A stretch of DNA of 36,071 nucleotides, taken from Thermomicrobium sp. Lineage in GTDB: Bacteria > Chloroflexota > Chloroflexia > Thermomicrobiales > Thermomicrobiaceae. Shown here one piece after another: positions 1-36,071 of this stretch (within the stretch, counting starts at the first letter, position 1; every line of letters starts with the position of its first letter). Below the pieces are notes generated by a model. That model saw only the letters and a program-made list of their open reading frames with translations, did not search any database and was not told the origin of the DNA. Position numbers and translations under genes: made by a program. The stretch lies in the NCBI GenBank assembly GCA_026419575.1, contig JANZZC010000002.1, positions 1 to 36,071 on the forward strand, written 5' to 3'.

Positions 1-19
1 AGATGTGTATAAGAGACAG
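1..19 (+). other. Nextera/Tn5 mosaic-end adapter remnant
   Basis: The first 19 bases, AGATGTGTATAAGAGACAG, are identical to the Tn5 transposase mosaic end used in Nextera library adapters. They are not part of the genome. Homology to trehalose synthase begins directly after them: codon 21-23 is the Phe of the family's conserved WFQRARRA stretch. Any start codon taken from these bases is an artefact, and the residues MCIRD they encode should be removed. Confidence 0.96.
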
Positions 20-3001
<2,982 letters not shown>

Positions 3002-3005
<4 letters not shown>

Positions 3006-5002
3006 ACGCCAGGCGGGCGCTCCGCGCACTCGCGCAGGATGCCGGCATCCAACTCGCCTATCGCGATATCGCAGGTCGGCGCCACGTGGCGCAGGACGAG
3101 AGCTTGCTCGCCGTCCTCCGGGCCCTCGGTCTCCCCATCGAGCGCCCGGAAGAGGCGGAGGGGCTGCTCCGCGAGCGCCGGGCGCAGCGCGCCGCTCGGC
3201 GCAGCGAGCCAGTACAGGTGTGGACACGCGGTCGCGGGCGTCCGCGGATCCGGCTCACTGGCCCCGCCGTGGCGGGTCGGTACACGCTCCATCTGCGCTG
3301 CGAGGACGGCGCGGAACAGGAGTTCGCGGTGACCGCCGAGGCCACGATGGCCGCTCGCCAGGAGCCAGCCGACCCGACCGCCTGGGCTGCGCTCGCTCTG
3401 CCGCTCCCGGCCGACCTGCCGATCGGCTACCACGAAGTCGCGGTCGTCTGCCCGGACGGCCACGAGGCCCGGACGCTCCTCATGGTGCGCCCGGCGACGG
3501 TCGTCGTCCCGGAAGCGATCGGTCTGGCGCGGAGTTGGGGAACCTTCCTCCCGCTCTACGCACACTGGCGCGATGCGCCGAGCGACGGCGCGACCTACGA
3601 GCGACTCCGCGAGTTCGTCGCCTGGACGCGCCGCGCCGGCGGTACCCTGGTCGGCACCTTGCCGCTCCTGCCGGTCTTTCTCGGCGAGGCGCCGTTCGAT
3701 CCCAGCCCGTACGCGCCGGTCAGCCGGCTCTTCTGGAACGAGTTCTACTGCGACGTGGCAGCGCTCGCCCCTGGCGTTTCCCCCACCGCACCGCTGGTCA
3801 CGGTCGAAGGCGAGCGCGGGACGCGCTGGGTCGACTACGCCGCGACCTGGCGACGGCGGCGCGCGGCCCTGGCGTGGTTGGCGGCACGCCTCGACGAGGA
3901 GCCCGAGCTCCGGGACACGCTCGCGCGCTGGGTCGCCACGCGACCCGAGGTCGAACGCTACGCGCGCTTCCGCGCCGCGGTCGACCGCTACGGGCCACCG
4001 AGCGACTGGCCGGCCGAGCTCCGGCGCGATCGCGCGCTGCGGGCTCTGGAGGCGACAGCCGACGAGCGCCTCTACCTGGTCGGGCAATGGCTGGCCGCGC
4101 AGCAACTCGGAGCAGCCGAGCGCTCGGCGCTCTATCTCGATCTCCCGCTCGGCGTGCATCCCGAGGGCTTCGACGTCTGGCGCTGGCCGCACCTCTTCGC
4201 CACCGGCGCGAGCGCCGGCGCCCCACCCGATCCCTTCTTCGCGGGCGGGCAAGTCTGGGGATTCCCGCCGCTCCATCCGGAGCGTATCCGCGAGGAGGGG
4301 TACCGGTACGTCCGTGCCGTGCTCGCCCATCACCTGGGGGCAGCCCGGCTGCTCCGCATCGACCACGTGATGGGCTTCCACCGGCTCTACTGGGTGCCGG
4401 CCGGCGCCAGCGGGCGCGACGGACTCTACGTGCGCTACCGGCCCGAGGAGTTCTACGCGGTCCTGGCGATCGAGAGCCAGCGGGCCGGATGCGCGGTCGC
4501 CGGCGAGGACCTCGGCACCGTCCCGACGGCCGTTCGGAGAGCGATGGCGGCCAATGGCCTCCTCCGCCTCTGGGTACTCCCGTTCGAGCGACACGACGGC
4601 GGCTTCCGGACGCCCCCGCGGTTCGCGGTCGCCAGCCTGGAGACCCACGACTTGCCGCCGTTCGCGGCCCTCTGGGAGGAATGGGGACCCGGTCTCCAGC
4701 AGGCGGTCCGCCATTGGCTCGCTGGCGAGGGCTATCTCGACGCCGACGCCGACGGGCAGGACCTCGGGGCGGTCCTCGGTGCCCTGCTGCGCTTCCTCGG
4801 GGCGAGCCCGGCCGAGATCGTCCTGACCAATGTGGAAGACTTCTGGTTCGAACGCGAACCGCAGAATCGCCCGGGAACCGGGCTGGAACAGCCGAACTGG
4901 CGGCGACTGGCCCAGCGCGGTCTCAGCGGGTTCGCGGCCGCCCCGACGATCGGCCGCTTCCTCGAGACGCTCGACGCCAGCCGGAAAGGAGGCCTGGCTT
5001 GA
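3002..5002 (+). CDS. malQ: 4-alpha-glucanotransferase (amylomaltase)
   Basis: A 666-residue GH77 enzyme that transfers alpha-1,4-glucan segments between maltodextrins. The catalytic set is visible: nucleophile Asp454 in [16 protein letters not shown], acid/base Glu502 in [10 protein letters not shown], and Asp550 in [10 protein letters not shown]. The 250s loop and C-terminal TNVEDFW...NRPGT...NWRR also fit MalQ. The N-terminal ~150 residues ([20 protein letters not shown]...) match the extra N-terminal region of E. coli/actinobacterial-type MalQ, which explains a length above the ~500 residues of Thermus amylomaltase. The ATG follows GGAAGGGGGAAC and overlaps the treS-mak stop by 4 nt, so translation is probably coupled. 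It sits between trehalose/maltose enzymes and glgB, which fits maltodextrin recycling around glycogen. Confidence 0.95.
4985..4992 (+). promoter_or_regulatory. strong Shine-Dalgarno that sets the glgB TTG start
   Basis: AAAGGAGG lies inside the 3' end of malQ. It is followed by a 6-nt spacer and then TTG at 4999, which overlaps the malQ stop as TTGA. The next in-frame ATG (5026) has no comparable site, so the TTG is the better start. Confidence 0.75.
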
Positions 5003-6945
5003 CGGCGACCTGGCGAGTCGGCCCCATGCGCCACGATCGATCGCTCCTCACCGACCATGACGTCTACCTCTTCAACGAGGGCACCTGGCTCCGCGCCTAC
5101 GAGAAGATGGGCGCGCATCCTTGCGTGCTCGACGGCGAGGAAGGCGTCTTCTTCGCCGTGTGGGCACCGAACGCCGAGCGCGTTTCCGTCGCCGGCGACT
5201 TCAACGATTGGACGCCGGGAAGGCACCCGCTCGCGCCGCGCGGCTCGTCGGGGATCTGGGAAGGGTTCGTCCCCGGCCTCGGTACCGGTGCCCGCTACAA
5301 GTACCACATCGTCTCCCGCTTCGCTGGGTACCAGGTCTTCAAGGCCGATCCCTACGGCGTGCTCCACGAATGCCCGCCCGGTACCGCGTCCATCGTGTGG
5401 GATCTCTCCTACGCGTGGGGAGACGAGGAGTGGATGCGGCGACGCGCCCGGGCGAATGCGCTCGACGCGCCGATGCAGATCTACGAAGTCCATCTCGGCT
5501 CGTGGATGCGCGTTCCCGAAGAGGGAAACCGGTGGCTCACCTACCGGGAGATCGCGCCCAAGCTGGCCGAACATGTCCAGCGCATGGGCTTCACGCACGT
5601 CGAGTTCCTGCCGGTCATGGAGCACCCGTTCTACGGGTCCTGGGGTTACCAGATCACCGGCTACTTCGCGCCGACCGCCCGCTACGGGACGCCGCAGGAC
5701 TTCATGGCTCTGGTCGACTATTTCCACCAGCACGGCATCGGCGTCATCCTCGATTGGGTACCCTCCCACTTCCCCACCGACGAGCACGGGCTGGTCTTCT
5801 TCGACGGGACGCACCTCTACGAGCATGCCGATCCCCGCAAGGGGTTCCATCCCGACTGGCACACGGCGATCTTCAACTACGGCCGCAACGAGGTCCGGAC
5901 CTTCCTCCTCTCCAGCGCCATGTTCTGGCTCGACCGCTATCACGTCGACGGGTTGCGCGTCGACGCCGTCGCCTCGATGCTCTACCTCGACTACTCCCGC
6001 CGGCCGGGTGAGTGGATCCCCAACGAATACGGGGGCCGCGAGAACCTCGAGGCCATCGCCTTCCTGCGCCGACTCAACGAGGAGGTCTACCGCCACCATC
6101 CCGACGTCCAGACGATCGCCGAGGAATCGACCGCGTGGCCGATGGTCTCCCGTCCGACCTATGTGGGCGGCCTGGGTTTCGGCCTCAAGTGGGATATGGG
6201 CTGGATGCACGATACGCTGCTCTACTTCGGTCGCGACCCGATCTACCGGAAGTACCACCACAACGAGCTGACGTTCCGCCTGCTCTACGCCTTCACCGAG
6301 AACTTCGTGCTGCCGCTCTCTCACGACGAGGTCGTGCACGGCAAGGGGTCGCTCCTCGCCAAGATGCCGGGAGACGACTGGCAGAAGTTCGCCAATCTCC
6401 GCTTGTTGTACGGGTACCAGTACACCCAGCCCGGGAAGAAACTGCTCTTCATGGGTGCGGAGCTCGCCCAGTGGCGCGAGTGGAACCACGACACGAGCCT
6501 CGATTGGCACCTCCTGCAGTATCCGCCCCACGAGGGGGTGCGACGCTGGCTGGCCGACCTGAACCACCTGGCACGCCGAGAACCCGCGCTCCACGAGCTC
6601 GATTGTTCGCCGGACGGTTTCGAATGGATCGACTGCAACGACGCGGAGAACAGCGTGCTCGTCTATCTGCGCAAGAGCCGGTGCCCCGGCGAGGAACTCC
6701 TGGTGGTGTGCCACTTCACGCCGGTCCCCCGCCGGAACTACCGGGTCGGGGTGCCGGCGCCCGGCTTCTGGCGCGAGCTCCTCAACAGCGACGCGCGCGA
6801 GTACGGTGGGAGCGGCTGGGGAAACCTCGGCGGCGTCGAGGCCGTCCCGGTTCCCTGGCACGGCCGTCCGTGGTCTCTGACCTTGACCTTGCCACCGCTC
6901 GCAGTGCTGATCTTCAAGCGGGAGACGGACGGGAAGGCGTCATGA
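4999..6945 (+). CDS. glgB: 1,4-alpha-glucan branching enzyme
   Basis: A 648-residue GH13 glycogen branching enzyme that makes alpha-1,6 branches. An N-terminal CBM48 domain (about 45-135, with [20 protein letters not shown]) is followed by the catalytic barrel with nucleophile Asp322 ([18 protein letters not shown]), Glu375 ([10 protein letters not shown]) and Asp443 ([13 protein letters not shown]), then a C-terminal beta domain. It is the short form without the extra N1 module of E. coli GlgB (728 residues). The TTG start is chosen because of the AAAGGAGG box and the TTGA overlap with malQ; ATG 5026 would give 639 residues. The reading frame stays open far upstream through malQ, but that part has no GlgB similarity. 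The stop overlaps the next gene as ATGA. Confidence 0.95.
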
Positions 6946-9386
6946 GGTACGTCTGTATCCACGGGCATTTCTACCAGCCGCCGCGGGAGAATCCCTGGCT
7001 GGAGATCGTCGAGCTGGAGGATTCCGCCTACCCGTACCACGACTGGAACGAGCGGATCACCGCCGAGTGCTACGGACCGAACGCGTGGTCCCGCATCCTG
7101 GACGCACGTGGTCGGATCATCCGCATCGTGAATAACTACTCCTGGATCAGTTTCGACTTCGGGCCCACGCTGCTCCGCTGGCTCGAGCAGGAGGCGCCCG
7201 AGGTCTACCGCGCGATCCTCGCCGCCGACCGGGAGGGCTGCGAACGGTTCGACGGTCACGGGCCAGCGATCGCCCACCCGTACCACCACACGATCCTGCC
7301 CCTCGCCGACGAACGCGATCGCCGGACCGAACTGCTCTGGGGCCTGCGCGACTTCGAGTGCCGCTTCGGCCGGCGACCGGAGGGCATCTGGCTCCCCGAG
7401 ACAGCAGTCGACCTCGCGACGCTCGAGCTGGTCGCCCAGCTCGGTATTTCCTTCACGATCCTCGCGCCGCACCAGGCGGCCGCGGTCCGCGCCCCCGGTT
7501 TCACCCAGTGGGAAGACGTCTCCGGCGGCCGGGTCGATCCGACCCGACCCTACCGGGTCACGCTCCCCTCCGGCCGGACCATCGTCGTGTTCTTCTACGA
7601 CGGGCCGATCTCGCGCGACGTCGCATTCGGGGATCTCCTGAACGACGGCCGGCAACTCGCGGCACGGCTGCTCGCCGCCGCGAGCGACACGACCGACCGC
7701 TTGGCCCATATCGCGACCGACGGAGAGACGTACGGGCACCACCACCGGTTCGGCGACATGGCGCTCGCCGCCGCGCTGGCCGCGCTCCACGCGGAACGGG
7801 ATACCCGCGTCGTCACCTACGGCGCCTACCTCGCCGGGCACCCAGCGACCTGGGAAGCGCGCATCGTCGAGGACACGTCCTGGAGCTGCGCCCACGGTAT
7901 CGAGCGCTGGCGGAGCGATTGCGGGTGCAATACCGGTGCCCACCCCGGCTGGACCCAAGCCTGGCGCGGTCCGCTCCGCGAAGCGCTGGATTGGCTGCGC
8001 GACACCGTCGCCCGACTCTACGAGGAGCAGCTGCGTCCTCTGCTCCGCGACCCGTGGGCTGCACGCGACGATTACATCGAAGTCGTCCTCGACCGCTCAC
8101 CGCAGAACGTGGAACGTTTCCTCGACCGCTGGCAGACGCGCGCGCTCGAGCCGGAAGAACGCGTCCGGGTCCTCGAAGCGCTCGAGATGCAGCGCCTCGC
8201 ACTGCGGATGTACAGCAGCGATGCCTGGTTCTTCGACGAACTCTCCGGTCTGGAGACGGTGCAGGCGCTCCGTACGGCGGCCCGCGTCATCCAGCTCGCT
8301 GAAGAGCTGTTCCAGACGCCGCTCGAAGCGGACTTCGTCGAGCGCTTGGCCCGCGCGCCGAGCAATCTTCCCCAGTACGGGGACGGGCGCGGCGTCTGGG
8401 AACGGCTCGTGCGCCCCGCCCGCATCGACCTCGCGAACGTCGCTGCACACTACAGCTTGAGCGCCCTGTTCGAGGACTACCCGGAGCGAACCGCCATCGG
8501 TTGCTACGAGATCGAACGACTCGACGGGACGGCGAGCCGAGCCGGGCGGGCGCATCTCTTCGTCGCTCGAGTCCGCGTGACCTCGACCTACCCCGGGCGG
8601 AGCCGGACCTTCGTCACGGCAGCGCTCCATCTCGGCGACCACAACCTCGTCGGCGGTGTCGAACCGGACGGGACACCGGAGCGCTATGGGCAGGTACGGG
8701 ACGTCCTGCAGCAACCGTTCGCGCGCGCTGACCTCGCGGAAACGGTACGGGCGCTCGACCGCGTCTTCGGGCGCGCCGAATACTCGCTGCGCTCGCTCTT
8801 CAAGGACGAGCAGCGCAAGCTCCTCGACATCATCTTGAACGCGACGCTCAGCCAGGCCGAGGACCTCTACCGGCATCTCTACGAGGACAGCCAGCCGCTG
8901 ATGCGGTTCTTGCTCGACCTCGGCGTCCCGATCCCCCGTGCCTTCTTGACCGCGGCCGAGGTGACGGTGAACGCCGAACTCCGTCGCCAGCTCAGCGAAC
9001 CACGGCCGTCCTTCGAGACGCTCGCGCTGCTGTTCGATGAAGCCGAGCGCTGGCGACTCCAGCTCGACCACGCTGGCTTGGCCTACACGCTGCAGGAGAC
9101 GATGGAAGCACTCGCCGACGAATGGAACGCGCACCCGGACGACCAGGAAGTGATGGACACGCTCGCCGGCCTCGCCCGTCTCGCCGGACATCTCAGCGAA
9201 CCGGTGAACACGTGGCACGTCCAGAACGTCGCTTACGAACTGATCCTCCGCGAATTCCCGCGCTGGAGCTGGCGCGCGCAACAGGGCGATCCCGCAGCGC
9301 GCGCCTGGGTCGAGCGCTTCCGTGCGCTCTGCGACGCCTACTGGCTCGCCCTCGACGAGATCGAGCGCAGCCTCACGGCCGCCTGA
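6942..9386 (+). CDS. GH57 family glycosidase with DUF3536
   Basis: An 814-residue protein. The N-terminal ~290 residues form a GH57 barrel: motif 1 is [15 protein letters not shown] at residues 5-19, motif 3 is GIWLPETA with the expected nucleophile Glu153, and motif 4 is [11 protein letters not shown] with the expected acid/base Asp260. About residues 290-814 match the helical DUF3536 type. Both catalytic residues are present, so an active retaining enzyme on alpha-glucans (amylase, 4-alpha-glucanotransferase or branching-like) is likely; the exact reaction is not known. It is the last gene of the alpha-glucan operon and starts within the glgB stop (ATGA). Its 3' end overlaps the convergent gatD end by 14 nt. 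It could trim or rearrange glycogen made by GlgB. Confidence 0.88.
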
Positions 9387-10134
9387 ACCACCGGCGGCGC
9401 TGGGCACGCTCCTGGTCGCGCGCTCGTGCCACCGCCTCGGCGTGCGCCACCGCCGCCAGCTCGTCGTCGAGCGGTGGGAGTTCCCCCTCCCAGCCCCGCA
9501 GACGGAGCGCAGCCGCGACGAGGAAATCGGCGAGTTGCGGGTTCTTCGGGAGCACTGGCCCGTGCAGGTACGTCCCGATCGCGTTCCGGTAACGGCACCC
9601 TTCGGTGCCGTCCTCGCCGTTGTTCCCGTGGCCGATCCGGACGAACCCGAGCGGTTCGGTGCCCGGGCCGAGGTACGTCCGCCCGCTGTGGTTCTCGAAA
9701 CCGACGAGTTCGCCGAACGCCGGCGAATCGACCACGACGTTCCCGATCATCCGCCGCTCACCGGCGACCGTCCAGGCGTCGAAGATACCCAGGCCAGGGA
9801 GCTCCGGACCGTCGTGCGGGCGATAGAAGTGCCCGAGGAGCTGGTACCCGCCGCAGACGGCGAGGATCGGCACGCCGCGCTCCACCTCGGCACGCAGCGC
9901 TTCACCCTTCGCGCCCCGGAGATCGTGAGCCGCCGCGATCTGTTCACGGTCCTGCCCGCCGCCCCAGAAGAAGAGATCGTAGCGACCGGGCTCGAGCGGA
10001 TCGCCGACGCCCAGCTCGACCACCTCGGCCGCGATGCCGCGACGCCGACAACGCTCGACGAGAGCGAGCACGTTGCCGCGGTCGCCGTAGATGTTCATCG
10101 TGCGAGCGTACAACCACCCGATCCGCAGCCGCAT
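9373..10134 (-). CDS. gatD: lipid II isoglutaminyl synthase, glutaminase subunit GatD
   Basis: A 253-residue class I-type glutamine amidotransferase of the CobB/CobQ-like GatD family. It releases ammonia from glutamine for MurT, which amidates the D-Glu of the stem peptide to D-isoglutamine on lipid II. Visible features are the N-terminus RIGWLYARTMNIYGDRGN, the FFWGGGQD loop, nucleophile Cys94 in LAVCGGYQLLG and catalytic His191 in GTYLHGPVLPKNP. It follows murT by 11 nt, as in the staphylococcal and mycobacterial murT-gatD pairs. It is the last gene of the five-gene wall operon. The C-terminus is Arg-rich and its end overlaps the convergent GH57 gene by 14 nt, so there is no room for a separate terminator. 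Confidence 0.92.
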   Translation of the reverse strand: MRLRIGWLYARTMNIYGDRGNVLALVERCRRRGIAAEVVELGVGDPLEPGRYDLFFWGGGQDREQIAAAHDLRGAKGEALRAEVERGVPILAVCGGYQLLGHFYRPHDGPELPGLGIFDAWTVAGERRMIGNVVVDSPAFGELVGFENHSGRTYLGPGTEPLGFVRIGHGNNGEDGTEGCRYRNAIGTYLHGPVLPKNPQLADFLVAAALRLRGWEGELPPLDDELAAVAHAEAVARARDQERAQRRRWFRRP

Positions 10135-10145
10135 CGCGCACCCCG

Positions 10146-11522
10146 TTACTGCTCCCAGAACGACGGGGCGAGCCCACGGCGAGCCAGCTCGCGCCGGAGC
10201 TCGAGCGTCGCTGTGTAGGTGGCCAGAATCCAGCCGCGGCCTCCCGGCGGGAGCGTCGCGACCCAGCGATCCAGCGCTTCGACGACGCCAGAATACCGCC
10301 CGGCCGGCTCGATGCCGGCGTACTGCAAGCGGAGCGCGAGCTCGCCGCTCCGAATCCCACCGGCACTCACCGGGGCAGCGAGTCCTGTCAGCAGCTCGAA
10401 GTCGACGTCCCAGAGCCAGGAAACGTCGCGACCGTCCGCGTCGAGATCGTTGACGAGGATCAAGGTCGGAGGATGCTGCCCAGCCGCGAGCAACAGGCGG
10501 ATCGCCTCGTTGAAGCCAGTCGGGTTCTTGACGAGCAAGAGCGTCAACTCCCGGCTGTCCACTGTGACGCGCTCCTGCCGGCCGAACGCCGCTTCGACGC
10601 GGGCGAGCTGCTCGGCGAGCCGATCGGGGTCGAGGCCGAGCGCGAGCCCCGTCGTCGCCGCCGCGAGCAGGTTGTACGCGTTGTAGACGCCGGCGAGTCG
10701 GCTTTCCAGCACGAACGCGCGGCCATCGGTCGTCACCTCGATCCGCAGCGGGACGACGGAGCGGATCGCCCGGCCCGCCACGTCCGAGGACGGTCGAGCG
10801 AAGCCGCAGGACGCGCACCGGTAGGCACCGAGGTGGCCGAGGAGGACGCGCTCGTACCGGAGCTCGCTGCTGCACTGCGGGCACAGCCGCCAATCGGCCG
10901 CGTGCGGGAGCGTCGGTAGCGCGATCGCGGGATCATCGAGGCCGAACGTCCAGCGGCGGGCCCCGGCCCGGCTCGTCAGCGCGGTCAGCACCGGATCGTC
11001 CGCGTTGACGACGAGGAGAGACTCGGCCGGGAGCGTCTGCAGAGCGTTCTGCCAGGTGCGCGCGATCGTCTCGAGCTCACCGTAGCGATCCAGCTGGTCG
11101 CGGAAGAGGTTGAGCAGCACGAGCACGCGTGGCGCGAGCGCGCGCACCACCGTCGGCAGCGCGAACTCGTCGACTTCGACAACGGCGATCTCGCCCGCCA
11201 GCCGGCCCGAAAGCGCCGCGCGCTCGAGGAAGGCGCTCGCGATGCCGCGTGGGAGGTTGCTTCCCGAGCGGTTATGGACCACGGAGTAGCCGCTCCCGTG
11301 CAGCAGTTCCGCGATCAACCGTGCGGTCGTCGTTTTGCCGTTCGTCCCGGCAACGACGATCGTGCCGTGCGGCAGCCGTTCGGCCAGTTCCTGGAGCAAC
11401 ATCGGCCGGACAGCGAGCGCGACCAGGCCGGGGAGCGCCGTCCCCCCGCCGAGCTGGAAGGTACGAGCGCCCCACGCCACGAGCCGTCCGGCCGCGATCG
11501 CGAGGCAGGTGCCGGCACCCAT
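10146..11522 (-). CDS. murT: lipid II isoglutaminyl synthase, ligase subunit MurT
   Basis: A 458-residue Mur-ligase-like protein. It has the P-loop GTNGKTTT (59-66), a central ATPase domain with VVEVDEFALP and NLFRDQLDRYGE, and a C-terminal DUF1727 domain. A four-cysteine zinc ribbon (Cys214, Cys217, Cys236, Cys239, as CPQC and CASC) is inserted as in characterised MurT proteins. With GatD it amidates lipid II at D-Glu on the cytoplasmic side. It starts 8 nt after the mreC stop and ends 11 nt before gatD. The pair implies amidated peptidoglycan, a trait known from Gram-positive cell walls. Confidence 0.94.
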   Translation of the reverse strand: MGAGTCLAIAAGRLVAWGARTFQLGGGTALPGLVALAVRPMLLQELAERLPHGTIVVAGTNGKTTTARLIAELLHGSGYSVVHNRSGSNLPRGIASAFLERAALSGRLAGEIAVVEVDEFALPTVVRALAPRVLVLLNLFRDQLDRYGELETIARTWQNALQTLPAESLLVVNADDPVLTALTSRAGARRWTFGLDDPAIALPTLPHAADWRLCPQCSSELRYERVLLGHLGAYRCASCGFARPSSDVAGRAIRSVVPLRIEVTTDGRAFVLESRLAGVYNAYNLLAAATTGLALGLDPDRLAEQLARVEAAFGRQERVTVDSRELTLLLVKNPTGFNEAIRLLLAAGQHPPTLILVNDLDADGRDVSWLWDVDFELLTGLAAPVSAGGIRSGELALRLQYAGIEPAGRYSGVVEALDRWVATLPPGGRGWILATYTATLELRRELARRGLAPSFWEQ

Positions 11523-11530
11523 CGCTGCGC

Positions 11531-12349
11531 CTACTGTCCCTCGGTTCCGAGCAACACGCTGACGGTCGCCAGCGCCTGCACGTCGACGAGCGGACGCACC
11601 GTGAGCCGGAGCTCGTCCTCGGCCACCTGCCGCGCTCCCCCGACCACCACGCCGATGACGAGCCCGGGTGGAACGCCGGCCGTCCGGCCCGACGTGACGA
11701 CCAGCTCGCCCTCCCGGACCGGCGTATCCGGCGGCAGATGCCGGAACTCCAGCAGCCCCTGACCGCGCCAGCCCTGCCCGTACACGATACCCTCCGCACC
11801 GGAGTCGAGGAGCCGCGCACCGAGCTGGACCGCCGGGTCGGTCAGGACCGTCACGTGCGCGCGATCGCTCTCCACGCGGGTGACGATCCCGACAAGCACG
11901 CTCGGGTTGAGGACCGCCATCCCGACCCGGACACCGTCGGCACTGCCCCGGTCGATGACCAAGACGCGTTGCGGTCGCTCGGGATCGTAGCCGATGACAT
12001 GCGCGGCCAGGAGCCGCAAGCCGGGATGTTCGGACTGGAACCGCAGCTGCGCCCGGAGCTGCTCCAGTTCCTGTTGCGCTTGGCGCGCTTCGGCGAGCTC
12101 AGCCAGCAACGCGTCGCGCTCGGCTCGCAACTGCGCGATTTCGCGCTCGAGGTCCGCCCGGCTCGAGGACCGCGGTACGGGGAGCGCATCGATCGCCGAT
12201 CCCAACGCCCGCTCGATCGCGGTCACCGCACCGGTGACCGGTGCCCGCAACGGCGCCAGCCGCTGCTGCCGATCGAGGAGAACCGACGCCGTACTCGCCA
12301 GGACGAGCACGAGGGCCAAGAGCGCGGTTCGCCGGAGCGTCAACGGCAT
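11531..12349 (-). CDS. mreC: rod-shape-determining protein MreC
   Basis: A 272-residue protein with a short cytoplasmic N-terminus, one membrane segment (about 7-25), a coiled coil (about 62-105, SRADLEREIAQLRAERDALL) and the periplasmic or extracellular double beta-barrel (about 108-272, VIGYDPERPQRVLVIDRGSADGV and the VTSG...GVPPGLVIG region). MreC links the MreB cytoskeleton to wall synthases. It lies 20 nt after mreB and 8 nt before murT. No mreD follows, which is the usual third gene of mreBCD clusters. Confidence 0.93.
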   Translation of the reverse strand: MPLTLRRTALLALVLVLASTASVLLDRQQRLAPLRAPVTGAVTAIERALGSAIDALPVPRSSSRADLEREIAQLRAERDALLAELAEARQAQQELEQLRAQLRFQSEHPGLRLLAAHVIGYDPERPQRVLVIDRGSADGVRVGMAVLNPSVLVGIVTRVESDRAHVTVLTDPAVQLGARLLDSGAEGIVYGQGWRGQGLLEFRHLPPDTPVREGELVVTSGRTAGVPPGLVIGVVVGGARQVAEDELRLTVRPLVDVQALATVSVLLGTEGQ

Positions 12350-12369
12350 GCGTCACCTGGCACGTGCGC

Positions 12370-13446
12370 TCAGGTCGTCGACGTCGAGGTCGCCGGCGTG
12401 CGCCGCTGTTGCGTCCCTTGGAGCGCCCGCTGGTAGAGATGCAGCGCCTCGGCGACGCGCCCGGTGCCGCGCGCGACGCAGGTCAAGGGATCGTCCGCGA
12501 GATACACCGGGATCCGGAGTTCCGCCTGGAGACGCTTGTCCAACCCCATGAGCAGCGCCCCACCGCCAGCGAGCACGATCCCGCGTTCCATGATATCGGC
12601 GAGGAGCTCCGGCGGGGTCTCCTCGACGCACGCCCGAACCGCCTCGATGATCTGGTTGACCGGGCCGGCGATTGCTTCCCGGATCTCGACCGAACTCACC
12701 TCGACCGCCTTCGGCAGGCCGGTCAAGACGTCGCGCCCGCGCAGGACGACCCGGCGCTCCTCCTCAAGCGGGTAGGCCGAGCCCGCCGCGATCTTGGCGT
12801 TCTCGGCAGTCCGCTCGCCGATGATCAAGTTGTGGTCGCGACGCGCCCACTGCACGATCGCCTCGTCGATCTCGTCTCCGGCGACCCGGATCGAGCGGTT
12901 CACGACGATCCCGCCGAGCGAGATGACCGCGACCTCGGTCGTTCCGCCACCGATATCGACGATCATGCTGCCCACCGGCTCGTTGATCGGCAAGCCGGCG
13001 CCGATCGCCGCCGCCATCGGCTCCTCGATCGTATACGCCTCGCGGGCGCCAGCGCTCAGGGCGGCGTCCTTGGCGGCCCGCTTCTCCACCTCCGTCACAC
13101 CCGAGGGGATGCCGATGACCACGCGCGGGTGCGGCGTCAGCAGCTGCTGGGCATGCACCTTGCGGATGAAGTAGTGCAGCATCACCTCGACGGTGTCGAA
13201 GTCGGCGATGACGCCGTCCTTGAGAGGCCGCACGGCGACGATTGATTCCGGCGTCTTGCCGACCATCGCCTTGGCTTCCACGCCCACCGCGAGGACGCGG
13301 CGCGTCTTCTTGTCGACTGCGACGACCGAGGGTTCGGAGATCACGATCCCCTTGCCGCGCACGTACACGAGGGTGTTCGCCGTGCCGAGGTCGATCCCCA
13401 GATCTCGGCTGAACAACCCGAAGAGTGCGCTGAGCGGTCGAATCAT
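12370..13446 (-). CDS. mreB: rod-shape-determining protein MreB
   Basis: A 358-residue bacterial actin. ATP-binding motifs are DLGIDLGTANTLVYVRGKGI near the N-terminus, IVDIGGGTTEVAVISLGG (phosphate 2) and the GIVLAGGGALLMGLDKRL region (adenosine). ATG 13446 is preceded by GGGAGGAAGGG at good spacing; a longer reading upstream adds about 22 residues without family similarity. The C-terminus has a short Thr/Ser-rich tail beyond the usual end. It follows the M23 peptidase gene by 31 nt and leads into mreC, so the operon couples elongasome scaffold, wall hydrolase and lipid II amidation. Confidence 0.96.
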   Translation of the reverse strand: MIRPLSALFGLFSRDLGIDLGTANTLVYVRGKGIVISEPSVVAVDKKTRRVLAVGVEAKAMVGKTPESIVAVRPLKDGVIADFDTVEVMLHYFIRKVHAQQLLTPHPRVVIGIPSGVTEVEKRAAKDAALSAGAREAYTIEEPMAAAIGAGLPINEPVGSMIVDIGGGTTEVAVISLGGIVVNRSIRVAGDEIDEAIVQWARRDHNLIIGERTAENAKIAAGSAYPLEEERRVVLRGRDVLTGLPKAVEVSSVEIREAIAGPVNQIIEAVRACVEETPPELLADIMERGIVLAGGGALLMGLDKRLQAELRIPVYLADDPLTCVARGTGRVAEALHLYQRALQGTQQRRTPATSTSTT

Positions 13447-13477
13447 CGTCGTGCCCTTCCTCCCACCGGCCCCACCG

Positions 13478-15121
13478 TCACCGGAGGTAGAGACCAGGAT
13501 CTTGATAGACACCGTTGTACATGATGATGAAGTGGACGTGCGGGCCGGTCGAGTATCCGGTACTCCCCATCGGGCCGATGTACTGGCCCTGATTCACCCA
13601 CTGGCCGACCTGGACCGGCGGTGGCTCGGCCATGTGCCCGTACCAGGTCACGAACCCGTTGCCGTGGTCGATCGCGACCGCGTAGCCGAGACCGTAGTTG
13701 TTCCAGCCGCTGAAGATCACCGTCCCGCTGTCGGCCGCCACGATCGGCGTGTACATGTTGTTCGCGATGTCCCAGCCGTTGTGCCCGGCATGGAAGTACT
13801 GCGTGATGACGCCGGTCGTCGGCCAGATGAAGGAGCCACGCGGAGCCTGCCGTTGCGCCGGAGGATTGCTCGGCGCCGACGAACTCCCCGGCCCGCTCTG
13901 CGCCGGCGCGGGCGGAGGCGGCGGGGGCGGCGGGGGCGGCGGCTCGCCGCCGGGGATCATCACCAGCTGGCCGACGCGCAACACCCCGTTCGGACCGATC
14001 CCGTTCATCGGATAATTGCGGATCGCGTCAGGATCGACGCCCCAGTACTCGGCGAGCGATTCGATCGTGTCCCCTTCCTTGACCTTGACCATGACGCCGT
14101 CGGTCGGTAAGATCGCCAGCTGCTGCCCGGGATAGATGAGTTCGGGATCGGGCAGCGAGTTCGCCCAGGTGATCGTCTGTACCTTGAGGCCGAACCGCTG
14201 GGCGATCTTCCAGAGCGTATCGCCCTCTTGCACCGTGTACATGATGACGCGATCCCGCTGCGGCATCTTGCCGCCGGGCACCATGATCAGCCGGTTCGGT
14301 ACGAGATCGGTATCCCGCTGCACCCCGTTCGGTTCGTACCCGGTGATCGCGTCCGGCGTCACCCCGTAGCGGGCCGCGATCGACTCGAGCGTGTCCCCGT
14401 CCCGGACGACATGCAGCATGCCGTCGACCGGCGGGACACGGAGCGGCATCCCGGCCGGAAGCGGCGCACCGGGGTCGACCAGGTTGTTCGCCCAGAGCAG
14501 CGTCTCGACGCTCCGCCCGGTCGCCTTGGCGACGTCGTAGATCGTCTCCCCAGCGCTCGTCACGTACGTCTCCAGGACGAGCACGTCGGGCTCGACCGCC
14601 AACCCTCCGGTCGCGAGATACCCGATCCGCGGATCGACGGCGACGAAGTTCGTCCCTTGCGCGGTCAGCTGGCCGGTCGCCAGGCCACCGTTCCAGACCA
14701 CCGCGATCTGGTCCGTCCCGGCGGCGACCGGGACGGCCGCCGGTCGGCGCCAAAAGCCACCGCCGAGCGCCACGACGATCACGCAGCCGACGACCGCGGC
14801 ATGGAGCGACCAGCGTCCCAGCCGGCGCAACGCCCGCTGGCGGCCGGGCTGCGGCGGTACTGTCCGCCGCAAGGGACGCGGCGCAGGCGCGAGGGGCGGA
14901 ACTCCGGCACGACCGTTCCCGGCCGCTGGGAGCACCACCGGCGCCGGGACTGCATCGACGACGTGCGAGAGAGGAGAAGGGTCACCGGAGGGGGGAAACG
15001 CTTCGGTCGCATCCCCGTCGACTGGGGACTCTCCGTTCTGCGCCTCGGGACACCAGCCGAAGCGAACCGTCGTGCTGGGAGCGCTCTCGTGCTGCCGTTC
15101 CGAAGACCGCTCCAGCGACAT
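13478..15121 (-). CDS. membrane-anchored M23 peptidase with four LysM domains
   Basis: A 547-residue predicted wall endopeptidase. A ~100-residue Pro-rich cytoplasmic N-terminus precedes one membrane helix (about 105-123). Four LysM modules follow at about 184-230, 235-283, 294-339 and 343-390, then a Pro run (393-403) and an M23 domain (about 440-540). Zinc ligands are intact: His447 and Asp451 (HNGWD) and His530 in GPHVHF, with catalytic-type His496 (WYGHM) and His528. It should bind glycan strands and cleave stem peptides or crossbridges outside the membrane. The ATG follows GGGAAGGGAAG by about 12 nt. It is the first gene of the mreB-mreC-murT-gatD unit, with a promoter at 15211-15239. 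The intact ligands argue for an active enzyme rather than an EnvC-like activator. Confidence 0.92.
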   Translation of the reverse strand: MSLERSSERQHESAPSTTVRFGWCPEAQNGESPVDGDATEAFPPSGDPSPLSHVVDAVPAPVVLPAAGNGRAGVPPLAPAPRPLRRTVPPQPGRQRALRRLGRWSLHAAVVGCVIVVALGGGFWRRPAAVPVAAGTDQIAVVWNGGLATGQLTAQGTNFVAVDPRIGYLATGGLAVEPDVLVLETYVTSAGETIYDVAKATGRSVETLLWANNLVDPGAPLPAGMPLRVPPVDGMLHVVRDGDTLESIAARYGVTPDAITGYEPNGVQRDTDLVPNRLIMVPGGKMPQRDRVIMYTVQEGDTLWKIAQRFGLKVQTITWANSLPDPELIYPGQQLAILPTDGVMVKVKEGDTIESLAEYWGVDPDAIRNYPMNGIGPNGVLRVGQLVMIPGGEPPPPPPPPPPPAPAQSGPGSSSAPSNPPAQRQAPRGSFIWPTTGVITQYFHAGHNGWDIANNMYTPIVAADSGTVIFSGWNNYGLGYAVAIDHGNGFVTWYGHMAEPPPVQVGQWVNQGQYIGPMGSTGYSTGPHVHFIIMYNGVYQDPGLYLR

Positions 15122-15210
15122 CGCTCGTGCCCGACTTCCCTTCCCCTGGCTGCGCGCCCGGATTCCCGCGTCCCGATGCCGAACTCGACAATTCCCCGAT
15201 CCTCGCGCGC

Positions 15211-15239
15211 AGCATAGCACGTTCGCTCGTCCGCGTCAA
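15211..15239 (-). promoter_or_regulatory. sigma70-type promoter of the M23-mreB-mreC-murT-gatD operon
   Basis: On the minus strand TTGACG (15239-15234) is followed by a 17-nt spacer and TATGCT (15216-15211). TGC directly precedes the -10, giving an extended -10. The predicted start near 15204 leaves a leader of about 80 nt before ATG 15121. Confidence 0.65.
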
Positions 15240-15365
15240 ATCGCAGGCGGCAACTTCGGTGGATTTCTCGCCTCACCGCAAGGTCCTGATTCCAGACCGA
15301 GCGGGAGTGGACGGTTCCCGACGCCGCGCTGGCGCGCCCGGCGAGGTGCGTGCCGCAACGCTTCG

Positions 15366-15394
15366 TTCACGAGCGCGTCGTCGTGCGGTACGAT
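15366..15394 (+). promoter_or_regulatory. probable promoter of the lipid kinase gene
   Basis: TTCACG (15366-15371), a 17-nt spacer and TACGAT (15389-15394); each hexamer matches four of six consensus bases. The transcript would start near 15402, about 25 nt before ATG 15426. Confidence 0.45.
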
Positions 15395-15425
15395 CGAGGG
15401 GAGGACGAAGCGAGGACCCTTCAGC

Positions 15426-16418
15426 ATGGAAACCCGAGCGATCGAGCCCACGACGGGGAATACGTCGTACATCGCGGAGCCGCTGTACGCGATCGTCAAC
15501 CCGGTCGCCGGGAGCGGACGTCCGGCGCGCACCTGGCCGGCCATCCGCCGGCGCCTCGAACGGCTCGGGCTCCGCATCCACGAGGCGCACACCGCCGAGC
15601 CCGGCGCAGCGATGCACCTCGCCCGCTCGTTCGCGGAGGCAGGCGCGAGGGAGCTCCTCGTCGTCGGCGGGGACGGGACGTTGAACGAGGTCGTCAACGG
15701 GCTCCTCGACGACGCCGGGCGCCCCCTCGGCCCCGTCACCGTCACCGCCGTGCCCTGCGGGACCGGCCGCGACTTCCCGCGCTTGTTCGGTATCACCCGA
15801 CCGGAACAGGCGATCGACCTCCTCCGCACGGGCGAGCCGTGCCGGGTCGATGTCGGACGGTTGACCTTCGTCGGTCTCGACGGCAAGCGACAGCGCCGAT
15901 ACTTCGTCAATATGGCCGACGTCGGCCTCGGCGCCGAGACGGCAGCGTGGGTCAGCAACTCCACCAAGCAGCTCGGCGGCTTCCTCGCGTACCTCGTCGG
16001 CGCGCTGCGCACCATCCTGCGGCATCGGGCAGCCGAACTCGCGCTCGAGGTCGACGGCCAGCCGGTCTTCACCGGTCGCGCGCTGATGGTCGCGATCGCC
16101 AACGGGCGGTTCCATGCGGGCGGGATGCGCATCGCGCCGATGGCGTCAGTGGTCGACGGGAAACTGGAAGTCTTCGTGCTCCGAGAAGTCTCGCGACCGG
16201 TTCTCCTCGGCTCGCTCCTGCCCAGCGTCTACCGGGGAACGCATGTCCACCATCCAGCGGTCCAGCACTGGCGCGGGGCGACGGTGCGCCTGACCGCACC
16301 GCGACCGATCCGCATCGAGATGGACGGCGAGCCGGTCGGCACGACCGACCTCGAAGCGGGCGTCGTCCCGCGCGCGCTCACGATCCGCGTGCCGGCCGGC
16401 ACCTGCCTTGCTGCTTGA
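15426..16418 (+). CDS. diacylglycerol kinase-family lipid kinase
   Basis: A 330-residue DAGK catalytic-domain protein (YegS/DgkB/LCB5 type). It shows YAIVNPVAGSG (21-31), the nucleotide-binding GGDGTLNEVVNG (81-92), PCGTGRDFPRLFGI (110-123, usually GTGNDF) and the C-terminal IEMDGEP loop. It phosphorylates diacylglycerol or a related lipid; the substrate cannot be read from sequence. ATG 15426 is chosen because similarity starts soon after it and a promoter lies just upstream; longer in-frame readings would overlap the divergent promoter region. The gene ends 86 bp before the aldolase-like gene, whose -35 box overlaps this stop codon. Confidence 0.9.
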   Translation: METRAIEPTTGNTSYIAEPLYAIVNPVAGSGRPARTWPAIRRRLERLGLRIHEAHTAEPGAAMHLARSFAEAGARELLVVGGDGTLNEVVNGLLDDAGRPLGPVTVTAVPCGTGRDFPRLFGITRPEQAIDLLRTGEPCRVDVGRLTFVGLDGKRQRRYFVNMADVGLGAETAAWVSNSTKQLGGFLAYLVGALRTILRHRAAELALEVDGQPVFTGRALMVAIANGRFHAGGMRIAPMASVVDGKLEVFVLREVSRPVLLGSLLPSVYRGTHVHHPAVQHWRGATVRLTAPRPIRIEMDGEPVGTTDLEAGVVPRALTIRVPAGTCLAA

Positions 16419-16444
16419 CCCTGCACCGGGCGCTCTGCCACAAT
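16415..16444 (+). promoter_or_regulatory. probable promoter of the aldolase-like gene
   Basis: TTGACC (16415-16420) overlaps the stop of the kinase gene. It is followed by an 18-nt spacer and CACAAT (16439-16444). The -35 matches five of six and the -10 four of six consensus bases. Confidence 0.5.
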
Positions 16445-16452
16445 CGGGCAGT

Positions 16453-16471
16453 GCGGGCGAGCCTCGCCCGC
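16453..16471 (+). other. stem-loop at the start of the aldolase-like mRNA
   Basis: GCGGGCGA and TCGCCCGC form a perfect 8-bp stem around a 3-nt loop. It lies just after the predicted transcription start (about 16451) and upstream of the AGGAG box at 16487-16491. No T-run follows, so it is not a standard terminator. It may stabilise the 5' end or stop residual transcripts from the kinase gene. Confidence 0.45.
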
Positions 16472-16504
16472 GAGTCTCGAATCGACAGGAGATCGAACGG
16501 AACG

Positions 16505-17671
16505 ATGACGACCGAACAGCGCTCGTTCAATCAGGTCGAGGCCTTGGCCGAGGCACTGCGGATCCTGGCCGAAGAGCCGGAGACCGGAACCTTCACCGTT
16601 TTCGGTGAACCGCCGACGCCCCGGTTGCAGTGGTTCATCGACGGCTTGCGCCACGAACTCGAACGCCGCGGCCACGAGTTCCATGCCAAGCCGATCCCCG
16701 ACATCCGCCTGGTCTTGAGCGTCTTCCCGCACAATCGGCCGCACCGGTACCGCCGCAAGGCGCAGGCGACCTTCGTCGTCGGGATCACCGAGCTGCCGGA
16801 GCGACCGGCGGATATCCTCACCGCCTGCTACCCGTATCTGCTCTACGCACTCGCCAACTTGGTGTTGATCCTGATTCCCGGCCCGGAGGGGCCGGAGGCG
16901 CACTTCGTCACGCTGGAGCGCGGGCACTACGGGATCCCCTATCGCGCGGGAGAAGACGAACGCTTCTTCGCCGCCATCTACGAGCGGCTGCACCCGCTCG
17001 CCGCTTCCCATCTGGTCATCAACAACGTGTTCCGGACCGATCTCGAGCCGGAACTCTGGAACGGCGACGAGATCACGCAGCAGATCTCCCGGGCCGGCAA
17101 GCGCCTGGAGGCGATGAACTTGCTGCCGGCACCCTTCCCGGTGCACGAACTCCTGAGCGAAGAGGACCTGCGCCACGTCAAGCGCTTGTACGGGCTCGGT
17201 GGCCTCAGTTACGGGAACCTGAGCGCCCGGAAAGATCGGCACCGCTTCTGGATGAGTGCGAGCGGCGTCAACAAGGCGCAGCTCGAGGTGATCGGGCGTG
17301 ACATCCTGCTCGTCAGCGGTTTCGATCCGACGATCCCGGCGATCATCCTCAGCGTGCCGCCCAACGTCGAGCCGCGCCGCGTCTCCGTCGATGCGATCGA
17401 GCACTGGATGATCTACCAGCAGCATCCCGAGATCGGCGCCATCGTCCACGTCCACGCCTGGATGGACGGCATCCGCTCGACCGAGATCAACTACCCTTGC
17501 GGTACGCTCGAGCTCGCTCTTGCGGTTTCCAACCTGCTCGCTCAGGAGCCCGATCCGACCCGTGCGGTCATCGGCCTCAAGAACCACGGCGTCACGATCA
17601 CCGGACGGAGCATGGACGAGATCCTCGACCGGATCGACGGCAAGCTCATCCCCCAGGTCCCGATGACCTGA
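16505..17671 (+). CDS. class II aldolase/adducin-family protein with extra N-terminal domain
   Basis: A 388-residue protein in two parts. Residues about 215-388 are class II aldolase/adducin-like: GGLSYGNLSAR (232-242), WMSASGVNK, the metal-ligand pair His315 and His317 in IVHVHAWMDG, and His361 in GLKNHGVTITG. These suggest a bound divalent metal and an aldolase, epimerase or dehydratase type reaction on a sugar phosphate or similar substrate. Residues 1 to about 210 form a separate domain that I do not recognise, with ETGTFTVFGEPPTPRLQWFI and a hydrophobic stretch at about 108-125. Typical family members are about 210-250 residues, so this is a fusion. It has its own promoter-like site. The substrate is unknown. 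Confidence 0.82.
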   Translation: MTTEQRSFNQVEALAEALRILAEEPETGTFTVFGEPPTPRLQWFIDGLRHELERRGHEFHAKPIPDIRLVLSVFPHNRPHRYRRKAQATFVVGITELPERPADILTACYPYLLYALANLVLILIPGPEGPEAHFVTLERGHYGIPYRAGEDERFFAAIYERLHPLAASHLVINNVFRTDLEPELWNGDEITQQISRAGKRLEAMNLLPAPFPVHELLSEEDLRHVKRLYGLGGLSYGNLSARKDRHRFWMSASGVNKAQLEVIGRDILLVSGFDPTIPAIILSVPPNVEPRRVSVDAIEHWMIYQQHPEIGAIVHVHAWMDGIRSTEINYPCGTLELALAVSNLLAQEPDPTRAVIGLKNHGVTITGRSMDEILDRIDGKLIPQVPMT

Positions 17672-17695
17672 TCACGATCGACCCGACGACGCAGG

Positions 17696-17723
17696 AGCAC
17701 CCGGCACGAGCGTTCCGGGTGCT
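17696..17723. terminator. hairpin between convergent genes
   Basis: AGCACCCGG, a 10-nt loop and CCGGGTGCT make a perfect 9-bp GC-rich stem. It lies 25 nt after the aldolase-like stop and 23 nt before the end of the convergent dehydrogenase gene. There is no clear T-run on either side, but its position suits a terminator for either strand. Confidence 0.5.
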
Positions 17724-17745
17724 GTCGTGTCCGGAAGAGACTCCG

Positions 17746-18975
17746 TCAGCTCGGAAAGGCGAAGACCGCCTTGATGACGCCGCTGTTCCCTTTGGCGGTG
17801 ACGGTCGCCAACGCCGCACGGTAGTCGGTCAGCGCGAAACGATGCGTGACCAGCCAGCCTAGCTCGACCCGCCGCTCGGCCATCAAGCGCACCGCGTGGT
17901 GGATGCTCGAAGCACGGATGCCGTCGAGTACCGCGTCGGCGTACGCCATCGAGCCGCGGATTTCGACCTCGCGCAACCAGACCGGCGTCCAGTCCACCCC
18001 GTGCGGATCACCGGCGAGTCCCACCATGACGACCCGTCCTCCGGCCCGAGTCACGGCGAGCGCGTCCTGCACCGAACGGCTCGAACCGACGCAGTCGAAG
18101 ACCTGATCGACACCGGCCTGGACGAGCCAGCGACCGAAGCGAGCCCGGTAGACCCGCGCGCCGGTGAGCCGGGCCAGTTCCCGGTAGAGCGCTGGCCCGG
18201 AACGTCCGCGGAGCACGACGTCGGCGCCGAGGCGCGATGCTGCCTCGGCTTGGAAGGGATACCGCGCGGTCACCAGAATGCGCGCCCGACAGCCGATCGC
18301 GCGGAGCGCGACGACGGTCAGCAGGCCGATGATCCCGGCCCCCAGCACGAGCACCGTCGATCCGTCGGCCGGCCGGTTCTGGAACGCCGCGTGCAAAGCG
18401 ACTCCGAACGGCTCGGCGAGCACCGCCTCCTCGTCCGTCAGATGCTCGGGAACCGGCACCAGCTGCGAGCGATGGGCGACGAAACCGGGACTCCAACCCC
18501 CGCCCGTATCGCGGCAGAAACCGATCATGATCCCGGGAGCGACGGTCCCTTCGCGGAACCGTAAGCACCGGTTCGGCAGACCACGGGCGCATTCACTGCA
18601 GAGATCACGGAAACCGCGCGCCACGCACCCGAGCAAGGGGTTGACGACGACGCGCTGGCCGACGTGGAACCCCTCGACCGCCGCCCCGAGCTCGCGGATC
18701 GTGCCCACGAGTTCGTGCCCGAGCGTGAACGGGAACGAGACCAACGGCGAGGTCGTCGGGCTGGCGTGGAGGGTGATCACGCCAAGGTCGCTCCCGCAGA
18801 TACCGCTCAAGCGTGTGCCGATGCGCACCCATTCCGCGGTCGGAAGCGGCGGCTCAGGGACATCGCGGAGCTGCAGGAGCCCCCACCCGTTCCAGTAGAC
18901 CTCCGGGCGGAACCGGCCGATCGCTTTGGCGAGCACGTAGCGCGGTACGCTCTCGACGATCTGCAACGCGAGCAT
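17746..18975 (-). CDS. zinc-dependent alcohol dehydrogenase (MDR family)
   Basis: A 409-residue medium-chain dehydrogenase. The catalytic zinc site is suggested by Cys60 (ICGSD), His87-Glu88 (LGHELVG) and Glu188 (LAEPFGVALHA). Four cysteines (117, 126, 129, 137) can hold a structural zinc, although the first spacing is longer than in the classic ADH loop. The nucleotide fold follows with VLVLGAGIIGLL (208-219). It oxidises an alcohol or polyol with NAD(P); the substrate is unknown. The ATG follows GAGGGGAG and lies 9 nt after the deacylase stop, so the two genes form one operon. The length exceeds the usual ~350 because of an N-terminal extension and an insertion around 250-280. Confidence 0.88.
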   Translation of the reverse strand: MLALQIVESVPRYVLAKAIGRFRPEVYWNGWGLLQLRDVPEPPLPTAEWVRIGTRLSGICGSDLGVITLHASPTTSPLVSFPFTLGHELVGTIRELGAAVEGFHVGQRVVVNPLLGCVARGFRDLCSECARGLPNRCLRFREGTVAPGIMIGFCRDTGGGWSPGFVAHRSQLVPVPEHLTDEEAVLAEPFGVALHAAFQNRPADGSTVLVLGAGIIGLLTVVALRAIGCRARILVTARYPFQAEAASRLGADVVLRGRSGPALYRELARLTGARVYRARFGRWLVQAGVDQVFDCVGSSRSVQDALAVTRAGGRVVMVGLAGDPHGVDWTPVWLREVEIRGSMAYADAVLDGIRASSIHHAVRLMAERRVELGWLVTHRFALTDYRAALATVTAKGNSGVIKAVFAFPS

Positions 18976-18984
18976 GGCTCCCCC

Positions 18985-20613
18985 TCACACCCGTGCCGGG
19001 CCGGTCACGACGCGCCCGGGAAGCGCGCCGGTATGCACGCCTTCCCGCAAGACCTGCGTCCCGTTCACCCACACGTGCCGGATACCCACCGGAAGCTGGT
19101 GCGGATCCTCGAACGTCGCGCGATCGGCCACCGAATCCGGGTCGAACACGACGAGGTCGGCGTAGAATCCGGCGCGCACCTGGCCGCGCTCGCGCAACCC
19201 GAGCCGATCGGCGACCGCCGAGGTCATCTTCCGGATCGCCTCCTCCAGCCCGAGCGCCCGTTGCTCGCGGACGTACCGCCCGAGGACCCGCGGATAGGTG
19301 CCGTAGGCGCGCGGATGGACGGGCCCTTCCGCCCGTGCCCACTCCGGGTCGAGGCCACCGGCATCCGTCGCGATCTTGATCCAGGGCTGCTGGAGCGCCA
19401 GACGCACGTTCTCCTCGTCCATCAGGAAGTAGATCGTGAAGACGTTGCGCTCCTCCTCGAGGAGGAGGTCGATCGCAGCGTCGATCCAGTCTTGCCCGCG
19501 CTCGGCAGCGATCTCGGAAAGCCGCAGACCGACGTAGCGACGGAGTTCGGGCCGGCGCATGCCGACCGGCATGATGCTCTCCGGACCAGCTTCGGTTCCG
19601 AGCGATTCCCAGTCGTCCGAAGGACGCTCGAGCTCTTGGCGGATCCGGCGCCGCACCTCGGGGTCGCGCAGGTTCTCGAAGAACCGCCCGCCGGCCGCGA
19701 CCCACGGTGGCAACACGGACGCGAGACCGGTTCCGGCCGCTGTGTAGGGGTAGACGTCGGCCGTCACGTCGATCCCGTCCCGCCGAGCCCGCTCGATCCG
19801 CGCGATCACGCTGGGGAACTTCCACCAGTGGCGTCGTCCCGACGCCTTGAGGTGGTAGATCTCGACCGGCAGCGAAGCCACCGCACCGATACGGATCGCT
19901 TCCTCGAGCGCCTCGAACAGGCGCGCTGCCTCGCTCCGGATGTGCGTGATGTAGATCCCGCCGAAACGCTGCACTTCGCGACAGATTTCGATCAGCTCCT
20001 CCGTCGACGCGTAGGCGTCCGGCGGATAGATCAAGGCGTACGCCACACCGAAGGCACCGTCCTCCATCGCCTCCGCTGCCAGACGCCGCATGGCCGCGAC
20101 CTCGTCGGGGGTCGCCGGTGTCATGTCGAACCCTTTGACGTACTCGCGCAGGGTCCCGCCAGCGACGAACGCTCCGATGTTCGGCGAGACTCCGCGCTCG
20201 GCCATCGCCTCGAGCCAATCGCGGAAGCGACGCCACTGCCGAGCTCGCTCCTCCCACTCCGGCAAGCGCGTGGCGAAATAGGCGCGCGGAATCGGCTCGC
20301 GGATCCGTCCGCCGAATGGAGCCGGCGTCCACCCTTCTCCCATAATCTCGGTCGTGACACCTTGGGCGATCTTCGAGACGGAACGCCCGTCTCTCATGAG
20401 GGGATGGATGGAGTGACTCTGGATATCGATGAAGCCCGGACAGACGACCGCGCCGCCCGCTTCGACGACCTGCCGGGCCTGACCGGCGTCGATCCGTCCC
20501 GGTGGCGTGACCGCGACGATCCGATCGCCCCGCACCGCGACGTCACCCCAGAACCATGGATTGCCGGTGCCGTCGACGACCCGCCCGCCCCTGATGAGGA
20601 GATCGACGTCCAT
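18985..20613 (-). CDS. N-acyl-D-amino-acid deacylase-like amidohydrolase
   Basis: A 542-residue amidohydrolase-superfamily protein of the D-aminoacylase/dihydroorotase-like group. The N-terminal beta sandwich (DLLIRGGRVVDGTGNPW) leads into the barrel with ITHIRSEA, VEIYHLKASG and the catalytic-type Asp in IATDAGG. The C-terminal end (ADLVVFDPDSVADRATF...HQLPVGIRHVWVNG) is typical for the family. The first metal motif is odd: GFIDIQSH (60-67) has Gln65 where the family has the first His of HxH, and the usual GNCG is replaced by MGEGW (91-95), without the bridging Cys. A mononuclear site or a different substrate is therefore possible. It is followed at 9 nt by the dehydrogenase. Likely role: hydrolysis of an N-acyl-D-amino acid or a cyclic amide. 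Confidence 0.85.
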   Translation of the reverse strand: MDVDLLIRGGRVVDGTGNPWFWGDVAVRGDRIVAVTPPGRIDAGQARQVVEAGGAVVCPGFIDIQSHSIHPLMRDGRSVSKIAQGVTTEIMGEGWTPAPFGGRIREPIPRAYFATRLPEWEERARQWRRFRDWLEAMAERGVSPNIGAFVAGGTLREYVKGFDMTPATPDEVAAMRRLAAEAMEDGAFGVAYALIYPPDAYASTEELIEICREVQRFGGIYITHIRSEAARLFEALEEAIRIGAVASLPVEIYHLKASGRRHWWKFPSVIARIERARRDGIDVTADVYPYTAAGTGLASVLPPWVAAGGRFFENLRDPEVRRRIRQELERPSDDWESLGTEAGPESIMPVGMRRPELRRYVGLRLSEIAAERGQDWIDAAIDLLLEEERNVFTIYFLMDEENVRLALQQPWIKIATDAGGLDPEWARAEGPVHPRAYGTYPRVLGRYVREQRALGLEEAIRKMTSAVADRLGLRERGQVRAGFYADLVVFDPDSVADRATFEDPHQLPVGIRHVWVNGTQVLREGVHTGALPGRVVTGPARV

Positions 20614-20724
20614 GCGGCTACCCCCGCTCCCTCCGACCAGTGTCCTCTCCGCACGACTGCGCCGCGACCGAACGCCCGGCAGCGCCGAAGTCTCCCGTCC
20701 CCGTACCGAGCCGTCACCGCTGCC

Positions 20725-20744
20725 CGGCCGGGGCGAGCCGGCCG
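20725..20744 (-). terminator. hairpin just after the lipoprotein stop
   Basis: CGGCCGG and CCGGCCG form a perfect 7-bp stem around a 6-nt loop, starting one base past the lipoprotein stop in the minus direction. No T-run follows. It may end the transpeptidase-lipoprotein transcript or protect its 3' end. The 132-bp gap to the deacylase start (20614-20745) otherwise shows no clear gene or promoter. Confidence 0.35.
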
Positions 20745-20745
20745 C

Positions 20746-22179
20746 TCACTGGCCGCCTCCGGGCGACGTCTTTCCGATATCCTCCGGTTGGCTCAAGCGC
20801 CGCACCAATGCTCGCAAGTCCTCGACGTTCCAGGCATCGCGGTTGCCGGCCAGGACGACGAATTGGTACCGCCGCATCCCGTCGTCCCACACCGCGGTCT
20901 GCGGCCATCCCCAGACCGGATGGGGCACCCAGCAGAGCTCGATCCGTCCAGCCGGCATCTCGCAGTGCTGTTCGCCACCGAGCTCCGGTTCTCCCGGACC
21001 ACCGACGGCGATGCTGAGACGAGCGACCAGCGTCGGACCGACCAGCCCCACCCGGATCGTCTCCGGACCGTCGCGCCATGCGGAAACGGCTCGGAGTCCT
21101 GCCGGCAAACCGGCGTCGATCGCGCGCGGCACGAGCGCTGCGAGCGGCTCCGCGACGACCTCGAAGACGACCTGCTGCTGCCACGTCGCTCCGTCGGCTT
21201 GCAGCACGTAACAACCGGCTCGCGCGATCGGGAGATCGATCGATACGGCACGTCGCCCGCGCGTCGATGGGTCGAGGAACAGCGTCCCCTCCCCCTCGCC
21301 GAACGGGCCCGACGTCGCTTCGGAGAGCGAGAAGAGCCGGAGCAGGATCGGTCCATGCTCGCTCGCCGAGACGTACACCTGTGCCGCGAGGCCGCCGTTC
21401 GCGCCCGTCCCATGGTCGGGCAGGTTGACCACGGCGTCAGGGCCGAGACTCAGGTAGACCGGCCCAGTACCGACCGCGTCGCCGAACGCCCAGGCGCTCC
21501 GGGGGCAGGCTCCTCCGTTCGTCTCCGGGACCTGCAGCGACCGCTGGCCCAACGCCTCCGCCAACAGCTCGCGCGAACTCCCTGGCAAGGCCTGTGCGCC
21601 GACCGCCCCGGCTACGACCGAGAGGACGACGCCGTCCCGGCAGTCCATTTCGACCCGGGCGAGGTACGGCTTGGCGATGAAGTCGTCGGCCTCCCGCAGG
21701 AGCGCCACCGTCACGGCGAGGCGGTCATCGCCGAGCGGCGAGAAGCGGACGAACTCGAGGACGCTCCACCGCTCCCGCCGCTCCAGTCGGCGAGCCACCC
21801 AGTCCAAGAATCCTTCCGGGCGATCGGTGAACAGCCCGGTCGCGACCAGATCCGGCTCCCGCGGGATCACCGCGAACCAACGGGAACTCGCGTCGGAAGC
21901 GCGCCGCAGGCCGAGCGCTGCGCGGAGCTGCGGGAGGTCGCCGCTGTTCAGGGCGTTCAGGAAGAGCCGGGACGTCTCGAGGACGCGTTCGACCGTGCAG
22001 CTGCCGAACGGTTCGAGCGGGACCGACGGTGTCGGGAGAAGTAGCGGCGTCGGGGTCGGCTCCAGCGTCGCCGTCGGCGCCGGCGTCGAGACGACGACGT
22101 CCGTCGGGGTCATCGGCCGAACGCCGCAGGCGACGATGAGCATGACCCCGACCAGGAATGTTCCGAACCAGCGCGTCAC
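20746..22179 (-). CDS. predicted lipoprotein of unknown function
   Basis: A 477-residue exported protein that I do not recognise. It starts with a lipoprotein signal (RWFGTFLVGVMLIVAC, lipid-modified Cys18 expected) followed by a Thr/Pro-rich linker at about 24-53 (TPAPTATLEPTPTPLLLPTP). The body is soluble, with an early part around CTVERVLETSRLFLNALNSG that resembles small secreted alpha/beta folds only loosely, and a beta-rich later part. The start is GTG at 22179, supported by GGGAGGAG about 9 nt upstream; the only nearby in-frame ATG would destroy the signal peptide. It follows the L,D-transpeptidase by 56 nt and is probably co-transcribed, so a surface or wall role is likely. Confidence 0.8.
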   Translation of the reverse strand: MTRWFGTFLVGVMLIVACGVRPMTPTDVVVSTPAPTATLEPTPTPLLLPTPSVPLEPFGSCTVERVLETSRLFLNALNSGDLPQLRAALGLRRASDASSRWFAVIPREPDLVATGLFTDRPEGFLDWVARRLERRERWSVLEFVRFSPLGDDRLAVTVALLREADDFIAKPYLARVEMDCRDGVVLSVVAGAVGAQALPGSSRELLAEALGQRSLQVPETNGGACPRSAWAFGDAVGTGPVYLSLGPDAVVNLPDHGTGANGGLAAQVYVSASEHGPILLRLFSLSEATSGPFGEGEGTLFLDPSTRGRRAVSIDLPIARAGCYVLQADGATWQQQVVFEVVAEPLAALVPRAIDAGLPAGLRAVSAWRDGPETIRVGLVGPTLVARLSIAVGGPGEPELGGEQHCEMPAGRIELCWVPHPVWGWPQTAVWDDGMRRYQFVVLAGNRDAWNVEDLRALVRRLSQPEDIGKTSPGGGQ

Positions 22180-22235
22180 CGGACCGTACTCCTCCCTGCC
22201 TCGCGCGAGCAGGGTACCTCATCGGCCCGTCGCTT

Positions 22236-23357
22236 TCAGGGATGAATCCAGACGACCGTACCGAGCGGCGTCCACTCGTACAACCAGGCTGCGGCGTCCA
22301 GCGGCAGGTTGACGCAGCCGTGGCTCATCGGATGACCGAAGTTGTTGTGCCAATAGGCGCCGTGCAGTGCGTAGCCCAGGTAGAAGTACATCGTGTGCGG
22401 CACGTTCGGGAGGTCGTAGTAATCGATTCCCGGAGTCCCACCGCGCATGCGCTCGAACAGGAGCTTCCGATAGACACGGAAGGTGCCGCTCGGTGTCGGG
22501 TACTGCGGTAAGCCGGTCGACACGAGCGAAGCGAAGACGACCCGATCGAATTCCCAGGCGCGGAGTACCTGGTCGCTGAGATCGACCTCGATCCACTTCG
22601 GCTCCCGCACGGGTGCGCCGGGGGGTGGCGTGCGCACGAGCGACGGTACCGCCGGGAACAGCGCTGAATCGTAGGTCGGCACATCACCGGGAAGCAGCAC
22701 GGGTGCCGTCGCGATACCCTTCCGCTGCGCTGCCCAGGCGCCGAGCCGACTCACCTGGATCTCGTAGGCGGACCCGGCGAACTCGGGATGCCACTCCAGC
22801 CTTGCCCGTTCGAAGTACTGAACCGTCAGCCCGTCCTCGGCCAGCTCCTCGCTGATCGGATACCCGAAGACGCGCACACCGCCGAAACGCTCCCAGAACG
22901 AACGGAACCCGTGGCAGAGGTTGTGCTCCGTTTCCGGGAAGTAGCGACACGCGGGGCTGCCGAGCGGGGCCGCGGGCCGGAACGCCCGATCGAACCGCCC
23001 GACTGCCGCCTCCGCACCGAGTCGCCGCAGTTGCACCCGCCACTCGGCTGGCGCTTCCGGATGCCACTCGAAGACAGCCCGCTCGAAGTACTGGACCGTG
23101 ACGCCGTCCTCCGAGAGCTCCTCGCTGAGCGGATAGCCGAAGATCGGCACATCGCCGTTGCGCAACCAGAAATCCAGGAACCCGAACGACACCGTATGGC
23201 CGGTCTCCGGGAAGTAGACACGATCGGGTCCGCCAGCCACTGCCCGGGCCACCGCCGGGAACGGCAACCACGCCAGGAGAACGATCGCGACACAGGAGAA
23301 ACCGATCGCGCACCTACCGAGAAATCGAACTCGCTCGGAAGGCCTCGTCGCACCCAT
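22236..23357 (-). CDS. L,D-transpeptidase (YkuD) with two wall-type repeats
   Basis: A 373-residue exported protein. A signal or anchor helix (about 14-33) is followed by two copies of a 54-residue module (48-101 and 139-192), then a YkuD domain (about 254-373). The catalytic motif is complete: His332 in LHGAYWH and S345-H346-G347-C348-V-N with nucleophile Cys348. It should form L,D-crosslinks in peptidoglycan or attach proteins to it, outside the membrane. The repeats (YFPETGH...YFERA..EWHPE) are seen in other Chloroflexota exported proteins and may bind the wall. ATG 23357 lies about 29 nt after the predicted transcription start from the promoter at 23393-23421. Confidence 0.92.
   Translation of the reverse strand: MGATRPSERVRFLGRCAIGFSCVAIVLLAWLPFPAVARAVAGGPDRVYFPETGHTVSFGFLDFWLRNGDVPIFGYPLSEELSEDGVTVQYFERAVFEWHPEAPAEWRVQLRRLGAEAAVGRFDRAFRPAAPLGSPACRYFPETEHNLCHGFRSFWERFGGVRVFGYPISEELAEDGLTVQYFERARLEWHPEFAGSAYEIQVSRLGAWAAQRKGIATAPVLLPGDVPTYDSALFPAVPSLVRTPPPGAPVREPKWIEVDLSDQVLRAWEFDRVVFASLVSTGLPQYPTPSGTFRVYRKLLFERMRGGTPGIDYYDLPNVPHTMYFYLGYALHGAYWHNNFGHPMSHGCVNLPLDAAAWLYEWTPLGTVVWIHP
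22782..22943 (-). repeat. second copy of the 54-residue YFPETxH module
   Basis: It encodes residues 139-192 of the L,D-transpeptidase. By direct comparison, 37 of 54 residues match the first copy with no gaps, including YFPET, FGYP, EDG, TVQYFERA and EWHPE. Confidence 0.85.
23055..23216 (-). repeat. first copy of the 54-residue YFPETxH module
   Basis: It encodes residues 48-101 of the L,D-transpeptidase, right after the membrane segment. A spacer of 37 residues separates it from the second copy, so this is a spaced domain duplication rather than a tandem DNA repeat. Confidence 0.85.
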
Positions 23358-23392
23358 GACCGGCCTCCGGCTCCGCTGGGTCGGCGAGGCTC

Positions 23393-23421
23393 AGCATACG
23401 CGAGCCGCCATTGCCTGCCAA
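23393..23421 (-). promoter_or_regulatory. promoter of the L,D-transpeptidase gene
   Basis: On the minus strand TTGGCA (23421-23416), a 17-nt spacer and TATGCT (23398-23393). It lies in the 76-bp gap after the LysM lipoprotein gene, so the transpeptidase can be transcribed independently of the upstream operon. Confidence 0.6.
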
Positions 23422-23433
23422 CGTGTCCGTACG

Positions 23434-23796
23434 CTAGCGAGGGATGACCAGCACCTGGCCGGCTTGCAGCCGGTTCGGATCCTCGATCCCGTTCGCTTCG
23501 ATCAGCGCTTCGAGCGAAACGCCGAAGCGTACGGCGATGCTGTAGAGCGTGTCACCCGGCTGGACGACGTAGGTGTTCCCGTCGGTCGCCGTGCCCGCCC
23601 CTGGCGCGCTCGGAGTCGGCGTGGGCGGAACGAGGGATGGCGGGGGCGGCGTCGGTGTGACGATCGGCAGGACCGGAAACGGGGTCGGAGTCGGAACGAC
23701 CGCCGGCGTCACCGTTGGCGTCGCCCGACCGAGCGGCGAGCATGCTGCGACGAGGAGCGGGACCATCGCGAGGAGAAGCAGAACTCGACGCACCAT
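23434..23796 (-). CDS. small LysM lipoprotein
   Basis: A 120-residue exported protein: a signal peptide with lipobox LVAAC, a Thr/Pro-rich linker of about 45 residues (PTVTPAVVPTPTPFPV onward), and one C-terminal LysM domain (YVVQPGDTLYSIAVRFGVSL...AGQVLVIP). It should be lipid-anchored outside the membrane and hold peptidoglycan. ATG 23796 overlaps the DUF3006 stop as TGATG; a GTG one codon earlier (23799) is an alternative. It is the last gene of the operon that begins with the glycosyltransferase. Confidence 0.88.
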   Translation of the reverse strand: MVRRVLLLLAMVPLLVAACSPLGRATPTVTPAVVPTPTPFPVLPIVTPTPPPPSLVPPTPTPSAPGAGTATDGNTYVVQPGDTLYSIAVRFGVSLEALIEANGIEDPNRLQAGQVLVIPR

Positions 23797-24038
23797 CACC
23801 GACCGGACTCCCCGAACAGTTCCTCTTGCAGACGGTGGATTTCCTGGCGACGAGCCTCTTCCGTCTCGACGTCGTGCTCGAAACGAACGCGGAGGACCAT
23901 GCCACGGCGCAGCCAGGGGAACCGTTCATGGAGAACGACCAGCTGCTGGCCATCGTCGAAGACGAGCACCGCCCACGTCCGCCCGTCCGCGCCCACTTCG
24001 AACCGATCCACCGTTGCCACGAGCGCATCCGCCGTCAC
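23796..24038 (-). CDS. DUF3006 family protein
   Basis: An 80-residue small beta-barrel-like protein of the DUF3006 type (ATVDRFEVGADGRTWAVLVFDDGQ ... followed by a charged helix EEARRQEIHRLQEELF). The start is GTG at 24038, overlapping the stop of the metallo-beta-lactamase gene as GTGA. DUF3006 genes are often found next to ComEC-like metallo-beta-lactamase genes in Gram-positive-type bacteria, as here. The molecular function is unknown. No signal peptide is visible, so it is probably cytoplasmic. Confidence 0.8.
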   Translation of the reverse strand: MTADALVATVDRFEVGADGRTWAVLVFDDGQQLVVLHERFPWLRRGMVLRVRFEHDVETEEARRQEIHRLQEELFGESGR

Positions 24039-24922
24039 GATCGTCCCTGCCCCGTGACGAGAACCCAGCTCGTTCCGTCCGACCGCACCAGGATCGTACC
24101 ATCGACGTCCGTCCGATACACCTGCGCACCGAAGGTGCGGAACCGTTGCAGCGTCTCCGGATGCGGATGCCCGTACGGATTGTTCCGACCGGCCGAAACG
24201 ATCGCCACGGCCGGCCGGACAGCCTCGAGGAACGCCTCGCTCGACGACGTTCGGCTTCCATGGTGCCCCACCACGAGGATCGCCGCTCGGAGCGCGCCAT
24301 CCTCGCGTGCCACCAGAGCGACTTCTCCCCGCGCCTCCAAGTCTCCCGGGACGAGGATCCGCACCGCGCCGTGCTCGATCCGCAACACCACGCTGTTGTC
24401 GTTGTCGCTGATCGTCCCGTCAGGCTCGGTCAGGAACGGACGCTCCGGCCAGAGGACCGTCGCGCGGACCGCTGCGCCGAGCGCGAGCGTCCGTCCTCGT
24501 TCGGCACGGACAGCCGCGATCCGGCGGGCGCGCACCAGACGGAGCGTCTCGAGATAGGCGCGGTTGGTCGACGGCAAGACTGGGTCCACGAAGGTCCCGA
24601 CGTCGATCGCCTCGAGGATCGCCGGCATTCCGCCGACGTGGTCCTGATCGGGATGACTGAGGACGAGGTAGTCCAAGCGCGCGATCCCGTGCGCGCGGAA
24701 GAACGGGAGGATCACCGCCTCGGCGTCCTCGCGGCTGTTCCCCGCGTCGTAGAGCAACGCGTGTCCATCCGGCGTCACCAGCCCGACAGCGAGCGCCTGT
24801 CCGACGTCGAAGACGGCCAGGGTCGCAGCGTCTGCCGGAGGGCGCCCGGTTCCCGGGACCGCGCAGGCGGCGGTCGCGGCGGCGAGCAGGAGCAGCGCCA
24901 AGACGGAGCGCCAGCGGCCCAT
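24035..24922 (-). CDS. secreted ComEC/Rec2-like metallo-beta-lactamase fold protein
   Basis: A 295-residue protein equal to the C-terminal MBL domain of ComEC, without the competence channel. The N-terminus MGRWRSVLALLLLAAATAAC is a signal peptide, possibly of a lipoprotein (the lipobox is weak). The metal motif is LSHPDQDHVGG (HxDxDH) and the ComEC-type GHHGSRTSS lies near the C-terminus, with VGQALAVGLVTPDGHALLYDAG at the start of the fold. A nuclease or phosphodiesterase outside the membrane is the best guess. ATG 24922 is preferred (GAGGGTGAGG just upstream, 2 nt after the phosphatidyltransferase stop) over a GTG at 24955 that overlaps the previous gene and lengthens the signal. Confidence 0.88.
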   Translation of the reverse strand: MGRWRSVLALLLLAAATAACAVPGTGRPPADAATLAVFDVGQALAVGLVTPDGHALLYDAGNSREDAEAVILPFFRAHGIARLDYLVLSHPDQDHVGGMPAILEAIDVGTFVDPVLPSTNRAYLETLRLVRARRIAAVRAERGRTLALGAAVRATVLWPERPFLTEPDGTISDNDNSVVLRIEHGAVRILVPGDLEARGEVALVAREDGALRAAILVVGHHGSRTSSSEAFLEAVRPAVAIVSAGRNNPYGHPHPETLQRFRTFGAQVYRTDVDGTILVRSDGTSWVLVTGQGRS

Positions 24923-24924
24923 CC

Positions 24925-25506
24925 TCACCCTCGTGTCGCCCGGTAGACGAGCCACAGCCGTTGGAGCACGGTCAGATTGGTCGCGACGGCGAGCAACCAG
25001 AGCACGACGAGCGGCCGATCGAGCAAGAGCCCGAGCGCGAGCACCACCACCCGCTCCGGTCGCGCGAAGAAGCCCTGGGTGAGCGCGATCCCAGCCCCTT
25101 CGGCACGCGCTCGCACGTAGCTCACCAGGAGCGAACCGACGATGGCCGCGTAACAGAGCAGTACCGGCACGCTCCCGGCATCGCTCCGGACGAACCAGGC
25201 GAGCAACCCACCGAGGACCAGCGCCTCGCTGTACCGGTCGAGGACCGAATCAAGCACGCCGCCGAAACGGGTCACCTTGCCGGTCGCGCGCGCCACCGCT
25301 CCGTCCAGCATGTCGAAGGCACCAGCGACGAGGAGGAGCGCACCGCCCCACTGCAGCTCGCCGCTCCCGATGACCGCTCCGACCGCCGCGTTGAGGAGGA
25401 GCCCGACCAGTGTCAACTGGTTCGGCGTCAAGCCGGTCCGGGCCACCAGCGCCCCGACCCGCTGCACGCGATGCCGCACCCGATCGGCGACCAGCGAACT
25501 GAGCAC
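24925..25506 (-). CDS. CDP-alcohol phosphatidyltransferase (PgsA/PIP synthase-like)
   Basis: A 193-residue integral membrane enzyme with about six hydrophobic segments. The CDP-alcohol signature D-x2-D-G-x2-A-R-x8-G-x3-D-x3-D is complete in DMLDGAVARATGK...GGVLDSVLDR. It joins a CDP-diacylglycerol-type donor to an alcohol; the acceptor could be inositol phosphate or glycerol phosphate. The adjoining PimA-like glycosyltransferase favours inositol phosphate, as in mycobacteria. The GTG start at 25506 has AGGAGGT 8 nt upstream, within the end of the glycosyltransferase gene, whose stop is 3 nt before the start codon. Confidence 0.88.
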   Translation of the reverse strand: MLSSLVADRVRHRVQRVGALVARTGLTPNQLTLVGLLLNAAVGAVIGSGELQWGGALLLVAGAFDMLDGAVARATGKVTRFGGVLDSVLDRYSEALVLGGLLAWFVRSDAGSVPVLLCYAAIVGSLLVSYVRARAEGAGIALTQGFFARPERVVVLALGLLLDRPLVVLWLLAVATNLTVLQRLWLVYRATRG

Positions 25507-25509
25507 GCG

Positions 25510-26700
25510 TCACGACCTCCTCGACCAGGCCCGCAGCGCGACGCGGAGCGAACTCCACCAGTCGATCGGGAGCTCGGCGGCAGGCTCCCGCACCCCGCGC
25601 AAAAGCCGCTCGTAATATGCCAAGGTCCGCTGGGCGATGACCGGCCAAGCGAACTGCTCGGCCCGTTGCCGGCCCGCTTTCCCAAGCCGCTCCCGCAAAG
25701 CCGCGTCGGCCAGCACGTGAACGAGCGCGACGGCGAGCGCGTCCGGATTCTTGCGCTCTACCAGGAGCCCCTCCACTCCGTGCCGCAGCACGAAGCGAAA
25801 GCCGCGGATGTCGCTCGCGACGACCGGCCGCCCGCTCGCCATCGCTTCCAGCAAGACGATGCCGAAACTTTCCGCGCCTGTCGCCGGGGCACAGAAGACA
25901 TCGCATGCCGTGTAGTACGACGGCAAAAGCTCGTCCGGCACCGGTCCGGTGAACAGGACATTACCGTCCAGCGCACCGCGCTCGATCTGCCGGGCGAAGC
26001 GCTCGGGATCCCCCGGGCCGACCACGACGAGCAGGACGTCCGGGAACTCGCGGCGCACCAGGACCAGCGCCTCGAGGAGATAGCGCAGCCCCTTGCGCGA
26101 CTCGTTGAAGCGTCCGACGAAGAGGATCGTCGGACGACCGAAACGCTGGGCCGGCGGGACGTCGGGGCGGAATCGTTCGGTGTCGATACCGTTGGGAATC
26201 AGTTCGTAGTACCCGGGGAAATACCGCGCGATCGATTCCAGCGCCGCTGGCGAGACGGCGATGCGACCGTGCAGCTTGGCGAAGAGGAGACTCAGCACCG
26301 GCTTCGCCGAGAGGTACCCCCAGTTGTGAGTGCGGGCCGCATGAAACGTCCCGACATTGATGGAGCGCGAGTGCAGCAGGACGAGCTGCGGCAGCATGGG
26401 CGCCAGCGGCTCGTGCAGGTGCACGATGTCGAAGCGCTCCCTCCGGAGGAGTTCCTTCACCTTGCCGGAGACGAACGGGGAGAGGGTGATCCGCGCGGTC
26501 GAACCATTGGCTGGGACAGGAACAGCGACACCGAGCTTGACGAGATGCCCGTCGTCGCTCTCCGCTTCCCCCGGCGACCGCGGCGCGAGTATGCGCGTCT
26601 CATGACCGAGCTTGCGGTACTCGGCATCGAGGTGCAGAATGTGCTCGTTGACGCCGCCGGGATAGCTGAAGTCGAACGGCGAGACGAAGAGGATCCGCAT
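25510..26700 (-). CDS. GT4 glycosyltransferase, PimA-like
   Basis: A 396-residue GT-B fold, family 4 glycosyltransferase. Visible motifs are the N-terminal PGGVNEHILHLDAEYRKLGH, IVHLHEPLAP, the nucleotide-sugar loop VGRFNESRKGLRYLLEA and the retaining-enzyme motif ESFGIVLLEAMASGRPVV. Together with the adjacent phosphatidyltransferase this resembles mycobacterial phosphatidylinositol mannosyltransferase PimA, which adds mannose to phosphatidylinositol on the inner leaflet. Substrate identity is inference from the neighbour. It is the first clear gene of the minus-strand operon; I found no good promoter upstream. The ATG follows GACGGAG. Confidence 0.85.
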   Translation of the reverse strand: MRILFVSPFDFSYPGGVNEHILHLDAEYRKLGHETRILAPRSPGEAESDDGHLVKLGVAVPVPANGSTARITLSPFVSGKVKELLRRERFDIVHLHEPLAPMLPQLVLLHSRSINVGTFHAARTHNWGYLSAKPVLSLLFAKLHGRIAVSPAALESIARYFPGYYELIPNGIDTERFRPDVPPAQRFGRPTILFVGRFNESRKGLRYLLEALVLVRREFPDVLLVVVGPGDPERFARQIERGALDGNVLFTGPVPDELLPSYYTACDVFCAPATGAESFGIVLLEAMASGRPVVASDIRGFRFVLRHGVEGLLVERKNPDALAVALVHVLADAALRERLGKAGRQRAEQFAWPVIAQRTLAYYERLLRGVREPAAELPIDWWSSLRVALRAWSRRS

Positions 26701-26737
26701 CGGTCACTCCGTCTCGTCTCGACGGATGAGGAGACGG

Positions 26738-26911
26738 ATGGCGTTCTGGGCAGTGATCGCCATGGCGACCGGCACCTGGTGGACGTTCGCCACCGTCTGG
26801 CGGCTCCTCCGCCCTGCGCCGTCGCATCCGCTCTGGTCGCTCGTTCTCCGCGACATCGTCGCCGCTCCCCTGGTCGGTCTACTCGCCGCTCGCCTCCTCG
26901 GGTCCGCCTGA
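26738..26911 (+). CDS. possible small membrane protein
   Basis: A 57-residue reading frame with a basic N-terminus and two hydrophobic segments (about 2-20, MAFWAVIAMATGTWWTFATV, and about 39-55). GAGGAGACGG precedes ATG 26738; ATG 26726 is an alternative. It fills most of the 178-bp gap between the PimA-like and PRC-barrel genes, but its end overlaps the convergent PRC-barrel gene by 33 nt. A minus-strand frame ending at 26704, 3 nt before the glycosyltransferase start, covers the same bases. Both frames share third codon positions, so GC bias cannot decide between them. Function unknown. Confidence 0.38.
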   Translation: MAFWAVIAMATGTWWTFATVWRLLRPAPSHPLWSLVLRDIVAAPLVGLLAARLLGSA

Positions 26912-27433
26912 GCCACTGGCCGCCGCATCGTCGGACGTCTCCCTCTGCTCGACCACCTGCGCTGGCGAGGCGACCAACACGACCGCATCGCGCCCGATCG
27001 CTCGCACCAGCGCGATCGGCACCGACTGCCTCCGGCCGAGCACGCCGCCGATACCCGGTGGGACCACGACGAGCGCTGTGAGCAGCCCGCTGCTCGGCTC
27101 GAACTCCACGTCGTCGAGTCGACCGCGCGCCTCGCCGAGCTCGGTCACGACCCGGAGGCGAGCCAGGTCGTCGATCCGCAGGTGCCCCTGCTCGGCTTCT
27201 CCGGCAGGTCGGAGCGCGCCGTGCTGCGGGATCGTCACCGCATCGGGCCCGAGATGGTGGAGCGCCTCGAAAGGAACGTCAGCCAGGTCACCGCGGAAGC
27301 GACCGCCCCGCCGGATCCGGAGCGCGACGACCCGACGCTGCTGCGGGTCCACGAGCGCGTCCTGCACCGCTCCGAGTCGCTCCCCGGTATCGACAGCGAT
27401 CACCGGGCGACCACGCACGGCGCGCAGCTCCAT
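26879..27433 (-). CDS. PRC-barrel domain protein
   Basis: A 184-residue protein with two PRC-barrel-like halves: ELRAVRGRPVIAVDTGERLG...VVALRIRRGG at the start, and RIDDLARLRVVTELGEARGRLDDVEFEPSSGLLTALVV in the middle. A Ser/Glu-rich tail follows. PRC barrels serve in RNA processing (RimM), photosynthetic complexes and stress proteins; no specific role can be assigned here. ATG 27433 has GAGAGGGGG 6 nt upstream and lies about 19 nt after the predicted transcription start. The in-frame ATG 27460 falls inside the -10 box and is therefore unlikely. It is divergent from the penicillin-binding protein gene. Confidence 0.82.
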   Translation of the reverse strand: MELRAVRGRPVIAVDTGERLGAVQDALVDPQQRRVVALRIRRGGRFRGDLADVPFEALHHLGPDAVTIPQHGALRPAGEAEQGHLRIDDLARLRVVTELGEARGRLDDVEFEPSSGLLTALVVVPPGIGGVLGRRQSVPIALVRAIGRDAVVLVASPAQVVEQRETSDDAAASGSGGPEEASGE

Positions 27434-27458
27434 CGACTGCCCCCTCTCTTCCGTCACC

Positions 27459-27487
27459 ATCATACCGGTCGAGCGGCAGCCTGTCGT
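27459..27487 (-). promoter_or_regulatory. promoter of the PRC-barrel gene
   Basis: On the minus strand ACGACA (27487-27482), a 17-nt spacer and TATGAT (27464-27459, five of six matches to consensus). It places the transcript start near 27452. Confidence 0.55.
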
Positions 27488-27488
27488 G

Positions 27489-27494
27489 TATCCT
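27489..27494 (+). promoter_or_regulatory. candidate -10 box of the penicillin-binding protein gene
   Basis: TATCCT lies 36 nt before ATG 27530 and 2 nt from the -35 box of the opposing PRC-barrel promoter. No convincing -35 is found 16-19 nt upstream, so the site is weak. Confidence 0.3.
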
Positions 27495-27529
27495 CTGGGG
27501 CGCATGCAGTTGAGACGGAGCTCACCGGC

Positions 27530-30037
27530 ATGGCACGAGGGCGCAAGAACGGACGCAACGGAAACGGTCGCCGGCCGCGCGCCGACGGCAACGGCGCCCG
27601 GCGCGGCGCTGCAGCCGTCGTCATCGCGCGGCGGCGACGCGCCCGCCGACGACACCCGATCACGCAAGCCCTGCTGCGGGTCGCCGCCGTCCTGGGGCTG
27701 ACGCTCGCGCTCGTCGGGTTCGTCGGCGTCAGCGTGGCGGCAGCAGCCGGGTATCTCGGCTGGTCCGCGCTGACCACCGATCTCCCCTCGCCCGATCGGT
27801 TCGAGGCGATCGACTTCCAGACGACCAAGATCTACGACCGGAACTGGGTGCTGCTGAGCGAGATCACCGATCCGACGACCGGCTGGCGCACGGCGATCAG
27901 CTACGAGGAACTGATGGATCACATCCGCCAGCAGCAGAACGACCCGAACAAGCCGCACCGCGCCTGGATCGTCGACGCGACGATCGCCGCCGAGGACGAG
28001 ACGTTCTGGACGAATCCCGGTGTGGAACCGCGCGCTATCCTGCGCAGCCTCATCTTCAACCTGAGCGGCGAAAGCACCAGCGGCGCCTCGACGATCACCC
28101 AGCAGCTCGTCCGCATGCTCTATCCGGAGGCGATCGGGACCGAGCGGACCTACCGCCGGAAGATCCGCGAGGCGATCATGGCGGTGCGCTTCACGCAGCG
28201 GTACTCCAAGCAAGAGATCCTCATGATGTATTTGAACAACGTCTATTACGGGAACCGTGCGTACGGCATCGACGCTGCTGCCCAAGCCTACTTCAACAAG
28301 TTCGCCTGGGAACTGACGCTCGCCGAGGCCTCCATGCTCGCTGGCCTGCCGCAAGCGCCGAGCGTCTACGACCCGACCAAGAACTTCGAGCTGGCCAAGA
28401 AGCGGCAGCGGTACGTCCTCGACCGTATGGTCGAGCTCGGCATGATCACAAAGGAGGAAGCCGACGCAGCGTTCGCCGAACCGCTCTACCCGCAGAGCCG
28501 CGAAGGCCGGTACAACCTCGCTCCGCACTTCGTCAACTTCGTCGTCGATTACCTCGAGCAGAAATACGGACCAGCGGCCGTCTACCGCGGCGGCCTGATG
28601 GTGCGGACCACCCTCGACCTCTCCGTGCAGCAGGCAGCCGAGGAGATCGTCAAGCGGCGGGTCGAGCAGCTCGCCCCCTACCGCGTGAACAACGGGGCGC
28701 TCGTCGCGATGCTGCCCTGGAGCGGCGAGATCATCGCCATGGTCGGGAGCGCCGACTTCTACGACGATGCGATCGACGGGCAGTTCAACGTCGCGACGGC
28801 CGAGCGCCAGCCCGGGTCGGCGATCAAGCCGGTCACCTACCTCACCGCCTTCGAGAAGGCCGGTTGGTATCCGGGGACCGTCGTCTTCGACTACGCCAAG
28901 GTCTGGAACATTCCCGGATTCGGTCGCTACGCCCCCAAAAACGCGACCGGGCAGCACTTCGGCGCAATCACCGTCCGCGAGGCGCTCGCCAACTCGCTCA
29001 ATATCCCGGCGCTGCAGGCGATCGAGGTCGTCGGCGTCCCGGCGATGATCGACATGGCGCACCGGCTCGGGATCAAGACCGGCTTCTGGCGCGATCCGAG
29101 CTTCTACGGGCTCTCGATCACGCTCGGCGGCGGCGAAGTCTCGCTCCTCGAACTGACCAATGCGTACGCGACGATCGCGAACAACGGCAAGTACGTCCCG
29201 TACAACCCGATCCTGGAGATCATCGCGCCCGGGAACAACCGGATCTACCAGCTCGACCGATCAACAGTCCTGGAGCAGGCACCGCAGGTCGTCCGAGCCG
29301 AGTACGCCTACCTCATCACGAGCATCCTCTCGGACAACAAGGCACGCGCCCTGATCTTCGGGCTCAACAACCCCCTCGTTCTCCCGGAACTCGACAACCG
29401 TCCGGTCGCGGCCAAGACCGGCACGTCGGAGGACGCTCGCGACCTCTGGACCGTCGGGTACACGACCGACGTCGTCGTCGGTGTCTGGGTCGGAAACACG
29501 GACAACAGTCCGACGCGCGGGCTCGACGGGATCTCGAGCGCCGCCTTGATCTGGCACGACTTCATGGTGAGAGTCCACCAGGAGCCCACGCTCGCGCAGG
29601 CACTGCTGGGACCGGACGGTCAGCCGCTCCCGCTCGAGTTCCGTCGCCCAGCCGGTATCGTCGAGGTACAGGTCTGCGCGGCGACCGGTAAGCGACCGAT
29701 CCCCGGCGCTCGCACGGTGACCGAACTCAGCGTGCGCGACGGGCCACCGCGGCTCCGCTGCGATCAAGCTTCCGAGTACGAGCTCCGCGAGCTCCGCGCT
29801 GCCCTCTCGACGCCGCAGGGCATGACCAGCCGCGGCTGGAGCTCGCTCCAGGCCTACGCGGCCATGGTCGGTATTACACCGCGCATCGAGATCGTGCGCC
29901 CCACCCCGCCACCGGAGAGCGGGTCGCCGATGCCGCCTGCCCAGCAGGCGACACCGCCAGCCGGGAACGGGGCGGTGCCGACGCCTCCCGGTGGGCCGCT
30001 CCTCCCCGGCGAGATCCCGCCGACGCCAGCACCGTGA
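27530..30037 (+). CDS. bifunctional penicillin-binding protein 1A (class A PBP)
   Basis: An 835-residue wall synthase. A strongly basic cytoplasmic N-terminus (1-43) and a membrane helix (about 44-77) are followed by a GT51 glycosyltransferase (about 100-290) with Glu155 in AAEDETFWTNPG, GASTITQQLVRMLYPE and RKIREAIMAVR...YSKQEILMMYLNNVYYG. The transpeptidase domain follows with Ser430-x-x-Lys433 (PGSAIKPVTY), Ser489-Leu-Asn and Lys629-Thr-Gly. The EDETFWTNPG motif has Asn where many families have His. The C-terminus is a Pro-rich tail of about 50 residues. It polymerises lipid II glycan and crosslinks stem peptides outside the membrane. The ATG follows GACGGAG; there is no in-frame alternative close upstream. 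Confidence 0.95.
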   Translation: MARGRKNGRNGNGRRPRADGNGARRGAAAVVIARRRRARRRHPITQALLRVAAVLGLTLALVGFVGVSVAAAAGYLGWSALTTDLPSPDRFEAIDFQTTKIYDRNWVLLSEITDPTTGWRTAISYEELMDHIRQQQNDPNKPHRAWIVDATIAAEDETFWTNPGVEPRAILRSLIFNLSGESTSGASTITQQLVRMLYPEAIGTERTYRRKIREAIMAVRFTQRYSKQEILMMYLNNVYYGNRAYGIDAAAQAYFNKFAWELTLAEASMLAGLPQAPSVYDPTKNFELAKKRQRYVLDRMVELGMITKEEADAAFAEPLYPQSREGRYNLAPHFVNFVVDYLEQKYGPAAVYRGGLMVRTTLDLSVQQAAEEIVKRRVEQLAPYRVNNGALVAMLPWSGEIIAMVGSADFYDDAIDGQFNVATAERQPGSAIKPVTYLTAFEKAGWYPGTVVFDYAKVWNIPGFGRYAPKNATGQHFGAITVREALANSLNIPALQAIEVVGVPAMIDMAHRLGIKTGFWRDPSFYGLSITLGGGEVSLLELTNAYATIANNGKYVPYNPILEIIAPGNNRIYQLDRSTVLEQAPQVVRAEYAYLITSILSDNKARALIFGLNNPLVLPELDNRPVAAKTGTSEDARDLWTVGYTTDVVVGVWVGNTDNSPTRGLDGISSAALIWHDFMVRVHQEPTLAQALLGPDGQPLPLEFRRPAGIVEVQVCAATGKRPIPGARTVTELSVRDGPPRLRCDQASEYELRELRAALSTPQGMTSRGWSSLQAYAAMVGITPRIEIVRPTPPPESGSPMPPAQQATPPAGNGAVPTPPGGPLLPGEIPPTPAP

Positions 30038-30060
30038 CCGCCCGCAGCGCGCGCGGATCG

Positions 30061-30069
30061 TGCTATCCT
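30061..30069 (+). promoter_or_regulatory. extended -10 promoter of the nuo operon
   Basis: TGCTATCCT is an extended -10 element 44 nt before nuoA. The position 17 nt upstream (CCGCAG) is a poor -35. It occupies the 75-bp gap after the penicillin-binding protein stop. Confidence 0.45.
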
Positions 30070-30112
30070 TCACGAGCGGGGTGAGAGGGGCCCGCGAGAG
30101 CGAGGTGTACCC

Positions 30113-30472
30113 ATGTCGCTCATCGACTACGCGGTGATCGGCCTGCTCGTCGTCACCGGTACGGTGATGGGAGCGGTGCTCATCCTGCTCGGCCACTTCG
30201 TCCGACCACGCAAGCCCAACCCGGCCAAGCTGCAGCCGTACGAGTCGGGCGTACCGGACGTCGCTCCGCCGCGCGGGCGCCTCACACCGCGCTTCTACCT
30301 GGTCGCGCTCCTGTTCGTGGTCTTCGACGTCGAGGCGATCTTCCTGTACCCGTGGGCCGTGGCATTCGATGCGCTCGCGCTCTACGGTTTCGTCCAGGCG
30401 GCCCTGTTCGTCGGCATCCTGCTCGTCGGGCTCCTCTACGAATGGCGGAAAGGAGCCCTGGAATGGGTGTGA
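30113..30472 (+). CDS. nuoA: NADH-quinone oxidoreductase subunit A
   Basis: A 119-residue complex I membrane subunit with three helices (about 8-28, 62-82, 88-108). It has the conserved [10 protein letters not shown] loop and [22 protein letters not shown] in the second helix. ATG 30113 has GAGGTG 6 nt upstream. It is the first gene of the nuo run and overlaps nuoB by 10 nt. Confidence 0.96.
30449..30455 (+). promoter_or_regulatory. Shine-Dalgarno that sets the nuoB start
   Basis: AAAGGAG, inside nuoA, lies 7 nt before ATG 30463. It favours this ATG over GTG 30469, which would give a 4-nt overlap but a 13-nt spacing. Confidence 0.65.
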
Positions 30473-31020
30473 GCCAGACGCCGAGTCATCCCAACGTCAT
30501 CACGACGACCGTCGATTGGGTCTTCAGCTGGGCGCGGCGCTCGAGTCTGTGGTGGCTGCAGTTCGGGCTGGCCTGCTGCGCGATCGAGATGATCAGCGCG
30601 GCGATGCCGCGCTTCGACCTGGCCGAGCGCTTCGGCATGCTCTACCGAGCCTCGCCCCGCCAGGCGGACCTCATGATCGTGGCCGGCACCGTCACCAAAA
30701 AGATGGCACCGGTCGTCCGGCAGCTCTACGACCAGATGGCCGATCCCAAGTGGGTCATCAGCATGGGCAGCTGCGCGAACGTGGGCGGTCCGTTCGATAC
30801 CTATGCGGTGGTGCAAGGCGTGGATCAAGTCATCCCGGTCGATATCTACGTTCCAGGCTGCCCACCGGTGCCGGAAGCGCTGTACTACGGTGTGCTCGAG
30901 TTGCAGAACCGCATCATCCGCTACGAGCGCCTGAAGGAGCGGTACGGTCCGGAGGCTGCCGAAGCGTACCGGCAGGAGCAACGCGAGGCGGCGCGCGCCG
31001 CGCTCGGGCCACGATCGTAG
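30463..31020 (+). CDS. nuoB: NADH-quinone oxidoreductase subunit B
   Basis: A 185-residue peripheral-arm subunit that carries cluster N2, the last Fe-S centre before quinone. The four cysteine positions are present: the tandem pair in GLACCAIEM, one in MGSCANVGG and one in [10 protein letters not shown] charged C-terminal helix ([16 protein letters not shown]-like) ends the protein. It overlaps nuoA by 10 nt and is 9 nt from nuoC. Confidence 0.96.
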
Positions 31021-31029
31021 GGGGATCCG

Positions 31030-31644
31030 GTGAGCGAACCTCGGTACAGAGCAGCGGTCTCTGACACGAGCCCGTGGGACACGACCGGCTACTGGGGGCC
31101 GACCGACGCGGAGCAGCATCCAGCGGTCCGGCTCGTGCGCGAGCGCTTCCCCGCAGCGTTCCAGGAAGTGGTGGCCTTCCGCGACGAGGTGACGATCCGC
31201 GTCGCCCGCCAGGCGCTCCGCGACGTCGTCGACTTCCTGCGGACGCACCCGGAGCTCCGGTACAACCATCTGACCGACATCACCGCGGTCGACATGCTCT
31301 ATCTCCGCGAGCGCCCGCGTTTCGACGTCGTCGTCCAGCTCTATTCGATCCCGCGCCGTCAACGGTTGCGCATTAAGTGCGGCGTCGACGACGGGGAAAC
31401 GGTTCCCTCGCTGGTACCGATCTTCGCGGGCGCCAACTGGCTGGAGCGCGAGTGCTTCGACATGTTCGGTATCGTCTTCGAGGGACACCCGGATCTCCGG
31501 CGCATTCTCCTGCCGGAGGACTGGGACGAAGGGCATCCGTTGCGCAAGGACTATCCGCTCCGCGGGTATCGGGACTACGTCCAACCGGGCTTCGAGGCAC
31601 CTGCTCCGCGGATCCGCGGGACACTGCGGAGGCCTGGGCCATGA
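31030..31644 (+). CDS. nuoC: NADH-quinone oxidoreductase subunit C
   Basis: A 204-residue 30-kDa subunit of the peripheral arm. The family signature [27 protein letters not shown] is clear, followed by HPLRKDYPL. The GTG start at 31030 is 9 nt after nuoB. The stop overlaps nuoD as ATGA, so C and D are separate but translationally coupled, not fused as in E. coli. Confidence 0.95.
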
Positions 31645-32870
31645 TCGATTTCTCGCAGCCGACGCCGGTCATCCTGAGCGAGGTCCGGCTGATCACGCCG
31701 ACCCGCCGCGAACTCGTCCTCAACATGGGGCCGCAGCACCCGAGCACACACGGCGTGTTACGCGTCCGCCTGACGCTGGAGGGAGAAACGGTTATCGCGT
31801 GCGATCCGGTGATCGGTTACCTCCACCGCGGCGTCGAGAAGCTGGGCGAATCGCACCGGTACGCGCAGTTCGTCCCCTGGACCGATCGCACCGATTACGT
31901 CGCGGCGCCGTCGAACAACTTGGGATACGTGCTCGCGGTGGAGAAGCTCTGCGGCATCCAGGCGCCGGAGCGCGCGCAGTACTGGCGGATGATCATGGCC
32001 GAACTCACCCGGATCGCCTCGCATCTAGTGTGGCTCGGCACCCACGCGCTCGACATCGGCGCGCTTTCGGTGTCGCTGTACACCTTCCGCGACCGCGAGC
32101 TGATCTTGGACATCTTCGAGAAGTTCTGCGGGGCACGCCTCACGACCAACATGATGGAGATCGGCGGCTTCTCGCGCGAGATTCCGCCCGATCTCCCGGA
32201 GATGGTCCGCGAGTTCTGCCGCTACTTCCCCAAGGCGATCCGCCAGTACGAGGATCTCCTCACCGAGAACCCGATCTGGTTGGCGCGCACCAAGGGGGTC
32301 GGGGTCATCGAACCCGAGGTCGCGATCAACTACGGCTTGACCGGAGCCTGTCTCCGCGGCTCCGGTGTCAACTACGATGTTCGCAAGGCGATGCCGTATC
32401 TCCTCTACGACCGCGTCGAGTTCGAGGTGCCGCTCGGCACCCACGGCGACGTCTACGACCGGTATCTGGTGCGCATGGAGGAGATGCGCCAATCGATCCG
32501 GATCATCGAACAATGCCTCGAGCAGGTGCCGACCGACGGTCCGCTCATGGCCTACGAGTCGCCGTACGTGATTCCGCCCCACAAGAACGTCATGACGACC
32601 GCCGAGGACATGCAGCGGCACTTCATCTGGGTCATCAAGGGGTTCAGCCCGCCCAAGGGCGAGGTGTACCACGCAGTCGAGCACTCGAAGGGCGAACTCG
32701 GTTACTACATCGTCAGCGACGGCAGTCCTATCCCGTACCGCTTGCGGATCCGCTCCCCGGACTTCGTCAATCTGCAATCGCTCCCCTACATGGCCCAGGG
32801 CGCGATGCTCGCCGACATCGTCGCCTTGATCGGGACGATTGACATCGTGCTCGGCTCGGTGGACCGATAG
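31641..32870 (+). CDS. nuoD: NADH-quinone oxidoreductase subunit D
   Basis: A 409-residue 49-kDa subunit that forms the quinone site with NuoB. It has [14 protein letters not shown] (with the quinone-site His), [16 protein letters not shown], the [16 protein letters not shown] helix, and the C-terminal [27 protein letters not shown]. The ATG overlaps the nuoC stop and follows GGAGG by about 9 nt. The next gene is nuoH, with no nuoE, nuoF or nuoG between. Confidence 0.96.
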
Positions 32871-32900
32871 CTCGGGAGACGGGGTGGGGTAGCGGAGGCG

Positions 32901-33926
32901 ATGGACTGGCAGCGATTGCTCGTGAGCTATCTCGTCGGTTTCGTCCTCCTGAACGTGCTGCTCGGGCTCATGGCCTACATGACGTGGTTCGAGCGGCGTG
33001 TCCTGGCGCGCCTGCAGCACCGGGTCGGCCCGAACCGGACCGGTCCGTTCGGCCTCCTGCAGCCGATCGCCGACGGGATCAAGCTGCTCGCCAAAGAGGA
33101 CATCGTGCCGGCGAACGCCGATCGTTTGGTCTTCCTCGTCGCTCCGTTGCTCTCCTTCGCCCTCGCCCCGCTCGGCGCAGCCGTGATCCCGTTCGGCGAG
33201 ACACTGCACCTCTTCGGTGTCGACGTTCCGCTGCTCGTCGCCGACATCAATGTCGCGGTCCTCTACGTGCTCGCGCTGGGTTCGGTCGGCGTCTACGGCA
33301 TCATCCTCGGCGGCTACGCCTCCGGGAACCGCTATTCGCTCCTCGGCGCGCTCCGGTCGACGGCGCAGGTGATCAGCTACGAGCTCGTCCTCGGGCTGTC
33401 GCTGGTCGGCGTTCTCATCCTCTCCGGTTCGTTGAGCCTGCAGGACATCCTGCGCGAGCAGCAGCGGACGCTGGTCATCGGGCCGCTGACGCTGCCGAAC
33501 TGGTACATCCTGTCGCAGCCGCTGGCGTTCGCACTCTTCCTGATCGCAGCGGTCGCCGAGACGAACCGGGCGCCCTTCGACCTCCCGGAAGCCGAAACGG
33601 AGCTCGTCGCCGGCTACTTCACCGAATACTCCGGTTTCCGCTTCTCCTTCTACTTCCTGGCCGAGTACATCAACATGATCGTCGTCTCGCTCCTCGCGGC
33701 GACGCTCTTCCTCGGCGGGATCGACGGGCCGATCGCAGACGGCGTGTGGTGGCTCGCGCTCAAGGCGCTGTTCTTTCTCTTTTTCTACGTCTGGCTCCGC
33801 GCGACGCTTCCTCGCTTCCGGTACGACCAGCTCATGGGACTCGCCTGGAAAGTGCTGCTGCCGCTCGCGCTGCTGAACATCGCGCTCACTGGGCTCGTGC
33901 GGCTCTGGGGCATCGGTGCGCTCTGA
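32901..33926 (+). CDS. nuoH: NADH-quinone oxidoreductase subunit H
   Basis: A 341-residue membrane subunit with about eight helices that joins the quinone cavity to the proton-pumping arm. Conserved loops are FERRVLARLQHRVGPNRTGP, QPIADGIKLLAKED, the AETNRAPFDLPEAETELVAGY loop and EYINMIVVS. It starts 30 nt after nuoD and ends 18 nt before nuoJ; the nuoI gene that normally follows is not here. Confidence 0.96.
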   Translation: MDWQRLLVSYLVGFVLLNVLLGLMAYMTWFERRVLARLQHRVGPNRTGPFGLLQPIADGIKLLAKEDIVPANADRLVFLVAPLLSFALAPLGAAVIPFGETLHLFGVDVPLLVADINVAVLYVLALGSVGVYGIILGGYASGNRYSLLGALRSTAQVISYELVLGLSLVGVLILSGSLSLQDILREQQRTLVIGPLTLPNWYILSQPLAFALFLIAAVAETNRAPFDLPEAETELVAGYFTEYSGFRFSFYFLAEYINMIVVSLLAATLFLGGIDGPIADGVWWLALKALFFLFFYVWLRATLPRFRYDQLMGLAWKVLLPLALLNIALTGLVRLWGIGAL

Positions 33927-33944
33927 AGGAGAGGCACGCGACGT

Positions 33945-34670
33945 ATGGCACTTTCGGTCCTCGTCTTCTGGCTCCTGGCACTGGTCAGCATCCTCGGTGC
34001 GCTCGGGGTGGTCGTCGCGCGCAATCCGATCCACAGCGCGATCGGTCTGGTGCTCTCCTTCCTCAACGTCGCAGCCATCTATCTCGTCGCGCGCGCCGAG
34101 TTCCTCGCCGTGGTCCAGGTCATCGTCTACGCCGGCGCGGTGATCGTGCTCGTCGTCTTCGTGACGATGCTCGTCCATCCGGACGATCTCCCGGAGTTCC
34201 ACGGGCGTCGTCCGTTGCGGGTCGCGACCGGCCTCATCCTCGGGATCGCGCTGCTGGCTGAAGTCACGGCAGCAATCCTGGCGCGCGGCCTGCGGGGAGC
34301 GCCCGGTCCGTGGACGGAGGAGACGGTCGCCGCGGTCGGCGGCAACACGAGCGCGCTCGGGCAGGTGCTCTACTCGGAGTTCATGCTCCCGATCCAGCTC
34401 ACCGCCGTGCTGTTGCTGGCGGCCACCATCGGCGCCATCGTCCTCGCTCGACCGGAAGCGGTCAGCGAACGCTTGGCGGTAGCCCGACGTCTCCTCACGA
34501 TCTCGCTCGCCCACCCGCGCGGGCTGGACCAACCGGAGCCGCCGCTCGCCTTGCCGGCTGGCCGAGACGAGCGAGTGAAACCGGCCGGTGGCGGGCGACC
34601 GATCGTGCTCGCCCGCTCGGCCGACGAGTTCACCGAGCGACCGGCCTGGGGCGAATGGAGGCCGCGATGA
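33945..34670 (+). CDS. nuoJ: NADH-quinone oxidoreductase subunit J
   Basis: A 241-residue subunit with five predicted helices; GALGVVVARNPIHSAIGLVL and EFLAVVQVIVYAGAVIVLVVFVTML are the conserved family segments, the latter including the pi-bulge helix region. After the last helix (about 145-167) there is a ~70-residue soluble tail rich in Pro and Arg, longer than in E. coli NuoJ (184 residues). AAGGAG lies 13 nt upstream of the ATG. The stop overlaps nuoK as ATGA. Confidence 0.93.
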   Translation: MALSVLVFWLLALVSILGALGVVVARNPIHSAIGLVLSFLNVAAIYLVARAEFLAVVQVIVYAGAVIVLVVFVTMLVHPDDLPEFHGRRPLRVATGLILGIALLAEVTAAILARGLRGAPGPWTEETVAAVGGNTSALGQVLYSEFMLPIQLTAVLLLAATIGAIVLARPEAVSERLAVARRLLTISLAHPRGLDQPEPPLALPAGRDERVKPAGGGRPIVLARSADEFTERPAWGEWRPR

Positions 34671-34975
34671 GCGAACTCAGCGCGACGCATTTCCTGCTGC
34701 TCAGTGCCGCGCTGTTCATCATCGGCATGGTCGGCGTCCTGACGCGCCGCAACGTGCTCGTCATCTTCATGTGCATCGAGCTCATGCTCAACGCGGTGAA
34801 CGTCAGCCTCATCGGTTTCGCCTGGGAACTGCACCAGCTGACAGGGCAAGTCTTCGCTCTCTTCGTCATCGCCATCGCCGCAGCGGAAGCGGTCGTCGGA
34901 CTCGGCATCGTGATGGCGCTCACCCGCCGCGCCGACACGGTTGATATCGACGAACTCCGTCAGCTCCGCGAGTGA
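34667..34975 (+). CDS. nuoK: NADH-quinone oxidoreductase subunit K
   Basis: A 102-residue antiporter-like (MrpC-type) subunit with three helices. Conserved glutamates are in FMCIELMLNAVNV and IAAAEAVVGLGIVMAL. GGAGG lies 5 nt before the ATG, which overlaps the nuoJ stop. Confidence 0.96.
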   Translation: MSELSATHFLLLSAALFIIGMVGVLTRRNVLVIFMCIELMLNAVNVSLIGFAWELHQLTGQVFALFVIAIAAAEAVVGLGIVMALTRRADTVDIDELRQLRE

Positions 34976-34988
34976 ACGGGGAGGAACG

Positions 34989-36071
34989 ATGGAGCGTACC
35001 GCCGCCTGGTTGGTTATCATCCCGCTCGCTCCGCTGCTGGCTGCGATCGCGAACGTCCTGTTCGGCAAGTGGTGGATCCGCCAGCGAGCGCACTGGCTCG
35101 CGGTCCCGGCCGTCGGCATCGCGTTCCTCGCGAGCCTCGCGGCAGCCTGGCAGGTGTTCGGGGAACACGTCGTCCTCCGGCAATCGCTCTACACCTGGAT
35201 CACGGCAGGCGACTTCCACGTCCCCGTCGAGCTCGTCGTCGACGAGCTGACGGCAGTGATGCTGCTGGTCGTGACCGGGGTGAGCTTCCTCGTCCACGTC
35301 TACTCCATCGGGTACATGCAGCACGATCCGGGGTACTACCGCTTCTTCGCCTGGCTTCCGCTGTTCGTCTTCTCGATGGTCATGCTCGTGCTCGCCAGCA
35401 ATTTCCTAGTCTTGTTCGTCTTCTGGGAGGCGGTCGGTCTCTGCTCGTACCTCCTGATCGGTTTCTGGTTCCGACGACGCTCGGCCGCCGAAGCCGCCAA
35501 GAAGGCGTTCGTCGTCAACCGCATCGGCGACTTCGGCTTCGCACTGGGGATCATGCTCGTCTTCACGAGCGTGGGATCGCTCGACTACGAAGCCGTCTTC
35601 CACGCGCTGCCCGAACTCTCGTCCGGTACGGTCACGGCGATCGCGCTCTTGCTCTTCACCGGTGCGATCGGGAAGTCCGCCCAGCTGCCGCTCTTCGTCT
35701 GGCTCCCGGACGCGATGGAAGGTCCCACACCGGTCTCCGCGCTCATCCACGCGGCGACGATGGTCACCGCGGGCATCTTCATGGTCGCGCGCGTCCATCC
35801 CGTCTTCGTGGCCTCGCCGACCGCGATGTGGGTCGTCGCGGCGGTCGGTGGACTCACCGCGTTCGTCGCGGCGACGATCGCCACGACGCAGTTCGACATC
35901 AAGCGCGTCATCGCCTACTCGACGGTGAGCCAACTCGGGTACATGGCGATGGCGCTCGGAGTCGGCGCCTGGATCCCGGCCATCTTCCACCTGCTCACGC
36001 ACGCCTTCTTCAAGGCGCTCCTGTTCCTCGGTTCCGGTGCCGTCATGCACGCGCTGCACGACGAACTCGAC
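34989..36071 (+). CDS. nuoL: NADH-quinone oxidoreductase subunit L, 3'-truncated
   Basis: I translated this frame by hand: it is open from ATG 34989 for 361 codons to the last base, with no stop. It is a proton-pumping, antiporter-like subunit. Conserved segments are the FWEAVGLCSYLLIGFW helix with its Glu, GKSAQLPLFVWLPDAMEGPT with the key Lys, VSALIHAATMVTAGIFMVAR, and the broken-helix area STVSQLGYMAMALG followed by HAFFKALLFLGSG. Full NuoL is about 600-650 residues, so roughly the last 40 percent is missing. GGGAGGAACG precedes the start. nuoM and nuoN would be expected downstream. Confidence 0.95.
   Translation, partial: MERTAAWLVIIPLAPLLAAIANVLFGKWWIRQRAHWLAVPAVGIAFLASLAAAWQVFGEHVVLRQSLYTWITAGDFHVPVELVVDELTAVMLLVVTGVSFLVHVYSIGYMQHDPGYYRFFAWLPLFVFSMVMLVLASNFLVLFVFWEAVGLCSYLLIGFWFRRRSAAEAAKKAFVVNRIGDFGFALGIMLVFTSVGSLDYEAVFHALPELSSGTVTAIALLLFTGAIGKSAQLPLFVWLPDAMEGPTPVSALIHAATMVTAGIFMVARVHPVFVASPTAMWVVAAVGGLTAFVAATIATTQFDIKRVIAYSTVSQLGYMAMALGVGAWIPAIFHLLTHAFFKALLFLGSGAVMHALHDELD

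Follow-up and report, generated by a model that had tools for sequence, protein, structure and literature searches.

A conserved two-domain protein of the Chloroflexota that probably joins a pared-down class II aldolase core to a CoaB-like domain

The class II aldolase scaffold is known from aldolases, epimerases, dehydratases, decarboxylases and oxygenases. The members nearest to the protein described here are MtnB, AraD and FucA. Asp76, His95 and His97 of AraD have a role at the metal. For FucA, PMC5216522 gives Asn29, Thr43, Gly44, Ser71 and Ser72 as substrate residues, and Glu73, Tyr113 and Gly132 together with three zinc histidines as residues of the active centre. The DNA analysed here (the window) is a stretch of 36,071 nucleotides from Thermomicrobium sp. 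(contig JANZZC010000002.1). It encodes a protein of thermophiles and their relatives in which a pared-down class II aldolase core is preceded by a domain that probably resembles CoaB, the phosphopantothenoylcysteine synthetase (PPCS). The family is undescribed in the family libraries and the literature searched, and no description of a class II aldolase paired with a phosphopantothenoylcysteine synthetase was found in that literature.

The two-domain gene and its distribution

The gene is located at 16505..17671 (+) and encodes 388 amino acids followed by a stop codon. A likely ribosome binding site, AGGAG, was read by eye at 16487..16491 (+), 13 bases 5′ of the ATG. Starting at the N terminus, the protein has a poorly conserved tail (residues 1–26; 16505..16582, +) that aligns in full only in close relatives and is predicted with low pLDDT. 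The tail is followed by the N-terminal domain (residues 27–212; 16583..17140, +), for which two models and their VIA-align rows predict a CoaB-like alpha/beta fold over about residues 29–167. The remainder (residues 213–388; 17141..17668, +) is a shortened class II aldolase core, delineated by the match to PF00596, the MtnB model, and the spacing and tail lengths given below.

The open reading frame list of the window also contains a longer frame of 773 amino acids (15350–17671), in frame with that of 388. The 388-residue frame was taken as the gene because the extension runs, in a different reading frame, through the upstream kinase gene, and because 24 strong relatives have open frames of only 299–456 amino acids; the longer frame is an artefact. 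The same two-domain frame recurs in many genomes, with orthologues in other Chloroflexota, which rules out an artefact of gene fusion or frame. The frame at 16505–17671 is thus a real, conserved gene.

The two-domain protein is present in 25 of 41 near genomes, 46 of 158 class genomes searched, and 28 of 400 genomes sampled throughout the phylum Chloroflexota; these three sets overlap. The window lies on contig C167 of genome G000 in this collection, of the same genus as G002 and G004. A pattern scan gave nine loci from named relatives, Thermomicrobium (L002, L009), Thermalbibacter (L003) and Sphaerobacter (L007) among them. Beyond the Chloroflexota the scope was that of a pattern scan able to find close relatives. 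Viral contigs gave 33 pattern matches, with no relative among them. A tblastn search of plasmids gave no match. When the 400 phylum genomes were searched with the N-terminal domain by itself the same 28 were returned, at the same gene each time, and so no free-standing copy of the domain was seen in this set. The partial matches in G018, G121, G251 and G358 are all at contig ends (G121 as judged from its start position only). There is a weak second match in G004, with 29% identity over residues 7–118 (E = 1.2e-4).

The class II aldolase core

Aldolase_II is the sole Pfam match of the window protein, with 57.3 bits and its best stretch at residues 229–318. This exceeds the gathering cut-off of the class II aldolase/adducin superfamily (PF00596; 22.2 bits). 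The best NCBIfam model for the core is MtnB (methylthioribulose-1-phosphate dehydratase, TIGR03328), which matches all 37 family members at E ≤ 0.001. Its curated cut-off of 137.05 bits is not reached by the whole protein (38.3 bits) or by the core (42.1 bits), and the window protein falls far below every NCBIfam cut-off listed. The OxoTetrPhDc model matches 24 of the 37 cores weakly. Nothing convincing was found in PHROGs, where the best match (E = 0.0057) is to the aldolase part. The initial annotation had assigned the C-terminal half to the class II aldolases on account of HVH and NHG motifs. This is borne out by the Pfam match and by the motifs themselves, which are H315-V316-H317 and N360-H361-G362.

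The window protein was aligned with 36 orthologues that are 48–94% identical to it, a conservation well above what chance would give. The mean column identity is 78% in the core, compared with 52% in the N-terminal domain. N238, G254, S294, V295, D296, E299, H300, H315, H317, Y330, C332, N360, H361 and G362 are identical in all 37 sequences, and S253 in 36 of them. In the alignment with AraD, N238 (17216..17218, +) falls on the conserved asparagine of the GN motif, which in FucA is the substrate residue Asn29. D296 (17390..17392, +) is aligned to Asp76 of AraD (1k0w and 1jdi), at the position of FucA Glu73. H315 and H317 (H315-V-H317; 17447..17455, +) are aligned to H95 and H97 of AraD and are presumed to be a pair of metal ligands. 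The third metal histidine is presumably that of N360-H361-G362 (17582..17590, +).

The core is shortened at two places, a feature absent from the initial annotation. From the second histidine of HxH to the histidine of NHG there are 44 residues in 25 of the 37 sequences and 45 in the other 12. A stop codon is visible in 27 sequences, and of these 26 have 27 residues after the NHG histidine and one has 39; in the remaining 10 of the 37 the stop codon lies outside the fetched DNA and the tail length is not assessable. In six class II paralogues from relatives the middle segment is longer, and NHG is directly followed by more residues. A small tree of 10 of the 37 family cores and 6 of 20 paralogue loci (those recovered by motif pattern) separates the 10 cores from the 6 paralogues with a support of 1.00 and a long branch.

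The FucA-type features, comprising the Tyr113 loop between HxH and NHG and the C-terminal arm, have no evident counterpart in the family. A counterpart of Tyr113 is not evident because the HxH–NHG segment is shortened. Judged by alignment, the family keeps the asparagine, the glycine, the first serine, an acidic residue and the three histidines of FucA, while valine replaces Ser72. The aldolase core is a known scaffold, altered at two sites that are important for the catalysis of FucA.

The same changes could be read as those of a non-heme Fe(II) oxygenase that, in the manner of pyruvic oxime dioxygenase, uses the class II aldolase scaffold. In keeping with such an activity the FucA tyrosine loop has no evident counterpart, and 9ryg, which carries the PDB label decarboxylase NovR and which we take to be an Fe(II) oxygenase, is a weak profile match (E = 0.061). 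According to PMC5216522, the scaffold has already been turned into an Fe(II) dioxygenase that retains the three histidines; by the same account, however, the listed substrate and active-centre residues of FucA are all lost from that enzyme except for the histidines, whereas the two-domain family keeps the asparagine, the glycine, the first serine and the acidic residue in 37 of 37 sequences. An oxygenase is unlikely.

Neighbouring genes

The two-domain gene is followed by that of a zinc-dependent medium-chain dehydrogenase of 409 amino acids (17746..18975, −), assigned from Pfam. None of the NCBIfam matches listed for it, threonine and idonate dehydrogenases among them, comes near its cut-off. 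At E ≤ 1e-70 the dehydrogenase is found in 25 of the 158 class genomes, and 24 of these 25 also carry the two-domain gene. In 15 of the 24 the two are within 2.5 kb on one contig. At the same threshold 22 of the 46 gene-bearing class genomes are without the dehydrogenase. This test is partly circular, as the profile was built from 10 copies located near a two-domain gene; among the dehydrogenase-bearing class genomes outside the profile, 15 of 16 carry the two-domain gene. With a cut of at least 445 bits, chosen after the scores had been seen, 16 of 18 dehydrogenase-bearing genomes in the phylum set carry the gene, and 12 of the 28 gene-bearing genomes are without the dehydrogenase. Outside the class it is present in four of eight gene-bearing genomes, and is adjacent every time (G177, G194, G272 and G358). 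The Fisher tests applied to these co-occurrences took no account of shared descent.

At a looser threshold (E ≤ 1e-60) the dehydrogenase family extends to 98 of the 400 genomes, so that only the high-scoring subgroup is specific. The two genes are convergent in the window and co-directional in other families. This difference in orientation suggests that the association is more than frozen synteny. Families f30 and f31 (G219 and G500, for example) commonly carry a lower-scoring group of this dehydrogenase family (about 290–396 bits), and none of their genomes belongs to the 28 that have the two-domain gene.

Directly upstream of the two-domain gene is that of a lipid-kinase-like protein (15378..16418, +) with Pfam domains DAGK_cat and YegS_C. 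Of the 27 genomes of the order that carry the two-domain gene, 22 have a DAGK_cat/YegS_C gene in this position. Two of the other five are cut by a contig end (G018 and G028), and three have no kinase there (G022, G031 and G148). In the 19 gene-bearing genomes of the other families of the class the kinase is adjacent in none among the matches listed, and there is one further adjacent kinase within the phylum (L085). The kinase family is widespread, with members in 118 of the 158 class genomes, and the link is therefore one of position only; the neighbour was rejected as a functional clue by itself. The neighbour counts are not phylogenetically independent. The gene caller used in the neighbourhood survey is heuristic: among 26 loci it overlooked the two-domain gene in one (L091), and in the window it overlooked the kinase and the dehydrogenase. 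A short-chain dehydrogenase is next on the same strand in three loci (L087, L088 and L097; assigned by Pfam for the first two). In the closed genome G105 (contig C1; 5,801,598 bases) the two-domain gene (L088:2081–3193) follows directly on a dnaA-like gene, recognised by eye, and precedes this short-chain dehydrogenase.

Further from the gene, the window contains a cell-shape and wall cluster at 11531–15220 (−), with MreC, MreB and a LysM + M23 peptidase in a row. Beyond the zinc dehydrogenase are an amidohydrolase (PF07969; 18985–20613, −), whose best NCBIfam model is PRK09061, below its cut-off, and an open frame of 477 amino acids (20746–22179, −) with no Pfam match at E ≤ 0.001.

The protein might act in the membrane-lipid chemistry of the Chloroflexota, for example in making or breaking a long-chain 1,2-diol backbone in partnership with its two neighbours, the lipid-kinase-like protein and the zinc dehydrogenase. 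T. roseum builds its membranes from long-chain 1,2-diols, whose synthetic route is left open in its genome paper (PMC2615216), and alkane-1,2-diol glycosides of Roseiflexus castenholzii are the subject of a title cited in PMC10150655. The two-domain gene occurs in the named Thermomicrobium records L002 and L009, and in the window itself it adjoins a DAGK_cat/YegS_C kinase. It occurs also in G105, presumably a Roseiflexus. Against a role in diol lipids, the large-genome family f30, which we take for Ktedonobacteria, is absent from the 28 of 400 matching genomes, and a member of the Ktedonobacteria makes 1,2-diols. We know of no chemistry that joins a class II aldolase to diols. A link between the two-domain protein and these lipids is possible but weak, and we consider it improbable.

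The N-terminal domain and a proposed function

Residues 1–210 match no Pfam and no NCBIfam family at E ≤ 10. Comparison of the 37 N-terminal domains with Pfam gave no plausible family, only six families that were each hit by one or two of the 37 (best E = 0.053). DFP (PF04127) has no match among the 37 at E ≤ 1, and a profile of the domain has none among PDB sequences at E ≤ 10. The domain is conserved at P79, R84, F90, Y109, T136, E138, G140, P164, L165, I172, N174, L180, A197, G198, L206, L207 and P208, all of which are invariant. The motif TVFGEPPTPRLQWFI (residues 31–45) had been singled out by the initial annotation as conserved, and this does not hold in the 37-sequence alignment, where none of its residues is invariant or near-invariant.

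The structure was predicted twice. Model 1, made for the window protein from 10 aligned sequences, is confident over about residues 29–167 only. Its aldolase half is poor, with pLDDT mostly 30–45, and the metal site is consequently placed by sequence alignment alone. Model 2 is the N-terminal domain of the L007 orthologue by itself (nine sequences), which is 58% identical to that of the window, and has a mean pLDDT of 73.5 and a pTM of 0.71. The two models are not independent, as their alignments share most members. Neither has a Foldseek match in the PDB at E ≤ 0.001 (ribosomal and KaiC chains ranked first among the weaker ones), and the viral fold library gave no match at that threshold. Re-alignment of the Foldseek candidates with VIA-align placed CoaB/PPCS structures in the top 13 rows for model 1 (Z 8.6–11.3; next row 8.4) and the top 16 for model 2 (Z 8.9–11.0; next row 8.1); the comparison covered the folds in these rows of Foldseek candidates. 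The best is 2gk4_B for both, with Z 11.3 and rmsd 2.9 over 133 residues for model 1, and Z 11.0 and rmsd 3.0 over 134 residues for model 2. The likeness to CoaB appears in this re-alignment only, and we assign a CoaB-like fold to the N-terminal domain with moderate confidence. The initial annotation had described an unrecognised domain of about 210 residues and looked to structure prediction and a fold search. About 212 residues are indeed separate, absent from the family libraries searched and predicted to have a defined fold. That fold is probably not a new one, because on re-alignment it resembles CoaB.

The resemblance raises the question of whether the domain has a ligase activity like that of CoaB, or is an enzyme that binds nucleotides, which would make the protein truly bifunctional. 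The likeness is seen in both predicted models, and P79 and R84 are shared by all 37 sequences. On the other side, comparison by hhalign with the CoaB domains of relatives gave no kinship (probabilities of 0.5% and 0.7%). The first comparison used 29 of 30 CoaB loci (L137 was left out and L117 read in the wrong place); the second, and the motif count that follows, used 28. In a global hhalign alignment with CoaB the true score (1.97) is below the mean (3.2) of up to 40 column-shuffled controls. The nucleotide-loop motif G[GP]T...D[PA].R...N.S[ST]G is present in 26 of the 28 CoaB copies of relatives, compared with 0 of the 37 N-terminal domains; the two exceptions have GAT where the pattern wants GGT or GPT. 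The window genome also carries its own normal CoaB (contig C47), which rules out the two-domain protein as its replacement. No evidence was found for CoaB chemistry by the N-terminal domain, and a bifunctional enzyme of this kind is very unlikely. The least likely account is that the aldolase half, missing its catalytic-loop and C-terminal parts, is catalytically dead and the protein structural or regulatory as in adducin, since the core is the most conserved part of the protein and its metal positions are identical in all 37 sequences.

We favour an uncharacterised two-domain metalloenzyme that would act on a phosphorylated substrate in a metal-dependent step of the lyase type, its CoaB-like domain serving as partner, and place the probability of this at about one half. 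The initial annotation had suggested a new two-domain enzyme. The fusion is kept across several Chloroflexota families, and that the protein is an enzyme we infer from the invariant residues of the putative metal site. A profile match to a described fusion family with known function would have spoken against novelty; none was found in the family libraries and literature searched, and the suggestion stands on that point.

A lyase-type step on a phosphorylated hydroxy-carbonyl compound is proposed because the metal-site and phosphate-site residues are identical across the family. A divalent metal would be bound by H315, H317 and H361, together with D296, unless the latter acts as the acid/base group. 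The phosphate is probably held by N238, S253-G254 and S294. The reaction could be an aldol cleavage or condensation, a dehydration or a decarboxylation. As the tyrosine loop and C-terminal part of fuculose aldolase have no evident counterpart, the acid/base group would have to come from elsewhere, and the invariant E299, Y330 and C332 are candidates. The N-terminal domain may replace the lost parts by capping the active site, setting the oligomer or holding a second substrate. The carbonyl compound may be a product or a substrate of the zinc dehydrogenase, and the phosphate may come from the lipid-kinase-like neighbour.

In a bolder version, a CoaB-like domain would replace the catalytic loop and tail of an aldolase to give a new class of metalloenzyme, which would work with a lipid-type kinase and a zinc dehydrogenase of its own in a lipid reaction of the Chloroflexota not yet described. 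This is distinctly unlikely; if true, the new class would possibly account for the missing biosynthesis of membranes of long-chain 1,2-diols. The family is an orphan-enzyme target in a phylum with partly unsolved membrane chemistry, and it shows how much a class II aldolase scaffold can lose without any change in the residues of the metal site.

The combination of a kinase, a dehydrogenase and an enzyme of the class II aldolase type recurs among metabolic pathways; in those of 3-oxo-tetronate-phosphate, for example, a class II aldolase or decarboxylase is found close to the other two, as here. The locus differs from these in that the kinase belongs to the lipid-kinase superfamily, the dehydrogenase is a zinc-dependent medium-chain enzyme and the aldolase has an extra domain. 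The N-terminal domain is like CoaB (DFP, PF04127) in its predicted alpha/beta fold, and unlike it in sequence and profile, in the nucleotide loop and in its partner domain. Pyruvic oxime dioxygenase, as presented in PMC5216522, shares the class II aldolase scaffold with its three histidines, and differs at the asparagine, glycine, first serine and acidic positions that the two-domain family keeps, as well as in the extra N-terminal domain of the latter. Like MtnB, AraD and FucA, the core has GN(L)S, SxSG, SxD/E...H, HxH and NHG in this order. Unlike them, it has a segment of 44–45 residues between the last two motifs, a tail of mostly 27 residues, and an additional domain at its N terminus.
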